A DNA stretch of 64,000 nucleotides. It comes from Ignavibacteriales bacterium. GTDB taxonomy: Bacteria > Bacteroidota > Ignavibacteria > Ignavibacteriales > Melioribacteraceae. Made by a program: the position numbers and the translations under genes. Numbering within the stretch: position 1 is the stretch's first letter; each line of letters opens with the position of its first letter. Positions 1 through 64,000 of the stretch are shown here, piece by piece. Location of the stretch: contig JAGUYK010000006.1 of NCBI GenBank assembly GCA_020061355.1, positions 248,001 through 312,000 on the forward strand. Direction: 5' to 3'. The notes beneath the pieces were generated by a model, which saw only the letters and a list, made by a program, of their open reading frames with translations, searched no databases and was not told the origin of the DNA.

Positions 1-1
1 C

Positions 2-373
2 GATGCAGTAGAGAAGGTCGCTAAAAAGTATCCCGGGTATATTCAGAAAAAGAAAAAAATATTATTGAAAAATCTGCCCAATTTTAAACAGAAAGAAGTC
101 CTCTGGCATATCGCGATGATGCTTGGCTATATAAAGCTTACAACCAATGAGATGGCAAGAGCTTCTGAATATCTGTTCCGTTGGCTAAATAGTGAAGAGA
201 GCATTATTGTAAAAGTAATGTGTATGCAAACGTTATCGGATTATGCTTTAAAGAATAGAAGAATGCTTAAGAGTGTCCGCGATGAGATCCGAAAGCAGAT
301 GATAAACGGTGCACCTGCAATTAAAGCGCGTGGAAAAAAGTTATTAAAAATACTTGAACAAGAGAGAAAGTGA
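2..373 (+). CDS. C-terminal part of a helical-repeat protein, cut by window start
   Basis: The reading frame is open from the first complete codon at position 2, so this is the 3' end of a longer gene. The visible 123 residues are Lys/Leu-rich and predicted all-helical, with paired helices resembling HEAT or DNA-alkylation-repeat folds (for example around LFRWLNSEESIIVKVMC and VRDEIRKQMINGAPAIKARG). I see no catalytic motif. A TTG codon at position 65 could be mistaken for a start, but the frame is coding upstream of it. The stop overlaps the next gene's ATG by one base (TGATG), so the two are probably co-translated. Function not recognised; the repeat assignment is an inference from pattern alone. 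Confidence 0.55.
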   Translation, partial: DAVEKVAKKYPGYIQKKKKILLKNLPNFKQKEVLWHIAMMLGYIKLTTNEMARASEYLFRWLNSEESIIVKVMCMQTLSDYALKNRRMLKSVRDEIRKQMINGAPAIKARGKKLLKILEQERK

Positions 374-1128
374 TGAAACAATGGTATGAAGAACTCTTTA
401 CAAATTATGCACAAAAATATGACGAAGAAACATTTACAAAAGGAACACTTGGCGAAGTTGATTTCATTGAAAAGGAAGTTGGGTATGATAAAACTATTTC
501 AATACTTGATGTTGGATGCGGAACGGGGAGACACTCAATAGAACTGGCAAAACGTGGTTATAAAGTAGTCGGCATTGATTTATCAGAATCGCAGCTTGAG
601 CGGGCAAGAGAAAAAGCATTGTCAGCCAAAGCGGATGTTGAATTTCTAAAAAAGGACGCACGCGATTTTAATTTTGAGAATAAGTTTGACCACGCAATAA
701 TGGTTTGCGAGGGGGCGTTCTCCTTAATGGAAACGGATGAAATGAATTACAGAATATTGAAGAATGCTTATGACTCAATTAAACCGGGAGGGAAATTTAT
801 ATTTACTGCATTGAGCGCATTATTTCCTCTCTATCATTCAGTGAGGGATTTTTTAAACAAAGATTCTGAAAATGTAGTCACATCCGGCAACAATTTTGAT
901 TTGATGACGCTGAGAGAGGATTCGGAAATAGATGTAACGGATGATTCGGGAGTAGAAAAGAAAATCAAATGCAATGAGAGATATTTTATGCCATCTGAGA
1001 TTTCCTGGTATTTGAAATCGATCGGTTTTTCAAAAGCAGATATCTACGGATGTAAAATCGGTGCATTCAGCAGAGACGACAAATTGACAACGGAAGATTT
1101 TGAAATGCTGGTAGTTGCAGAGAAATAA
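373..1128 (+). CDS. class I SAM-dependent methyltransferase
   Basis: A 251-residue cytosolic protein with a Rossmann-like methyltransferase fold. Motif I is ILDVGCGTG at residues 44-52, followed by the acidic strand-2 residue in VVGIDLSE (Asp69) and a motif-II-like KKDARDF segment near residue 95. Family knowledge: these transfer a methyl group from S-adenosylmethionine; the substrate cannot be read from the sequence. A GTG lies at 370, but the ATG at 373 overlaps the upstream stop as TGATG, the usual translational-coupling arrangement, so I use 373. The C-terminal half (FMPSEISWYLKSIGF) is typical of small-molecule or tRNA-modifying methyltransferases, not DNA methylases; no NPPY motif is present. 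Confidence 0.85.
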   Translation: MKQWYEELFTNYAQKYDEETFTKGTLGEVDFIEKEVGYDKTISILDVGCGTGRHSIELAKRGYKVVGIDLSESQLERAREKALSAKADVEFLKKDARDFNFENKFDHAIMVCEGAFSLMETDEMNYRILKNAYDSIKPGGKFIFTALSALFPLYHSVRDFLNKDSENVVTSGNNFDLMTLREDSEIDVTDDSGVEKKIKCNERYFMPSEISWYLKSIGFSKADIYGCKIGAFSRDDKLTTEDFEMLVVAEK

Positions 1129-1163
1129 TACAATATCTCATACTAAAATGAAGGGGTTACAAA

Positions 1164-1532
1164 ATGGCAAATGTTCTAAACTGGTTCGAAATTCCGGCAA
1201 CGGATTTAAATAGAGCAGTAAAGTTTTATTCAGAAATACTTGGCGGCGAATTTCATCTTATGGATATGATGGAATTGAAGATGGCTCTCTTTCCGATGGA
1301 AGGAGAGGGGGTAGGCGGCGCTCTCTGCCAGGGCGAATGGTATAAACCGACTCAAGACGGCGCTGTGATCTACTTAAATGCAAATCCTGATTTGTCTGTT
1401 CCTCTTTCCAAAGTTGAATCCGCCGGTGGAAAGATAATTATGCCGAAGAAACATATTTCGGATGATATCGGCTACATGGCTCTATTTATTGATAGCGAAG
1501 GAAACAGGGTGGCGTTTCACTCAAACAAATAA
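1164..1532 (+). CDS. VOC family protein (glyoxalase/bleomycin-resistance fold)
   Basis: A 122-residue protein with the paired beta-alpha-beta-beta-beta modules of the vicinal-oxygen-chelate superfamily. The first module begins WFEIPATDLNRAVKFYSEIL; the second contains GYMALFIDSEGNRVAFHS near the C-terminus. This short single-chain form is common for stress-related or uncharacterised VOC proteins. The metal-ligand set is incomplete by eye, so catalysis is uncertain. A good ribosome site, AAGGGG at 1151-1156, precedes the ATG. The gene ends just before a strong palindromic terminator shared with the convergent TPR gene. Confidence 0.85.
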   Translation: MANVLNWFEIPATDLNRAVKFYSEILGGEFHLMDMMELKMALFPMEGEGVGGALCQGEWYKPTQDGAVIYLNANPDLSVPLSKVESAGGKIIMPKKHISDDIGYMALFIDSEGNRVAFHSNK

Positions 1533-1541
1533 TTCAGAATC

Positions 1542-1567
1542 AAGGGGCGTTAAATTTAACGCCCCTT
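1542..1567. terminator. bidirectional terminator between convergent genes
   Basis: A perfect 26-base inverted repeat (13-base arms, 1542-1554 and 1555-1567, with AAGGGGCG and CGCCCCTT at the ends) lies in the 40-base gap between the VOC gene and the convergent TPR gene. T-rich sequence follows on the plus side and A/T-rich sequence on the other. Its position and symmetry fit a shared rho-independent terminator serving both strands. Confidence 0.85.
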
Positions 1568-1572
1568 TCAAT

Positions 1573-3012
1573 TTATAGATTGTACTTCTTCTCAAGATCT
1601 TTAGCGCGGAATGTGAGCCTGTCATTATCAAAATCATCAATATCGTCAAGTAGTTTTTTTGCTCTGGATTTATCCGCACTCTGTTTCAAGTAAATATCAA
1701 CAAGGTACTTGTAGGCGGTGTATTTATCCCGCTCGCTTTTTGAATTGAGAACTTTTCTGTAAGATTGCTCTGCCTTATCAAGCATATTATTCTTAAAGTA
1801 GGCAAACCCGATTAATAAATTAAACCTGTATTCGAAATCCGCCGCCTTGCTTAAGTCCGGCTTTGTTGCTGCGATGCTTTCTAATTCGGCAATTGTTTTT
1901 CCCGAAGCTATTTGAACTGTGAATTGATGTAGCCATTTACTTTCCTTCTCAAATTTTTTAGCCAAATTAAATGATTCTTTGCTCCCCTCTTCTAATTTGG
2001 ATTCGTATTTTCTAATCATTTCATTATTACCGGTTAGCCAGCTATTGAACACAATTATATACTTTGCATTATTTGAAGCGCTTCTCCACATGTACTTTTC
2101 ATTTTCAAGAGAAGATTCGGCATGTTTGATAGCAAGTTCAGAATTTCCTATGGCATCGTAATAGCGTGCTTTTATGTAGTCTTCAATTAATTTCTGATCA
2201 TCCGAGTTTATTATAGAGGCAACTCTATTAAATTCATAAAGACCGAGCAGCTTTTGACAATATGAATTAAGTGTCCGTTTGTTCAGAGGAAACCGGTTTA
2301 AGAATTCTTCGTAATACTTTAACGACGCAATATCATTGTCTTCCAGGCTGGAATAAACTTCAATTAATGTAAGTGCTGTCTGACCAAATGTAAGCCTTCC
2401 TTTTTCATAAGCGGTCTGCAAATAATTCAATCCTTTTTCTCTATCGCCGGACATTCCCAGGACGCCGGCAATAAAACCGGTAATTCCGCTTAAGCGATCG
2501 GCATAATAGTAAAGCATACCGAGTACTAAGTAGGCATCATAGAATTGTGGATCCGCTTTTAAAATTTCTTCCATAATTTTTTTTGATTTCAATCCCGTTC
2601 TAAATGCACTCCACCAGGAACCGTCTATTCCATAGATGCGTCCCAGATAACCATAAATCGATCCGAAATAGAATTTGTTTTCCGTATCGAGTTTTGATTT
2701 TTCGAATTTGCTTATAACGTTTTCGCAATAATCTATTATCTCTTTATTCAAAAGCTTCCTTCCGGCATCACGTTTATCGGTATCGAGTTCTGCAACCTTC
2801 TGATAGTATTCCATAATCTTAGTATTAATGTAATAGTAGTAATATTTTGGCGAGCCGGGCGAGAGCTTTATTTGTTCCTGTGATAATGAAATTGCGCGGT
2901 CAAAGTCCTCGTTAAAGGTGTGATTTATTATCTGTTTATCAATTGACGATGGCTCAAATGGATTGGCGCTAATTAGTGAAGAAAGCAATAAAATCAATAT
3001 TAGTTTTTTCAT
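1573..3012 (-). CDS. exported tetratricopeptide-repeat protein
   Basis: A 479-residue protein with a Sec signal peptide (MKKLILILLLSSLISA) and then continuous helical pairs rich in Tyr and Lys. Several segments match the TPR spacing, such as YYDAIGNSELAIKHAESSLE, FAYFKNNMLDKAEQSYRKVL and KYLVDIYLKQSADKSRAKKL. No enzymatic motif is visible, so it most likely acts as a periplasmic protein-interaction scaffold. It stands alone, ends at the shared terminator, and is divergent from the DUF502 gene. Repeat boundaries are by eye; the partner is unknown. Confidence 0.75.
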   Translation of the reverse strand: MKKLILILLLSSLISANPFEPSSIDKQIINHTFNEDFDRAISLSQEQIKLSPGSPKYYYYYINTKIMEYYQKVAELDTDKRDAGRKLLNKEIIDYCENVISKFEKSKLDTENKFYFGSIYGYLGRIYGIDGSWWSAFRTGLKSKKIMEEILKADPQFYDAYLVLGMLYYYADRLSGITGFIAGVLGMSGDREKGLNYLQTAYEKGRLTFGQTALTLIEVYSSLEDNDIASLKYYEEFLNRFPLNKRTLNSYCQKLLGLYEFNRVASIINSDDQKLIEDYIKARYYDAIGNSELAIKHAESSLENEKYMWRSASNNAKYIIVFNSWLTGNNEMIRKYESKLEEGSKESFNLAKKFEKESKWLHQFTVQIASGKTIAELESIAATKPDLSKAADFEYRFNLLIGFAYFKNNMLDKAEQSYRKVLNSKSERDKYTAYKYLVDIYLKQSADKSRAKKLLDDIDDFDNDRLTFRAKDLEKKYNL

Positions 3013-3125
3013 ATAGTTCCGTATCTGAATTTTTGGTTACAATAGGTTAACTTTGCAATACAAGATAAGAAAAAATCGTATTGTTATTGTACACAACTGA
3101 AGGCAAGAAGTTTTACGGGTGATTA

Positions 3126-3746
3126 ATGAATAAAATAAAATCATTTCTAAAGACGACATTTTTCGGCGGCTTTCTTGTTGTCCTTCCGATAATTGTATTG
3201 ATCTTTGTGCTTAACTGGTTTTATGAATTTTTGCTCGATAATATTCGTCCGGTTACCAATCTATTGATTCAAACAGCGAGGGTAAGCGAAGTTATTGCAG
3301 CGGTAATAGCAGTTATAATTATGCTCCTTTTGTTTTTCCTGGTCGGATTGTTGGTTCAAACACGTTTGGGAAAATTCTTCTTTGAAATATTTGAAGAACG
3401 CGTCTTGAAAAGGGTTCCAATTTACAGAATTATTAAAGAAACAGTTATTCAACTCTTTGGCGGCGAGAAGATGATCTTCAAAGGCGTTGCGCTTGTAAGA
3501 CCATTCCAAAACGATACTTTAATAACTGCATTCATTACGGACGAAAGTCCCAACGGATATATAACTGTATTTGTTCCTTCATCGCCAGCGCCAACCGGCG
3601 GATATATTTACCATATCAAAAAAGAATATGTAACTAAAATTGATTTTCCCGTTGAACAGGCGATGAGGACTGTATTAAGTCTTGGCGCCGGATCGAAAGA
3701 TTTTATTGCAAAGATGAAGCAACTGGAAATAAAGGAAGAGAAGTAA
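3126..3746 (+). CDS. DUF502 family inner-membrane protein
   Basis: A 206-residue protein with two N-terminal membrane helices (about residues 10-32 and 55-78) and then the conserved DUF502 soluble region. That region includes VPIYRIIKETVIQLFGGE, a nucleotide-free beta-rich core (VFVPSSPAPTGGYIYHI) and the C-terminal AMRTVLSLGAGS motif. The length is normal for the family. The family is widespread in bacteria and has no settled function. The upstream 113-base gap is shared with the divergent TPR gene and must hold both promoters. Confidence 0.85.
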   Translation: MNKIKSFLKTTFFGGFLVVLPIIVLIFVLNWFYEFLLDNIRPVTNLLIQTARVSEVIAAVIAVIIMLLLFFLVGLLVQTRLGKFFFEIFEERVLKRVPIYRIIKETVIQLFGGEKMIFKGVALVRPFQNDTLITAFITDESPNGYITVFVPSSPAPTGGYIYHIKKEYVTKIDFPVEQAMRTVLSLGAGSKDFIAKMKQLEIKEEK

Positions 3747-3863
3747 TTCAACCTAACTTTGTTCCCGATAAATCCGGTCGCTTAGAAACAATCCTTTTTA
3801 ATATCCTGTCAAATACAATAAATTAGATTCCAATACGTTTACATATATAGAAAAGCAAATTAT

Positions 3864-4415
3864 ATGAGTCTATTAAACGAGAATAACCTGATCAACAGGT
3901 GCAGAATGGGGGAATCTGCGGCATTCGGACCATTGGTGAAAATTTACAGGCAGCGCTTATTCTCTTATTTGTTCAAGCTTAGCGGGGATAGAAAAATGGC
4001 AGAGGATTTGTTCCAGGAGACATTGATAAAAGCATGGCGTGGTTTACAAAAGTATTCAGAACAGAATAAATTCTCATCGTGGCTTTTTTCAATTGCCCAC
4101 AATACGGCTATGGATTCATTAAGAATGAACAGCAAACACAAAATGTTCGAACAGGTTGAAGAACCTGATAATTTTGTTAGCGCGACAAATCCTTATCAGG
4201 AAATGATTAATGCCGAGACATTAGAAATGATTTCAAATGCTGTTGATAAATTTCCAGCGAAACAAAAAGAAGTATTTTTACTTAGAATTCACGGGGGAAT
4301 GACTTTCAAAGAAATAGCAGACATAACGGGAGAATCACTAAATACTGTTCTTTCTCATATGCACTACTCGGTTAAGAAGCTGAGAAAAATTTTGAGGTTT
4401 CAAAATGCAGAATAA
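3864..4415 (+). CDS. ECF-type RNA polymerase sigma factor (sigma-70 family)
   Basis: A 183-residue sigma factor. Region 2 spans about residues 20-85, with AEDLFQETLIKAWRGL and the promoter-melting segment FSSWLFSIAHNTAMDSLR. Region 4 spans about residues 125-178, with the helix-turn-helix MTFKEIADITGESLNTVLSH. No region 1 or 3 is present, as expected for the extracytoplasmic-function group. The stop overlaps the anti-sigma ATG by 11 bases, which argues for matched synthesis of the two partners. A GAAAC (3785-3789) with GTC 18 bases downstream (3808-3810) vaguely resembles an ECF promoter and would fit autoregulation, but the spacing is long and I give it little weight. Confidence 0.9.
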   Translation: MSLLNENNLINRCRMGESAAFGPLVKIYRQRLFSYLFKLSGDRKMAEDLFQETLIKAWRGLQKYSEQNKFSSWLFSIAHNTAMDSLRMNSKHKMFEQVEEPDNFVSATNPYQEMINAETLEMISNAVDKFPAKQKEVFLLRIHGGMTFKEIADITGESLNTVLSHMHYSVKKLRKILRFQNAE

Positions 4416-4965
4416 TGTTAAGATAACATGCACCATGTTTGAACATGAGATGTGGCTCTATCTTGATAGAGCATTGCCTGACGAAAAGATGGAATTCTGG
4501 CGGTCGCATCTACGGCAATGTGATTACTGCAGAGAGAATTTAAAAAGTACAGAAGAAATAATTTCGGCAGCTACCTCTAATATTTTCTTCGATCTTGACG
4601 ATGACATCTTCGATAATATGGTTGAGCGCGCTGTTAGGAAAAGGAGATTTGATATAGTAAGATGGATCCCACAAAAAAGAATTCGGGAAGTTTATACAAT
4701 TGGTAAAATTGCACTTGCAAGCATTCTTGTAATTGCGGCAGTTGTTGTTTCATTATTATCGGATAAGCCGAATACTATTAAATCGGTAAGCAAAGAATTA
4801 CTGGATTGGGATGGAAAAGAGATTCGTTCCGAATTAAATAAAATCGGCAGCAGGATTGAATTAATAAGAAATGATAATATGGAAGGATGGAGCCGAGAAG
4901 TAAATATCATGGATAATCGTTTGAATATTCTTGAAATACAAGGTGATCCGGAATCATTTTATTAA
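4405..4965 (+). CDS. zinc-finger anti-sigma factor, single membrane helix
   Basis: A 186-residue protein. The N-terminus carries the ZAS signature HX3CX2C (His35, Cys39, Cys42 in WRSHLRQCDYCRE), which holds zinc and binds the ECF sigma factor in this family. One membrane helix lies around residues 98-117 (IGKIALASILVIAAVVVSLL), leaving roughly 70 residues in the periplasm that could receive a signal. The gene overlaps the sigma gene by 11 bases and is followed 46 bases later by an exported coiled-coil protein, so the three look like one envelope-response cassette. Confidence 0.85.
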   Translation: MQNNVKITCTMFEHEMWLYLDRALPDEKMEFWRSHLRQCDYCRENLKSTEEIISAATSNIFFDLDDDIFDNMVERAVRKRRFDIVRWIPQKRIREVYTIGKIALASILVIAAVVVSLLSDKPNTIKSVSKELLDWDGKEIRSELNKIGSRIELIRNDNMEGWSREVNIMDNRLNILEIQGDPESFY

Positions 4966-5011
4966 TTGAAGGGAAAAGCAATAATTGATTAAAATAAAAT
5001 CGGAGGGAAAA

Positions 5012-5635
5012 ATGAAAAAGCATTCTTTAATAATATTCATTCTCTTGCTTGCTATGCCGGCGGCAAGAATTTACTCACAGGTTACGCTTGATAGCGATCG
5101 CGCAAGACAGGCGTTGAGAGTTTACGCGGGGGAAATGACACAGGAGGAGGAGGAGAAGTATCTGAAAAACCTTTCGCCTGAAGTAAAGGTCAAACTCGAA
5201 GAAATTAAGAAACTGAACAAAAATAAATATTATGGACTTCTTAGGGGCCAGAGTGTTTACTCTTTAAGTCAATATTATTCGCCGGTCATCTCGATGTATG
5301 AAACGCAAAGGGGTGAATACACATCGCGGAAGTTCGACATACAAAGCGAAGCAAATAAAAAACAGATGGAATCGGAAATAGATGTAGAGCTTATCCTGCT
5401 TAAATATAAAAGTGCAGATGAAACGCTGCGGCAGAAACTTCGTGGTGATCTTTATAACGCTTTGGGAAAATTATTTGATGTGCGTGAATCATTCAAGCAG
5501 GAAGAAATCAAGAGTCTTGAAAAGCGTCTTCAGGAATTAAAAGAGTCTCTCAATACACGCAAGCAGAACCGTGAAAGTATTGTAAGTAGAAGAATTAAAG
5601 AGTTGCTGAACGAAAAAGATGAATTTAGATGGTAG
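5012..5635 (+). CDS. exported coiled-coil protein of the ECF cassette
   Basis: A 207-residue protein with a signal peptide (MKKHSLIIFILLLAMPAARIYS) followed by a mostly helical, charged body. The last 80 residues form a heptad-like coiled coil (EEIKSLEKRLQELKESL) ending in IVSRRIKELL. I chose ATG 5012 because GGAGGG at 5002-5007 sits just upstream; an in-frame TTG at 4985 would place extra residues before the signal peptide. The small periplasmic helical form behind a sigma/anti-sigma pair recalls Spy/CpxP-type or zinc-resistance-associated sensors, but I do not recognise the family. The function as a periplasmic sensor or effector is inference. Confidence 0.7.
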   Translation: MKKHSLIIFILLLAMPAARIYSQVTLDSDRARQALRVYAGEMTQEEEEKYLKNLSPEVKVKLEEIKKLNKNKYYGLLRGQSVYSLSQYYSPVISMYETQRGEYTSRKFDIQSEANKKQMESEIDVELILLKYKSADETLRQKLRGDLYNALGKLFDVRESFKQEEIKSLEKRLQELKESLNTRKQNRESIVSRRIKELLNEKDEFRW

Positions 5636-5920
5636 TTATCGAAATGAGGCTGGCTCATTAGAAGTTACGTCTGTAAAGGTTTTCCCGTCGAATATAATCA
5701 GCTTTCCGATTTCATTAGAAATCCAGAGCTTGTTTTTGCTGTCAAGGAATAGGGAGTTTATCCGGTCATTCTGAAGAACCGGATATTCATTAGCGGTCTA
5801 TATTTTAAAACTGTTTCCGTCGAAGCGAACAAGAGCGCCATAAGTTGCAAGCCATATAAAACCGTTTTTATCCTGAACAATTCTGTTAATTGAATTTTGA
5901 GGAAGTCCCGAATTCGAATT
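5636..5920 (-). pseudogene. remnant of a two-component-regulator propeller protein
   Basis: On the minus strand, one frame reads about 95 codons of unmistakable 'reg_prop' beta-propeller sequence. It begins GLPQNSINRIVQDKNGFIWL, continues VRFDGNSFKI, hits an in-frame amber stop at 5798-5800, then continues in the same frame with NDRINSLFLDSKNKLWIS and LIIFDGKTF, ending at TAA 5636-5638. A further stop (5921-5923) closes the frame upstream with no start codon or signal peptide. In the family these blades form the N-terminal sensor of hybrid histidine kinases; here only two blades survive. The remnant is too broken to be expressed as a useful protein. Confidence 0.75.
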
Positions 5921-6151
5921 CTAACTAGTTACGACATATTGTTCGGAAGGTGAAATTGGTCGAGTATTCTGGAGTATAGTGGGTTGGGTGTATAGTGAAA
6001 TGCCAATTAGTATTATACAGATAAGTTTAAAAGGAAAAGTCGACAACAGAATGCCCTACTGCGTTATAAATGTTCTTTAAAAAATGCATTCCTAATTTAT
6101 GTGAGATTTGTTTGCACTTCAAGTGAAATAATTTATTAAATATGAGCGGAG
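5921..6151. other. non-coding gap downstream of the DUF4175 gene
   Basis: Between the propeller remnant and the end of the DUF4175 gene I see only short stop-interrupted frames. There is no clear hairpin terminator, repeat or promoter match. It may be further eroded sequence of the same pseudogene. Confidence 0.5.
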
Positions 6152-9100
6152 TTACTGTTTCTCTTTCTCCAAGGCCTCAAAGTATTTTCTTATCAGCTCT
6201 TCGTAATCTTTTTTGTAACCCTCACGAATTGCCTTCATAAATTCGTCCCTGAGCTTATTCCTCCCTTCTTCTGTTGACAGCATCAACTCGGGCGGAGAAG
6301 TTCTGGCTACATTTTTGCCTGTATTTGAACGTCTCTCGTTTTCAAAATCCCTTTCGTTTATTGAACGCTGCGCATCTAAAAGTTTAGATAAGATGCGTTC
6401 TTGTTTTTTCAAAAGCTCATCGTCCAATTTTTGAGATTGAAGATTTGATACAACCTCCCTCATCTCTTCCAGAATCTTTTCGAGATTTGTTGCAAGCCGT
6501 TTAGATTGACCGGTTTCTTGAGATTCGCGGTTTAACTGTTCAAGTGATTTTCTGATAATTTCCTGCTGCTGTGCAATCCTCTGCATTTGTGACATCATTT
6601 CCTGAGTCATCCGTCCCTGATTTAACATTTGTGTTAATTGATTCAAGTCCATCTGCTGCTGAGACATCTGCTGAAGCTGCTGCATCATGCTCATCATACC
6701 ACCCCCCTGACCGCCGCTCATCATCTGATCCATTCCACCTTTCATCAAAGTAGCCGCCTCGTTTAAATATTTCATTGCCTCGGTCTGCTTTTGCGAGGAA
6801 CCCGCTGGATTTCCATTCTGCATTAATGTAATGGATTGCTGCATTTCCGAATAAGCTCTACCAAGTGAGCGACCCATTTCTGGAGTTATTGCAAATGTCT
6901 TTTGCGATAATGCCGACATTTTCTGTAAAATCTTGCTAAGGTTATTTTGAATATCGCTCTGCTCTCTCGAATTCCTGTTTGTTTCGGGAGAAAGCGGTGC
7001 GAGGTTAAATGTATTGTTTTTAAGATCCTCCTGTGTTTTTGACAGCGTAAGTAAATCATCAAGTATTTTCATCATTTCGAAAAAGGTTCGCATCTGGTTC
7101 ATCTGCTGCAGAGCTGATTGCAAAGACTGCATCTGGCTTTTAGCGTTCTGAATATTTTGAGAAAGCTGTTGCTGATTTTTCAAAGCTTCCAATTTCCGCA
7201 TCTGTTTAAGTTCTTTTAAAATCTCTTCTGATAACTCCACATTCTTCTGATTTTCAAACTCGTTAAGAAGTTTTTCCATTTCTTCTTTAGGCATGTCGCT
7301 CATTTCGCTCATTTTCTGATCGAGATTTTTCATTTCAGCGCTCATCCGCTCAATATCTTTTGTAAGGTCATTCTGGCGGTTTGTCAGCTCATCGCGTTTA
7401 TTTTTTTCGTTAAGATTAGATTGGCTTGTCTTCTGCGAAAGTTCTTCAAGTTTCTCGGAAATGTCTTCGGTACGTTTTATCAATTCGTCGAGCTTCTGTT
7501 CTATCTGGATCCGCTTTAAAAGATTAAGAGTGCGTTCAAGACTTTTCTTAAAATATTCTTCGTTGGCTTTCAATTCTTCAAGAGACATCTGTACGTTGTC
7601 CCGCATCATATTTTGTAATGACTCCTGCATCCGTTTAAATGCTTCTCGCAACTCTTCGCTGTTAAGCTGATCCAAAAGGTCCTGAAGCTCATTATACTTT
7701 TGTAAAGTTTCTTCTGAAAGAAGATTATTCTGCATCAGGTCACGACGCATTTCATCCAATTTTTTTGCAGCATCATCCGTCTTCTGCATCAACTCACTAA
7801 ATCGTTGCGAAGCTTTTTCAACTCTTTCCTTTTCCTGCCAGGAAACATCCCTCGAGTTTTGCTTAAGATCGTCGCTAATATTTTTCAATTCCCGACTCAA
7901 TTTTTCTGCTTCTTTAAGAGTTTCCGAAAGATCTTTTGATGCTTCCTGCTGCGTATTTTCTGCAGTCTTATAAAGATCGTCTAAGGATGGAATTAGTATT
8001 GATAAAGTCGGTGTCCTAGCAGATTTGGGTCCGGAAACAATATCATTATCAAACACTTCCATGAAAAATGATAATGCCTCTCCCTCTGCAAGAAACAAAG
8101 GAGTCAGATCCCACACGTAATAAACCTCGTCTTCAACACTTTCTTTTTTAATTGGGATTGGAACTTGTGTAAGCTCCTGTGCCGCCTCTCTATATCTAGA
8201 TGTAGTTAATTGGTAATTAAGTTGAAGAGAACTGAAGCCGTAATCGTCGCTAACTTTTGTTATGATTGAAATTTTTCCATCGGTTCCAAGTTTAACGCTC
8301 TCCTTTGGGGTAATCATTTCGATTGAGGGAAGCCGATCCTCCAGTTTTTGAATAGAGTAAGTGATTGGGTTAATGTTTGCAATGTTTTGATAATCTATAA
8401 TATTGATTGAGTAAGTCAATGATTTATAAATCGCGAAATCCGTATCTGCTTTTTGGCCCAAAACAGACATCCTCCTGTTTACATTATCACTAAACATGAT
8501 TGTTGCATTTGAAAGTTCACGCGAAGAATTAATGCCAAGCGATATTTTACTGCCGGGCAATGCGGAGATATTTCCGTTATCTCGCTGAATTGTCTGGGGC
8601 AATCCTGAATAAGCTGGAGGAGTTATTATTACATCAAGTTGTGTGATGATCGGTCTGTTTATGACGGATATTTTATAAACATCACTTTTAACTCCTTCCG
8701 CCGCAGCGAAATATTCGAAAGAGCTTTTTACTTCCGACACCTTGTAAATAGACTTGCCGGACTCGTCGGCGTTCAATAATGATTCTTCAAATTCAGTTTG
8801 CTCGGCAGATTTTCGCATTAAAGAAATTTTTGCAGGAGCATCGCCCGAAATAGAGACGACTATTGAAACACCATCTCCTTTAGTAACTTCTTTATTGCCC
8901 GGTATAAGTTGGAAATAGAATTTTTGAGGCGGCGTAAAATTTTTACTATAGTTTATTATTCGGTATGCTGACGATGAAAAACCGGGGATAATTATTATGA
9001 GAATGGATACTAAAAAAACACCGGCAGCCGTAAAACCCAACTGCTTTTTAGTTTTTGAAAAGTCAACAGATGTCTTAAAATCGATTGACTCCGACTTTTT

Positions 9101-9511
9101 GTAGATTCTTTCAAAGGCAGCATTAATTAAATCCGAAGAATAACCGGGTATTGATAATGTAAGAATTTCAATTGCGTTGAGAAGTTCATCCTTAATATCA
9201 CTAAATGCTAATCCAATTTTTTTTGAGGTCGATGAATAGTCCGGCTTCGATAAAACAAAAAATGATCGTAATAGTGGAATAATAACCAAATTAGAAAATA
9301 GTGCAAAACACGCAGCAACAATTAAATAAAAAAGAATTGTTCGTACTGTTGAAGTAAATCCAAAAACTAATTCAAGAAAGCAATAAACAATAATTGTAAT
9401 TGCAGCAACTATGAGAAATAAGGAGAAACCGCTCAATGCCGATCTTCTGTTTTCTAAAGATTCAACCTCCTCCAATTTCTTCTTTATTTCATTTAACGAT
9501 GAGTTAATCAT
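6152..9511 (-). CDS. DUF4175-type membrane protein with long coiled coil
   Basis: A 1119-residue envelope protein. Membrane helices lie at about residues 27-50, 58-82 and 158-178. An extracytoplasmic beta-rich part with Ig-like segments (VIITPPAYSGLPQTIQRDNG) spans about residues 190-500. About 600 residues of Gln/Met/Lys-rich coiled coil follow (QQLQQMSQQQMDLNQLTQML), including a Gly/Met-rich hinge (GGMDQMMSGGQGGGMMSMMQ). The order of parts matches the DUF4175 family of Bacteroidota and relatives. The gene lies 20 bases downstream of the DUF4159 gene, so the two are probably one transcript. Function is not established; a structural or aerotolerance-like envelope role is only suggested by related loci. 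Confidence 0.75.
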   Translation of the reverse strand: MINSSLNEIKKKLEEVESLENRRSALSGFSLFLIVAAITIIVYCFLELVFGFTSTVRTILFYLIVAACFALFSNLVIIPLLRSFFVLSKPDYSSTSKKIGLAFSDIKDELLNAIEILTLSIPGYSSDLINAAFERIYKKSESIDFKTSVDFSKTKKQLGFTAAGVFLVSILIIIIPGFSSSAYRIINYSKNFTPPQKFYFQLIPGNKEVTKGDGVSIVVSISGDAPAKISLMRKSAEQTEFEESLLNADESGKSIYKVSEVKSSFEYFAAAEGVKSDVYKISVINRPIITQLDVIITPPAYSGLPQTIQRDNGNISALPGSKISLGINSSRELSNATIMFSDNVNRRMSVLGQKADTDFAIYKSLTYSINIIDYQNIANINPITYSIQKLEDRLPSIEMITPKESVKLGTDGKISIITKVSDDYGFSSLQLNYQLTTSRYREAAQELTQVPIPIKKESVEDEVYYVWDLTPLFLAEGEALSFFMEVFDNDIVSGPKSARTPTLSILIPSLDDLYKTAENTQQEASKDLSETLKEAEKLSRELKNISDDLKQNSRDVSWQEKERVEKASQRFSELMQKTDDAAKKLDEMRRDLMQNNLLSEETLQKYNELQDLLDQLNSEELREAFKRMQESLQNMMRDNVQMSLEELKANEEYFKKSLERTLNLLKRIQIEQKLDELIKRTEDISEKLEELSQKTSQSNLNEKNKRDELTNRQNDLTKDIERMSAEMKNLDQKMSEMSDMPKEEMEKLLNEFENQKNVELSEEILKELKQMRKLEALKNQQQLSQNIQNAKSQMQSLQSALQQMNQMRTFFEMMKILDDLLTLSKTQEDLKNNTFNLAPLSPETNRNSREQSDIQNNLSKILQKMSALSQKTFAITPEMGRSLGRAYSEMQQSITLMQNGNPAGSSQKQTEAMKYLNEAATLMKGGMDQMMSGGQGGGMMSMMQQLQQMSQQQMDLNQLTQMLNQGRMTQEMMSQMQRIAQQQEIIRKSLEQLNRESQETGQSKRLATNLEKILEEMREVVSNLQSQKLDDELLKKQERILSKLLDAQRSINERDFENERRSNTGKNVARTSPPELMLSTEEGRNKLRDEFMKAIREGYKKDYEELIRKYFEALEKEKQ

Positions 9512-9531
9512 TTCTTAGCTGCGCCATTCTT

Positions 9532-10194
9532 TTAATTAATTAATGCCCATACGACAATATTGGTTCCGAATTTTAATGCTTCTTCTCTTTTTTCCGGCGG
9601 ATTTTTGTGAACATCCGGGTCAGCCCACCCATCGCTTGGATTGCTTTCAATAGTATAATAAACACATAATATTCCATCAATAAAAATTCCGAATCCTTGC
9701 GGAGGCTTATTATCATGCTCGTGTGTTTTGGGCGGACCACTGGTAAAATCGTACATACACTTATAAAGTCCGTGGTTAAAAGGAAGCTCAACCAGCTCTT
9801 TTTCCGGAAAAACTTTTTTAATTTCTCTTCTAAAAGCTTTGTCTAATCCATAATCGTCATCGACATATAGAAATCCACCGTTCTCAAGATATGCTCGCAA
9901 TTTTTTTACATCGGAATCTGAAAAGACAATGTTGCCGTGTCCGGTCATAAATAAAAAAGGATAAGCGAAAATATTTCCGGTTGATAAGTCCACGAACTCA
10001 TATTTGGGATTTGTTTTAATGTTGGTATTCTGCGCTACAAATCTTAGCAGATTCACTTCTGCCGAAGGATCGTTATACCAGTCGCCGCCGCCGTTATATT
10101 TGAGACGTGCGATCATAAATCCCGAACCATCCTGAGCAGATGATACCTGAATTAGCAATCCTAGAGCGATTATTTTGTAAATAGTTTGTTTCAT
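9532..10194 (-). CDS. exported DUF4159 domain protein
   Basis: A 220-residue protein with a signal peptide (cleavage after about residue 20) and a single DUF4159 domain. Landmarks are FMIARLKYNGGGDWYNDPSA at the mature N-terminus, FLFMTGHGNIVFSD, the acidic GGFLYVDDDYGLDKAF and the C-terminal FGTNIVVWAL. The fold resembles class I glutamine amidotransferase-like domains but lacks the nucleophile Cys and His pair. Family knowledge: in many Bacteroidota this domain sits with MoxR ATPase, DUF58 and BatA genes; only the DUF4175 partner is present here. Confidence 0.85.
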   Translation of the reverse strand: MKQTIYKIIALGLLIQVSSAQDGSGFMIARLKYNGGGDWYNDPSAEVNLLRFVAQNTNIKTNPKYEFVDLSTGNIFAYPFLFMTGHGNIVFSDSDVKKLRAYLENGGFLYVDDDYGLDKAFRREIKKVFPEKELVELPFNHGLYKCMYDFTSGPPKTHEHDNKPPQGFGIFIDGILCVYYTIESNPSDGWADPDVHKNPPEKREEALKFGTNIVVWALIN

Positions 10195-10211
10195 CGATTC
10201 ATTATTAATTT

Positions 10212-10274
10212 ACCAGGCGAAGATAAATATTTAATTCCCTCTTTGCATAGGTAAAATAAATTGAACCAGGCGAA
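10212..10274. promoter_or_regulatory. paired direct repeats in a divergent promoter region
   Basis: The 127-base gap between the divergent DUF4159 and M64 genes contains ACCAGGCGAA twice in the same orientation (10212-10221 and 10265-10274). They are 53 bases apart, near five helical turns. Both copies are unusually GC-rich for the gap. This could be a pair of regulator sites, but no regulator gene is adjacent. Confidence 0.3.
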
Positions 10275-10321
10275 TCAGCTATTCATTTCTTATTTTTTCG
10301 TATAACAAATCCGGGTAAACC

Positions 10322-11788
10322 ATGAAGACCTTAAAAATTATTGTCGCTTTTCTTTTTCCGTTTCTATTGAATGCCCAGTCAGTCAGTTTCAATGATTACT
10401 TTAACGATCAGACAATGCGCATTGATTATTTCCATATTGGCGATGCTGCAACTGAAATAGTTACGATTGATTTTGTTTATCAATACGGAACCTGGGCGGG
10501 GAGTACAAAGAATTTGATTGATAATTTCAACAACGGGGCATATTATCATAAAATTTACGATTTGAGTTCCGGGAAGCTTATTTATTCGAAAGGTTTCGAC
10601 AGCTACTTCAAAGAGTATCAAACAACGGAGGATGCGGTAAACGGAGTTAAGCGATCATTTCATGAAAGCGCGATAATTCCATATTCAAAAAATAAAATCA
10701 AGTTTGTTATCGAGAAACGCGACAGGCAAAATATTCTTAATGAAATTTTCTCAACCGAAATAGATCCCGAAGATTTGTATATTATAAAAGACCCAGTTAA
10801 AGACAAGTCAGTGAAAGTCATTAATAGTTATATATCGGGTAACCCGCATAAAAAAGTTGATGTTGTAATTATTGGCGATGGATATACAATAAAAGAGCAG
10901 AAGAAATTCGAAAGGGATTTAAAGAGATTCACAAATGTGCTGTTGAACAACCAACCGTATAAGACCTACAAAGACAAGTTCAATGTTTATGGAGTCTATA
11001 AAGCATCAGAAGATAGCGGAATAGATGAGCCCGGCGCTAATGTTTATAAAAATACAGTTCTCAATACAACCTACTATTCTATGGGTTCTGAGCGATATAT
11101 TTTAACAGAGGATAATAAGTCATTACGCCATCTCACATCACATGTTCCGTATGACGCTATCTATATTATGGTGAACGCATCGCGTTACGGGGGCGGGGGA
11201 TTGTATAATACTTACTGCACTTTTGTAGCAGATAACCAGTTCTGCGATTATCTGTTTTTGCACGAGTTTGGTCATTCGTTTGCCGGCCTGGCTGACGAAT
11301 ATTACACTTCCGAAACAGCTTACAACGATATGTATCCCGCCGGACTTGAGCCGGTTGAGCCGAACATTACACGGTTACTTGACAAAGACAATCTGAAATG
11401 GAAACATCTTATAACTCCGGAAATTGAAATTCCAACTCCGTGGGAAAAAGAAGAGTATGATAAAACTGATTATGCATGGCAGAAAATTCGTAGAGAGATG
11501 AATAAGAATATTGCCGAGTTGAAACGCAACAAAGAGCCGATTGGCAAAGTGAAAGCAGCACAGGAAGAATATGATAAGAAAGATAAGGCACGAAGCGGGG
11601 AAGTAGATAAGTATTTAAAAGCATCAAAATTTATTGGAAAGGTTGGGGCATTTGAAGGTGCCGGATATAATGCAAAAGGGATGTACCGTTCAATGCTCGA
11701 TTGTTTAATGTTCACAAAGGGGGCAAAACCGTTCTGTAAAGTCTGCGAAGAACATGTTGCGAAGGTTATTATGCATTATGCGGAATAG
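10322..11788 (+). CDS. exported M64 (IgA-peptidase-like) metallopeptidase
   Basis: A 488-residue protein with a signal peptide (MKTLKIIVAFLFPFLLNAQS), an N-terminal beta-rich domain (about residues 25-150), and a zinc peptidase domain with VDVVIIGDGYTIKEQKKF at its start. The active-site motif is HEFGHSFAGLADEYY, with His314, Glu315 and His318 and a likely third ligand at Asp325. This matches peptidase family M64, which includes IgA1-cleaving enzymes; the host-associated substrate should not be assumed. A Lys-rich insertion lies near residues 380-430. It probably degrades protein outside the cytoplasm. Confidence 0.88.
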   Translation: MKTLKIIVAFLFPFLLNAQSVSFNDYFNDQTMRIDYFHIGDAATEIVTIDFVYQYGTWAGSTKNLIDNFNNGAYYHKIYDLSSGKLIYSKGFDSYFKEYQTTEDAVNGVKRSFHESAIIPYSKNKIKFVIEKRDRQNILNEIFSTEIDPEDLYIIKDPVKDKSVKVINSYISGNPHKKVDVVIIGDGYTIKEQKKFERDLKRFTNVLLNNQPYKTYKDKFNVYGVYKASEDSGIDEPGANVYKNTVLNTTYYSMGSERYILTEDNKSLRHLTSHVPYDAIYIMVNASRYGGGGLYNTYCTFVADNQFCDYLFLHEFGHSFAGLADEYYTSETAYNDMYPAGLEPVEPNITRLLDKDNLKWKHLITPEIEIPTPWEKEEYDKTDYAWQKIRREMNKNIAELKRNKEPIGKVKAAQEEYDKKDKARSGEVDKYLKASKFIGKVGAFEGAGYNAKGMYRSMLDCLMFTKGAKPFCKVCEEHVAKVIMHYAE

Positions 11789-11845
11789 TATTAACGCAAA
11801 ACGCGATAAATGAAGAGCAAGAATTAATATTTAGAAAGGATCAAA

Positions 11846-12370
11846 ATGAAATCTCTCAAAGATAAAAAAATACTAATCTTTGTTGAACACATATACGAAG
11901 ATCTCGAACTCTGGTACCCTAAACTTCGACTGATTGAAGAGGGCGCAACGGTTGTTGTTGCCGGACCCGAAGCTAATAAAGTTTATGAAGGCAAGAATGG
12001 TTATCCATGTAAATCCGATGCGTCTTATAACGATGTAGAGGAAAGGGATTTTGACGGGCTTGTAATTCCCGGTGGATTTGCACCAGACAAATTGAGACGC
12101 GATCCAAAAGTTCTTAAGCTTACAAAACAATTCAACGAGTCGGGTAAACTGGTAGCACATATTTGTCACGGAGGCTGGATTACTATCTCTGCCAAAATAA
12201 TGAAAGGTTATAAGTGCACATCAACACCCGGTATTAAGGATGATATTGAAAATGCTGGTGCAGAATGGATTGATGAACCGGTTGTGGTTGACCGCAATAT
12301 GGTGTCAAGCAGGAAACCGGATGATCTGCCGATGTTCTGCAAAGCTATAATTGAAGCCCTCTCAAAATAA
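11846..12370 (+). CDS. DJ-1/PfpI family protein
   Basis: A 174-residue single-domain protein of the PfpI/YhbO/DJ-1 type. The nucleophile elbow is VAHICHGGW (Cys107 and His108), with the helix-capping Glu in the N-terminal EDLELWYP and the motif LVIPGGFAPDKLRRD. Family knowledge: members act as glyoxalases/deglycases or stress-protective hydrolases and are usually oligomeric; the exact activity is not readable. AAGGA at 11836-11840 gives a good ribosome site. Confidence 0.85.
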   Translation: MKSLKDKKILIFVEHIYEDLELWYPKLRLIEEGATVVVAGPEANKVYEGKNGYPCKSDASYNDVEERDFDGLVIPGGFAPDKLRRDPKVLKLTKQFNESGKLVAHICHGGWITISAKIMKGYKCTSTPGIKDDIENAGAEWIDEPVVVDRNMVSSRKPDDLPMFCKAIIEALSK

Positions 12371-12468
12371 GTTTAAGCTTCGAAAAGAATATATTCAGAC
12401 AAAGAAATTTTTGTTGCTTCTAAAACCGTTGCGGGTTAAGTTGTCCCATCAAAACCGCAAAAGAACGA

Positions 12469-13362
12469 ATGAAAGTATTTCATCTCAACAATCCCGCTTC
12501 GGGAAACGGGAATGGACGCCGCCTGTTTTCACACATCAAAAGAGAACTCGATGCTAATAGAATTGAACATGAAACTGTTCAAACCGAATATGCCGGTCAC
12601 GGAACTGAAATAGTTAGGAATCTGAAGTTCGAGAATTATGATGCTCTTACAGTGTCTGGCGGGGATGGGACATTATTCGAAACCATTAACGGCTATTTTG
12701 CAAATCCATCGGTTAAACGAATTCCAATCGGCATAATTCCAATCGGCAGGGGAAATGCATTTGCCCGCGACCTCGAATTTCATCCTAAAATGTGGGGCGA
12801 CGCAATCGATACTATTTCATTTAATAAAACAAAACATGTTGACGTTGCTTTATGCAGCACTAAAGAGGGGCAATTCTATTTTATTAATATTCTTGGACTC
12901 GGTTTTGTCACCGATGTTGCAAAAACCGCATTCAAGCTTAGAGCATTTGGACACCTATCTTATATTCTTGGTGTACTTCACCGCACAATTTCATTAAAGC
13001 CGTTTAATTTAAAATTAGAAATTGACGGGAATAAAATCGAAAGGGAGAATGTATTTGTTGAAATTTCCAATTCACGTTATACCGGTAAAGATTTTTTAAT
13101 GGCACCCTCTGCATCAATTGATGACGGCTTATTAGATATTACGCTTCTCAATAAACTTTCAAGAGCCCGGCTTCTTCAATGTCTTCCTAAAATATTTACC
13201 GGTGATCACATTAAGATGAAAGAGGTTGAATGTTTTAATGCAAGGAAAATAAAAATAGAAACGGAACCGGAAAAACTTTTAACACCGGACGGACAATTAA
13301 CCGGCAGCACCCCAATTGAAATCGAGTGCTTGACCAGATCCCTGAAAGTAATTACAAGATAG
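12469..13362 (+). CDS. YegS/BmrU-type lipid (diacylglycerol-like) kinase
   Basis: A 297-residue kinase of the DAGK catalytic family. The conserved NPASGNGNG loop is at residues 8-16, the nucleotide-binding VSGGDGTLFE at 62-71 (Gly64-Gly67 core), and IPIGRGNAFARDL follows. The C-terminal beta-sandwich contains DDGLLDITLL and ends with the product-side motif TPDGQL. The reaction is ATP-dependent phosphorylation of a lipid or sphingoid hydroxyl. No transmembrane helix is present, as usual for this family. It stands alone after a 98-base gap. Confidence 0.88.
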   Translation: MKVFHLNNPASGNGNGRRLFSHIKRELDANRIEHETVQTEYAGHGTEIVRNLKFENYDALTVSGGDGTLFETINGYFANPSVKRIPIGIIPIGRGNAFARDLEFHPKMWGDAIDTISFNKTKHVDVALCSTKEGQFYFINILGLGFVTDVAKTAFKLRAFGHLSYILGVLHRTISLKPFNLKLEIDGNKIERENVFVEISNSRYTGKDFLMAPSASIDDGLLDITLLNKLSRARLLQCLPKIFTGDHIKMKEVECFNARKIKIETEPEKLLTPDGQLTGSTPIEIECLTRSLKVITR

Positions 13363-13535
13363 TGAATAAAACATATTAGCAATAAAAGAATTTTTTTGTG
13401 TTTTATAAAATGCCAAGTTAAGTTGAAACAGCAATCAACCCCGGACGAATACTGTAATGAAGATTTCCATCATCTTTTTAAGCGCCCTCTCATTATTCCT
13501 CAATAAACATATCTATCAAACAATCAGGAGTGATT

Positions 13536-14138
13536 ATGGGAAACATCAAATTCTTTTCCATTATTAATCTAGTTCTTGATTCATTAAGCAAGGGATCATT
13601 GGTCAGAACAATTATGGCTTTTCTTTTCCGATTAGTGGGGGTGGCAAACTTTATCTTCATTGCGTATTTTTTCTTTAAATCGATCAGTTATGCGCCAGAT
13701 TTCTGGGTTGTATTACTTCTTTTATTATTACTGGTTGCTGCAGTTCTAGCACTTCAAATCTGGTTTTACAGGGCAAATAAAGTGTTGGGACTGGAGGATT
13801 CAGATTTTACCGTGATGCCGATCTTCTCTCATTTATTCAGAGCTTTTGGAGAGATGTATGCTCTCGGTGCAATTACAATTGGTCTGGGCGGAACGCTGAT
13901 TCTCTGGTTTTCCGACTATATCTACAGTCTCGGGGATTTTCTGCAATATCTTCCCTTTGCTTCGCTTGATAGTTCATTTGTCGGCGGTATAATTTTTCTG
14001 ATGGTTACAATTCTGGCCGGATTTCTGATAATGTTGATTTCATATTTTCTGGCAGAGTATGTTCTTGTCTTTGCCGAGATAGCTAAAAATACAAAGTGGT
14101 TAAGGAAAGAAGTTGTTGAAGAACCACCGGTAAGTTGA
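13536..14138 (+). CDS. multi-pass membrane protein of unknown function
   Basis: A 200-residue protein with four probable membrane helices: two near residues 27-45 and 52-75, one near 107-127 and one near 145-172. I chose ATG 13536 because AGGAG at 13526-13530 sits five bases upstream; the GTG at 13530 overlaps that site. No family motif is recognised. Its C-terminal tail is short and charged. The next gene's exported lectin-like product starts 144 bases later. Confidence 0.6.
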   Translation: MGNIKFFSIINLVLDSLSKGSLVRTIMAFLFRLVGVANFIFIAYFFFKSISYAPDFWVVLLLLLLLVAAVLALQIWFYRANKVLGLEDSDFTVMPIFSHLFRAFGEMYALGAITIGLGGTLILWFSDYIYSLGDFLQYLPFASLDSSFVGGIIFLMVTILAGFLIMLISYFLAEYVLVFAEIAKNTKWLRKEVVEEPPVS

Positions 14139-14281
14139 AAGATAAAATAATTCGGGCCCGGTGCTCTTTGTTTCTTTTTTATCAGCTAAGATGTTACGGC
14201 GGTTTCTTTAAAGGTAAGAAGAACACCCGGCCGAATAAATTTTTTGTACATTACAAAAACAATTATTTTGAAACAGGCCTT

Positions 14282-14965
14282 ATGAACTTAAAAAAAGTAT
14301 TAATAACATTAATCATTCTTTGCTTAAACGTTATTGCATCCGCACAAAACAATCAGGATACAACTTCGGTTATCTGGAAAATTAACAGCCTTGATAAAAT
14401 AGGTGGCAATGAAATAACAATATTCGGCAATCCTCAAATTGTTGAAACACCTGAAGGGAAGGCGATTAGATTTAACGGAATTAAGGATGGAATTATTGTT
14501 CACGCAAACCCTCTTAACGGAGTTTCATCATTCACACTTGAAGTGCTTTTCAAACCAGATACCTCGGCAATTTCAGAAAACAAAGAGCAGCGTTTTGTAC
14601 ACATTCAAAATCCTGGTAAAGAGAGCAGAAGAATGTTGATCGAACTAAGACTTACAGATGACAATAAGTGGTTTCTCGATACACATATCAACACAGACAG
14701 CGCCTCGCGAACACTTTATGCAGAAAAGTTTATTCATCCATTAAATGAATGGTATCATGCCGCCCTGGTTTATGAAAACAGCTGTGTACGTCATTTTGTA
14801 AATGGCATAGAAGAGATGTCGGGACATGTTAAATTCATCCCCATTTCAAATGGGAACGTGTCGATCGGTATGAGGATGAATAAACGATCTTACTTTAAAG
14901 GCGAAATAAAACTTGTTAGATTTACTAATTATGCTCTCCACCCGGATCAGTTTATAGAAAAGTAG
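14282..14965 (+). CDS. exported LamG/concanavalin A-like lectin domain protein
   Basis: A 227-residue protein with a signal peptide (MNLKKVLITLIILCLNVIAS) followed by one laminin-G/concanavalin-type jelly roll. Typical landmarks are AIRFNGIKDGIIVHANPL, FTLEVLFKPDTS, WYHAALVYEN and FVNGIEEMSGHV, ending YFKGEIKLVRFTNYAL. Such domains bind sugars or proteins outside the cell; no catalytic residues are apparent. The frame is open back to 14135, but the signal peptide begins at ATG 14282, so I use that start. It converges on the pseudouridine-synthase gene with only 6 bases between stops and no visible hairpin. Confidence 0.8.
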   Translation: MNLKKVLITLIILCLNVIASAQNNQDTTSVIWKINSLDKIGGNEITIFGNPQIVETPEGKAIRFNGIKDGIIVHANPLNGVSSFTLEVLFKPDTSAISENKEQRFVHIQNPGKESRRMLIELRLTDDNKWFLDTHINTDSASRTLYAEKFIHPLNEWYHAALVYENSCVRHFVNGIEEMSGHVKFIPISNGNVSIGMRMNKRSYFKGEIKLVRFTNYALHPDQFIEK

Positions 14966-14971
14966 ATGTTT

Positions 14972-15661
14972 TTATTGATGGTAAGTTGAACCTACTGGCT
15001 GTAATTCATTTTGAAATTTTAAAAAAGATTCTGGCAGTGGCGACTCGATTAATATGTTTTTCTCACCCCGCAGCTTAAACTCAATCCTACTAGCGTGCAA
15101 CATCAAACGCGGATATTTCTCTCGAGCATGTTTGTCCCCGTATCGTATGTCACCAACAACTGGGTGATCTATAGAATATAGGTGTACTCGAATTTGATGC
15201 CTTCTTCCGGTTATAATGGAAACGTCGAGCAGGGTATAACCTTTAAATTTTTTGATAACTCTATAATCCGTGATGCTTCTCTTACCATTTATTACATCAA
15301 CACCCATCCTGCCGGATCCGAACTCTCTGATCGGCTTGTCAATCCTTCCGCTATTGTCCTTGACAATTCCATGCACCACGGCAGTATAATTTTTTTTAAT
15401 CAATCTTTTTGCAAATAGGTCATTAAGGTACTTATGACATGATGAATTCTTAGCAAACAGAAGGATCCCGCTAACTTCTTTATCAATTCTGTGTACGATA
15501 AAGATTTTTTGAGAGTTTTTTTTTTCGAGAAGCGAATGAACAGTTTGAGTTGAAATATCGTTCTCGGATATCGAAGCAATCCCTTCCGGTTTGTTAACGG
15601 CAATTAAATTATCGTCTTCATATAAAGAGTTTATTTGGTTAATATCCATTTGCTCTACCAT
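14972..15661 (-). CDS. RluA-family RNA pseudouridine synthase
   Basis: A 229-residue enzyme without an S4 domain. The catalytic Asp is in VHRIDKEVSGILLFAK (Asp60), matching the HRLDxxTSG motif with Ile and Val substitutions. The C-terminal RNA-binding motif is RRHQIRVHLYSIDHPVVGD. The reaction is isomerisation of uridine to pseudouridine in rRNA or tRNA; the target site cannot be assigned. It is the last gene of a probable four-gene minus-strand operon, 23 bases after the esterase gene. Confidence 0.88.
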   Translation of the reverse strand: MVEQMDINQINSLYEDDNLIAVNKPEGIASISENDISTQTVHSLLEKKNSQKIFIVHRIDKEVSGILLFAKNSSCHKYLNDLFAKRLIKKNYTAVVHGIVKDNSGRIDKPIREFGSGRMGVDVINGKRSITDYRVIKKFKGYTLLDVSIITGRRHQIRVHLYSIDHPVVGDIRYGDKHAREKYPRLMLHASRIEFKLRGEKNILIESPLPESFLKFQNELQPVGSTYHQ

Positions 15662-15684
15662 GTTGGTAATATTCTCCTTCTGCT

Positions 15685-17400
15685 TTAGTAACGCCAGCTT
15701 GTTAGGTCGGCATCCGCCGGAGCCGATTTAAAAATTCTCTCAACTATTCTAGGAAAATACATTTGGGCATATCTCAATCTTGATATTGCATTCGGCAGAT
15801 CATGATCGCCATTCCAGCAATGTTCCGCACGGGCACCATAATCAACCTCGCCTTCGTAATACGGGTCTTTTGTATTGCGAAGGAAGTCTTCCATAAGATA
15901 AACCGCATTATTCAAATAAAAATTGTCTGCTTCACCGACATATATATGAATTTTCCCTTTCAGCTTCGGACCGAGTATTTTCCAATCGCGTTCTAGTATA
16001 TAGCGGAGATCAAAATTCTCTTTCCAATATTCCGCAACACTATGATCAATTTCTCCGGTTAGTTTGTCCCAGATTGGTTTAGGATAACCATCGCTGCCGG
16101 CGGGAGAAAAAACCGCTTGCCAAACATCCCATTGCTGACCACTTCTGCTTTTATCTCCCAATGCAAGCTCATAGTGATTTATCTCTTCAAGTGTTGCGCT
16201 TATCTGACCAAGATAATTGCGCGTTCCCGGGCGCGGGGTTTTCTTCCAGGTATTATCAAGGTAATAAGCTTTCCTATCTTTATATATATCTACAATTGTG
16301 TAAGCTTTAAAGTCGATAGGGTCGGGACAAGCCGCCCAGCAGCCATTATACTCATCGGGATAAAAAATTTGTGCAGCAAGAGATTCCCATCCGCCGGTTG
16401 AACCTCCGTAAAGAAACCGCGCCCATCCTTTTCCAATTCCTCTAAATTTTTTTTCGATGAATGGAATCAGTTCGTATGTAATGGCATCGCCATATGGTCC
16501 GATATTAGCCGAGTTTACGGCATATGAATCATCGTAGTAGGGATTTGCATGTTGTATCTCGATAAGCAGCATACGCGGGAAATCGGGACATGTCCATTCT
16601 GTATAAAATTTATAAGAATACTCCTGAACAATTTTGTTATAACCTTCGATCTGGAATCTTTCGCTGTAATCTGGTTTTAGGTTTGTATCGGGTGGCTCTT
16701 CCCGAAAATTTGAAAGAGATGATGGGAAATGACCGTGATTAATTACAAGCGGGTAATAAGCATCCGGGTGTTCATCAAAACCATGGGGAAGTAGAACCCA
16801 CGCGCCAATGTACATCGGTCTGCCCCAAAATTTTGTAAGCAGCGCACTTTGAATTTTTACATACTTAACATAATTCGTTTCTTTCGGTTCGGGTAAGGGT
16901 GGAATTATTTGATCAAGAATTATTTTTATCGTCTCATTTTTTTCCTGATCGATCACTATTTTCTTGGACGTGCTGTAAAAATTTCCCGGGGCAATATTCC
17001 ATTGTTGCCCTTCACCCCGATCCATCGGCAATTTGACCGTATGTCCATTCGAAAGGTGAAATGTATCGTATTTATGAATCAGTGCCTGAACATAGTATTC
17101 GCCGCTTGGAATTTCAGAGATACTTTTAAGAGGATAACCCCAAATGGACTTATCGATTAATGTCTCCTCGTCCGGCTTGAGACCATCTACATTTTTTCCA
17201 AACACTAATTGAGTTGTTGGTCCTTCGGCAATCTGAAAGCGGGGCTCGGAATTATTGTTATTGGAGATGAGAAGCAGAACCCTTCCATCTACCGGATCCT
17301 TACTTATTTTGTCGACGAAAGAGACAGCAAATTTTATTTCCTGTGCACTGAGGTTTACGATAAAAAGAGTATAAATAAGAAACAGAAAATATTTTTTCAT
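15685..17400 (-). CDS. exported esterase-family alpha/beta hydrolase
   Basis: A 571-residue protein with a signal peptide (cleavage near residue 19), an N-terminal beta domain of about 190 residues, and an alpha/beta-hydrolase of the 'putative esterase' type. The domain starts PLVINHGHFPSS. The nucleophile elbow is LYGGSTGGWES with Ser334, and a late histidine-containing segment is GARAEHCWNGDHD. It is long for the family because of the N-terminal domain. The likely role is hydrolysis of an ester outside the cytoplasm; the substrate is unknown. The gap to cutC upstream is nine bases. Confidence 0.78.
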   Translation of the reverse strand: MKKYFLFLIYTLFIVNLSAQEIKFAVSFVDKISKDPVDGRVLLLISNNNNSEPRFQIAEGPTTQLVFGKNVDGLKPDEETLIDKSIWGYPLKSISEIPSGEYYVQALIHKYDTFHLSNGHTVKLPMDRGEGQQWNIAPGNFYSTSKKIVIDQEKNETIKIILDQIIPPLPEPKETNYVKYVKIQSALLTKFWGRPMYIGAWVLLPHGFDEHPDAYYPLVINHGHFPSSLSNFREEPPDTNLKPDYSERFQIEGYNKIVQEYSYKFYTEWTCPDFPRMLLIEIQHANPYYDDSYAVNSANIGPYGDAITYELIPFIEKKFRGIGKGWARFLYGGSTGGWESLAAQIFYPDEYNGCWAACPDPIDFKAYTIVDIYKDRKAYYLDNTWKKTPRPGTRNYLGQISATLEEINHYELALGDKSRSGQQWDVWQAVFSPAGSDGYPKPIWDKLTGEIDHSVAEYWKENFDLRYILERDWKILGPKLKGKIHIYVGEADNFYLNNAVYLMEDFLRNTKDPYYEGEVDYGARAEHCWNGDHDLPNAISRLRYAQMYFPRIVERIFKSAPADADLTSWRY

Positions 17401-17409
17401 TTTTCCCCC

Positions 17410-18177
17410 TTATACATTGGAGATAATATTATAGGATTTAATGGCGCTTGAGATAGCCGTGATTCTTTTTTCTGAGGCAATTAAAAAATCGTATGAATTA
17501 ATTTCTTTACTATCAGTTAAGCTCATTTTCGGGTTTTTATATTTCATTTTACTCTTTAATGTTTCTCTTGCCGAAGCGTGAATTTCTCTAACCCCGGAAT
17601 TCCGAATTATTTCATTAATATTCTGCCCATTCACTCCTCCGCCCGCCATTATTATTATTCGATTGGAAGCATGTTCAACAAGTTTTTTTATCATATTAAT
17701 TCCGAAATAGGCATCGGCTTCCTGTCCGCTTGTTAAAACCCGGTCAACACTAAGTTCAATGAGTAGATTGAGAGATTCAATGGCATCGCGTGCAAAATCG
17801 AAACCACGATGAAACGTTATACTCATTGGTCTTGCCAAATCTATTAATTCTTTTGTACGCGCCCTGTCGATAGTCCCGTCCTCTTTCAGGATTCCCGTAA
17901 CAATTCCGTTCACACCGGCTTCTTTGCAGAACAAAACATCACGCTTCATTACGTTGCATTCTAGATCGGTAAATAGAAAATCTCCGCCTCGCGGACGTAT
18001 TAGAACATTTACCGGGATTTTTAATTTTTCTAGAACTGTTTTAATCATCCCATAACTGGGCGTAATGCCGCCAATACTGAGAGCTGCGCATAATTCAATT
18101 CTATCTGCACCGCTTAGTTCGGCAGTTATTGAAGATTCAACGGAATCGACACACGTTTCAAATAGTACTTTAGACAT
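17410..18177 (-). CDS. cutC: CutC family protein
   Basis: A 255-residue TIM-barrel protein. The N-terminus FETCVDSVESSITAELSGAD and the next motif RIELCAALSIGGITPSYG are diagnostic of CutC, followed by VNVLIRPRGGDFLF, SITFHRGFDF and IIIMAGGGVNGQNI. CutC was linked to copper homeostasis, but its biochemical role is not settled. I start at ATG 18177 because that N-terminus matches the family exactly; an open frame to 18231 would add 18 extra residues. The ATG overlaps the upstream gene's stop by eight bases. Confidence 0.9.
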   Translation of the reverse strand: MSKVLFETCVDSVESSITAELSGADRIELCAALSIGGITPSYGMIKTVLEKLKIPVNVLIRPRGGDFLFTDLECNVMKRDVLFCKEAGVNGIVTGILKEDGTIDRARTKELIDLARPMSITFHRGFDFARDAIESLNLLIELSVDRVLTSGQEADAYFGINMIKKLVEHASNRIIIMAGGGVNGQNINEIIRNSGVREIHASARETLKSKMKYKNPKMSLTDSKEINSYDFLIASEKRITAISSAIKSYNIISNV

Positions 18178-18802
18178 TCCTATCAACCTCGAGGCAAAAA
18201 ATCTCTTTGCCATTAACTTCGCTTTTTGCAAATCCCATTTTTATTAAATAGCGATTATGTTTTTCGCTTCCGGGATCGCTGTATATTTTTTTAATTTTCC
18301 TCTGCTTAAAAATTTCATTGAAAACATATTTACCCATCTTGAAGTCACGATAACCGGGTATTGCATAATCTAATCGTACATGAATCGAATCATCATCTGT
18401 ATATTCCGAGATAACCAAACCAGCCGGGACAGTATTTCTTAATAGAAACATTACATGACAGGTTGCGCAGGGAATAAATGAAAATGATGGGATAAATTTT
18501 TTGATATCATTTTTGTAGTGATTCAAAAAGTATCTTAAATAATCCGAGTTGGTTTTTACTTCAAGGACGTGAAAGTATTCTTCTTTTTTCTTAATCAGGA
18601 TCTCAGATAAATAGTAAATGTCAACAAGCACAATAAATCCATTTAATATCCCTACAGGATAAGCACCAATTATAAATCCATATATTGAAAAGACTGAAGC
18701 ACCGAAAAAATTTATGATTCTTAAGCGAACAATGGAACTCATCATTAATGAAATTAAGATTAATGCCGAGCCGATATAACCGATTACGTGTATTAACTGC
18801 AT
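18170..18802 (-). CDS. YgjV-like membrane protein with GNAT-like C-terminus
   Basis: A 210-residue protein. Residues 1-80 form three hydrophobic helices resembling the YgjV inner-membrane family (IGYIGSALILISLMMSSIVR, then FGASVFSIYGFIIGAYPVG). The last 120 residues are soluble and look like a GNAT acyltransferase half: VRLDYAIPGYRDFKMGKYVF resembles the acetyl-CoA loop region, followed by NRYLIKMGF. CATC at about residues 113-116 is notable. It heads a likely operon with cutC. The GNAT assignment is from pattern only. Confidence 0.55.
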   Translation of the reverse strand: MQLIHVIGYIGSALILISLMMSSIVRLRIINFFGASVFSIYGFIIGAYPVGILNGFIVLVDIYYLSEILIKKKEEYFHVLEVKTNSDYLRYFLNHYKNDIKKFIPSFSFIPCATCHVMFLLRNTVPAGLVISEYTDDDSIHVRLDYAIPGYRDFKMGKYVFNEIFKQRKIKKIYSDPGSEKHNRYLIKMGFAKSEVNGKEIFCLEVDRNV

Positions 18803-18833
18803 TGAGTCATTTTCCCAAGCTGGTTTTACTATA

Positions 18834-19283
18834 TTAATTGATCGGAACTAAATTTTGAACAGTGAAATTGTATACTTCTCCAAGACTCGAAGAACGCGCG
18901 TCAATATAAACGGAAATAGGATAATGATAGGTTTCGTGGTATAAAACATTGAACGTGGAGGGTCTAATAGTATTAAGTTTAGTCAGTATTTCGAATAGCT
19001 GGTCAACTGTTTTGAAATATTGCCAGTCCACCTGAGTGACTTGAACGGAGCCGCTCGTATCCTGAATGTTTGCTATTGTTAAATTAGCGACCTCTACTTT
19101 TAAGACCATACCGGAAAGATTGAAGTTTCCGACCCGCTGCTGATCCATTGTGTAACTGTTAATGCCAAGTGATTTCCAGGAATTATATGCTTCGCTGGCT
19201 CTGTTTGATTGGCTGTCAAAGGAGTCGTCGGTACAGCCTATGAGAGTCAACAAGAAAAACAGTAAAAATATTATTTTTTTCAT
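18834..19283 (-). CDS. DUF6174-like lipoprotein
   Basis: A 149-residue protein with a lipoprotein signal ending LTLIGC (Cys17). The mature part begins with SEAYNSWKSLGINSYTMDQQ, the pattern of DUF6174 proteins (Trp, Gly and Tyr spacing), then a beta-rich core with TVDQLFEILTKL and YPISVYIDARSSSLGEVY. Members are small envelope lipoproteins of unknown function. The usual CxC motif after the first strand is absent here. No operon partner is evident. Confidence 0.65.
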   Translation of the reverse strand: MKKIIFLLFFLLTLIGCTDDSFDSQSNRASEAYNSWKSLGINSYTMDQQRVGNFNLSGMVLKVEVANLTIANIQDTSGSVQVTQVDWQYFKTVDQLFEILTKLNTIRPSTFNVLYHETYHYPISVYIDARSSSLGEVYNFTVQNLVPIN

Positions 19284-19338
19284 TTGTGTGTCTTCTGGTT
19301 AATTATTAATTCATTACTACTAATTTATATTTAGTACT

Positions 19339-20325
19339 TTAAAATGCTTTTTGATTTTCAAACGCCCGAATTATGCGATCCATTGCCATATCCAATTCCG
19401 TATTTAAAATTTGATTTGACGGTTGTGCATACCACTCGGCTATCTCACCAGCACCCTCTTCAAATGGAATTGTAGCTTTAAAATCCGGAACAATGCTTTT
19501 GATTTTAGAGTTATCAAAATAAGTATCATAAGATTTGTCCCCATAAAGTTCGGCGCCCCATTCTTTATCATACCTTGCTATAAAATCGGTCGGAATATGA
19601 ATCGGTTTCAGTTCGTAACCGGCTTTTCTCGAAAATGTTTCTGCTATCTGGTTCCATGTTACGGTTTCATCCGAAGTGATGTGATAAGCCTGACCAATTG
19701 TGTTGGCGTTGCCTACCAAACCGACAAAACCCTTTGCAAAATCTTTTGTGTGGGTTAAAGTCCATAATGTATTCCCGTCGCCATGTATAATAATTTTTTT
19801 ACCCGTCCTCATTCTGTTAAAGGGAAGATAACCAACTTTCAGTGCAGGTTTTGTTTTATCATATGTATGCGATGGTCTGCAAATAGTAACCGGAAAGCCC
19901 TCCTCTTTATACTGCGATAGTAAATAATTTTCGCAATCAATTTTTGCTTGCGAGTATTTCCAGTATGGATTTATAAGCGGGACATCTTCGGTGATCGGTA
20001 GTTTTTGAGGCGGTTTCTGATAAGCCGAAGCAGAACTTATGAAAATATATTGTTTTGTCCGGTCGCGGAATAACTTGTAATCCCGTTTAACGTCATTTTC
20101 GTTGAAGGCGATCCAATCGACAATAACATCAAATGATTGATTGTTAAGAGCAGACTCAACTGATTTGATGTCAGAAATATCAGCTTGAATCAGTTTTGCC
20201 TTTTGTGGCGGAGTTCTGAAAGATTTGCCGCGGTTCAACAGAAATAAATCGAATCCCTTTTCTATGCAGAGTTCCGAACAGGATGAACTGATAACTCCCG
20301 TTCCGCCGACGAAAAGTATTTTCAT
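19339..20325 (-). CDS. NAD-dependent epimerase/dehydratase-like SDR
   Basis: A 328-residue extended short-chain dehydrogenase. The N-terminal Rossmann motif MKILFVGGTGVISSS binds the dinucleotide; YSQAKIDCENYL is near the catalytic Tyr/Lys region, although the usual YxxxK reads as YSQAK. FKATIPFEEGAGEIAEWYA is typical of the C-terminal part. It resembles nucleotide-sugar epimerases and the RNA-binding CSP41-like branch. I start at ATG 20325, five bases after GGGTGAT; ATG 20331 and GTG 20334 lie in or next to that ribosome site. Confidence 0.8.
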   Translation of the reverse strand: MKILFVGGTGVISSSCSELCIEKGFDLFLLNRGKSFRTPPQKAKLIQADISDIKSVESALNNQSFDVIVDWIAFNENDVKRDYKLFRDRTKQYIFISSASAYQKPPQKLPITEDVPLINPYWKYSQAKIDCENYLLSQYKEEGFPVTICRPSHTYDKTKPALKVGYLPFNRMRTGKKIIIHGDGNTLWTLTHTKDFAKGFVGLVGNANTIGQAYHITSDETVTWNQIAETFSRKAGYELKPIHIPTDFIARYDKEWGAELYGDKSYDTYFDNSKIKSIVPDFKATIPFEEGAGEIAEWYAQPSNQILNTELDMAMDRIIRAFENQKAF

Positions 20326-20484
20326 TAACATCACCCGGTTTATTAGAAAACATTATTTGAATAATCACAAAGGAAAAATACACTGCTTCAATTTAATGTG
20401 CAGGAGAAATTTAATAAAACTGAATGGATGATTTACCGGAACCAATTCCCAGTCCGGGTAAAAAGCCTTTCTGATGTAAATAGA

Positions 20485-22299
20485 TTATGCCGGCTGGTTT
20501 ACTGGTACAGCAAAAGAGATTAATCTTTGCTCTAATTCATAAATTCCGTAAAGCATTTTTTCTTTAGATAGATCCGATTCAGACATTATTATTCCGGCCA
20601 TTTGCTTGTAGTAGTTAATTCCATCGATCAAATTATCCCGGAATGTATTGAGGTAGGTCTCTGTTTGGGCGGAAAAATCCTTAGCCGATTTTTCTACTTT
20701 GTTTTCGAAGTAGTCGATATATAATTTCAATTCCTTAACAAACATATTCGGACGGTTTTCATCGGTTACCAAATTAATTCTGCCATAGATATGATCAACC
20801 ATTTCCTTAAGCGTTGCCACTTTGGAATAGTAGGCAATGTTTGGACCGGGGCATACTGAAACTGCCCGGCTCAGTTTTGGTGTGGAAATATTATTAAGTA
20901 TTAAAGGTGTAACGGTAAGCCCCTCGCATAAGCAAACTTTATCCGTAACTCTATCAAACTCTTTACTAAATTGATCCGGATCTGTGATGTTCTCTTTAAG
21001 CTGGGCAATTTTTTTGTTAAGATAAGTAATTGATGCGGTACATATCGGTTTATCGGAAAATTCCTTGTTAGAAACTAAAAACTTCTTCGGACACGGACTT
21101 CCGGGTTTTCCCAATTCAACTCTTTCAATTTTTTCGATGTCTTTACTATTATTGCGTAAATTGTTAAATGGCACTCCCAATGGCGAAACCTCACTTAAAT
21201 AGAGATCTTCTTCACGAGCGTCACATAAACGCCGTAAGGTATAATCATCGACATTCATTACTTCCGGAACCAGTAGAAACGGACTTCCCCAACCAACGGA
21301 TTTAGCGCCATAGTAACGAATCAGAAATTCCTGTTCGCTTGAAATTCCGACACCGCCCTGAACGGTTAGATTGTAAGTCAGTTTGGTCTCATTAACCGCA
21401 ATTTCTTTTTTGGAAAGTGCCGGCAGATAAATTTCCTTTAGCGTATTGATCAATTCATCTTTTCTATTCTTGAGCTCTTCAAGTATTGGTCCCATTAGTA
21501 AGCCATCGGTTGCAAAAGCATGTCCGCCGCAATTCAATCCGGATTCTATCCGGTATTCTGAAACCCACAATCCCTTCTTTGCTAAAAATTTCCCCTGGAT
21601 GAGAGCTGAGCGGAAATCACTTATCTTAATTACAATCTTCTTTTTGAAATTAGAATTGATATCGGGATAGAAATCTGTGAATGATTCAATATAGCTGTAA
21701 AGTCTTGGATTCATCCCTGCAGAAAATACTATTGAACTTTCAAGATCGCTTGAAGCATAACCGCGCAAAGCGGCAAGCGCATCGTTAAATTCCGAAGGCA
21801 AAGCCGCTCCGTCAGTATCATAATTTGTTTTATCCAACTTTGTCATAATATTAACATCGATCGATCCGGGCGTAATTTGTTCCCTGATATTTTTTTCAAT
21901 TTTCAATTTCAGTGTTAAATCTGAAGCTTCCAGCATTTGAGAATATTGAATTTTCAGATCTGAATCATCAGGCAGCATTTCAAAGTATTTGGTTATCTCG
22001 CTGCCGGGTTCAAAAGTAGAATTCTTTAATTTTTCAAAATCCTCTTTAACAAATTGGTTAACCATGTTTAAGTAAGCGGTGATACGCTTTGCTCTTGAAT
22101 CAACTTCATTTGTTTCGATTGGTATATAAACTTTGTCTCTCGACTTCAGATGAAATTTGCGCAGCTTCTCAAGCAAGGTATCGTCAACAAGCGACATGAC
22201 GGAAGAAATGCCGTACTTTGCAACTTTCAGGGGAGCGTCAACAGAAAAACCGACTCCTAAAACGGGTATATGAAATTTATGTCCACAAGGTTCTTGCAT
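20485..22299 (-). CDS. nitronate-monooxygenase-like TIM-barrel protein, Cys-rich
   Basis: A 604-residue protein. The start (FHIPVLGVGFSVDAPLKVAK) and the motifs GLNCGGHAFATDGLLMG (residues 254-270) and LTVQGGVGIS (311-320) plus YGAKSVGWGSPFLL fit an FMN-binding barrel of the 2-nitropropane-dioxygenase/IMPDH superclass. After the barrel comes a Cys-rich part: Cys403, Cys420, Cys456, Cys458 and Cys483 (LCDA, SPCPKK, KVCLCEG, SVCPGP). These could hold a metal or Fe-S cluster. A helical C-terminal tail follows. It is longer than ordinary nitronate monooxygenases (about 320-380 residues). The reaction is not assignable; the barrel fold is a family-level inference. Confidence 0.55.
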   Translation of the reverse strand: MQEPCGHKFHIPVLGVGFSVDAPLKVAKYGISSVMSLVDDTLLEKLRKFHLKSRDKVYIPIETNEVDSRAKRITAYLNMVNQFVKEDFEKLKNSTFEPGSEITKYFEMLPDDSDLKIQYSQMLEASDLTLKLKIEKNIREQITPGSIDVNIMTKLDKTNYDTDGAALPSEFNDALAALRGYASSDLESSIVFSAGMNPRLYSYIESFTDFYPDINSNFKKKIVIKISDFRSALIQGKFLAKKGLWVSEYRIESGLNCGGHAFATDGLLMGPILEELKNRKDELINTLKEIYLPALSKKEIAVNETKLTYNLTVQGGVGISSEQEFLIRYYGAKSVGWGSPFLLVPEVMNVDDYTLRRLCDAREEDLYLSEVSPLGVPFNNLRNNSKDIEKIERVELGKPGSPCPKKFLVSNKEFSDKPICTASITYLNKKIAQLKENITDPDQFSKEFDRVTDKVCLCEGLTVTPLILNNISTPKLSRAVSVCPGPNIAYYSKVATLKEMVDHIYGRINLVTDENRPNMFVKELKLYIDYFENKVEKSAKDFSAQTETYLNTFRDNLIDGINYYKQMAGIIMSESDLSKEKMLYGIYELEQRLISFAVPVNQPA

Positions 22300-22579
22300 T
22301 CTAAATTATCCAATGAAATTGTTATATAGTAAACTTTATTTTGATGTATAGGGCAGGTTAAAAGATCAATTTTAAATCACAAAACTTCTAATACTAGATA
22401 GTCTTTGATCTCAATAAAGTTGGAATATGCCCCAAGCTTCAGGGACTAACTTAATAAAAATAGATTCGTACACGGGGTTGAATCAGGCTCGAAAAGTAAG
22501 TTTTACAATACTTTTACATTCCCATAGGATGGCTAAAATCAAATTAATTAGAATGGATTGAACTATAGAGCAAAGTTCA
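22300..22579. other. intergenic gap, no feature recognised
   Basis: A 280-base gap between two minus-strand genes. It should hold the promoter of the barrel-protein gene. I found no hairpin terminator, repeat or hidden gene in it. Confidence 0.5.
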
Positions 22580-23923
22580 TCAATGGTAATTTAGTGTGCT
22601 TCCGCCTATAAACTCCCGCAGAACCGAGTCCCCGGGAATCGGTGAATCATCTTCAACGGGCTCAATGGATTCGAGCATTTTTCTGACCCGGGCAGCACGT
22701 GTGTAGGCATCCTCTCTTAACGGATCTCCTACATATTTCTTCTCCCATTCCTTAAAGTGTTCAAACAGTTTTGGTTTATAGATCGGCACTTCAAACGGCA
22801 TTGATGTATTAATTATATAATCTGCAGTGGTACAGTAAGGAAGAATATTTCTCTTTTCCGATGAACGGACATAATGCCAGTGAAGAAGAGTTTGTTCGGG
22901 ATTGTATGCGCGGTGAACCGAGTCGCGAAGCATTCTTCGAATTAAACGTAAATCCGTCCATCTGATATACTGTCCATCCGGCATTTTCATCTGAAGGAGC
23001 GGTTCAAGATATAGTTTGAATTTTTGCGAACCGGGAATCTCCTGACTGAATTGCGGATATAATCCATGAAGACTATCTATTAATAACACTTCGTCTTTAT
23101 TTAGTTGTAGCGGGGTTCGGTCGGGAAATCGTTTTCCGGTTTTGAAATCGTAGTATGGAATTTTTACTTCTTCGCCGGAAGCGAGACGTTTGAGGTGGTC
23201 GTTTATCATTTCAAGATCGAGTGCCTGGGGTGTTTCGAAATCGTAATCGCCGAACTCATCTTTAGGATGAAGTTCGAGATCGAAAAAATAATTATCAACG
23301 ATTAACGGAACAAAGCTCATTCCCATTTTATTTAATCGCTTTTCTAATTTTAGTGTTGTAGTAGTTTTACCGGAGGATGATGGTCCGCTTACCATTACCA
23401 TTTTAAGTTCGCCGCTTCTCTCTTTGATAAGTTCGGCGGCAGTATCAAGCTGTGTTTCGTAAAAAGATTCGGCTTCGTGAACGATGTAAGGAAATTCACC
23501 ATTTCTTATTCTTTGGTTTGTTGCTTCTGTTGTGTGAAGGTTGTGAGCGACTGCCCAATCAAGTGAGCGCCAGACTTTCTTCCACGGAACAACCTCATTC
23601 GGTTTTGAAAAATGGCGCGAATCATCTCTTCTTCTCCGAGCCGCCTCTTCTCTATATAAAATAAACTCCTTTGCAACTTTAGCGTGACCATTTTCTATCA
23701 GAACTTTTTCAATTATATCCTGAATCTCTTCAACATGCGGTTTATATCCTTCTTCAAACGTATCTTCCATTTTTTCGATTACTTGCTTTGCAAGTTCGAC
23801 AGCTTTTTCCTTATCTCTTCCACCTACAGATACAGCTGCTCGGTAAATTACATTTGCAACTCTATCCGGGTTAAAAGGAACAATAGCGCCGCTTCTCTTA
23901 ATCACAAACTTAAATTTGGGCAT
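22580..23923 (-). CDS. ATP-cone / uridine-kinase-like fusion protein
   Basis: A 447-residue cytosolic protein. Residues 3-93 form an ATP-cone domain (FVIKRSGAIVPFNPDRVANV), the allosteric nucleotide sensor known from ribonucleotide reductases and NrdR. A linker precedes a P-loop kinase with GPSSSGKTTTT (residues 180-190, Walker A), PLIVDNYFFD, and VLLIDSLHGLYP as the acidic strand. The kinase part resembles uridine kinase/phosphoribulokinase. The likely reaction is phosphorylation of a nucleoside or sugar phosphate, with nucleotide feedback through the cone. The two domains are in one uninterrupted frame. Confidence 0.82.
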   Translation of the reverse strand: MPKFKFVIKRSGAIVPFNPDRVANVIYRAAVSVGGRDKEKAVELAKQVIEKMEDTFEEGYKPHVEEIQDIIEKVLIENGHAKVAKEFILYREEAARRRRDDSRHFSKPNEVVPWKKVWRSLDWAVAHNLHTTEATNQRIRNGEFPYIVHEAESFYETQLDTAAELIKERSGELKMVMVSGPSSSGKTTTTLKLEKRLNKMGMSFVPLIVDNYFFDLELHPKDEFGDYDFETPQALDLEMINDHLKRLASGEEVKIPYYDFKTGKRFPDRTPLQLNKDEVLLIDSLHGLYPQFSQEIPGSQKFKLYLEPLLQMKMPDGQYIRWTDLRLIRRMLRDSVHRAYNPEQTLLHWHYVRSSEKRNILPYCTTADYIINTSMPFEVPIYKPKLFEHFKEWEKKYVGDPLREDAYTRAARVRKMLESIEPVEDDSPIPGDSVLREFIGGSTLNYH

Positions 23924-24041
23924 ATCCGCTCCTCAGCTATTAATATAACAATAAATATCGCACCTCAATTTACTTTGTGATATTGTATAATTCAATTAAG
24001 AATTCGTAACGGCAGGTGCAATCCTGTTTTGAAATTAATTA

Positions 24042-24066
24042 CCGCAAGAACTAATTGTTCTTGCGG
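24042..24066 (-). terminator. hairpin downstream of the CopD-like gene
   Basis: Ten-base perfect arms (CCGCAAGAAC at 24042-24051 and GTTCTTGCGG at 24057-24066) with a five-base loop lie 20 bases past the CopD-like stop. The following minus-strand sequence is only moderately T-rich. Confidence 0.7.
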
Positions 24067-24085
24067 ATATTTTCTTATAAAGAGA

Positions 24086-24553
24086 TTAATAGAGCGAAAC
24101 GGCTAAAAGGACGGCGATACCGAGAATCATGTTTATGCTTGAAAGTATCTTAAGACTTTTTTGAGCTTTGATAAATTCATCGGAAGGCTTTTCACCTGCC
24201 TTTGGAGCTTTTATCCGGAGCAGGGGCGCATATTTGAATGTGATAAGTGAGCCGAACAGAATCATTACTAAAAATATAATGTGCTTAACGGTTATCATAA
24301 ACCCATAACTATTGGATGTTGTAAAAAGCATCTCTTCAGGTGTTTTGAAAAATCCGCTTGCAAGAAGAACAAAAATGCTTGTCCATGACACAATTGTAAA
24401 TCTTTTTTCCACAGCGCCAATCATAGCGCCTCTTTGAGATGGCTCAATAACAGTTAAAGACGGCATGAAAACAAGATTTGTATAAATCATCCCGCCTATC
24501 CAGATTACTGCCGTTAAGAGATGAATAAAGTTATTTATGACATAAAGGGTCAT
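24086..24553 (-). CDS. CopD-like four-helix membrane protein
   Basis: A 155-residue protein with four hydrophobic helices. The first carries NNFIHLLTAVIWIGGMIYTN, the third VKHIIFLVMILFGSLITF, with His residues placed as in the CopD/DUF4149-like membrane families. These are linked to copper handling or heme-binding membrane proteins, but no metal site is proven here. The gene is monocistronic, with a hairpin after its stop. The nearest gene downstream, the ATP-cone kinase, is more than 150 bases away. Confidence 0.7.
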   Translation of the reverse strand: MTLYVINNFIHLLTAVIWIGGMIYTNLVFMPSLTVIEPSQRGAMIGAVEKRFTIVSWTSIFVLLASGFFKTPEEMLFTTSNSYGFMITVKHIIFLVMILFGSLITFKYAPLLRIKAPKAGEKPSDEFIKAQKSLKILSSINMILGIAVLLAVSLY

Positions 24554-24598
24554 ACTTACTCCTACAAATATTTTGATTAAAAAATAGATAAGAAAAAG

Positions 24599-24642
24599 CC
24601 GGGAGAAATCAGCAGGGAATAGAATTAAACAAACTCTCCCGG
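24599..24642 (-). terminator. terminator of the carbonic anhydrase gene
   Basis: Eight-base arms (CCGGGAGA at 24599-24606 and TCTCCCGG at 24635-24642) with a 28-base loop. On the minus strand the hairpin is followed by CTTTTTCTT, the expected poly-T tail. It lies about 70 bases past the carbonic anhydrase stop. Confidence 0.65.
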
Positions 24643-24711
24643 ATTTTGTATTGATAAGACTAACTAAGCAGGTTAAAAGTTGTATAACCGAAAAATATTT
24701 TTGTAAATAGA

Positions 24712-25365
24712 CTATGGAATCCTTTCTACTTTTCCTGTATCAAGATCGTAATAAGCAGAAACAACTTTCAATCCTTTATGCTCTACAAACTCTTTCAATA
24801 ATTCTTCTGATGAATTAATCTGTAGAGTAATTCTTTTGGTGTTTGAGTAAATAACATTTGTCAGCAAATCGCCAGCTGCACGCTTTGCTGATAGCATTGC
24901 CGGTTCTATCTCGCTCGTTAATCGGTTAAGATGACCCGGTAGTTCTCCGCCTTTGATGGTTGCATCAACCGCACCGCATCGCTCATGTCCGAGAACAACA
25001 ATAAGTCTAACACCAAGATGCTCAACGGCGTATTCAATACTTGCCATTGCAAAATCATCTACTACGTTTCCGGCATTACGGATTATAAATAGGTCACCCA
25101 TTCCCTGGTCAAAGATTATTTCCGGTGGAACGCGTGAATCGGAACAGCCGACAATAATTGCGAATGGTTTTTGTGATGTTGCTATTTCTTCCAGTCGGAC
25201 TTTATTTTGATGAGGGTAGTTCTGTTTGAATTCTACAAACCTATTGTTGCCATCCATTAGTTTTTTTAATGCATCGTCTGCCGATGTATTATTTTCATGT
25301 TGAGCAGTTACAACAACGTTTGTTAATGCATATAAAAACAATAGATATATTCTGACTAACTTCAT
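24712..25365 (-). CDS. exported beta-class carbonic anhydrase
   Basis: A 217-residue enzyme interconverting CO2 and bicarbonate. Zinc ligands are Cys74 (in GCSDSRVPPE), His127 and Cys130 (in LGHERCGAV); Asp76 and Arg78 form the conserved dyad. A signal peptide (MKLVRIYLLFLYALTNVVVT) places it in the periplasm, unlike most beta-class enzymes, which are cytosolic. Periplasmic forms are known in other proteobacteria and Bacteroidota. The gene has its own promoter gap (86 bases) and terminator. Confidence 0.93.
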   Translation of the reverse strand: MKLVRIYLLFLYALTNVVVTAQHENNTSADDALKKLMDGNNRFVEFKQNYPHQNKVRLEEIATSQKPFAIIVGCSDSRVPPEIIFDQGMGDLFIIRNAGNVVDDFAMASIEYAVEHLGVRLIVVLGHERCGAVDATIKGGELPGHLNRLTSEIEPAMLSAKRAAGDLLTNVIYSNTKRITLQINSSEELLKEFVEHKGLKVVSAYYDLDTGKVERIP

Positions 25366-25451
25366 TTTGATTCCTTTCTATTTTGCGCGTTTGTGATTTA
25401 GCGGCAAATCAATATGCCACAAAAACTCTAAAACACCAAATTCCACAAAAA

Positions 25452-26573
25452 TTATTTTAGAGTTAATTTTACTTCTGATAGCATATAAACCGCAAAAGAT
25501 GCAAGCCAGTGCTCGCCCTCGTAATTACCGCTTGTGATATATTGCAGTCCCGCCTCAGCATGCTTAATCGCCGAGTCTGTTAAAATTATTTTAAGCGGAT
25601 CGCTTTCGGGCAGATGATTTACTATACCCAACATACACCAGGCACGGCTCAAATTCAATCCGTCAAGATGAACAAGCTTTGGGTCGGTTCTGTCTGTTAC
25701 GACAGCCGGTTCAAGTAAACTTTTTGTATTAGCAAAATCCGGAATATATTTTTTGAACCACTCGGCAAAGTGTTTTGGTTCTAAAATTCTACGCATTAAA
25801 TCGGCTTCCATCAGTGAAGGTGAAAAGAAGTCTTCACCTCCGGGCTCCCATTTTGCATCATAGTTTTGGTCATTAATATAATATGTCATCCCTCTTTCGG
25901 TCAGAAGTGATTCGAGCTGATAATTTTTTGTTGAACGAGCATAATCGAGAGCGAATGCTATTCCGAATGCTGTGTTAGGATGAACACCGGTCCGTATCGG
26001 GTAATTCTGTTTCGGGAGAAAGTCTATGTATCGCTGAACAATCGTATCAGCCAGCGGTTTTAAGTTGGCAGCCCAGATTTTTCCTTGTGTATCTTCCCAT
26101 CTGTTAAGTTCTTCTGCTAATTTTAGTAACCACGCCCATCCGTAGGTGCGCTCGAATGATTTTCTATTTGGTTGATTAAGATACTCGACGTCAATTCTTA
26201 TATTTTCTGATGTAAGATTTTCATTCAAAGCTTTTCGGATAACCGGAGCCGTTTCTAATTCCGGAAAATGTTTTAATAATCTCACAAGCATCCAATGCCC
26301 GTGAACAGATGAATGCCAATCGAAGCAGCCGTAGAATACCGGATGAAGTTTGTAGGGTGAAAGAACTTCGCTTTCATCATTCATTACGTGATCAAGTTTG
26401 TTTGGATATTCTTTCTGTACACATTTAAGTGCAAGCTTTGAAAATTCAACCGCAGATTCTCTGCTTAGTTCAGGATAACCGGAAGATTTTAAATGTTCTT
26501 TTTCTTGCAATATATAACCATTGGAAGTGGAACAGGTAACAAGCATAATAAATAATGAAATCAAAAATTTCAT
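25452..26573 (-). CDS. exported DUF2891 protein
   Basis: A 373-residue protein with a signal peptide (cleavage around residue 20). The family hallmark HPVFYGCFDWHSSVHGHWML is present, followed by YGWAWLLKLAEEL, VHPNTAFGIAFALDYAR and GGEDFFSPSLMEADLMRR. The fold is an alpha/alpha barrel like that of glycan-acting enzymes, and the conserved Asp/His/Trp pattern suggests catalysis, but the substrate is unknown. It is the last gene of an operon with the RetSat-like and DinB genes (gaps of 18 and 15 bases). Confidence 0.85.
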   Translation of the reverse strand: MKFLISLFIMLVTCSTSNGYILQEKEHLKSSGYPELSRESAVEFSKLALKCVQKEYPNKLDHVMNDESEVLSPYKLHPVFYGCFDWHSSVHGHWMLVRLLKHFPELETAPVIRKALNENLTSENIRIDVEYLNQPNRKSFERTYGWAWLLKLAEELNRWEDTQGKIWAANLKPLADTIVQRYIDFLPKQNYPIRTGVHPNTAFGIAFALDYARSTKNYQLESLLTERGMTYYINDQNYDAKWEPGGEDFFSPSLMEADLMRRILEPKHFAEWFKKYIPDFANTKSLLEPAVVTDRTDPKLVHLDGLNLSRAWCMLGIVNHLPESDPLKIILTDSAIKHAEAGLQYITSGNYEGEHWLASFAVYMLSEVKLTLK

Positions 26574-26591
26574 TTATACCTCTTTTAATTT

Positions 26592-28184
26592 TTACCGGAG
26601 AGTTTTGTGATAGTTTATTGCCTCTTTAAAAACTATCGGAAGACCACGTAAACCTTTAGCAACTAGAGCAGAAGTTAAAGCTCCGCTCATTAATCCTCCC
26701 ACAATTCCATGTCCGAATGTATCAGCGCCCGACATATAAAGATTTTTAATGTGTGTATAAGGACCAATCCATTTCATTTTGTATCGATCCGGTGTTGCTG
26801 GAATTCCATAAATAGAACCCTGATTAAATCCTGTAAAATGTTCGGTGCTTAGTGGAGTTGAAAGTTCGGAATAATCAATCAAGTTTTTGAAACCTTTCAA
26901 ATGCTTCTCTGTAAATTCAATCATAGCTTCAGAGATTTTTTTCTTTATTGAATCATATTCTTCGCCCCGGTTCTTCCACGGTTTATATGCCCACTTCGCA
27001 AAGGAATCGTAACCGGCAAAAGCAATTAATTCAGCTGTATGAGATTTTGCATCCGGATCTTTTAATGAAGGGAATGATACAAACACATTTTTAACATTAC
27101 CATCTATAAGAGAATCCATTTCAGAAATAATCCCGTCATGATTGTATGTATTGAATATCCAGTAATTTTCTCCTTTAACACCAAGCTTTTCGGGGGATTC
27201 TTTCAATCCAACGTATAAACATACGTGGGCAATACTTGGTGGAAAGTTTTTTACTTCGTCAGCAAAGTCCGGTTTATATTTTTCGGGGATAAACTCATTG
27301 TAAGTAATTTTTGCGCCGGCAGTAGATATAATTTTATCTGCAAAAAAATCTCTTTCAATAAAATCATTCCCTTCTTTTTTTATGACTTTAACTCCTATTG
27401 CTTTTCCTTTATCAACAATAATTTTCTTAACGGTGTGATTAACAAGTAGCTCTCCTCCGGTTTCTTTTATTATTGGAGAAATAGAATCAGCAATTTTTTT
27501 TGAACCGCCAACCGGATAATATCCGCCTGAAATGTAATGACTTACAATGAGGGCGTGAATAGCCATTGAACTTTGTGAGGGTGGCAAACCATAATCCCCC
27601 CATTGAGAAGCGAGCACGGCTTTTAATTTCTCGTCCTTAAAATTCCGGTCAAGATATTCTTTGACTGTCATTAATGCCAGCTCTGCTCCCTTACTAAACA
27701 AATGTGAAGAGAAATTTCTTGCAGCGGGTTTAAGTGTTAAACTGAAATTATATCGACCGGACCAACGGTTAATAATTTTTAAATCGGAAAAGTAATTATT
27801 AATTGCGGGGGATTCGGACGGAAATAATTTTATGAGATCAGCTTTAAGATAATTTTCTCCCGCCATAGCACGGAATGTAAAATCTGGATAAACAAATACA
27901 TCATAAGGATCGGGCATCTTTTTCCATTTAACATTGCCGCTGGTAACATAATCGAACATTGCGCGTGTCGGTGAACCTGCATCCATTTGTCCAACATAGT
28001 GAAGTCCAACATCCCAATGATATTCTCCACATTCACCTTTTCTTTTAAAAATATGTGTAAAGCCGCCAATCTTAAAATGTCTTTCAAGCACAAGAACTTT
28101 TTTCTTGAAGAGTTGAGAAAGAATGCTTGCGGATGTAAGTCCGCTAATTCCGCTGCCGATTATTATTACATCATAGTTATTCAT
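26592..28184 (-). CDS. RetSat/CrtI-like FAD-dependent oxidoreductase
   Basis: A 530-residue flavoprotein. The N-terminus YDVIIIGSGISGLTSASIL is a dinucleotide-binding fold, followed by LVLERHFKIGGFTHIF. The C-terminus has the FAD motif MSGADTFGHGIVGGLMSGAL. It belongs to the carotenoid desaturase/isomerase and all-trans-retinol 13,14-reductase branch of the phytoene desaturase superfamily. The substrate is probably a polyene lipid or carotenoid; no other carotenoid genes are in the window. Confidence 0.82.
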   Translation of the reverse strand: MNNYDVIIIGSGISGLTSASILSQLFKKKVLVLERHFKIGGFTHIFKRKGECGEYHWDVGLHYVGQMDAGSPTRAMFDYVTSGNVKWKKMPDPYDVFVYPDFTFRAMAGENYLKADLIKLFPSESPAINNYFSDLKIINRWSGRYNFSLTLKPAARNFSSHLFSKGAELALMTVKEYLDRNFKDEKLKAVLASQWGDYGLPPSQSSMAIHALIVSHYISGGYYPVGGSKKIADSISPIIKETGGELLVNHTVKKIIVDKGKAIGVKVIKKEGNDFIERDFFADKIISTAGAKITYNEFIPEKYKPDFADEVKNFPPSIAHVCLYVGLKESPEKLGVKGENYWIFNTYNHDGIISEMDSLIDGNVKNVFVSFPSLKDPDAKSHTAELIAFAGYDSFAKWAYKPWKNRGEEYDSIKKKISEAMIEFTEKHLKGFKNLIDYSELSTPLSTEHFTGFNQGSIYGIPATPDRYKMKWIGPYTHIKNLYMSGADTFGHGIVGGLMSGALTSALVAKGLRGLPIVFKEAINYHKTLR

Positions 28185-28199
28185 GTTCAGATCTATTTG

Positions 28200-28736
28200 T
28201 TAAGAATTAATTGCTCTCTCAGCCTGATTCAAATGTCTTTGCTGATGATGAAGTGTTAGGAGAAGCATTTCTCCTAACTGAAATTTCAATAATCTTGCAA
28301 ATGGAGAAGCAACCTTAATATTTCTTAAATCTTCGAACGAAACATTATCTAAAATGTTTAAAAATTCTTTCTGGTAACCGATGAACTGATCAATAACATT
28401 ATTATCAATATTACTTCTGGTGAATTCACTCACATGAACTGACTTTAGTTTTATTTTAACATCGGGTCCAACAGCTTTTATAAATTTAGCCAGTAAAAAT
28501 CTTTGTATAAAATCCTTCTCGGCATAATTATCATTTCTTATGGAAAAATTCCTCTTTGTATTTTTAAAATAAGAATCCGCATAAGCATTAAGATGAACGA
28601 AACACTCAGCCGCACTCCAGCTTTTATGTGACGGCTTCTTGTTGATTTGCTCGAACAATAAACCGCCGAAGGTTTGATGAGCTCTGTTAACAATGTCTTT
28701 ATAACCGGCAAGCAAGTCATTTATGGTGGTTTTCAT
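28200..28736 (-). CDS. DinB family protein
   Basis: A 178-residue four-helix-bundle protein of the DinB/YfiT superfamily. The helix with WSAAECFVHLNAYADSY and the C-terminal LLLTLHHQQRHLNQAERA carry the three His residues expected to bind a divalent metal. Family members are thiol S-transferases or of unknown function. It is the first gene of the minus-strand operon leading to the RetSat-like flavoprotein. The upstream gap to the M14 gene is divergent. Confidence 0.82.
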   Translation of the reverse strand: MKTTINDLLAGYKDIVNRAHQTFGGLLFEQINKKPSHKSWSAAECFVHLNAYADSYFKNTKRNFSIRNDNYAEKDFIQRFLLAKFIKAVGPDVKIKLKSVHVSEFTRSNIDNNVIDQFIGYQKEFLNILDNVSFEDLRNIKVASPFARLLKFQLGEMLLLTLHHQQRHLNQAERAINS

Positions 28737-28820
28737 TCGATATTCTTTAGCTGCTTAATTGATATATCAAAATAACAGTTTTATTTTTACGTGCCAATAA
28801 ACTGATAACGGGAATATTCC

Positions 28821-30452
28821 ATGCGTGCAAAATTTTTATTTCTAATCGCTTGTCTTCTTTCTACAAATTTTTTATATGCTCAATCTAAAAAAACTTCTCT
28901 TCTAACAGTAGGAGAAAGTTCTAATTACGAATCAACATCACGTTATAGTGATGTAATAGATTTTATAAACTCACTCAAGAAATTATCTAAAAATTTTAGA
29001 ACGGAAAATTTAGCATTGTCGACCGAAGGAAGAAACATTCCTTTAATGATAATAGGAGATCCACTGCCTAAATCCCCGTCCGATTTGAAAAACGATAAAA
29101 GAATTGTTCTTTACATTCAGGGAAATATTCACGCCGGCGAAGTTGAGGGCAAAGAAGCCGCTCTAATGTTTGTCCGGGATTTATTGTTGAATAAAAAAGA
29201 ATTGTTGAAGGATGTAGTTCTATTGGTTTGTCCGATTTTTAATGCTGACGGTAATGAATTGATTAGCACATCTAACCGGGCGCATCAGAAAGGTCCTAAG
29301 AACGGAGTTGGAATCCGCTACAACGGACAGAACTTAGATTTGAACCGCGACGCAATGAAAGTTGAAACTCCGGAAGTAAAAGGTCTGCTCGATGCATTTA
29401 ATAAGTGGGACCCGGCGGTTTTTGTTGACCTTCATACAACGAACGGATCATACAGACAGGAACCGGTTTCTTTTACGTGGATGATGAATCCCGCCGGCGA
29501 TACAAGCTTAATTGCTTATACACGCGATAAACTGATGCCGGCAATTTCGAATACGCTGTCAAGCAAGTATAACACAATGAATCTTTACTATGGCGAATTT
29601 GTCGATCAGCGCGATCATTCCAAAGGCTGGATCTCTTATGCTTATGAACCGCGATATATTGTTAATTATGTTGGTCTTCGCAACCGTATCGGAATATTAA
29701 ACGAGAATTATGTTTATTCTGAGTTTAAGGATCGGGTAATCGGCACTTATAATTTACTCTGGTCGATTGTTGAAAATGTAATTGCAAATAAAGAAGAGAT
29801 TAAAAAAGTTTTAAAAAATGTTGATGAAAAAACCATCGAACGAGGTAAATATATTTCCGATAAAGATTCGCTTGCAATTGAATCGAAAGTTGTACCGACT
29901 AAAGTTCCTATAACAGTGAATACTTATGAACTTGAAACCCGTAAAGATGCTAATGGGAGAGAGAGGTTATTCCCAACAGATGTAAAAAAAGTTGTTACTG
30001 TTCCTTATTTAGCCGATTACCTTCCAACTAAACAAGTAAAACTTCCTTATGCTTATATATTAACAGTGAATGATCCCAAGATTATTAATCTTTTGAAAAC
30101 GCACGGAATTAAAATGGAAAAATTATCTGCAGATTCAGAACTTGAAGTTGAGTCGTATAAAATAAAAGAGTTAAAACCGGAGCAGCGTTTAAATCAGGGT
30201 CATTATAATAATATTATCAAAGGGGAATTTGTTGCAGAAAAGAAAAAGTTTGATAAAGGGACGATTCTTATCCGGTTAGCCCAGCCTCTTGCTAATGTTG
30301 CCGCATATCTTTTAGAGCCGGAAACAGACGATGGACTTCTTCATTGGAATTTCTTCGATAACTATTTAGTGCCGCAGTGGGGCGGGGGATTTTTACCGTA
30401 TCCGGTTTATAAGGTGATGAATAAAGTTGAGATCAAGTCGGAAAAAATTTGA
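28821..30452 (+). CDS. exported M14 zinc carboxypeptidase-like enzyme
   Basis: A 543-residue protein with a signal peptide (cleavage near residue 20). Zinc ligands are in GNIHAGEVEG (His104 and Glu107) and FVDLHTTNG (His205); the substrate-binding Asn-Arg pair is LDLNRDAMK (Asn175, Arg176). The catalytic Glu probably lies in the GILNENYVYSEFKDR segment. M14 enzymes remove C-terminal residues or process peptidoglycan peptides. About 200 residues after the peptidase domain have no recognised domain. The divergent promoter gap is 84 bases. Confidence 0.87.
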   Translation: MRAKFLFLIACLLSTNFLYAQSKKTSLLTVGESSNYESTSRYSDVIDFINSLKKLSKNFRTENLALSTEGRNIPLMIIGDPLPKSPSDLKNDKRIVLYIQGNIHAGEVEGKEAALMFVRDLLLNKKELLKDVVLLVCPIFNADGNELISTSNRAHQKGPKNGVGIRYNGQNLDLNRDAMKVETPEVKGLLDAFNKWDPAVFVDLHTTNGSYRQEPVSFTWMMNPAGDTSLIAYTRDKLMPAISNTLSSKYNTMNLYYGEFVDQRDHSKGWISYAYEPRYIVNYVGLRNRIGILNENYVYSEFKDRVIGTYNLLWSIVENVIANKEEIKKVLKNVDEKTIERGKYISDKDSLAIESKVVPTKVPITVNTYELETRKDANGRERLFPTDVKKVVTVPYLADYLPTKQVKLPYAYILTVNDPKIINLLKTHGIKMEKLSADSELEVESYKIKELKPEQRLNQGHYNNIIKGEFVAEKKKFDKGTILIRLAQPLANVAAYLLEPETDDGLLHWNFFDNYLVPQWGGGFLPYPVYKVMNKVEIKSEKI

Positions 30453-30503
30453 TGAGAGATTCTGATCCAGAGAATAATAATATTATTATAGATTGAGGTA
30501 ACC

Positions 30504-31436
30504 ATGAAACGCAATTCTTTATTAATCACACTGTTGTTTTGTTTGCTGATGATTAATACTGCTACCTTGTTCTCTCAGGAACCCGGCACACTTAAAGAGG
30601 TTAACGGAACAAAGCTTTACTGTAATACAATTGGTGATGGAGATGCAATTGTAATTGTTCATGGCGGACCCGGACTTGCACATGACTATCTCTTTGAACC
30701 ATTCAAACAATTAAGCGATAATTATAAACTAATATTTTATGATCAGCGCGGATGCGGAAGGTCGGAGGATTTTAAGGATGGTCAAACAGTTACAATGGAA
30801 ACAATGGTTGAAGATCTTGAAGGATTGCGTAAGGAGTTCGGACTTGTGAAAATGAACCTGGTAGGCCAATCATGGGGAGCTATAATCGCAATTAATTATG
30901 TTCTGAAAAATTCTGATAAGGTGAAAAATCTTATCCTGCTTGAACCCGCACCGGGAAGCAGCGAGTATATCCAGCAGGTTCAACAGACAATTATTAAACG
31001 ATTATCAAAGAAAGATCTTGAACGGCTTACAGTGATTTCACAAAATCCTGAACTTCGTTCCGATCCAGTTCTTTTCAAAGAGTTTATGAATATCCGGATG
31101 AAAACTTATTTCTACGATACAACATTTGCCAGGGAAAAAAACTTTGATTATTTCGACACAGAGAGGGTTAAAAAATTCTTTTCAAGCTCGGCCATATTCG
31201 GCCCTTATCTTATGAGTTATAATTTATATGATAATATAAAAAATATAAATTGCCCAACACTTATTGTTCATGGTGATTATGATGTAATCCCGACCGAGGC
31301 AGTTGAAAAAATGGGAAGTGCGATAAAGAATTCGGAGCTGCATGTTGTAGAAAAGAGCGGCCATTTTGTTCATATTGAAAAATCGGAATTTTATTTTTCA
31401 ACAATCCGGAATTTTTTAAAAAACAGAATTAATTAA
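30504..31436 (+). CDS. exported alpha/beta hydrolase, prolyl-iminopeptidase-like
   Basis: A 310-residue protein with a signal peptide of about 24 residues. The oxyanion motif HGGPG (53-57), YDQRGCGRS (79-87), nucleophile elbow GQSWGA (Ser123), catalytic acid segment HGDYDVIP and final His in KSGHFVHIE match the proline iminopeptidase/alpha-beta hydrolase group. It could release N-terminal Pro or hydrolyse small esters. GAGGTAACC gives a good ribosome site before ATG 30504. It follows the M14 gene by 51 bases. Confidence 0.85.
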   Translation: MKRNSLLITLLFCLLMINTATLFSQEPGTLKEVNGTKLYCNTIGDGDAIVIVHGGPGLAHDYLFEPFKQLSDNYKLIFYDQRGCGRSEDFKDGQTVTMETMVEDLEGLRKEFGLVKMNLVGQSWGAIIAINYVLKNSDKVKNLILLEPAPGSSEYIQQVQQTIIKRLSKKDLERLTVISQNPELRSDPVLFKEFMNIRMKTYFYDTTFAREKNFDYFDTERVKKFFSSSAIFGPYLMSYNLYDNIKNINCPTLIVHGDYDVIPTEAVEKMGSAIKNSELHVVEKSGHFVHIEKSEFYFSTIRNFLKNRIN

Positions 31437-31449
31437 TTTTTGGTATGGA

Positions 31450-32094
31450 ATGCACTCAAAAAAACAAACTAACTATTTCAACAAAAAAGAATTACAAATT
31501 ATTAGAGGATTTAAATCACCCGCCGGGATTCAGAAATTCCTGAACGAAACAGATTATAATCCGGATTATATAACCTGCTCTCCCAGAAAAATTATTAAGA
31601 GCAGAAAGGCAAACTGTTTTGAAGGCGCTCTGTTTGCAGCCGCAGCATTGAGGGTAATGGGGCACAAACCTGTGATCGTCGATCTAATGGCGGATAATGA
31701 TGACGACCATGTAATTGCAATCTTTAAACAAAATAACTGTTACGGAGCTATTGCAAAATCCAATACAACTGTACTCAGATTTCGAGAACCGGTTTATAGA
31801 ACCATGAGAGAACTTGTCATGTCTTACTTCGATTTTTATTTCAACACGAATGGAGAAAAATCTCTTCGAAGCTATTCAATCCTAGTTGATCTTTCAAAGT
31901 TTGACAAATATAATTGGATGACAACAGACAATGATTTGGAATTCATTGGTGATTACCTGTTTACGATCAAACATTATCCCATTTTAACCAAGCAGATGAT
32001 TAAACAACTTAGCATTGCAGATAAAGAAGTAGTAAATCTCTGTTTTACCGGTTCGGTTCTGGCAGGATTGTTTAAACCCCAAAAGAAAAAATGA
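31450..32094 (+). CDS. transglutaminase-fold candidate protein
   Basis: A 214-residue cytosolic protein. Cys56 in KANCFEGALFAAAALRVMG starts a long helix, and His87 follows in DDDHVIAIF on a strand, the order and spacing of the Cys-His pair in transglutaminase-like cysteine enzymes. Asn105 in KSNTTVLRF may be the third residue instead of Asp. I see no signal peptide. It follows the alpha/beta hydrolase by only 13 bases and is probably co-transcribed. The activity is inferred from the motif alone. Confidence 0.5.
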   Translation: MHSKKQTNYFNKKELQIIRGFKSPAGIQKFLNETDYNPDYITCSPRKIIKSRKANCFEGALFAAAALRVMGHKPVIVDLMADNDDDHVIAIFKQNNCYGAIAKSNTTVLRFREPVYRTMRELVMSYFDFYFNTNGEKSLRSYSILVDLSKFDKYNWMTTDNDLEFIGDYLFTIKHYPILTKQMIKQLSIADKEVVNLCFTGSVLAGLFKPQKKK

Positions 32095-32195
32095 GATAAT
32101 AAACCCGAAAAGTTATTAATTCTTCCATAATATTTATTGAACAACAATCAATTTACAGTTTCGTCTAAATTGATGTATATAAATTGAAGAAGGAA

Positions 32196-33899
32196 ATGAA
32201 AACAAAAAAAGTATTATTCGTGTTTCTATTTTCAACTGCATTCATCAGTTTTTCATTTGCACAGAATGCAAGTCAATACAAAAGCTATTCCGATATTATT
32301 CGCATTATGCGCGATACAATTCCAAAGATGATGGCTGAGAAAAATGTTTCGGGGCTTTCAGTTGCTATTGTTGATGACAATGGGATTATATGGGAAGAGG
32401 GATTCGGTTTTACCACACGAGATCAAAAGATTCCCGTTACTCCTTTTACTAATTTCAGTATTCAGTCTATGTCCAAAAACTTCACCGCCCTGGCAATTTT
32501 GAATTCAGTTCAGGATGGATTACTCAATCTCGACAAACCGATTACAGAATATATCCCTTGGTTCACCGTTAACAGCCGTTTTGAAGAACAACCCGAAAAG
32601 AAAATGACTCTTCGGCTTCTCCTTTCGCACAGAGCCGGATTTACACACGAAGCTCCTATTGGAAACAATTACGATTTCTATGACAAAAAATTCGAAGATC
32701 ACGTAAAAAGCATTTCTGATACATGGCTTCGTTTCCGCGTCGGTGAAAGGTATAGCTATTCAAATCTCGGAATAGACCTTGCCGGGTTTATTTTGCAGCA
32801 GGTATCGGGTATACCATTTCATCAATATGTAAAAGAAAAAATATTTAATCCGATTGGAATGACTGAAAGCAGTTTTGACATCGAAACGATAAAAAAGATG
32901 GAAAACCGCGCCATCGGACATACCTCATCACCGATTAAGCCTCCGGTCGAAGTTCCGATGCTTGCAGCGGGCGGTATGTATTCTAATGTTCATGATTTAT
33001 CTCTCTACATAAAATTCCAGCTAAATAATGGATCGGTGAATGAGAATCAGATAATAAAACGAGAAATGTTAAATGAGATGTTGTCTATTCCGAACCGTAA
33101 AAAGAATCAAACGACCGGTTATGCTTTGGGAACAGCAGTTACCAGGCGCGGAAAAATAAATTTATTCTCTCACGGCGGAGGTGGATACGGGTTTTTAACA
33201 AATATGTCTTGGTGCCAGGAGTTAAATGTTGGTATTGTTGTACTAACTAATTCAACCGGGCACATTCTCAATGTTGCTATCCCCGAGATGATAGGAAACA
33301 TGATATTGGAAATGAAATATGGAAATGTAGAACAACCTAAACCGGATCTATCAAAAATCTATAAGGATGTAATTCAGATTGATACTTCATCCCAAAGAAA
33401 GCTTGTGGGTCAGTATTTATATAACCGTGCGGGATATATGCTGCTTGAATGGCAGGATGGAAAGATGGGAATTACGCCGGGAGATAATTTTCGTCCGGCG
33501 AATTTTGTTTCTGAGGACGAATTGTTTTTTATAACCGCCGGAGTTCCGCTTTTTTATAAATTTATTTTAGATGAAAACAAAATTCCTGTTACTATGATCA
33601 GAGAATATGATGGTGAATTTCTTGATCTGAACGATCGCCCGGATGAGCCGTCGGGAAATTTCAAACCGGAATGGGAAAAATATACCGGTAAATACGCTTT
33701 GATCATTTACGGCTTTCCTGCAGAGACCAGGGAGGTAATGAAAAAGAACGGGTATCTTTATCTGGATAACATGAAATTAAGGGAACATCTGCCCGGTCTA
33801 TTTTTTACTGCTCACGGAGAAACACTTGATCTTCGCACAGACAAACCAACCTGGAAGAATGTTAAGATTAGGAAATTACCGGCAGAAGATAAAAAGTGA
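32196..33899 (+). CDS. exported beta-lactamase-fold serine hydrolase
   Basis: A 567-residue protein with a signal peptide (MKTKKVLFVFLFSTAFISFS). The class C-type catalytic elements are SMSK (Ser91, Lys94), YSN (Tyr188-Asn190) and a HGGGGYGF segment in the KTG position. Length and the C-terminal beta domain (about residues 390-567, including NYRAGYMLLEWQDGK-like repeats) fit the esterase/peptidase group, not true beta-lactamases. I start at ATG 32196, preceded by AAGGA; an in-frame TTG at 32184 would add four residues. Substrate unknown. Confidence 0.85.
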   Translation: MKTKKVLFVFLFSTAFISFSFAQNASQYKSYSDIIRIMRDTIPKMMAEKNVSGLSVAIVDDNGIIWEEGFGFTTRDQKIPVTPFTNFSIQSMSKNFTALAILNSVQDGLLNLDKPITEYIPWFTVNSRFEEQPEKKMTLRLLLSHRAGFTHEAPIGNNYDFYDKKFEDHVKSISDTWLRFRVGERYSYSNLGIDLAGFILQQVSGIPFHQYVKEKIFNPIGMTESSFDIETIKKMENRAIGHTSSPIKPPVEVPMLAAGGMYSNVHDLSLYIKFQLNNGSVNENQIIKREMLNEMLSIPNRKKNQTTGYALGTAVTRRGKINLFSHGGGGYGFLTNMSWCQELNVGIVVLTNSTGHILNVAIPEMIGNMILEMKYGNVEQPKPDLSKIYKDVIQIDTSSQRKLVGQYLYNRAGYMLLEWQDGKMGITPGDNFRPANFVSEDELFFITAGVPLFYKFILDENKIPVTMIREYDGEFLDLNDRPDEPSGNFKPEWEKYTGKYALIIYGFPAETREVMKKNGYLYLDNMKLREHLPGLFFTAHGETLDLRTDKPTWKNVKIRKLPAEDKK

Positions 33900-33960
33900 C
33901 AGGAATTATCGTAAATAAAAAAGTTACGAAAGATTTTTTAATAAAGATAAATAAAGAAAA

Positions 33961-34290
33961 ATGAAAATCGAAAATGTTAGTTACACAACAACTGATTGGG
34001 ACAAAGTAGAAAGGAAAGAATTTTCCGGTGAATCAGGTAAGGCCTTCTGGAGAACATTTGAACAAGGGAATCTCCGTGTTCGGATTGTTGAATACTCCGA
34101 AAATTATTTAGCCGATCACTGGTGCAGCCGCGGTCATGTTGTTTATGTCCTCGAAGGCGAATTGATAACAGAGCTTAAAGATGGAAGAATTACCACGCTT
34201 TATCCCGGTATGAGCTACCAGGTAGCCGATGACGACATCCCGCACCGCTCAAGAACGAACGGATATGTTAAGTTGTTAATTGTTGATTAA
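33961..34290 (+). CDS. small DHCW-motif cupin
   Basis: A 109-residue single-domain cupin. Its signature ADHWCSRGHVVYVLEGE holds His and Cys residues, followed by GELITELKDGR and the second motif DDIPHRSRTNG. This matches the small cupin group named after the DHCW-like motif. The metal and the reaction are unknown. No ribosome site is obvious before the ATG. It lies 61 bases after the serine hydrolase gene. Confidence 0.75.
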   Translation: MKIENVSYTTTDWDKVERKEFSGESGKAFWRTFEQGNLRVRIVEYSENYLADHWCSRGHVVYVLEGELITELKDGRITTLYPGMSYQVADDDIPHRSRTNGYVKLLIVD

Positions 34291-34480
34291 ATATTTTACG
34301 CAGACCTGTCCGCCTATGGTGGAGACTGTAAAGTTTTTCTCTGCGGGTTGGCGCATTCCTTTGCGTCCTTTGCGTGCTAAGCTTTTCTTGTTTATTTAGT
34401 TTCTTGCAAATCTTTTTTGATACAGATAACTTATATCCGTTTGTTTTGATTCATATTCACATTTCATTGCAGAGGGCAAG
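34291..34480. repeat. intergenic copy of a CTTTGCG-type repeat
   Basis: The gap upstream of the GH97 gene contains TTTTTCTCTGC (34334-34344) and then CCTTTGCGT twice in tandem (34358-34366 and 34367-34375). A related copy lies in the gap beyond the other end of the GH97 gene. The composition differs from the surrounding AT-rich gaps. Confidence 0.5.
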
Positions 34481-36580
34481 ATGAGACATCTTTTTATCAT
34501 AGCATTTGTAATAACGTTCTCTATTATCAATTCACAGACAATACAATCACCCGACGGTAACCTTACATTAACTTTTAAACTTACCGATGAAGGCATCCCG
34601 GTATATCGGTTAAATTATGATCGGCAAATTGTAATAAAGGAAAGCCGTTTGGGATTATCTTTGAAAGAGACTCCTTCACTTGATGAAGGGTTTACAATTT
34701 CAAAGGTCGACTCTTCGTCAACGGATGAAATCTGGGAACCTGTGTGGGGCGAAGTAAAAACGATCCACAACAATTACAGAGAATTGACTATAACACTGGC
34801 ACAGCCTTCCGTAAACAATAGACAAATGATGATCCGTTTCAGGCTCTTTAACGATGGTCTCGGTTTCCGTTATGAATTTCCGATGCAAGACAATCTTAAT
34901 TACTTTACTGTCGCTGATGAACTTACTCAATTCAGTTTAACAGGTGATCATACTGCTTTCTGGATTCCCGGCGATTACGATACAAACGAATATTATTACA
35001 TAAAATCTTCTCTTAGTAAAGTAGATGCACTATTCGGCAAAAGTGTTGATGAAATATTTGCAAAGACTGTCATCGGAAAAAACTTTGTTCAGTCACCGCT
35101 GATGATGAAGACCGGCGAAGGATTATACGTTAATATTTTTGAAGCAGCTCTTGTCGATTATCCAGCAATGCACCTTGAAATCGATCAGTCGGATTTTTTA
35201 CTTACCTCCCATCTTGTACCCGATGCAGTGGGGAACAAAGCATACATGCAGACCCCATGTAAAACTCCATGGCGTACCGTAATAGTAAGTGACGATGCAA
35301 CCGACATCCTCGAATCAAAAACAATTCTGAACCTCAATGAACCATCAAAGGTAGATGATACAGGCTGGATAAAACCAATGAAGTACGTCGGCATTTGGTG
35401 GGAGATGCACGTTGGTACATCATCCTGGAATTATGCAGATGTAAATAATGTAAGCTTGACGCTAACTGATTGGAAAAGTCTGATACCAAATGGAAAGCAC
35501 GGTGCTACTACAGAAAGGACAAAACGCTATATCGATTTTGCAGCTGAGCATGGGTTCGATGGTGTCCTTGTTGAAGGATGGAATGTTGGATGGGAGGATT
35601 GGTTCGGAAAATGGAAAGAAGAAGTTTTCGATTTCGTTACACCTTATCCCGATTTCGACGTTGAAGAGATTTCCAGGTATGCCGCATCGAAAGGTGTTAA
35701 GATGATAATGCATCACGAAACATCTTCATCGGTTACGAATTATGAGAGACGTATGGATGAGGCTTACGAATTTATGAAGAAGTACGGATATCCGGCCGTA
35801 AAAACGGGTTATGTTGCACGTATAATTCCGCGTGGTGAATTTCATGATGGACAATGGATGGTTCAGCATTATGTACGCGTAGCTGAAAGATTAGCAAAGA
35901 ATAAATTAATGTTAAACGCACACGAAGCGGTAAGACCGACAGGTTTGCATCGCACATATCCCAACTGGCTAGCATGCGAATCGGCACGGGGAAATGAATT
36001 CAATGCGTGGAGCGTTGGTAATCCACCCGAGCACGAAACGATCCTTCCATTTACGCGATTGATGGGCGGGCCGATGGATTACACACCCGGCATTTTTCAG
36101 ATTAAGATGAATTTTTACAATCCCGATAAAAAGGAACAGGTGCATACAACACTTGCAAAACAGCTTGCACTCTATGTTACCATGTACTCACCTTTGCAGA
36201 TGGCGGCTGATTTACCCGAGAATTACGAAAAGCATCTTGATGCGTTTCAATTTATTAAAGATGTTGATGTTGATTGGGATGATACAAAATATATTGAAGC
36301 AGAACCGGGTGATTATATTACAGTTGCCCGTAAAGCGAAAGGAAAAAACGAATGGTTCATCGGTGCTATTACGGACGAGAATGAAAGAATGGCGATTATA
36401 CCATTAACTTTTTTAGAGAAAGATAAAAAGTACACAGCTACAATTTATGCTGATGCAAAAGATGCACATTGGGAAACCAATCCGATGGCATATGAAATAA
36501 GACCCAGAACCGTTACATCGAAAGATGTTTTGAAAATAAAACTTGCACCGGGCGGAGGATGTGCGATTAGTATACGGTGA
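34481..36580 (+). CDS. exported GH97 alpha-glucosidase-type glycoside hydrolase
   Basis: A 699-residue enzyme with a signal peptide (MRHLFIIAFVITFSIINSQT). An N-terminal beta-sandwich is followed by the catalytic barrel, with GFDGVLVEGWNVGWEDW, then the catalytic residues. Glu413 (MHHETSSS), Glu482 (NAHEAVRPTG) and Glu506 (ESARGNEF) have the same spacing (69 and 24) as the two bases and the acid of SusB as I recall them. The site where retaining members carry an Asp is Gly443 (VKTGYV), which points to an inverting alpha-glucosidase. LPFTRLMGGPMDYTPG is also typical. The likely role is release of glucose from alpha-glucans in the periplasm. Confidence 0.9.
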   Translation: MRHLFIIAFVITFSIINSQTIQSPDGNLTLTFKLTDEGIPVYRLNYDRQIVIKESRLGLSLKETPSLDEGFTISKVDSSSTDEIWEPVWGEVKTIHNNYRELTITLAQPSVNNRQMMIRFRLFNDGLGFRYEFPMQDNLNYFTVADELTQFSLTGDHTAFWIPGDYDTNEYYYIKSSLSKVDALFGKSVDEIFAKTVIGKNFVQSPLMMKTGEGLYVNIFEAALVDYPAMHLEIDQSDFLLTSHLVPDAVGNKAYMQTPCKTPWRTVIVSDDATDILESKTILNLNEPSKVDDTGWIKPMKYVGIWWEMHVGTSSWNYADVNNVSLTLTDWKSLIPNGKHGATTERTKRYIDFAAEHGFDGVLVEGWNVGWEDWFGKWKEEVFDFVTPYPDFDVEEISRYAASKGVKMIMHHETSSSVTNYERRMDEAYEFMKKYGYPAVKTGYVARIIPRGEFHDGQWMVQHYVRVAERLAKNKLMLNAHEAVRPTGLHRTYPNWLACESARGNEFNAWSVGNPPEHETILPFTRLMGGPMDYTPGIFQIKMNFYNPDKKEQVHTTLAKQLALYVTMYSPLQMAADLPENYEKHLDAFQFIKDVDVDWDDTKYIEAEPGDYITVARKAKGKNEWFIGAITDENERMAIIPLTFLEKDKKYTATIYADAKDAHWETNPMAYEIRPRTVTSKDVLKIKLAPGGGCAISIR

Positions 36581-36937
36581 TTAGTGAACTGTGATTGAGG
36601 GTTAGTTTATTGTAATTTGTTGTTGAGAATAATGTTAGCAATTTAAAAATTACAAAATTGTTCCCTTGGAATTATCTTTCTTTATCGAACTGATTTATAA
36701 AGAAGGTGTTGAGTAATCAAATTTTTTCTCTGCATGCTTTGCGTAAAAACCTTTTTGACTATAGTAAAGCTAGAATTAATTTCACAGAAAGAAATACAAA
36801 TTATTCTTGATATTTAAAATACCAACCGCGACGTTGCATTAGAACCCGCTAAACAACTGCCCTCTTAAAACGTTTATAGGATTTCACTCGGGAAAATTGC
36901 AAGCCCCAACCTTAAATGTCCAGGTTTGTGATTACAA
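36581..36937. other. non-coding gap with a degenerate repeat
   Basis: A 357-base gap between the convergent GH97 and serpin genes. It contains TTTTTCTCTGC at 36723-36733 followed by CTTTGCG at 36737-36743, a decayed copy of the repeat upstream of the GH97 gene. No open frame, tRNA or clear terminator hairpin was found. Confidence 0.5.
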
Positions 36938-38158
36938 TTAAGAAGGATCCTCAAGCTTTCCGATAAAGAGAATACAATTGCTGTTCTTCTCCCTTATTAC
37001 AAATATGAATGGTCTATCCAATCGAATTACCGTATCCATAATTGAAGTAAGGCCGATTTCAACGGAGGTAACCGCCGCGGCTTCTGTTCCTTCTTCGTTA
37101 ACATCTACAAATGTTTTGTGCTCAACATTGCTGATGTAGGCATTCTCAGACCCATCGTAAAGCTTTTTAAAATTTGCCCCATAAGGATCGAATGCAACAC
37201 TCATACCCAAGGCTTTCAAAGTGTTATTGAGATTTAACTTGTACTCAAGTTTGAACCTCGGCATGTAGAGTTCCTTTTTCATCTTAACTAAATTACTTAT
37301 CAGCCCGCTCCATGTTGCATCTGTCAGTGAGTTCAACACGTCATTAAGTGATTTATCTTTGTCCGGCAGCAGAATTGTCATGCTGAAGCTACCTTTTCCG
37401 TATGGAAGGTCTATAACGGTAAATGTATCGTTCGAAGAAAGATAAAAATCGTTTTCGAGGTTCATCATTTTACAGGGGACTTTTTCGCCGGATTGTTTTG
37501 TGAAGAGATCGTCGCGTGTTTTATTCTTATCAAATTGATATTTCCATGTTCCTTTAAAATAGATTGCATTTATGAGGAACATAATTGTTTGCGCATCAAT
37601 CTTTTCAACTATCTTATCGATCTTACCGTTTGTGGATTCCTTAACCCAGTTGTTTATTATGTTAATTGTAGCAGGATCGCCAAAGTTCATCGGGTTTATC
37701 GTTGCATTGAAATATTTCCGGTTGGTTTCTATAAAATTCTGTTTGAAAGGGATTGTGTTACGGTACCAGATAGAATTGGCAATCTGTATAATTACTTCGC
37801 GGTCTATCTTAGTTAGAAGTTCTATAAGCGATTGATATGATTCGTTCGTTTCTTGCTGGGTGATATCCGCTAATGATAATGTTTTGCGCATCGCATCGTA
37901 TGTTTCACCTTCGGCCCCGTTGAGGGTCATTCCAAGCGCCATTGCAATGCTTAGAGGAGAAATGAATACATTCTTTTCCTGTTCGGCTTCGGCAATTTTT
38001 TTGAATATTTTTAACGAGAAATTATCTGCTGAAGAAACAAGTTGCTTTTCTATACGCGTTAGTTCGCGGATGGGTACCTCGTCGCTGTATTGTGAGGACG
38101 TTTCGCACCCGGCGCAGATAATAATCATTGAAGCGAGAATAACTTTTAATTTACCCAT
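36938..38158 (-). CDS. serpin-family protease inhibitor, probable lipoprotein
   Basis: A 406-residue serpin. The signal sequence ends CAGC (Cys18), a plausible but not textbook lipobox. The body has FKIFKKIAEAEQEKNVFISP and SIAMALGMTLNGAEGETYDA. The reactive loop hinge EEGTEAAAVTSVEIG (residues 355-369) has the small residues needed for loop insertion, so it should be inhibitory. The P1 residue lies near Leu370-Ser372. The end has the breach motif RPFIFVIREKNSNCILFIG. Bacterial serpins trap serine or cysteine proteases. Lipoprotein anchoring would place it in the envelope, next to a peptidase gene. Confidence 0.9.
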   Translation of the reverse strand: MGKLKVILASMIIICAGCETSSQYSDEVPIRELTRIEKQLVSSADNFSLKIFKKIAEAEQEKNVFISPLSIAMALGMTLNGAEGETYDAMRKTLSLADITQQETNESYQSLIELLTKIDREVIIQIANSIWYRNTIPFKQNFIETNRKYFNATINPMNFGDPATINIINNWVKESTNGKIDKIVEKIDAQTIMFLINAIYFKGTWKYQFDKNKTRDDLFTKQSGEKVPCKMMNLENDFYLSSNDTFTVIDLPYGKGSFSMTILLPDKDKSLNDVLNSLTDATWSGLISNLVKMKKELYMPRFKLEYKLNLNNTLKALGMSVAFDPYGANFKKLYDGSENAYISNVEHKTFVDVNEEGTEAAAVTSVEIGLTSIMDTVIRLDRPFIFVIREKNSNCILFIGKLEDPS

Positions 38159-38237
38159 GTCATCAACTCCATTTCTTCACAGCCGAATCATATGAAAATA
38201 AATAGAAAAGTTCTATGGATTAATTAGTGGATAAGTT

Positions 38238-38274
38238 AACCTTGAAGGTTGGCGGTGCCTAAACCTTCAAGGTT
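38238..38274 (-). terminator. inverted-repeat hairpin after the M28-PPIase gene
   Basis: Thirteen-base perfect arms, AACCTTGAAGGTT (38238-38250) and AACCTTCAAGGTT (38262-38274), with an 11-base GC-rich loop. It lies ten bases past the stop of the M28 fusion gene, so it can act as its terminator. Each arm is itself nearly palindromic, which is more typical of a dispersed repeat than of a simple terminator. Confidence 0.6.
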
Positions 38275-38283
38275 ATTGGAAGT

Positions 38284-40674
38284 TTATTTTATGGCTGTGA
38301 CTTCAATTTCATATACAAGACTGGTAAACGGGGGAATGATAAATCGTTTTTTCCCTTCGATCATCTTCGCATAGAAACCATTATTGCCGTAAGCTTTATC
38401 GAATGGTACAACAACTTTTCGTTTTTCACCGGATTTCATTTCACTTAAAATCTCGTCAAGTCCCGGATTTATCTTTGTCGTACCGATTGTGTAGCTAAAA
38501 GTTTCCGGAGCAACGATATAATTAGTTGGTTTTCCATCTTCGCTTGTGCTAACGAATGGAAACTCTTTTAAAAGTGACGTCCCCCTGTAGCTGACCGTTA
38601 ATATTGACCCGGTGTTCGGTTTTTCGACTATACCTTCTTTTATAATAGTATACTTCACACCACTCACAGTTGATTTAGCTCCCGGCAAAACTTTTTTAAT
38701 CGCAATCTCTTCATCTTTTGCTCTTTTTTCTTCTTCAACCTTTACTTTTGTTTTTGCTTCTTCAACCATTTTTCGGAATGATTCATCAGTAACATTAAAT
38801 TTATTTGCCTTCTCACCGATTCTAGTTATTGAAACACTCTTAATCGTATCGCCCTGAACTATTTTTTCAACTACATCCATTCCTTCTGCAACCCAGCCGA
38901 ACAATGTATAATTTCCATCAAGATAAGAACGGTCGCCGAGTGTAATGTAGAATTGACTTCCGTTAGTATGCGGACCTGCATTAGCCATTCCAAGCATTCC
39001 GGCTTTATCATGACTAAGTTTTGAATAGATCTCATTCGGGAATTGATATCCAGGTCCTTCAGTTTCTTTTACTGTTTTAGGCATGCCGGCTTGAATCACA
39101 TGACCCGGTACGACGCGGTGCCAGATGGATCCGTTATAATATGGCATTTCTTCTTTAAGAGCTTCATTCTTTATCTTGCCTTCTGCAAGTCCTATAAAGT
39201 TTGCTGCGGTCATTGGAACGTTTTCGTAATCTAGTGCCAATGTAATTCTTCCCTTGTTGGTGTTCAGATCAGCATAAACTCCGTCGTGTAAGAATGCACC
39301 TTCGCGCGGAATAAGTTGATCCATATTAGCCATTTGATATGCAAGCAGAGCATAAACAAGTGCGCTGTGTTCCTGCGCGTCGGGAATTATTTGATCATAA
39401 GTATCGAGCATGCTGTGCCATGTTGTTCCATATTGATGCGGTCCCTGTGTTCTAAGCCAAGGTGCTGGAACACCCTCCATTACAAACGAATGACTATCGG
39501 TTCCGCCTCTACCGGCACGCCTTATCATTCCGGTTTCCTGAAGTGAGAATTTGTAATTCAGATCAAGATTTTCGATTGGTTCGATTATAGGTTTAATAAA
39601 GTCATAAATTACTTTTGGAACACCCATTGCAGTAACAGGATTTGTTCCGCTATCGTTATTCATCATAATAGAAATTTTTGAGAGTTTATGTTTATTCTTT
39701 GCAACCCATGCTCTTGAGCCAATCAGACCGCGTTCTTCTGCCGCGTAGAGTTGAACCATTATTGATCGTTTTGGTTTTACGCCGGCTTTGGTGAGAATTC
39801 TAATTGCCTCCATCATTCTTGAAACACCAGATCCATTATCAACGGCACCGGTTGCATGATCGTATGAATCGAGATGTGCGCCAAGTATTACATATTCGTC
39901 GGGAAATTGAGTCCCGGGAATCCAAGCAATTACGTTATGATATTTAACAGGTCCCTGATAGAAGAAATTGCGGATATCGAATTCAAGAATTACTTCTTCA
40001 CCTTTTCCAACCAATGATTTAATTTGATTGAATTGCGTATCAATCAATTTTATGTCAGGTAAAGTCGGAAGCTCGCCCCATGATTTTATATGTCTTACAT
40101 CGAATAATCGAAAAGGAATTTTGGTTAGCTGGATTGTCCCAAGCGCACCTGCTTCAGTTAGTTTAATTGTAATCTGGTTGATTGAATCTCTATCCCGCGG
40201 GTAACCGGAATTTTCGCCATCAATTAAAACCCATGCCCCTTTAATTTTATCTTTTAACGAATCTATTTTGTTGATGTCGGTAGGTAGAACCAGAACATGC
40301 CCTTTTTGTTTTCCTTTTGTTCCCGATGTATAACCGGGCGTTCCGAATTCAAGATACAATTCAAACGGTTTGATCATTTTTCCAAACCACGGTCCGCGGT
40401 TAAATCCAACAGCTTCTTCAGCAACTTCATCCAGTTCAGCTTTCAAGCCCCATGATAGGAATTCATTCAATGCCCAATTGGCAGCATTGGTATAAGCATC
40501 GGATCCGGTTGATCTTCCGCCGAAACGGTTGCATAAGTAATCCTGGTGAACCATAGTGCGATTTTCGCTTTTGCCAATCTCAATAATTTTTTGAAAAAAT
40601 TGGTCCTGCTGGGGAAAGATGTAGGAAGAAATTAGGAAAAGGAATAGAGTGATTAAAGAGTAATAACGTTTCAT
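38284..40674 (-). CDS. exported M28 peptidase-cyclophilin-FKBP fusion
   Basis: A 796-residue protein with a signal peptide (cleavage near residue 21) and three enzyme modules. Module 1 (about 30-455) is an M28 aminopeptidase with zinc ligands and catalytic residues His267, Asp279, Glu313/Glu314, Asp341 and His420, with a PA-like insert around 120-220. Module 2 (about 465-618) is a cyclophilin: WHRVVPGHVIQAG with Arg520, GPHTNGSQFYITL, and NYTLFGWVAEGMDVVEKI. After a charged helical linker (632-665), module 3 (672-796) is an FKBP-type fold with PGLDEILSEMKSGEKRKVVV and FIIPPFTSLVYEIEV. Cleavage of N-terminal residues and two kinds of prolyl isomerisation are thus joined in one exported polypeptide. 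The frame is intact and there is no sign of a frameshift. Confidence 0.9.
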   Translation of the reverse strand: MKRYYSLITLFLFLISSYIFPQQDQFFQKIIEIGKSENRTMVHQDYLCNRFGGRSTGSDAYTNAANWALNEFLSWGLKAELDEVAEEAVGFNRGPWFGKMIKPFELYLEFGTPGYTSGTKGKQKGHVLVLPTDINKIDSLKDKIKGAWVLIDGENSGYPRDRDSINQITIKLTEAGALGTIQLTKIPFRLFDVRHIKSWGELPTLPDIKLIDTQFNQIKSLVGKGEEVILEFDIRNFFYQGPVKYHNVIAWIPGTQFPDEYVILGAHLDSYDHATGAVDNGSGVSRMMEAIRILTKAGVKPKRSIMVQLYAAEERGLIGSRAWVAKNKHKLSKISIMMNNDSGTNPVTAMGVPKVIYDFIKPIIEPIENLDLNYKFSLQETGMIRRAGRGGTDSHSFVMEGVPAPWLRTQGPHQYGTTWHSMLDTYDQIIPDAQEHSALVYALLAYQMANMDQLIPREGAFLHDGVYADLNTNKGRITLALDYENVPMTAANFIGLAEGKIKNEALKEEMPYYNGSIWHRVVPGHVIQAGMPKTVKETEGPGYQFPNEIYSKLSHDKAGMLGMANAGPHTNGSQFYITLGDRSYLDGNYTLFGWVAEGMDVVEKIVQGDTIKSVSITRIGEKANKFNVTDESFRKMVEEAKTKVKVEEEKRAKDEEIAIKKVLPGAKSTVSGVKYTIIKEGIVEKPNTGSILTVSYRGTSLLKEFPFVSTSEDGKPTNYIVAPETFSYTIGTTKINPGLDEILSEMKSGEKRKVVVPFDKAYGNNGFYAKMIEGKKRFIIPPFTSLVYEIEVTAIK

Positions 40675-40721
40675 GGCTGTTCCATATTTGTTTCGAGTAA
40701 TTGTCTAAAATTATATAAAAC

Positions 40722-40739
40722 ATTTTTGTGCACAAAAAT
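40722..40739. promoter_or_regulatory. 18-base perfect palindrome between divergent genes
   Basis: ATTTTTGTG followed by its reverse complement CACAAAAAT, with no spacer. It sits about 48 bases upstream of the M28-fusion start and 51 bases upstream of the LTD gene start, almost centred. This is the expected position for an operator acting on both promoters. No cognate regulator is identified. Confidence 0.45.
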
Positions 40740-40790
40740 TTATTTCTTATTATTTTACAATTGCATTTTTAAAACTTTAAATGTAGCAAT

Positions 40791-43700
40791 ATGAAAAAAG
40801 CGACCATCCTCGTTTTTATCATATCTTCTTTTTTTCCCTCTTTCCTAATAATAGCTCAAACCGGTTCATCAATAACATTCAGTGAAATTATGTTTTATCC
40901 ACTGGAACCGAATGGAGAGTTTGTGGAGATCTATAATACCTCAACAACCGAGACATTTGATATCGCTAACTTTAAATTCAAGTACTATACATCCTCAAAC
41001 AATAATTTGCTACCGGTATCCGGCGGCACTCTTCTTGGTCCCGGAAAATTTGCTGTGATAGTTCAGGGTAATTATGATTATTCCAATGGTTTTTATAAAA
41101 CGGTAATTCCACCCGGAACAATTGTAATGAAAACCAGCGGAAATAGTTTTGGCTCATCTGGCATGGCAAACACTACAAGTCGAGAAATTAATTTGATTAA
41201 CTCTGCCGGTCAGACGATTGATACATATACGTATTCGGCTAATAATTCCGCGGGAATCCCGGATGAGAAAATCATTCTTGATAAAAATAACGGAACAGCT
41301 AACTGGTCAAATGGAAATGTATCTAATGGAACGCCCGGAAAAAAGAACTCTGTTTCGCCAACAGATTATGATTTGAGTATTGATTTCATGGAGTATTCAC
41401 CGATAATTTCGACGGCGAAAGATTCCCTATTTATAAAATTTGTAATAAAAAATTTAGGAAGAGGTCAGGCAAATAATTTTTCGATTGATATTTTTTACGA
41501 TTCTAATTCCGACTCAACGGGTCAGCAATCTGAAAATATTTTCTCTAAAACTTATGCAAGTCTTGCCGTGGATGATTCGACAATAATCACAGTTTCATTT
41601 TTCCCTCCGCTTCCGGGCGATTACCGTTTTTTGGGATTTGTTATATACGCAGCCGACGAAAAATTATCTAATAATAATATCATAAAGGTCATTGCTGTTG
41701 CTGATAAAATCACGACGTACAATGAAATAGTAATCAATGAAATTATGTACGCACCGACCGGCGATGAACCTGAGTGGATAGAAGTGTTTAATAATTCAAT
41801 ACAAACAATAAATCTAAAAAATTGGAGAATGGGTGATAATAGCGGGAGCGCAATAATTTCAAGTAGCGATTATCCGCTTGCACCGAAGGAATATCTTGTA
41901 ATTAGTAAAGACGCAATCATCGAAAGTGTACATAGCAACATTTCTAAATTACTTATTAGATCGATTCCAACATTAAATAACAGCGGAGATAATGTAATTC
42001 TCCGTGATCTATACGGTCGAACAATTGACAGCACAATATATAGTCCCTTGTGGGGTGGAAATACCGGCGGAAAATCACTTGAAAGAAAATCAACGATGGT
42101 ATCAAGCCTGGATCAAAGTAATTGGGGGTCTTCAATTAGCAGAAATAGATCAACACCGGGTGAAATAAACTCAATTTCACAAAAAGATTTTGATCTATCG
42201 GTCATCTCGTTAACAAGTATATCTCCTTATGCAGAAACAGGAAAAGAATTGATTTTAAATACTTTAATAAAAAATACAGGGGTGATGAGAGCCGAGAATT
42301 TCGAAATAAGATTATATCGGGATGAAAATCTAAATCAAATCGGCGAAGACTTAGAATTGATTAGCCAGAAGGAAATATTAGCATTGGAGCAGGATCAAAT
42401 TATCAACGAACAATTTACCACACAGGATTTTACTGCCGGAACAAATCAATTTATAGTCTCGATAAACTTTACTCTTGATGAATTCCCGGATAACAATTCT
42501 TTCTTATTTAGTATTACCGGTGTAGAGATAAACGAGATGCGCGGTGATTTAGTGATTAATGAAATAATGTATGCACCTAATGCACCGGAACCTGAATGGA
42601 TAGAAGTTTTCAATCGCAGCACCAAGCAGATTAACATGCTTGGTTATAAAATTGCAGATGATGCCACAATAACAAGAGTGATTAATTCTCCTCTTTTATT
42701 AAGTTCCGGAAATTATCTCGTAATTGCAAAAGACAGTTCTATAGTGGATAAGCACGGATCTATATCAGCGCTTGCAATAAGTAATTTCGCGACAATGAAC
42801 AATTCGCATGACTGCGCTGTGCTTCTTGATTCATTGAATCGCGTTATTGATTCGCTGGATTACAAATCAACGTGGGGCGGGACAAATGGTAAATCTCTCG
42901 AAAGAATAGACGTAAATAATCCTCCAACCGACTCTTCAAATTGGAAAACTTCAAAAGCAATTCAGGGTTCAACCCCGGGACGTTTCAATTCTGTAACTCT
43001 ATATGATTATAATCTCTCAGTCTCGATTATTTCGCACTCACCATTGCTGCCTGTAAGAGGGGATTCGATAATAGTAACTATAGGGATTGATAATGTTGGG
43101 AAGAACGCCGCACAAAGTTTTTCTCTTGAGCTCCATGATGATATAAATTATGACAGCACGGCTAATAGTAGCGAACGGATCTTCGTAAAAAATTATCAAT
43201 TGCTGAAAGAGAATTCCTCGCTAACAGAACAAATAAAAATTCTTACAGATGAAGTCCGTTTATATAGGATAATTGCAAAAGTAAATTTCGATTTTGATGA
43301 AGACTTAACAAATAATACATCAATGACAGAATTTATAGTTGCGGAAATTCCGGCGAGCATTAATGATATTGTAATTAATGAGATAATGTTTGCCCCGGCG
43401 GGTGATGAACCGGAGTGGATTGAATTATATAACCGCTCTAACCGTGAATTGAATTTGAAAAACTGGAAGCTCGGCGACAATACATCTCTAACACCGATAT
43501 CAACCACAGATTATATTATTGTTGCTGGTGAATACCTTATTATAAGCAGTGAATCAAACCTCGCAAATTTCTATAACATTCCATCTAAATTAATAAGCAC
43601 GCCTTTTCCGGGTTTAAGCAACACAGGTGATGATGTTAAACTAAAAGATAATCTGAATAGAACAATAGACAGTCTGAAGTATTTACCGGTCTGGGGCGGT

Positions 43701-46700
43701 ACCGGCGGAAAATCACTTGAACGGAAGTGTGCCGATTCCATCTCCGTAAATAAATCGAATTGGGGATCATCTATTAGTAAATTTCGGGCTACACCGGGAA
43801 CAAAAAATTCGATTACACAGCGGTATAAAGATCTGGCAATTAGGAATTTTAGATTCAATTATAAATATGCATACGATGATTTAACGGCATCGGCACTTTT
43901 CTGGATTATGAATATCGGAATCGAATTAGCCGAAAAGTATCAATATAAGGTATATAATGACTTAAATAATAATCAGGATTTGGAGTTAGACGAGTTGATA
44001 AACGAAGGAAGAGGAAATTCAATACTATCAAAAGATAGCGTTAGAATTGAATTTGTTCCGTCAAAATATTTGCTGGGCGAGAACATAATTTATGTAGCAA
44101 TTGAATATGAGGGTGATGAGAATCCTGAAAATGACCGGTCAGTTGCAAAAATAATCGGTGTTAAGCCATCCGAACAAAGAGGAGACCTTGTTATAAACGA
44201 AATTATGTATTTGCCAAACTTTCCGGAACCCGAATGGATTGAAATATTTAATAAGAGCAACAAAATAATAAATCTTAAAAGTTACCGGATTGCCGATTAC
44301 ACCTCAAAAGCATCAATTACGCAGAAAGACTTTTTTGTTCAGCCGGGGGAATATATTGTTATTTCAAGAGATACAAATATTTTATCACTCTATATTGACT
44401 TGAGCAAAGTAATTATAGCAACAATTCCATCTCTGAATAACGGCGGAGATAGAGTTGTACTTTCCGATTCGCTCAATCGAACTATTGATTCATTGGATTA
44501 TAAATCAACCTGGGGCGGAACATCGGGTAAGTCGCTTGAAAGAATTGATACGGATCGACCCGCAGTTGATTCAACGAATTGGAAAACGGCAACTGCGGAA
44601 AGAGGAACTCCGGGTAAAATAAATTCGGTTTCAAAAAAGAATTTTGATGTTCGATTAACTAATCCAAGGATTTATCCCGAGAAACCGTTAATCGGGGAAA
44701 GTGTTAATATTAATGTTGCTATCTGGAATCCAGGCAAGAATTTAGCCTCATTTGTTTTTAAGCTTTATGAAATACTGGAAGGTGAACAAAAAATATTATT
44801 AAAAGAAACGAACGTTATTATTTCACCTTTGGAAGATGTACTTTTTTTCAAAACGGAAATGGAATATCAGTTTGAAATCCAAAACAAAACAAGAAAATTT
44901 GAATACTTTGCCGATTTTCCACTTGATGAGGATACTACGAATAATAGAATTACATTAAAGGTTCAGCCGGGATTTCATCCCGGATCAGTGGTAATAAATG
45001 AAATTATGTATAACCCGGTTAACGGCGAACCCGAATGGATTGAACTCTACAACAATTCGGAATATGATATCGATCTTGAAGGTTGGTCTATAACCGACAT
45101 TTTAACTACGCCAGTTAAAACGAAGATACAATCAAAGAGCATATTCTTTCCAGGCGAATCATTGCTTGTAATTGCGAAAGATAGAACGGTTAACAATTTC
45201 CATCGTTCAATTCCCTCACAATTAATAATAAACACTTTTGCAAATCTTAACAATGATGCAGATGGTGTTGTAATAAAAGATGTACACGATGTTACAATTG
45301 ATTCAGTAAGGTATGACAAATCATGGGGAGGCGAAAGCGGAAAATCTCTTGAACGTAAATCTCTCTATGATCCATCAAATCATCGCCTTAATTGGAGTTC
45401 ATCAAAAGATGTTGAATTGAGTACGCCGGGAAGAATTAACAGTATTTACCCAAAGGAATATGATTTAACAATAACCGGAATTACAATTGCACCTCTTTAT
45501 GCTGCTTATGATGAAGACGTTAGTATTACGGCTCAGGTATTTAATAACGGGTTGCAAACCGCCTCTCAATTTTCCGTGAATTTTTATTTCATTACAGGAA
45601 ATGACACTTTGTTTTTCAGTCAGGGCAACGGTACAAACTTATCCTCTAAAGATTCGATGCTAGTTTTTTCGGTGGCAAAAATAAAATTAGATAATCCCCG
45701 GCGGGTTTATTGCAAAGTAATATATACAGAAGACATGGATACGCTGAATAATTATTATGCAGCAGACGTCAATTCGGGTTATAAAAGAAATTCGGTTGTA
45801 GTAAGTGAGATTATGTATAATCCGCTTGATGACGAACCGGAATGGATTGAGATTGTAAATAATTCTACAGCACAAATAAATTTAAAAGACTGGAAAGTCA
45901 CGGATCTAATTCCCTCTACAACTAAAGTAAATATTTCAAACAAAGATTTGATATTAGAACCCGGTGATTATGCAATACTAACACCGGACACAAATAAATT
46001 TATGTTTTATCCTCCCCTTAATTTTTTACAGGTGAAATTCGGCTCGCTTGGAAACGCAAATGATGGTATTGCTTTGTTCGATTTCCGCGGTGCAATTATA
46101 GACAGTGTTATCTACAGTTCGAAGTGGGGTGGGACAAAGGGATTTTCTTTAGAAAGGATCTCTTTAAATGCCGCTGGCACCGACAGCATTAATTGGATAA
46201 CATCGTTAAACCAGTTCGGCGCTACTCCGGGTTTTCAGAATTCTATTACATTTGTCCCGCAGTATCAGTCAGGCATTCTTGTTATAAACGAGATTATGTT
46301 CGATCCGGCAACCGGCAATTCCGAGTTTATAGAGTTTTACAATACTTCAACCGATTCACTTCAAATAGGCGGAATGAATTTGATTTGTGGGGGGAATAAA
46401 AAAATTCCTCTTTCACAAACATATTATAAACTTCCACCGCATTCTTATTTGGTCTTTGCGCATGATTCATCGCTTTACGGTAACTATAACAGATTCATGA
46501 TGGAAGGAAATCATCTGTTTTTTAATAGTTCATTAAGTTTATCAAACGAAGGGGCAGAAATTGTTTTAAGAGATTCGCGCAATACAAAATTAGATTCGGT
46601 TTATTATTCTCCTAATTGGCACAATAGAAATCTTGTTACAACAAAAAACCGTTCTTTAGAAAGATTAAATCCGCTACTCGGTTCTAATGAAAGTTCAAAT

Positions 46701-47093
46701 TGGAGTTCTTCTGTTGAACAGGAGGGTGCTTCACCATGCAAAGCTAATTCAGTTTTTACAGAAACGGTTATTACTCAATCCAAAGTGATAGTATCGCCTA
46801 ATCCATTTTCTCCGGATAACGACGGCTTTGAAGATTTTACAACTATTAATTTTAATCTGGCACAGAGAATTGCACAGGTAAGGATAAAAGTTTTTGACAG
46901 TCAGGGACGGCTTGTTAGAACGGTTGCGCATAATCGTCCTTCGGGCCCATCCAACTCAGTAATTTTTAACGGATTGGACGATAACAATAGACCTCTTAAA
47001 ATAGGAATTTATATATTGCTTATCGAAATTGTAACGGATTCGGGTGAATCGGAAACTCTTAAGCTTCCGGTTGTAGTTGCAAGAAAACTCTAA
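40791..47093 (+). CDS. 2100-residue lamin-tail-domain repeat surface protein
   Basis: An exported giant protein (signal peptide to about residue 24). It has eight lamin-tail domains, each starting with a variant of VINEIMYAPTGDEPEWIE: at residues 31, 313, 587, 860, 1133, 1400, 1669 and 1830. Each ends with a WGG...KSLERK segment. The spacing is about 270 residues because a CARDB-like domain follows each of the first seven; the eighth LTD follows after only 161 residues. The C-terminus (about 2000-2100), with VSPNPFSPDNDGFEDF, is a FlgD/CHU-type Ig-like module often used for surface sorting in this phylum. A structural or adhesive surface role is inferred. Confidence 0.85.
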   Translation: MKKATILVFIISSFFPSFLIIAQTGSSITFSEIMFYPLEPNGEFVEIYNTSTTETFDIANFKFKYYTSSNNNLLPVSGGTLLGPGKFAVIVQGNYDYSNGFYKTVIPPGTIVMKTSGNSFGSSGMANTTSREINLINSAGQTIDTYTYSANNSAGIPDEKIILDKNNGTANWSNGNVSNGTPGKKNSVSPTDYDLSIDFMEYSPIISTAKDSLFIKFVIKNLGRGQANNFSIDIFYDSNSDSTGQQSENIFSKTYASLAVDDSTIITVSFFPPLPGDYRFLGFVIYAADEKLSNNNIIKVIAVADKITTYNEIVINEIMYAPTGDEPEWIEVFNNSIQTINLKNWRMGDNSGSAIISSSDYPLAPKEYLVISKDAIIESVHSNISKLLIRSIPTLNNSGDNVILRDLYGRTIDSTIYSPLWGGNTGGKSLERKSTMVSSLDQSNWGSSISRNRSTPGEINSISQKDFDLSVISLTSISPYAETGKELILNTLIKNTGVMRAENFEIRLYRDENLNQIGEDLELISQKEILALEQDQIINEQFTTQDFTAGTNQFIVSINFTLDEFPDNNSFLFSITGVEINEMRGDLVINEIMYAPNAPEPEWIEVFNRSTKQINMLGYKIADDATITRVINSPLLLSSGNYLVIAKDSSIVDKHGSISALAISNFATMNNSHDCAVLLDSLNRVIDSLDYKSTWGGTNGKSLERIDVNNPPTDSSNWKTSKAIQGSTPGRFNSVTLYDYNLSVSIISHSPLLPVRGDSIIVTIGIDNVGKNAAQSFSLELHDDINYDSTANSSERIFVKNYQLLKENSSLTEQIKILTDEVRLYRIIAKVNFDFDEDLTNNTSMTEFIVAEIPASINDIVINEIMFAPAGDEPEWIELYNRSNRELNLKNWKLGDNTSLTPISTTDYIIVAGEYLIISSESNLANFYNIPSKLISTPFPGLSNTGDDVKLKDNLNRTIDSLKYLPVWGGTGGKSLERKCADSISVNKSNWGSSISKFRATPGTKNSITQRYKDLAIRNFRFNYKYAYDDLTASALFWIMNIGIELAEKYQYKVYNDLNNNQDLELDELINEGRGNSILSKDSVRIEFVPSKYLLGENIIYVAIEYEGDENPENDRSVAKIIGVKPSEQRGDLVINEIMYLPNFPEPEWIEIFNKSNKIINLKSYRIADYTSKASITQKDFFVQPGEYIVISRDTNILSLYIDLSKVIIATIPSLNNGGDRVVLSDSLNRTIDSLDYKSTWGGTSGKSLERIDTDRPAVDSTNWKTATAERGTPGKINSVSKKNFDVRLTNPRIYPEKPLIGESVNINVAIWNPGKNLASFVFKLYEILEGEQKILLKETNVIISPLEDVLFFKTEMEYQFEIQNKTRKFEYFADFPLDEDTTNNRITLKVQPGFHPGSVVINEIMYNPVNGEPEWIELYNNSEYDIDLEGWSITDILTTPVKTKIQSKSIFFPGESLLVIAKDRTVNNFHRSIPSQLIINTFANLNNDADGVVIKDVHDVTIDSVRYDKSWGGESGKSLERKSLYDPSNHRLNWSSSKDVELSTPGRINSIYPKEYDLTITGITIAPLYAAYDEDVSITAQVFNNGLQTASQFSVNFYFITGNDTLFFSQGNGTNLSSKDSMLVFSVAKIKLDNPRRVYCKVIYTEDMDTLNNYYAADVNSGYKRNSVVVSEIMYNPLDDEPEWIEIVNNSTAQINLKDWKVTDLIPSTTKVNISNKDLILEPGDYAILTPDTNKFMFYPPLNFLQVKFGSLGNANDGIALFDFRGAIIDSVIYSSKWGGTKGFSLERISLNAAGTDSINWITSLNQFGATPGFQNSITFVPQYQSGILVINEIMFDPATGNSEFIEFYNTSTDSLQIGGMNLICGGNKKIPLSQTYYKLPPHSYLVFAHDSSLYGNYNRFMMEGNHLFFNSSLSLSNEGAEIVLRDSRNTKLDSVYYSPNWHNRNLVTTKNRSLERLNPLLGSNESSNWSSSVEQEGASPCKANSVFTETVITQSKVIVSPNPFSPDNDGFEDFTTINFNLAQRIAQVRIKVFDSQGRLVRTVAHNRPSGPSNSVIFNGLDDNNRPLKIGIYILLIEIVTDSGESETLKLPVVVARKL
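40881..46700 (+). repeat. in-gene tandem LTD plus CARDB repeat array
   Basis: Seven full units at a period of 267-285 codons, plus an eighth LTD, judged by the position of the EIMY-type motif. Starts of that motif in the DNA are 40881, 41727, 42549, 43368, 44187, 44988, 45795 and 46278. The copies have diverged at the DNA level, so they are old and not a recent slippage product. Confidence 0.85.
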
Positions 47094-47110
47094 CTAATAT
47101 AGATAGGAAT

Positions 47111-47575
47111 ATGAGCACAACAGAATTAATCGAAGAATTTCTACAACAGAAAAATATTGCTGTGGCAGGAATCTCAAGAAAACCGCAGGGTGCCGTTGGA
47201 AATATTGTGTATAAAAAGTTTAAAGACGCCGGCTATAATGTTTTTGCAATTAATCCGAATGCCGATGAAATTGAAGGAGAAAAATGTTACCGTGGATTGA
47301 AAAATATTCCGACAAAACCCGATGCAGTATTTATTTCGACTCACCCCAAACAATCTCTTAATGTTGCTAAAGAATGTGCGGAATTAGGAATAAAAAAAGT
47401 CTGGTTTCACCGTTCTATTGGAAATGGAAGCTATAACAAAGAAGCCGAACAGTTTTGTAAAGATAACGGGATAGAAGCGATTGTTTATGCGTGTCCCATG
47501 ATGTTTGTTCCGCCGGTTGACTTCGGACATAAATGCATAAAATTTTTCATGAAGCTTGGCGGCAAGCTTAAGTAA
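47111..47575 (+). CDS. CoA-binding domain protein (YccU-like)
   Basis: A 154-residue single-domain protein with a Rossmann-like CoA-binding fold. Landmarks are IAVAGISRKPQGAVGN at the nucleotide loop, YNVFAINPNADEIEG, DAVFISTHPKQSLNVAKECA and the C-terminal VYACPMMFVPPVD. Such stand-alone domains resemble the first domain of succinyl-CoA synthetase and bind CoA; their role is unknown. The gene follows the LTD gene by 17 bases and may be co-transcribed. Confidence 0.88.
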   Translation: MSTTELIEEFLQQKNIAVAGISRKPQGAVGNIVYKKFKDAGYNVFAINPNADEIEGEKCYRGLKNIPTKPDAVFISTHPKQSLNVAKECAELGIKKVWFHRSIGNGSYNKEAEQFCKDNGIEAIVYACPMMFVPPVDFGHKCIKFFMKLGGKLK

Positions 47576-47625
47576 TTGGTTACGGCTTCGCTAATTTAAT
47601 AACTTTTAAAACGTTTCCGGTTTAG

Positions 47626-48693
47626 TTATTCATACTTTATAATATGTATATGTGTATCCGCTGCAACGTAAGCGTAACCACCCATTAATGTTATTGCATA
47701 TGCCGTCCCGTCCAGAGCAATTTCTTTTAGTATCTTAGGATTTTTTACATCAGTAATATCCACTATCATGAAATCTCTGTTCCCAGCAGCAAGGAATGCA
47801 TAATACTTTTCCTGTGGGGAAGATTTATAAAGTATTTCAACATCTTCAATGTAGCTTGGGATAGCCATGCTTGATTGAATCTGCGGGTTTTGTTGAGCGT
47901 TGCCGATGGGAGAGATGATATAAATTCCGTTTTCTGACGAAATACAAACCCTTCCATAATTCCCAGCGGCAGCCTTCAAATATCCGCTGACTAATAATGA
48001 AACTTTTGGCTGAGTTGTTGAAGTAACGGAATTCGGATTTGAAATATCAAAGAATTTTATTTTTCCATTATAATCAGCAACAACCAACTCCCCGTTCCCT
48101 GAAATAGCAACGGCGTTTGAATTAGCCGCTTCATCTATTGATGTTTGTAAAAAAGGACTTTCCGGAGAAGCTACATTGTACATTCTCACACCCCTGCTTA
48201 ATTGTGAAGCAATATAAAGACGGTTTTGATAAACAGTAATGTCCTTGTAAAATCCTCCGGGTATGAAAGCTTTTGACTGAGGATTGAAATTATATACACC
48301 GGCAGAGATATCATAAATATATAAACCATGACCTCCGCATGCAGTAAAAAGCAAATGAGGATTGGAATGATTAACATATAAATCGTTAACGGTTGTTAAG
48401 CTGATTTTTTTTTGAAGTATCGGTACTCCGGTATCCAGCACATGATAGATGGATAAATTGGCGGCATCTCCAACATAAAGGGTTCCATTGAAAGTAGTAT
48501 TTGGTGCAATAGCAATTGCTTCGGCGCCATTAAATCCATCCACCGTTGCAACAACTTTTGCTCCGGCGAAAGGATTATCGGATGTTGGATTAGGATCGGC
48601 AGGATTTGTTTCGTTGTCCTTTTTTTCATCACAATTTGTTACGGCTAATAAAATAATAAGTATGGAGAGAGCGAGTTTAAGATGGGTTTTCAT
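47626..48693 (-). CDS. LVIVD-repeat beta-propeller lipoprotein
   Basis: A 355-residue protein with a lipoprotein signal ending LLAVTNC (Cys21). It contains several LVIVD-type blades, for example NRDFMIVDITDVKNPKIL, GYAYVAADTHIHIIK, and FDISNPNSVTSTTQP. A low-complexity Asn/Pro/Asp linker follows the signal. It is probably a surface-exposed propeller that binds other molecules; no enzyme site is seen. It converges on the CoA-binding gene without an obvious terminator. Confidence 0.82.
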   Translation of the reverse strand: MKTHLKLALSILIILLAVTNCDEKKDNETNPADPNPTSDNPFAGAKVVATVDGFNGAEAIAIAPNTTFNGTLYVGDAANLSIYHVLDTGVPILQKKISLTTVNDLYVNHSNPHLLFTACGGHGLYIYDISAGVYNFNPQSKAFIPGGFYKDITVYQNRLYIASQLSRGVRMYNVASPESPFLQTSIDEAANSNAVAISGNGELVVADYNGKIKFFDISNPNSVTSTTQPKVSLLVSGYLKAAAGNYGRVCISSENGIYIISPIGNAQQNPQIQSSMAIPSYIEDVEILYKSSPQEKYYAFLAAGNRDFMIVDITDVKNPKILKEIALDGTAYAITLMGGYAYVAADTHIHIIKYE

Positions 48694-48833
48694 TTTTATA
48701 ACTCACAGTTATAGTGCCAATAATAATACTTAACACATTAGGAATTATTGATAATTTTATTTTTTGCTGAGCTAAATTAGATATAAATAGACACCATTTC
48801 AAACAGAAATTAGTGAGGTAAATCAAAATCATA

Positions 48834-48867
48834 AAAACAGACTGGTGTTGCAACAGCAGTCTATTTT
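48834..48867. promoter_or_regulatory. 34-base imperfect palindrome before the PAP2-like gene
   Basis: The core 48839-48862 is AGACTGGTGTTG then CAACAGCAGTCT, symmetrical except for one G-G pair. The A/T flanks extend it to 34 bases with one more mismatch. It is followed by a T-rich stretch (ATTTTAATTTTGCTTTTTT). It ends 12 bases before the TTG start, so it could be an operator, a leader hairpin or an attenuator. Confidence 0.5.
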
Positions 48868-48879
48868 AATTTTGCTTTT

Positions 48880-49572
48880 TTGACATCAGTAGTTATTTTG
48901 CAGGCCAAGATTTTAAAACAAAATAAGCCATTGATAAATCTGAACGAAATTAAAACTGTCTGGCGAACCAGCCTATCGGATTCTAACTTTAGAACACGAT
49001 TTTTTATTACTGTTGTCGTACTGGTTTTTGTATTGCTAAGTCTCGCGCGTTTTCTCGATTATAACGAAGAGTTATCAGGTTTTGCTTTTAATGACCCCTT
49101 GCTCGGGTTATTCAGCCCTGTTGATTTAACCTGGTTTACATTCGGAGTTATTTATATTTCGTTAATTGTCGCATTAATATCGTTGTCATTTTACCCCGAA
49201 GATTTTTTAATTGCCCTTCAATCTTATAGTCTTGTGTTTTTTTTCAGACTTTGTACAATCTACTTCCTTCCCCTTAATGCTCCTCTAACTACTATTTCTT
49301 TAACGGATCCGTTCGTTGAATTTTTTGGTGGAGGAGAAACCTTATACCGCGATCTGTTTTTTTCCGGTCATACTGCTACCACGTTCCTCTTCTTTCTAAC
49401 AGGTAAAAACCCAAAATTGCGGAAAGTATTTCTTGTGAGCACTCTGCTTGTCGCCGGATCGGTATTAATTCAGCACGTCCACTACACAATTGATGTTGTT
49501 GCAGCCCCATTCTTTGCATACACCTCATACAGGTTGGCCCTTCTTATCTCAAAAAGAAAAAAAATATTTTAA
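48880..49572 (+). CDS. PAP2/sphingomyelin-synthase-like membrane protein
   Basis: A 230-residue protein with about five membrane helices. The catalytic motif FFSGHTATTF and then HVHYTIDVVAAPFF give the two His residues and Asp of the PAP2_C/sphingomyelin synthase group, which transfer or remove a phospho-headgroup of lipids. There is no ATG in the N-terminal part; the frame is open back to 48835. TTG 48880 is a tentative start, and TTG 48898 or 48931 are alternatives. A strong palindrome lies directly upstream. Confidence 0.75.
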   Translation: MTSVVILQAKILKQNKPLINLNEIKTVWRTSLSDSNFRTRFFITVVVLVFVLLSLARFLDYNEELSGFAFNDPLLGLFSPVDLTWFTFGVIYISLIVALISLSFYPEDFLIALQSYSLVFFFRLCTIYFLPLNAPLTTISLTDPFVEFFGGGETLYRDLFFSGHTATTFLFFLTGKNPKLRKVFLVSTLLVAGSVLIQHVHYTIDVVAAPFFAYTSYRLALLISKRKKIF

Positions 49573-49635
49573 TAGATTTGGAATTATTTCGTATTATTTA
49601 TCGTTTAGATATCAGTTCGTATTAATAGAAAGATT

Positions 49636-50283
49636 ATGATATCAGAAGCAATATATCTACACTACCTTGATTCACTGCTTACCGGTAATAAAAAGCAGTG
49701 TGTTCAAATTGTCTTTAATTTGGTTAAAAACAACGTTTCCATGAAAGAAATTTATGTGCAGTTGTTTCAGAGATCTATGTACCGGATAGGGCAGATGTGG
49801 GAGAAAGAACGATGCACCATCGCAAACGAGCATATCGCAACCAAAATAACAGAAGCGCTTTTAGAAATTACTACCTCCAATTTTATGAATGGACATCATA
49901 CTGACAAGCTTGCAATAATTACTTGTATTGATAAGGAGTTTCATGAAATCGGCGCACGAATGGTTACCGGTTTTTTTGAGGTTAGCGGATGGGAAACTTT
50001 ATACCTCGGTTCAAATACCCCGCAATCAAGTATAATTTCATTGATTAAAGAAAAGAAACCGGATGTTATAGGAATATCGAATAATTTTTATATCAATATT
50101 TCACGTCTACTAAAACTTATCGAACAAATTCAACAAGTTGCCCCCGGCTTAGAAATTTTGGTGGGCGGACAGGCGTTGTCCGGCGGTCAATCGGAAATAT
50201 TAAATAAATTTTCGAATGTCAGGTATATTTCTTCGCTGGATGAACTCGAAGAATATATTTCTGTTCAGAGCTCTTCGAACTAA
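49636..50283 (+). CDS. stand-alone CarH-like B12-binding module
   Basis: A 215-residue protein made only of a helical cap and a cobalamin-binding Rossmann domain. The cap has Trp55 and then Glu65-His66 (WEKERCTIANEH), the Wx9EH motif of light-sensing adenosylcobalamin domains of the CarH/LitR type. The B12-binding domain has EFHEIGARM: His103 would be the cobalt ligand, but the usual Asp of DxHxxG is Glu101. GISNN and ILVGGQALS are further landmarks. There is no MerR-type helix-turn-helix at the N-terminus. The function as a photoreceptor is inference. Confidence 0.8.
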   Translation: MISEAIYLHYLDSLLTGNKKQCVQIVFNLVKNNVSMKEIYVQLFQRSMYRIGQMWEKERCTIANEHIATKITEALLEITTSNFMNGHHTDKLAIITCIDKEFHEIGARMVTGFFEVSGWETLYLGSNTPQSSIISLIKEKKPDVIGISNNFYINISRLLKLIEQIQQVAPGLEILVGGQALSGGQSEILNKFSNVRYISSLDELEEYISVQSSSN

Positions 50284-50353
50284 ACCTACCTTTTTTAAAG
50301 ATATTTATTTCAGTATTTTGCTGTAGAACATTTTCTATCCACATGGAGAGTTA

Positions 50354-52753
50354 ATGAAAAAGTATATTAGCGTTGTTTTCCCGCTCCTTTTAATTCTCAC
50401 CACCTCCTGTTCGTCAAATAAAGATGAAATTAAGGACATAATAAAACCTGTAAACATAATTGCCGGTAAGACAGATTCAGTTCTTATCAGCGATCTGTTT
50501 TATTCAAACAATTATGATATTAGTTTTGTTGAGAATAAAAATGTTGGAGTCGTTAATAATAAAGAAACAGGAATGCTCTACTTTTATCCCGATAAAAATT
50601 TTTCAGGTATGACCTTAATTGATTTTAATTTCAACGGGGAAATTTATTCAATCCCGGTTCGCTCCCGTATTCAACAGATGTATAAATTCTCTTTTAAACC
50701 GAGTAAAGATTATAAAGTTCTTAATTTGTTCGGTAGTTTTAATGGATGGGACCGCGGTAATTTGCCAATGGAAGACGATAACAGCGATGGGGTTTTCGAA
50801 GCGGATATTGCACTGGAGCCCGGAAGATATCAATACAAGTTTTTCGGTGACGGCGAAGAATTGATAGATCCGATGAATAATGTAAAGGTTCCAAATGGAA
50901 TGGGTGATTTTAATTCGGTGTTTACTGTTGAAGAGGAAACAAAAAGTAGAAATTTTCTACATGCAATTAAATATGAAAAAACTGCTGAACTCTCCGAATT
51001 TCATTTTTACTATGAAAATGATTCGAATAGTGAGCCTCTTCAGAAAGAAAATGTAATTGCTCTCGTTGATAATAAGAAGGCGAAAGCTGACGAAGTAGAA
51101 ATATCTGATCGAATTATAAAGTTAATCTTTGACAGCAGTGAATTAAAATCGAAACAGCTTCTTAGAGTTGCGGTTGCCGCTAATGGAACCGCTTCAAATA
51201 TTCAATCGATTTTTTTGATTGATGGAAAACCAGCAGGACAAAACGGAAAATTTTTATGGAATGATGCGATTATCTATTCTTTGATGATTGATCGGTTTCA
51301 CGATGGTGATAAATCGATTAACGACCCGATCGTTCACGACTCTCTCTCGGACAAAGCAAACTATATGGGCGGAGATTTCCAGGGAATAATAAACAAATTA
51401 AAAGAGGGATATTTTGATTCCCTAGGAATAAATACAATCTGGCTTTCTCCGGTTTACGACAACCCTAACAAAGCTTACAAAGAATCACCGGCGCCGCATA
51501 GATGGTTTTCCGGTTATCACGGTTACTGGCCGATTAATTCTAATGATACCGAAGAAAAATTCGGTTCGCTCGATAAACTTAAAGAACTGGTTTCAGCTGC
51601 ACAGAAAAGCGGGATAAAAATACTTCTTGATATCGTAGCGAATCACGTTCATGAAAACCATCCTCTTGTTAAGGAGAAACCCGAATGGTTTGGTGAGTTA
51701 AAGCTTCCCGACGGCAGGCGGAACCTTCGTCTCTGGGATGAATTCCGGCTTACAACATGGTTCGAACCCTACTTACCAAAATTCAATTATGTCAGGTCGA
51801 AAGAAGCAATTGATTTTATGACATCGAATACAGTTTGGTGGATGAAAGAAACGGGAGCGGACGGATTCCGGCAGGATGCTGTAAAACATATGCCGAATGA
51901 ATTCTGGCGGGCGCTGACTAAGAGAATTAAAAACGAAATTGAAATTCCTAATAATAAAAAAGTATATCAGATCGGCGAGACATTTGGAAGTTATGAATTA
52001 ATCAATTCATATGTAAATAACGGACAGCTTTCAGCACAATTCAATTTCAATCTTTATGATGTTGCTCTACCGACTTTTCTTGAGGATAAAATGTCATTCG
52101 CAGCTCTTGATGCAGAGATGAGAAAATCATTTCTTGTTTACGGAGAGAATAATTTGATGGGCAACATTATGGACAGTCATGATAAAAACCGTTTCATGGC
52201 TTTTGCCGATGGTGACCTTGAAGTTACTCAGTGGAGTGCAATAGAAGAGGGATGGAACAATCCCCCCAAAGTTGATAATCCCTCTAATTATGAAAAAGCA
52301 AAATTATACTATGCATATATGAATACAATTCCCGGACTGCCGGTTATATATTACGGAAGCGAGTTCGGAATGACGGGGGCATCCGATCCGGATAATAGAA
52401 GAATGATGAGGTTCGGAAATGAACTCAATTCCTTCGAAAGGAAAATGTTAGAGGATGTAAGAAAAATTATTAACATCAGGAAAAATCATCCTGCACTGCG
52501 TTTCGGGGATTTTTTAACTCTGTATGCTGATGAAAACATTTATGCATTTATCCGTTCCGATATGAATGAAAGGATCTTGGTTGTTATAAATAAAAGTCTC
52601 GAAGAGCAAAAGCTTTCCATTAAATTACCGGAGGTGTACTATATAAATTCGATATCGGATCTTCTCTCTGCACAAACAATAATGGCGTTAAAAGGTCTTT
52701 TCGAGTTTCGGATTGCAGGTTCCGGCTACAGGATATTCAGATTGGGGAAATAA
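50354..52753 (+). CDS. alpha-amylase (GH13) lipoprotein with glycogen-binding domain
   Basis: A 799-residue protein. The signal ends TTSC (Cys19). Residues about 112-193 form a CBM48/AMPK-type glycogen-binding domain (VLNLFGSFNGWDRG, ALEPGRYQYKFF). The GH13 barrel follows, with ILLDIVANHV, nucleophile Asp508 (GFRQDAVKH), acid/base Glu542 (IGETFG) and Asp610 (MDSHDKNRF). YYGSEFGMTG and a C-terminal beta domain complete it. It hydrolyses alpha-1,4-glucans at the cell surface or in the periplasm. GGAGAG gives a good ribosome site before ATG 50354. Confidence 0.92.
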   Translation: MKKYISVVFPLLLILTTSCSSNKDEIKDIIKPVNIIAGKTDSVLISDLFYSNNYDISFVENKNVGVVNNKETGMLYFYPDKNFSGMTLIDFNFNGEIYSIPVRSRIQQMYKFSFKPSKDYKVLNLFGSFNGWDRGNLPMEDDNSDGVFEADIALEPGRYQYKFFGDGEELIDPMNNVKVPNGMGDFNSVFTVEEETKSRNFLHAIKYEKTAELSEFHFYYENDSNSEPLQKENVIALVDNKKAKADEVEISDRIIKLIFDSSELKSKQLLRVAVAANGTASNIQSIFLIDGKPAGQNGKFLWNDAIIYSLMIDRFHDGDKSINDPIVHDSLSDKANYMGGDFQGIINKLKEGYFDSLGINTIWLSPVYDNPNKAYKESPAPHRWFSGYHGYWPINSNDTEEKFGSLDKLKELVSAAQKSGIKILLDIVANHVHENHPLVKEKPEWFGELKLPDGRRNLRLWDEFRLTTWFEPYLPKFNYVRSKEAIDFMTSNTVWWMKETGADGFRQDAVKHMPNEFWRALTKRIKNEIEIPNNKKVYQIGETFGSYELINSYVNNGQLSAQFNFNLYDVALPTFLEDKMSFAALDAEMRKSFLVYGENNLMGNIMDSHDKNRFMAFADGDLEVTQWSAIEEGWNNPPKVDNPSNYEKAKLYYAYMNTIPGLPVIYYGSEFGMTGASDPDNRRMMRFGNELNSFERKMLEDVRKIINIRKNHPALRFGDFLTLYADENIYAFIRSDMNERILVVINKSLEEQKLSIKLPEVYYINSISDLLSAQTIMALKGLFEFRIAGSGYRIFRLGK

Positions 52754-52852
52754 ATGCGTTTTTAATCTCACTTTACTCTTTTCCTGGCGCGGCCTGAAAT
52801 AAAGAATTAACGATTCAGATCGATTATACTATAGATTTAGCGGGAATAATAG

Positions 52853-53170
52853 ATGGCGAAAAAATTAATTAGCGTTTCAGAAATAGAACCGGGAATGGTG
52901 CTCACAGAACCGGTAAAAAACAGGAACGGACAAATCCTTTTAAACACCGGTATATTTCTGGAAGAAAAACATAAAATATTACTCAAAACCTGGGGAATCG
53001 GAAAGCTATCGGTTAAATCAGATGGAGATGAAAACAGTTCTTCTGCTGTCGGATTTCCAGAAGAAAAAATGCTGGCATTGAAAAACAGACTCAACTGGCA
53101 GCCCCGCAATTATCAGGAAAACGAATTGATTGAACTTGCGCTTATCTATATTGAAAGCGAGAAAGTATAA
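52853..53170 (+). CDS. small stand-alone domain usually fused to HD-GYP/HDOD proteins
   Basis: A 105-residue protein. Residues 5-60, LISVSEIEPGMVLTEPVKNR then LLNTGIFLEEKHKILLKTWG, match the short domain that usually precedes HD-GYP or HDOD domains. The rest is a helical tail. It is followed 11 bases later by an HDOD gene, so the two may act as a split version of a normally fused protein. No catalytic residues are visible. Confidence 0.7.
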   Translation: MAKKLISVSEIEPGMVLTEPVKNRNGQILLNTGIFLEEKHKILLKTWGIGKLSVKSDGDENSSSAVGFPEEKMLALKNRLNWQPRNYQENELIELALIYIESEKV

Positions 53171-53181
53171 TAAAAGATGAA

Positions 53182-54030
53182 ATGAATATAATTGATAAAA
53201 TATTGAACTCAATAAATAATCTTCCTACTCTTACAACCATCTACACTCAGCTTTCGGAAGCGATTGATGATGAATATGCTTCAAACCAGAGAATTTCACA
53301 GCTGATCTCATCCGATCAGGCCTCCTCCTTTAAAATTCTTAAAGTGGCGAACAGTCCTTTGTTCGGTATTCAGCGTAAGATTGAATCGATAAATCAAGCG
53401 CTCCTTTTTTTAGGGCACGCCGAAGTTAAAAACATTCTTTCAACCCTTTCAATTGTAAAACAGTTTAATACAAGAGGAGATTCTCACGGATTAAGGCCGG
53501 TTGATTTATGGGCTCATTCAATTGGAGTCGGAATTATATCCAGGAACCTGGCATTGATCTCCGGTCAGAAGAAAGTTGATAATTATTTTCTTGCCGGAGT
53601 CCTGCATGATATCGGAAAACTGATTTTCCTCGAATTCGTTCCTAAAGAATATATGTTTGCAGTGGAATTTGCGGAAAATGAAAATATTCCGATCAAAGAT
53701 GCCGAAAAGGAAATTCTGAAGATTGATCATACACAGGTCGGACAGCTTCTGGCTGAAAAATGGAAAATGCCCCAGTATATTCAGGATGTTATTCAATATC
53801 ATCATTCCGCACAGACACCCAAAGGTTCAAGTCATCTTTTATCGACGGTTCATATTTCGAATATTATGGCCAGGATAATGAGACTCGGATTCTCGGGCGA
53901 CAATCTGGTCCCTCAACCCAATATGATGGTTTGGGATGAAGTTGAAATCGAAAAGGGCGATCTAATATCGTTACAGGAAAAGATAGTAAACGACTTTAAA
54001 AATGCCGTTCATACTTTGCTGGTTGATTAG
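53182..54030 (+). CDS. HDOD domain signalling protein
   Basis: A 282-residue HDOD domain protein. It begins LPTLTTIYTQLSEAIDDEYA, with SQLISSDQASSFKILKVANS and IQRKIESINQALLFLGHAEV, then FLAGVLHDIGKLIFLEF, an HD-like pair that in HDOD proteins is usually inactive. DHTQVGQLLAEKWKMP and YHHSAQTPKG follow. HDOD proteins link to histidine kinases and cyclic-di-GMP control. Gaps of 11 bases upstream and 26 bases downstream fit one operon with the small domain protein and the PAS kinase. Confidence 0.87.
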   Translation: MNIIDKILNSINNLPTLTTIYTQLSEAIDDEYASNQRISQLISSDQASSFKILKVANSPLFGIQRKIESINQALLFLGHAEVKNILSTLSIVKQFNTRGDSHGLRPVDLWAHSIGVGIISRNLALISGQKKVDNYFLAGVLHDIGKLIFLEFVPKEYMFAVEFAENENIPIKDAEKEILKIDHTQVGQLLAEKWKMPQYIQDVIQYHHSAQTPKGSSHLLSTVHISNIMARIMRLGFSGDNLVPQPNMMVWDEVEIEKGDLISLQEKIVNDFKNAVHTLLVD

Positions 54031-54056
54031 TATAAAAGGATGCCGCGGGGCATTAA

Positions 54057-56129
54057 ATGGAAAATGATTTATTTAAAATATTTAGCCATACTTCACAAGG
54101 ACTCCCGGTATTCAGTTCTAAAGATGAATTGATAAAATCATTCCTGGACTGTTTCAAAAAAATCACAGAGTGCAGGTCGGTTTCTCTTTATCTGGTTGAT
54201 CAGAATAGTTTTGAAATGGTATTGTCAGGAACTGAAGGAGAAAACACTCCCGAAAAGATTAACAATATTTTCCTAGAACTGGTAGAAAATGAAGTTATAG
54301 CAGGCCTGTTAAATAATCCCGACGAGACTTTAAATTACACCGCAGGCGACTTTAAGTTTTATCTTATGTCTGTAAAAAGGAACGAATCGGTTGCAGGATT
54401 TTTCCTGTTTGTTTATAGGTACGGCGATGAACCGGAGCCGGGCAAAGTGTTGTTGCTTAATCATTACTGTAATTATTTCTCTCTTCAGTTAATTAATATT
54501 GATCATATTAAGAATGAGATATATACAGTTGATGGAAAAACTTCAACGGAAACCGGGAAACCTCCTGAAATTATGCAATCGGTGGAACAGAATATTCTAC
54601 TTAACTCACTTCAGGAAGGGATTCTTTTTGTCGATAAAAATACCGGAAAGATTATTGATGTAAATGAACCGGCAACTAATTTATTGAAGATCAAAAAAGA
54701 AAAAGTTATCGGCACTAGTAAAGACCGCTATTTTCTGTTCATGGATAAAAATATTTTCAGAGATGAAATTATTACCCAGGATGAAACTCTTTCGATTGCC
54801 GCAGACGGAACGGTATTTCCTGTTTTGTATTCAAGCACTGTATTTAATATGTATAAAACAGATTATGAAGTAATCAGTTTTCTCGATATTTCAGAACGTA
54901 AGTCAATGGAAGACCTTATACTTCAATCAAGGTTTCACCTTGAACAGCAAGTTGAAGAAAGGACAAAGGAACTTTCAATTACTAATGAAGAATTACGTAA
55001 TCAAATAAATGAAAGAATTAAAAAGGAACAGGAAAATCTGATCCTTTACCTCGCTATACAACAAAGTCCGGCCCATGTCATTTTAACAAATCTTGAAGGG
55101 AAGATTGAATTTGTAAACAATGCTTTTTTAAAACAAACCGGTTATAGTTTTGATGAGGTTGTAAATCAGACTCCGCGAATCTTGAAATCAGGTGATATTA
55201 AACCGGAAGATTATATACAATTGTGGGAAAACATTAAATCGGGCAAACCGTGGATATGTGAGTTTAGAAATAAGAAAAAAGATGGCAATCTATATTGGGT
55301 TTCATCCCAGATTTCTCCAATTGTTGATTCAAATGGTAATATCATAAAATATTTGGCAATTCAGGAGGATATCAGTCAAAGGAAGAATTACGAGGCTGAA
55401 TTGATTGATTCTAAAGAAAAGATAGAAAAAGCATATCACTTTAAAGATGCTCTGCTTGCAAATATGAGTCATGAATTTAGAACTCCATTAATCTCGATTA
55501 TTGGATGTAGCGATCTACTCATTGAGGATTTGGCTGAAGGAGAGATGTTTGATATGGCAAGAGCAATTCAACAGGGAGGGAATAGACTATTAAGGACTCT
55601 TAATAATGTTCTTCTTTTATCCGATCTTGAAAGCGGAAGTTATAATTTTGAAATGGTTCCTAAGAATGTTATTCCAATTGTCAGAACCATGTTCGATAAA
55701 TATAGTTATATAGCTGCGAGCAAGAACTTAAACCTATTAATCAACGTTGAGGAAAACGAATTAATCATTCAAATGAACGAATTCTTTTTCAATAAAGCGA
55801 TCGAGAGCATAATTGACAATGCAATTAAATATATGCAAGTGGGTACTGTGGTTATAACAATTAAAAAAGCACGTTTGGACGGAAGAGACTATGGAGCTAT
55901 AATAGTAGAGGATAACGGAATAGGAATACCCGACCAAGAAAAGCAAATAGTCTTCGAAGCTTTTCGACAAGCTGAAGAAGGACACAAAAGAAATTATGAA
56001 GGGACCGGACTTGGTTTAACTATTGCTCAGAAAGCAATTTCAAATATGAATGGATTTATTAAATTAGAAGATAACTATCCCTTGGGATCTAAATTTATTA
56101 TTCAGCTTCCATTAGAAAATAATTACTAA
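54057..56129 (+). CDS. PAS-containing sensor histidine kinase
   Basis: A 690-residue cytosolic kinase without membrane helices. Residues about 1-150 look like a GAF domain. Two PAS domains follow at about 180-285 (SLQEGILFVDKNTGKIIDVN) and about 330-445 (ILTNLEGKIEFVNNAFLKQT). A coiled-coil linker (EQQVEERTKELSIT) lies between. The HisKA H-box is NMSHEFRTP with His472. The ATPase domain has ESIIDNAIKY, VEDNGIGIPDQEKQ and GTGLGLTIAQKAI. No receiver domain and no adjacent response regulator are present, so its partner is encoded elsewhere or is the HDOD protein. Confidence 0.9.
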   Translation: MENDLFKIFSHTSQGLPVFSSKDELIKSFLDCFKKITECRSVSLYLVDQNSFEMVLSGTEGENTPEKINNIFLELVENEVIAGLLNNPDETLNYTAGDFKFYLMSVKRNESVAGFFLFVYRYGDEPEPGKVLLLNHYCNYFSLQLINIDHIKNEIYTVDGKTSTETGKPPEIMQSVEQNILLNSLQEGILFVDKNTGKIIDVNEPATNLLKIKKEKVIGTSKDRYFLFMDKNIFRDEIITQDETLSIAADGTVFPVLYSSTVFNMYKTDYEVISFLDISERKSMEDLILQSRFHLEQQVEERTKELSITNEELRNQINERIKKEQENLILYLAIQQSPAHVILTNLEGKIEFVNNAFLKQTGYSFDEVVNQTPRILKSGDIKPEDYIQLWENIKSGKPWICEFRNKKKDGNLYWVSSQISPIVDSNGNIIKYLAIQEDISQRKNYEAELIDSKEKIEKAYHFKDALLANMSHEFRTPLISIIGCSDLLIEDLAEGEMFDMARAIQQGGNRLLRTLNNVLLLSDLESGSYNFEMVPKNVIPIVRTMFDKYSYIAASKNLNLLINVEENELIIQMNEFFFNKAIESIIDNAIKYMQVGTVVITIKKARLDGRDYGAIIVEDNGIGIPDQEKQIVFEAFRQAEEGHKRNYEGTGLGLTIAQKAISNMNGFIKLEDNYPLGSKFIIQLPLENNY

Positions 56130-56179
56130 CAACGAATAATATTGCTTCGATTAATTATTTATCAACAAAATATTTAAAA

Positions 56180-57004
56180 ATGAAAATAGCATTAGTTCAG
56201 AAGTCACCTTCAAATGATAAAGAACTTAATATAAGAGTAGGAATTGAAGCTGTTAGAAATGCCGCTTCTAAAGGAGCTAATATTATTTGTTTTTCTGAGC
56301 TTGCGTTCACTCGATTTTATCCACAGAAAAAGGCATCTGTTAATAAAAATAGTCTTGCAGAAACAATCCCTGGTCCAACAACAAAAATATTTTCCGATAT
56401 TGCTAAAGAATTGCATCTGGTTATCGTGCCAAATCTTTTCGAACTTGATAACGGCAAAACTTATGATTCATCACCCGTAATAAATACCAACGGGGAAATT
56501 TTGGGCATCACCAGAATGATTCATATAACCGATTATGAGTTCTTCCATGAAAAAGGTTATTACACTCCCGGGAACAATGGTGTAAAAGTTTATGAAACCG
56601 AGTTTGGTAAAATTGGCGTTGCTATTTGTTATGACAGGCATTTTCCTGAATTTATGCGTGCTCTTGCTTTAGCCGGTGCCGAAATAGTAATTATTCCTCA
56701 AGCTGGTTCGATTGGTGAGTGGCCCGAAGGATTATATGAGGCGGAGTTAAAAGTAGCATCGTTTCAAAATGGGTATTTTACAGCGCTCTGTAATCGCGTT
56801 GGCAAAGAAGAGAAACTTACATTTGCAGGTGACTCGTTTGTTTGTAACCCGGAAGGCAAAGTAATTGCACGAGCCGGTACACTGACAGAAGAAATTTTAA
56901 TTTGCGACATCGATCTTTCCGAAGTAGAAAAATCTCATGCAAGAAGATTATTCTTTAGAGACCGCAGACCAGAACTATATAAAGAATGGTTTGATAAAAA
57001 ATAA
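56180..57004 (+). CDS. nitrilase-superfamily hydrolase with altered Lys site
   Basis: A 274-residue carbon-nitrogen hydrolase. Catalytic Glu40 (CFSELAFTRF) and Cys150 (VAICYDRHF) are clear, and VIIPQAGSIGEWPE and ALCNRVGKEEKLTF are typical. The catalytic Lys normally lies in a 'RKMHIP' type motif; here the aligned stretch is TRMIHIT, giving Met113 at the Lys position. HEKGYYTPGN is present, but its Lys is not the catalytic one by alignment with N-carbamoylputrescine amidase. It may belong to a subfamily with a different Lys or be altered in activity. It stands in its own unit. Confidence 0.8.
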   Translation: MKIALVQKSPSNDKELNIRVGIEAVRNAASKGANIICFSELAFTRFYPQKKASVNKNSLAETIPGPTTKIFSDIAKELHLVIVPNLFELDNGKTYDSSPVINTNGEILGITRMIHITDYEFFHEKGYYTPGNNGVKVYETEFGKIGVAICYDRHFPEFMRALALAGAEIVIIPQAGSIGEWPEGLYEAELKVASFQNGYFTALCNRVGKEEKLTFAGDSFVCNPEGKVIARAGTLTEEILICDIDLSEVEKSHARRLFFRDRRPELYKEWFDKK

Positions 57005-57023
57005 ATTAAGGTATTATATAATT

Positions 57024-57072
57024 GTAGAGACGATTCGTCAGTCTGAAGCCGGACAAGTTGAATAGTCTCTAC
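57024..57072. repeat. GTAGAGAC / GTCTCTAC inverted repeat
   Basis: Eight-base arms (57024-57031 and 57065-57072) bound a 33-base loop, and GACGATTCGTC (57029-57039) is a second small palindrome inside. It lies between the nitrilase stop and the convergent M24 gene stop. The motif resembles short dispersed intergenic repeats and could also stop transcription from both sides. Confidence 0.5.
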
Positions 57073-57100
57073 GGTTGAACGAAGAATTGAAAAGGTTTTG

Positions 57101-58294
57101 TTAAGGTTTAATCAAGTAAATCTCATTTTGTCTCTCTGATAACCACTCAATACCATCTTTGGTAACAACAACCATTTCTTCTATTGTTGCAATCCCGTAA
57201 TTCTCTATTGTTAAGCGGGGCTCAATTGTGAAAACATTTCCCTCTTCAATTTCTAAGTAGGGAAGGTTGTTGTAGCGTTCCCACTTGGGACCCATCAGGC
57301 ATCCGCCGTCGTGACAAACTCTTCCAACCTGATGACCGAGCCCATGCGGGAATTCATCGTAGCCATTAATTTGGATATAGTTTCGAGCAATCTCATCTAT
57401 TTCCCAACCTTTCTTTCCCGGCTTCATTGCATTCGCAGAGCGCGTGATCGATTCCTTAATAACATCAAATCCTTTCTGAACTTCGTCGGGAGCTTTTGTT
57501 TCACCCGGGTGCAAAACGTACCAGGTTCTTTGTAGATCGGAACAGTAGCCATTATACTTAATACCGAAATCCATATTGATAACATGTCCCGACTCAATTA
57601 CTCTATCGGTTGGACCTGCGTGAGCGCCGGCAGTATTGGGTCCTGTAAAAACTGACGGACAATAATCCTTATCCCACGCAAGAGGAAATCCTTTCCTGTC
57701 AACTATATCCTGAACATATGAGGCAACCTGTTTTTCTGATACACCCGGTTTAATATAATGAGTAACCGCATCAAAAATTTTCAGCGTCTCTTTTATTGCT
57801 TCTTTTATAAGATTTACTTCTGCTTGAGATTTTCTACCGCGCAAAGCAGCAACAATCTCTTCGGACGAGATTAATTTTGAAGCGTAATCTGTTCCGTTGA
57901 AATGATCAAGGAGTTCAAGGTATAAACCATATGTTATTCCGTCGGCCAGGCTTGAATTACGCGAAAAGTTTATTGCAATTTTATTCGGTTTAATAGAATT
58001 AATAACATCAAGAAATTTCTCTTTGATTGATTTCAAATAATGATGGATGTTTTTATATGTTCCAACAGCTTTCATGTTCTCATATTCCAAAGAGCCAATA
58101 ATAGCGTGCGTATCACCTGATTTTGTAATTATAAATGCCGATTGCCAGGTAGCATTTGTTCCGACGATCATATCAATCATAGGATCTTTTATGTTTCCGG
58201 TTTCTCTTACAAACGTCATCCACATATCTATATCTTTCTCGTTAAGAATTTTAACTGCCTGATCGATTTTTTCAAGAATTAATTCTTTACCCAT
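57101..58294 (-). CDS. M24 metallopeptidase (Xaa-Pro aminopeptidase type)
   Basis: A 397-residue cytosolic protein. The N-terminal creatinase-like domain spans about 1-150; the pita-bread domain has the five metal ligands Asp242, Asp253 (MDFGIKYNGYCSDLQ), His321 (HGLGHQVG), Glu358 (FTIEPRL) and Glu372 (TIEEMV). This fits the Xaa-Pro aminopeptidase/prolidase group. No signal peptide is seen. The gene is divergent from the tricorn-like gene, with a 222-base gap. Confidence 0.9.
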   Translation of the reverse strand: MGKELILEKIDQAVKILNEKDIDMWMTFVRETGNIKDPMIDMIVGTNATWQSAFIITKSGDTHAIIGSLEYENMKAVGTYKNIHHYLKSIKEKFLDVINSIKPNKIAINFSRNSSLADGITYGLYLELLDHFNGTDYASKLISSEEIVAALRGRKSQAEVNLIKEAIKETLKIFDAVTHYIKPGVSEKQVASYVQDIVDRKGFPLAWDKDYCPSVFTGPNTAGAHAGPTDRVIESGHVINMDFGIKYNGYCSDLQRTWYVLHPGETKAPDEVQKGFDVIKESITRSANAMKPGKKGWEIDEIARNYIQINGYDEFPHGLGHQVGRVCHDGGCLMGPKWERYNNLPYLEIEEGNVFTIEPRLTIENYGIATIEEMVVVTKDGIEWLSERQNEIYLIKP

Positions 58295-58516
58295 TTGTTT
58301 ACCTCATTAATTGTAAAGTTATTTGTAAAAATGCCTAATCTTATTGGAAAATGCCAAACACTTCCGGTTAGAAATCGTCTAATTGTCGGATATTAATTTT
58401 GAACAACACCAATTTCTTATAAACCGCACCGATTGGAATTGTGTGGGATTTATTTACTACTTTTAATCCATAAAGCAAATGAAATTAACAATTTATCTGC
58501 TAATAACGAGGTCAAT

Positions 58517-61500
58517 ATGAAACGATTCTCTTCTCTTTTATTACTTTTCTTAATTTCAACTATTTCCTTTTCTCAGGTACATTTTCCATCAGATCCAAGT
58601 CTATGTCCGGAAGCTAAAAATATTATCTTTAGTTATGACAGTGATTTATGGATGGTTCCGGTAAGCGGGGGAACAGCGCTTCGTCTAACCGGAATGGATG
58701 GTAACGAAACCAATCCGCTCTACTCGCCCGATGGAAAATGGATTGCATTTACCGGAACACAGGATGGCAATCTGAATATTTATGTTATGCCTTCCGAAGG
58801 TGGAAAAATTGTTCAGCTAACATTTCACAGTGCAAATGATATGGTTGATTCCTGGACGTGGGATTCAAAGTATATATATTTTACTTCCAACAGGTATAAT
58901 TCCGGAACTACATACAAAGTGCCTATACACGGAGGAACACCGGTAAGATTGTTTGAGAACCATTTCGGATGGTCACACAATTTAATTGAGCATCCTAAAT
59001 CCGGCGATCTTTTTTTTAACGATTCATGGGAGAGTTCTATTTTTGCAAATCGTAAACGTTATAAAGGTGATTTTAATCCCGATATAAAATCCTACAATCT
59101 CCAAACAGATGAATATAAAATTCATACTACTTACATCGGCAAAGATATGTGGCCTACAATTGATAAAGACGGGAATCTGTATTTTGTTTCAGACGAAGCA
59201 AATAATGAATATAATCTTTATAAAATTGAAAACGGCAATAAGAAACAACTCACGAATTTTGATACCTCTATAAAGCGTCCACGTGTCAGCTATAACGGCG
59301 AGAAAATAGTTTTTATAAAAGATTATCAAATATTTTGTTATGATGTAAAAACCGGTACATCATACTTCCCGTTAATAAAAATCTTTGATAACTCAACTAT
59401 TACACTCGATCAGGAATTTAATGTAAAAGATAAAATCACAAATTTTAATGCATCACCCGATGGCAAAAAATTTGTTTTTGTTTCAAGGGGAGTAATGTTC
59501 GTTTCAGATATTGAGGGAAAGTTCATAAAAAAAATAAATACAGATCCAGGCGAAAGAGTGATTGAAGCACTCTGGTTAAAAGACAATACAACAATTCTTT
59601 ATAATCGGACAGTGAAAGGCTGGCTCAATCTATTTACAGTTAATATTACAGGCGAGCAGAAAGAAAAGCAGATCACTTTTGATGAGATGAACAACCGCGA
59701 AATCAATCTTAATGACGATAGAACAATGGGGTTGTATTTCAGCGGTAGAAATGAATTGAGGTTAATTGATTTGGCAACACTCAAAAGCGAAATGAATGTT
59801 AAAGATGAATTTTGGGCGATTTACGATGCCCCGGCCCGATTCTCTCCCGACAACAAATTTATAGCATTTACTGCATATCGAAATTTTGAGCAGGATATTT
59901 TCATCTATGATATTGATAAAAAGAAATTGACAAACATTACTAATACTGGAGTGACCGAAACTAATCCTTTCTGGTCGCCCGATGGAAAATATATCTACTT
60001 TGAAACTGACCGTTTAAGCCCATCCTATCCTCGCGGTGTTCAGAACTCAGATGTTTACCGGATTGCTCTTCAAAAATATGATAAGGATTTTAGATCGGAC
60101 AGGCTGGGTAAATTATTCACAGAAGATAAGAAGGACACAACCAGACCTAAGGTCATCATCGATTTTCAGGATATGAAAGATAGATGGGAAGCCATTGCAT
60201 TCCAGCCCGGCAATCAACGCAGTCCTTTCGTAATACAGAAAGACGATCAGACGACATTATTATTTGTGTCGAATCACAATGGTGAAAATAATATATTGTG
60301 GCAAACGACTTCAAAGCCTTTTGATAAAACGGAAACAAAGATCATCGAAGGAACCAAAAGCGGATCGGTCTTTATATCCAAATCAAAAAACGATTATTAT
60401 TTGCTAGCTGAAGGAAAGATTCAAAAACTTGATCTTGCTACCAGTAAGTTAAAAGCAGTTGAAACAAGCTTTGCGTTTACAAAAAATCTCGCCTCCGAAT
60501 TCCCTCAAATGTTTTATGAAACATGGGCAAACCTTGAAGAAAATTATTATGACGAAAATTTCCACGGAGTTGATTGGCATAAAGTTAAAAAGCAATATGA
60601 AAATTATCTGCCGGGAATTAGAACCAGAGAACATTTGAGACTTCTTCTTAGTGATATGCTCGGAGAATTGAATTCATCGCACCTCGGATTTAATTCTACG
60701 GGGGAGGAAGAAAAGGTTTTCTATAAGAATAATACCATAGGTACGGGAATAATTTTTAAGAATGAAGACCCCTTCGAAGTTGAGCGGATAGTAAAGCGCT
60801 CACCCGCTGATAAACTCGATAAGAATATTCTTCCCGGCGATCTGTTAATTGAAGTTAATGGCATGAAGGTGGATAATTCATTAAACAGGGAAAAGTATTT
60901 TGTTGCCCCATCTTTAAATGAAGAAATAGAATTGACGTTTGAGCGCGGTAAAGAAAAATATAGCATTAAAATTCATCCGGTTAGTTCATCCTTAATATCA
61001 GGTTTGTTATACGATGAATGGGTTGGTAACAAACAAAAATATGTTGATGAAAAAGCAAACAAAAGAATTGCTTATGTACACATGAAAAATATGGGCGTTG
61101 GGGAACTAAATAATTTCATTATTGAAATGACGGATGAACTTCACTACCGAGACGCCCTTATCCTGGACTTGCGATATAATACAGGCGGAAATGTTCATGA
61201 TGATGTATTGAAATTCTTAAGCCAGCGTCCTTACCTTCAGTGGAAATACCGCGGCGGGCAGCTTACACAACAGCCGAATTTTACTCCGGCGGTAAAACCA
61301 ATAGTCGTTCTGGTAAATGAACAATCACTAAGTGATGCGGAAATGACTACAGCGGGGTTTAAGGAACTTAAACTTGGTAAGGTTATCGGAACAGAAACCT
61401 ATAGATGGATAATATTTACATCGGGCAAATCTCTTGTCGATGGCTCATTTTACAGACTGCCTTCATGGGGCTGCTATACTTTTTCCGGAGATGATCTGGA

Positions 61501-61615
61501 AATGACTGGTGTTAAGCCCGACATATATATCAAGAACACTTTCAAGGATAAAATTACAGGCAAAGACCCGCAGCTCGACAAAGCACTGGAAGAAATAACA
61601 AAGCAGCTTAAGTAA
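58517..61615 (+). CDS. exported tricorn-type S41 protease
   Basis: A 1032-residue protein with a signal peptide (MKRFSSLLLLFLISTISFSQ). About 640 residues of WD40/PD40-like propeller blades follow (YSPDGKWIAFTG, FSPDNKFIAFTA, WSPDGKYIYFET). Next come a C1-type helical region, a PDZ domain (about 755-830) and the S41 core. His722 (LNSSHLGFN) and nucleophile Ser939 (SLSDAEMTT) are the catalytic pair. This is the layout of the archaeal tricorn protease, which degrades peptides. I start at ATG 58517, after GAGG, where the signal peptide begins; the frame is open to 58433 without such a signal. Confidence 0.88.
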   Translation: MKRFSSLLLLFLISTISFSQVHFPSDPSLCPEAKNIIFSYDSDLWMVPVSGGTALRLTGMDGNETNPLYSPDGKWIAFTGTQDGNLNIYVMPSEGGKIVQLTFHSANDMVDSWTWDSKYIYFTSNRYNSGTTYKVPIHGGTPVRLFENHFGWSHNLIEHPKSGDLFFNDSWESSIFANRKRYKGDFNPDIKSYNLQTDEYKIHTTYIGKDMWPTIDKDGNLYFVSDEANNEYNLYKIENGNKKQLTNFDTSIKRPRVSYNGEKIVFIKDYQIFCYDVKTGTSYFPLIKIFDNSTITLDQEFNVKDKITNFNASPDGKKFVFVSRGVMFVSDIEGKFIKKINTDPGERVIEALWLKDNTTILYNRTVKGWLNLFTVNITGEQKEKQITFDEMNNREINLNDDRTMGLYFSGRNELRLIDLATLKSEMNVKDEFWAIYDAPARFSPDNKFIAFTAYRNFEQDIFIYDIDKKKLTNITNTGVTETNPFWSPDGKYIYFETDRLSPSYPRGVQNSDVYRIALQKYDKDFRSDRLGKLFTEDKKDTTRPKVIIDFQDMKDRWEAIAFQPGNQRSPFVIQKDDQTTLLFVSNHNGENNILWQTTSKPFDKTETKIIEGTKSGSVFISKSKNDYYLLAEGKIQKLDLATSKLKAVETSFAFTKNLASEFPQMFYETWANLEENYYDENFHGVDWHKVKKQYENYLPGIRTREHLRLLLSDMLGELNSSHLGFNSTGEEEKVFYKNNTIGTGIIFKNEDPFEVERIVKRSPADKLDKNILPGDLLIEVNGMKVDNSLNREKYFVAPSLNEEIELTFERGKEKYSIKIHPVSSSLISGLLYDEWVGNKQKYVDEKANKRIAYVHMKNMGVGELNNFIIEMTDELHYRDALILDLRYNTGGNVHDDVLKFLSQRPYLQWKYRGGQLTQQPNFTPAVKPIVVLVNEQSLSDAEMTTAGFKELKLGKVIGTETYRWIIFTSGKSLVDGSFYRLPSWGCYTFSGDDLEMTGVKPDIYIKNTFKDKITGKDPQLDKALEEITKQLK

Positions 61616-61637
61616 AATTTCGGCAAAATGTTTAATT

Positions 61638-61683
61638 ACTCCCAATCGTGATCTTGCAAAGGGTTGTGATTGGGAGTTTTTTA
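61638..61683 (+). terminator. rho-independent terminator of the tricorn gene
   Basis: ACTCCCAATC (61638-61647) and GATTGGGAGT (61668-61677) form a ten-base stem with a 20-base loop that can pair further by wobble. TTTTTT follows directly (61677-61682). It lies 22 bases after the stop. Confidence 0.85.
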
Positions 61684-61767
61684 AATCGGGATCAATGTTT
61701 AATGGTGAATAGTATTGATGACCAAAAGATTGTTACAATACTTATATTTGCAAGCCCGATTTAAAAA
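61678..61767. repeat. 13-base inverted repeat around the next promoter region
   Basis: TTTTTAAATCGGG (61678-61690) and its perfect complement CCCGATTTAAAAA (61755-61767) bound a 64-base interval directly upstream of the amidotransferase gene. The first arm includes the T-run of the terminator. It could be a small relic element or a regulatory stem. Confidence 0.45.
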
Positions 61768-61789
61768 TCATTTTTTGAAAGGATAATAA

Positions 61790-62617
61790 TTGAAAAACAG
61801 TTCAGTAAAAGTTGCCATCATTGACCTTTATAACAACGAAGAAAATCAAGGTATCCGTTGTATCAAAGATATTTTGAATGAAACCGATTGTCTTTATCAA
61901 AATATTAATATTAAATATCAATTATTCGATACAAGATACAAAGAAGAAATTCCTGATATGGAATTTGATATTTACATTTCATCCGGCGGACCGGGCAGCC
62001 CATTTGAAGGAGAGGGTTCTAAATGGGAGTCGTATTATTTCAATCTTCTCGATAAAATATGGGACAATAATCAAAGTGACAATTCAAAGAAACATATCTT
62101 TTTCATTTGCCATTCATTCCAGATAATGGCACGCTATTTCAAATTTGGTGATGTCCTTCCACGTAATTCAAAATCATTTGGAGTAATGCCTGTTCATCCG
62201 ACAGAATTAGGAAAGAAAGACAAATTGTTTGCCGGTTTGAACGACCCATTTTATGCTGCCGATTTCAGAGAGTGGCAGGTTGTTCAACCGGATAAAACAG
62301 TGTTTGAAGAACTTGGAGCTGAATTATTATGTATCGAAAAAGAACGTCCCGATGTTCCCTTTGAACGCGCAATGATGGCGGTTAGAATGTCAAACGAAAT
62401 TGCCGGCACCCAATTTCATCCCGAAGCAGATCCGGCAAGTATGTATTATCATTTTAGAAAACCCGATAGAAAAGAACATGTTATTTCTAAATACGGTGAG
62501 AAGAAATATTATGAAATGCTTGACCTTCTTGAAGTTGAAGATGGAATAAAACTTACCAGAAAAACTGTCCTGCCTAATTTCCTTAGAAATGCGCTATATC
62601 TACTACGGGGAGAGTAA
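61790..62617 (+). CDS. class I glutamine amidotransferase-like protein, TTG start
   Basis: A 275-residue protein. The triad is Cys107 (FFICHSFQIMARYF), His210 and Glu212 (GTQFHPEADP), and SSGGPGSPF gives the oxyanion region. The N-terminus (KVAIIDLYNNEENQGIRCIK) and the tail after residue 220 are unlike GMP synthetase. It may transfer ammonia from glutamine to an unknown partner or act as a hydrolase. The start is TTG at 61790 with GAAAGGA six bases upstream; no ATG is available until much later. It is single and faces the convergent kinase gene, two bases between stops. Confidence 0.82.
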   Translation: MKNSSVKVAIIDLYNNEENQGIRCIKDILNETDCLYQNINIKYQLFDTRYKEEIPDMEFDIYISSGGPGSPFEGEGSKWESYYFNLLDKIWDNNQSDNSKKHIFFICHSFQIMARYFKFGDVLPRNSKSFGVMPVHPTELGKKDKLFAGLNDPFYAADFREWQVVQPDKTVFEELGAELLCIEKERPDVPFERAMMAVRMSNEIAGTQFHPEADPASMYYHFRKPDRKEHVISKYGEKKYYEMLDLLEVEDGIKLTRKTVLPNFLRNALYLLRGE

Positions 62618-62619
62618 AA

Positions 62620-64000
62620 TTAACCCTTTGGTACAGTAAAGGTAAAAGTTGTTCCTTCGCCCACTTTACTTGTAACCCAAATCTTGCCCCTGTTTCTTTC
62701 AACCATTTCTCTACATAACAACAAACCAAGCCCGCTTCCTTTTTCATCTTTTGTACCATACGTCGTATGATGAGAATCCATCCTGAAAAGTTTTCTCATA
62801 TCAACTTCTTTTATACCAACACCATTGTCTGTAATTGAAATTTCGACATCATTTTCTTTTGAATTTGATCGGAATATAATTGATCCACTTTCTTTTGTAA
62901 ACTTAATGGCATTTGAAAGTAGATTCTGAATAACCGAGAAGATCATATCTTCATCTGCGAAAACAATTGCGGAGCTAGTCACATCATTAACAACATTTAT
63001 TTTTTTACTTTCTGCATTGTTCTTTAAGAGATTAATAATTTGATTGACCTTATGATAAATATTAAATGTAATCGGTTCGTATGGAATTTTACCGGTTTGG
63101 ATTCTTGACCATTGAAGTAGATTTTCAAGTAGCGAGAATACGGTTTTTGATGACTCATTTATTTTTTCTGCAAAAGATTTAATTTCTTCCTTGGGCAATT
63201 CATCAATATCCTCAACCAGGAATTCTGAAAAACTTAATAACGAACTGAACGGACTTCGAAGATCATGAGCCACAATTGAGAAAAACCGGTCTTTGGCAGC
63301 ATTCAATTCTTTTAATTCTTGCTCTGATTTCTTTAGCTGAATGTTTAGGTTCTCGAATTTTTCGACGAGTAGTCTCAATCGTTCTTCATTTTTCTTTATC
63401 TCGGTAATGTCTCTCAGAATGCCGCGATAGCCAATTATCTCTCCCTTTCTATTCTTTACAGCCATTGATGTTTCAAGCACAGTCGCAATTTCACCGTTTA
63501 ACCTTTTTATATCAATTTGATAGTTGCTTACAAAACCGGTTCGTTCAAGTTCTTTTTTAAATTGGTCTCTTTCGTCCTGTCGCAAATAAATTTCTTTTGC
63601 TATATCGATATGTTTTAAGTCATCAAAGGTTTTTACACTAAATAGTTCTAAACCGGATGGATTGAGCTCAATGAATTTACCGTCTACACTGCTCTCATAA
63701 ACAGCATCTTTTAGTTCCAGGAAGAGTGTGCGATATTTGTCCTGAGCTTCTCTTAATTTCTCTTCTACCTTTATTTGCGAAGTCATATCTCGCGAAATTC
63801 CAACTAGAGCAACGACCACTCCGTTTTCATCTTTTATTAATGAGGTTGATAATTCAATTGTAAATTCGGTTCCGTCCTTTTTTCTATTTAATAACCTCCC
63901 GTGCCATCCCCCGTTCATTGTTGCCGGGTGTATCTTGGAGATTTGTTTGGGGTCATTTTTATCAGATCGCAAAAGTTCAATTTTTTTCCCGATAATTTCT
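62620..64000 (-). CDS. PAS-domain sensor histidine kinase, cut by window end
   Basis: The frame is open to the window edge (it reads EIIGKKIELLRSDKND at the edge, typical of a PAS domain), so the start is missing. What is visible has the end of one PAS/PAC unit, a second PAS domain (about residues 75-195 counted from the TTG at 63972, IELNPSGLELFSVKTF, RGILRDITEIKKNEE), a coiled-coil linker and HisKA with FSIVAHDLRSPFSS (His236 on the same count). The ATPase part has QNLLSNAIKFT, ITDNGVGI and GSGLGLLLCREM. No response regulator is seen beside it. Confidence 0.9.
   Translation of the reverse strand, partial: EIIGKKIELLRSDKNDPKQISKIHPATMNGGWHGRLLNRKKDGTEFTIELSTSLIKDENGVVVALVGISRDMTSQIKVEEKLREAQDKYRTLFLELKDAVYESSVDGKFIELNPSGLELFSVKTFDDLKHIDIAKEIYLRQDERDQFKKELERTGFVSNYQIDIKRLNGEIATVLETSMAVKNRKGEIIGYRGILRDITEIKKNEERLRLLVEKFENLNIQLKKSEQELKELNAAKDRFFSIVAHDLRSPFSSLLSFSEFLVEDIDELPKEEIKSFAEKINESSKTVFSLLENLLQWSRIQTGKIPYEPITFNIYHKVNQIINLLKNNAESKKINVVNDVTSSAIVFADEDMIFSVIQNLLSNAIKFTKESGSIIFRSNSKENDVEISITDNGVGIKEVDMRKLFRMDSHHTTYGTKDEKGSGLGLLLCREMVERNRGKIWVTSKVGEGTTFTFTVPKG

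Follow-up and report, generated by a model that had tools for sequence, protein, structure and literature searches.

A predicted exported M28 peptidase joined to a diverged cyclophilin and FKBP-type pair in Ignavibacteriales

Introduction

What use would two prolyl isomerases of different families be to a peptidase that shares their polypeptide chain? The question is raised by a gene in the 64,000-nucleotide stretch of Ignavibacteriales DNA analysed here (the window), whose predicted exported product appears to combine the catalysis of protein folding with proteolysis. A sequence-only reading of the locus had described an M28 zinc aminopeptidase, a cyclophilin and an FKBP in a single frame, had judged the combination rare, and had suggested that the protein trims peptides whose Xaa-Pro bonds block cleavage in the periplasm. 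We found natural variants in which a domain is lost or degraded, PDZ stands at the same end in relatives, or the isomerase module is joined to a glycosidase, and these make the use of a prolyl isomerase to a hydrolase directly testable.

Results

One frame encodes a signal peptide, a peptidase and two isomerase-type domains

The gene starts with ATG and runs through 796 codons without an internal stop (Table 1). A signal peptide is followed in order by an M28 zinc peptidase, a cyclophilin, a charged linker and an FKBP-like domain, and all three Pfam domain matches exceed their gathering scores, so the uninterrupted three-domain frame first described holds good.

Table 1. Features of the gene and its neighbours, in window coordinates
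Feature	Coordinates	Strand	Basis
Downstream neighbour, serpin	36938..38158	-	domain scan
Whole gene, M28-cyclophilin-FKBP chain, 796 aa and stop	38284..40674	-	ORF list and Pfam
Putative FKBP-type domain, residues 684-794; remodelled pocket V708, N736, L739, Y788; insertion after F707	38293..38625	-	Pfam, solved FKBPs, 16 chains
Charged linker, residues 623-683, 61 aa, 41% charged	38626..38808	-	16-chain alignment
Cyclophilin, residues 464-622; R520, Q528, N565, Q574 kept; pocket changes H525, V526, Y576, Y584, Y589	38809..39285	-	Pfam, 1w74 alignment, 16 chains
M28 peptidase with N-terminal/lid region, residues 22-455	39310..40611	-	Pfam, 3iib alignment, 16-chain alignment
Predicted Sec/SPI signal peptide, residues 1-21, mature start Gln22	40612..40674	-	hydrophobic core, Gln22 invariant
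Giant protein (2100 aa) encoded divergently; lamin-tail (LTD) and CARDB domains in repeats, CHU_C type IX secretion signal at its C-terminus	40791..47093	+	domain scan

The N-terminus is hydrophobic and has no Cys at positions 15-26, i.e., no lipobox, in all 16 intact chains that we aligned, and Gln22 is invariant in the same 16. Gln directly after the signal peptidase site is a pattern of Bacteroidetes, with a Q-value of 77% for Ignavibacterium album, according to one study (PMC5837995). The N-terminus is Sec-like and the invariant Gln22 fits this pattern; the protein is predicted to be exported, to the periplasm or further, in line with what had been proposed.

The Pfam profile Peptidase_M28 matches residues 247-441 (4.6e-34), and the best solved relative, 3iib, named simply 'Peptidase M28', aligns with residues 47-451, metal ligands included. 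The proposed ligands His267, Asp279, Glu313/314, Asp341 and His420 match those of 3iib and are invariant in the 16 aligned chains, which makes the two-zinc ligand set and the general-base Glu complete. The M28 unit would be an exopeptidase; we saw no Pro-specific feature in it. A short junction, no more than 26 residues by the Pfam bounds, leads to the cyclophilin, which is matched by Pro_isomerase at residues 468-612 (1.7e-39) and by the solved 1w74 (3.4e-31). The catalytic Arg520 and the NGSQF signature (571-575), both picked out previously, align with 1w74 and are invariant in 16/16 intact chains. The linker that follows has the lowest conservation in the chain apart from the signal peptide.

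The third part matches FKBP_C over residues 684-792 (1.7e-13, profile positions 3-93 of 94) and the solved FKBP 5b8i (1.7e-6, 12-136 of the 137 residues given); its top-ranked solved match, 3jxv, owes its value of 4.8e-13 to the sum of three weak domain matches. On these sequence matches we call it an FKBP fold, as the sequence-only reading had done. The NCBIfam model BamJ scored 38.8 bits against this part, below its cutoff of 100, and we do not assign the domain to BamJ.

Both isomerase pockets are remodelled

Pocket positions are given below in human CypA and FKBP12 numbering. In the cyclophilin Arg520, Asn565 and Gln574 (Arg55, Asn102 and Gln111 in this numbering) show no variation among the 16 intact chains, and Gln63 is kept in 15, the remaining row having unread bases at that position. 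The rest of the pocket departs from the usual pattern in all 16, with His at 60, Val at 61 and Tyr at 113, 121 and 126 (F60H, W121Y, H126Y). Loss of Trp121 is expected to give weak CsA binding. In the FKBP pocket Asp37 is replaced by V/A/H/F, Ile56 by Asn, Trp59 by L/I/V/F and Phe99 by Tyr, again throughout the 16 chains. Because Asp37, Ile56 and Trp59 are lost yet Asn736 and Tyr788 are fixed in every chain, this pocket seems to have been retuned and conserved rather than to have decayed.

As aligned, the chain does not carry the canonical active-site residues in both of its PPIase domains. Of the three working enzymes first envisaged, the peptidase has its metal site and the cyclophilin its catalytic residues, whereas the FKBP is doubtful as a catalyst; on alignment its pocket is conserved (Asn736, Tyr788) but lacks Asp37 and Trp59 in 16/16. 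The cyclophilin is probably still an isomerase with an altered preference, and the FKBP probably a poor isomerase that mainly binds.

The same pocket pattern was found in G126, a genome of the order with a cyclophilin-FKBP (CYP-FKBP) protein and no M28 part, and with variations in four of six Acidobacteriota CYP-FKBPs (Cys113 in three; Ile36, Cys37 and Thr56 in the fourth). The other two of these six, together with 4/4 flavobacterial CFBPs (the dual-family immunophilins considered below), keep cyclophilin Phe60, Met61 and His126 and FKBP Asp37, and have Trp or His at 121; Ile56 is present in the four flavobacterial proteins and also in one of the two Acidobacteriota proteins, the only one of that pair whose sequence extends to this position. 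Two further genomes of the order show other combinations: the cyclophilin of G053 is mixed (Phe60, His121, Tyr126), and that of G007, which has lost its FKBP, has Gln60 and Ala121. By these residues the full chains carry a distinct CYP-FKBP subtype.

The full chains found belong to one family and are under purifying selection

At E 1e-60, 26 of 165 genomes of the order have a match. In 19 of them a single gene encodes all three domains; 16 of these genes are intact (one with a few unread bases), two are cut at contig ends and one has an in-frame TAG. Five of the 19 genomes belong to the genus of the window and the others, in groups of nine, two and three, to three further genera of one family, which argues that the triple-domain chain did not arise by chance. 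In another two genomes a contig begins within the gene, which in one case has an in-frame TAG. G007 encodes only M28 and cyclophilin, with a natural stop after the latter and no FKBP match downstream of that stop; G126 and G053 (the latter on a 4.7-kb contig) have CYP-FKBP without M28, and G016 and G025 have M28 only. In one Melioribacter assembly (G136, locus L138) the triple chain runs on into a retropepsin-like aspartyl protease domain, for a total of 928 aa.

Among the matches listed for 392 sampled genomes of the class and 395 sampled genomes of the phylum, no full chain fell outside the family. When named genomes were scanned, with the best 80 of at least 490 relatives (79 loci) considered, full chains turned up in assemblies named Melioribacter, Melioribacteraceae, Ignavibacteria(les), Ignavibacteriae or Bacteroidetes; most of the named relatives are metagenome assemblies, and their labels suggest that the family is Melioribacteraceae. 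Viral contigs gave no relative of the chain, and plasmids gave single-part matches only among those listed, none covering 80%.

Full chains are 56-83% identical across several genera. The 16 intact chains, aligned without the other three full chains, have a mean pairwise identity of 0.68-0.69 in M28, 0.81 in the cyclophilin, 0.56 in the FKBP and 0.52 in the linker. In nine pairwise comparisons between related genes dN/dS was 0.03-0.10 for M28, 0.02-0.17 for the cyclophilin and 0.05-0.18 for the FKBP; these ratios are rough, many dS values being above 1. All three domains are under purifying selection in 9/9 pairs.

The M28 lineage ends differently in other phyla

M28-only relatives were abundant in the named-genome scan. 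Exported M28-only peptidases of Bacteroidales (e.g., of Parabacteroides, L177) are 40-45% identical to the chain over about residues 1-464, or 45-48% by multiple alignment. In Acidobacteriota some M28 proteins of this lineage carry a tail. Six of 93 genomes of the Holophagales class (two named Holophagales assemblies and four more) encode an M28 domain with a similar junction leading to a cyclophilin-like tail; this tail is without the HR..PG..Q and NGSQF regions, and no Pfam cyclophilin match was obtained in the two such proteins scanned. Other Acidobacteriota M28 tails end at a segment resembling the start of the window's linker, and three of the four scanned gave a Pfam cyclophilin match (4.5e-4 to 9.2e-5, two just over the gathering score), the fourth (L251) giving none. 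On realignment of 15 tailed Acidobacteriota proteins, selected because their match ran beyond the end of M28, the equivalents of Gln63, Asn102 and Gln111 were gone in all 15; most have an Arg near the Arg55 column, its exact placement is uncertain, and complete loss of activity is unproven. G1123 and G1228, also Acidobacteriota, have M28 without a tail and group with the Bacteroidales M28-only proteins. In Planctomycetota 52 of 279 sampled genomes match some part of the chain, and all five proteins of this M28 lineage that we scanned have PDZ at the C-terminal end.

CYP-linker-FKBP proteins were found in many genomes of Bacteroidota, Acidobacteriota and Planctomycetota. Two Acidobacteriota genomes (G1155 and G1156) have a CYP-FKBP that we assign to the same subtype by visual inspection of its pocket motifs; the frame runs on into a GH127 beta-L-arabinofuranosidase, with an F5/8 match that is weak and below cutoff. 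In one Acidobacteriota class separate M28 and CYP-FKBP genes were each found in 22 of 142 genomes and together in eight, where 3.4 would be expected (Fisher p 0.007), the lists having been compiled by hand, the p value ignoring kinship, and the 22 M28 genes including tail-less ones (G1123, G1228) and ones whose tail was unread (among others G1134, G1136 and G1137). A sample of the phylum (297 genomes) contained seven with tailed M28, three of which have a CYP-FKBP on re-search; re-search of the six Holophagales-class genomes with tailed M28 found none.

Trees suggest an old M28-cyclophilin fusion

In an M28 tree the full chains form a group with the tailed Acidobacteriota proteins, to the exclusion of the M28-only proteins of Bacteroidales (support 90/79); with PDZ rows added the same grouping is weak (81/52), and the Planctomycetota M28-PDZ proteins branch deeper. 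Based on this grouping a single old fusion of M28 and cyclophilin is likely but not proven. The CYP-FKBP tree holds the full chains, the G007 cyclophilin, G126, G053 and four Acidobacteriota CYP-FKBPs in one clade (100/100). In G126 the CYP-FKBP occupies the same locus, next to the same giant LTD protein, and this genome may have lost M28 or may retain the arrangement that preceded fusion (AU p 0.23); constraining the fused rows to stay together in the tree with Acidobacteriota rows added gave p 0.0465. Rows were thinned by hand in both M28 trees and in this extended tree, which comprises 31 of 42 earlier rows and eight new ones. In two rows of the early cyclophilin-FKBP set (L033 and L047) an overlapping match left about 26-30 residues duplicated, the effect of which should be small since columns filled in less than 30% of rows were removed.

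In Flavobacteriaceae an M28 gene lies just upstream of the CFBP gene in 5 of 40 loci, a weak hint in itself; as an ancestor of the fusion this gene pair was rejected, its M28 being 24-31% identical and on a far branch.

The neighbourhood is variable

The fusion gene and the LTD/CARDB giant are divergent neighbours in the window and also among relatives from several genera, and a link between the two is possible; in other loci (e.g., L080, L083 and L092) the giant is not the divergent partner. A serpin lies beside or near the fusion gene in part of the family only. A conserved operon was considered and rejected, as the downstream genes vary (VIT1, YhcG-like nuclease, methylase-like, serpin).

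Discussion

What the isomerase pair may do for the peptidase

Our leading interpretation, which we put forward tentatively, is that the protein is an exported M28 zinc exopeptidase with a C-terminal polypeptide-binding arm, the arm being a diverged dual-family immunophilin. The cyclophilin, closely joined to M28, would hold a peptide or longer polypeptide close to the M28 cleft, and may still be able to isomerise Xaa-Pro bonds; the FKBP, set on the charged linker, would form a second, mainly binding, chaperone-like arm; and the M28 unit would take off terminal residues or cut short peptides. The service of the arm to the hydrolase would then lie in recognition and holding, not in the cut. PDZ domains serve periplasmic proteases in a comparable way. 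The C-terminal end of the M28 lineage varies between CYP-FKBP, cyclophilin alone (G007), a degraded cyclophilin (Acidobacteriota) and PDZ (Planctomycetota). Because the tail is kept in 15/15 Acidobacteriota proteins after three active-site equivalents have been lost, a binding or structural role for the cyclophilin is suggested, and this degraded domain, together with PDZ at the same end in Planctomycetota, favours holding over isomerising. The arm appears dispensable for the peptidase, since M28-only relatives are abundant and G1123 and G1228 also do without it, and coupling is not obligatory, since G126 and G053 have CYP-FKBP without M28. Against a holding arm it counts that characterised M28 enzymes act mostly on short substrates, which would need none.

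The GH127 fusion shows that the module's partner need not be a peptidase, and it keeps alive a second explanation, possible if somewhat unlikely, in which CYP-FKBP is a cis-acting foldase that helps its own hydrolase to fold after export and takes no part in catalysis. In different bacteria the same subtype has M28 at its N-terminal side or GH127 at its C-terminal side; exported stand-alone CYP-FKBPs also exist, and chaperone action of CYP-FKBP proteins in vitro is reported (PMC6316441). However, M28-only relatives at 40-45% identity manage without the module, the tailed Acidobacteriota cyclophilins have lost the same three active-site positions in every case, and pocket remodelling throughout a clade would not be expected of a general foldase.

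A doubtful reading of wider reach is a new class of exported hydrolases built on this special CYP-FKBP subtype. The retuned pockets of the subtype would recognise one peptide or protein feature, not proline generally, and it would be a shared module for envelope or extracellular substrates. Melioribacteraceae would carry it in cis to M28, some Acidobacteriota would have split the system into a peptidase with a degraded cyclophilin and an isomerase encoded apart, and GH127 would have it on loan.

We consider it unlikely that the two periplasmic activities are functionally uncoupled and share a chain simply so as to be expressed together. The halves do occur apart, in G126 as CYP-FKBP alone at the same locus and in some Acidobacteriota as separate genes, but one fusion has been kept over several genera at 56-83% identity, and both co-occurrence and recurrent fusion point to a common task.

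Still less probable is the proposal with which the locus came to us, a proline-assisted exopeptidase whose isomerases convert cis Xaa-Pro bonds so that M28 can trim past them. The invariant Arg520, Asn565 and Gln574 (16/16) and the tight joining of the cyclophilin to M28 are what such an enzyme would show; the GH127 fusion of the same subtype, the 15/15 degraded cyclophilins on Acidobacteriota M28 (their Arg without sure placement), the tail-less M28 relatives, the improbability of catalysis by the FKBP pocket and the lack of any Pro-specific feature in M28 leave Xaa-Pro trimming unsupported. An assembly or annotation artefact, to which the preponderance of metagenome assemblies among named relatives might point, is practically negligible given 19/165 genomes that include assemblies of one, about five and about eight contigs (G012, G138 and G137).

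Comparison with known systems

CYP-linker-FKBP proteins are a named class, the dual-family immunophilins or CFBPs of Barik; PMC6316441 counts 278 of them and places the bacterial ones chiefly in Flavobacteria, with smaller numbers in spirochetes and proteobacteria. CFBPs are reported to be isomerase- and chaperone-active in vitro (PMC6316441, PMC5852385). With this count, and our matches in many genomes of three phyla, the view that two PPIase families in one chain are rare was overstated, and CFBPs extend beyond the range given in PMC6316441 to Ignavibacteria, Acidobacteriota and Planctomycetota genomes. The accompanying view that joining both isomerases to a peptidase is rarer agrees with the genomes and open-access literature that we searched. 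The words 'peptidase' and 'protease' are absent from the main text of PMC6316441 and PMC5852385, and we found no report of a peptidase-joined CFBP among the papers listed from the open-access literature that we searched; such a form may stand in subscription papers, or in domain databases as an unannotated architecture. The CYP-FKBP half is thus of a known kind, with cyclophilin, linker of about 50-60 aa and FKBP in the order described for CFBPs, and it is 35-42% identical over both domains to Flavobacteriaceae-type CFBPs (our family f41). Unlike these, the window chain is predicted to be exported and has an N-terminal M28 peptidase, and its pockets differ where the four flavobacterial CFBPs are conserved, with exceptions at cyclophilin position 121 (one) and FKBP positions 55 and 59 (two).

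Isomerases beyond the inner membrane are also found in BamJ/BamK (PMC12578637) and in the PPI subunit of the type IX translocon (PMC10994853); they are separate subunits of membrane machines, with no peptidase part described in the passages considered. On the peptidase side, the chain is related to the exported M28 peptidases of Bacteroidales and has metal ligands as in 3iib, whereas the Bacteroidales proteins end after the peptidase, without isomerase domains. The tailed M28 proteins of Acidobacteriota are about 38-42% identical to it over the matched length and have a similar M28-cyclophilin junction, and those outside Holophagales share with it the segment after the cyclophilin; they differ in their degraded cyclophilin and in having no FKBP, and some of their genomes encode CYP-FKBP in a gene of its own. 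The M28-PDZ proteins of Planctomycetota combine a related M28 domain (37-41% identity) with a C-terminal peptide-binding module as well, in their case PDZ in place of CYP-FKBP.

Neighbouring genes and related domain architectures

The gene for the large LTD/CARDB protein adjoins that of the triple chain (the exported M28-cyclophilin-FKBP protein) in several genera, and in G126, a genome of the same order, it also adjoins a gene encoding only CYP-FKBP, i.e., cyclophilin, linker and FKBP. A serpin lies beside or near the triple-chain gene in several relatives (L088, L089, L083, L136 and L139).

Features of the window and of related loci
Feature	Location	Description
LTD/CARDB protein, 2100 aa	window 40791-47093	repeated LTD and CARDB domains, type IX secretion signal
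Bacterial serpin	window 36938-38158	adjoins peptidase gene
Four-domain chain, 928 aa	L034:1501-4284 = L138:10001-12784	one gene, single Melioribacter assembly
GH127 fusions	L270:650-4276; L271:640-4500	two Acidobacteriota genomes
M28-paired CFBP genes	L099, L100, L103, L106, L113	Flavobacteriaceae-type loci

The Melioribacter gene adds a retropepsin-like aspartyl protease (PF13975) to the triple chain as a fourth domain, giving two peptidases and two isomerases, and a protein-kinase-like ORF begins ~20 bases past its stop. In the G053 gene (L011/L150), M28 is missing and a signal-peptide region resembling the triple chain's is fused directly to the cyclophilin; this gene sits on a 4.7-kb contig with a stated coverage of 0.9 and may reflect a real deletion, a transfer or an assembly error.

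In the Acidobacteriota fusions, a GH127 beta-L-arabinofuranosidase is joined to an exported CYP-FKBP resembling the window's subtype. In Planctomycetota, exported relatives of the M28 peptidase have a PDZ domain at their C-terminus (5/5 scanned, L263-L267). CFBP, the known dual-family immunophilin with the CYP-FKBP order, is encoded immediately downstream of a same-strand M28 peptidase gene in five of 40 Flavobacteriaceae-type loci; these five CFBP genes have no apparent signal peptide, and the M28 differs from that of the triple chain.
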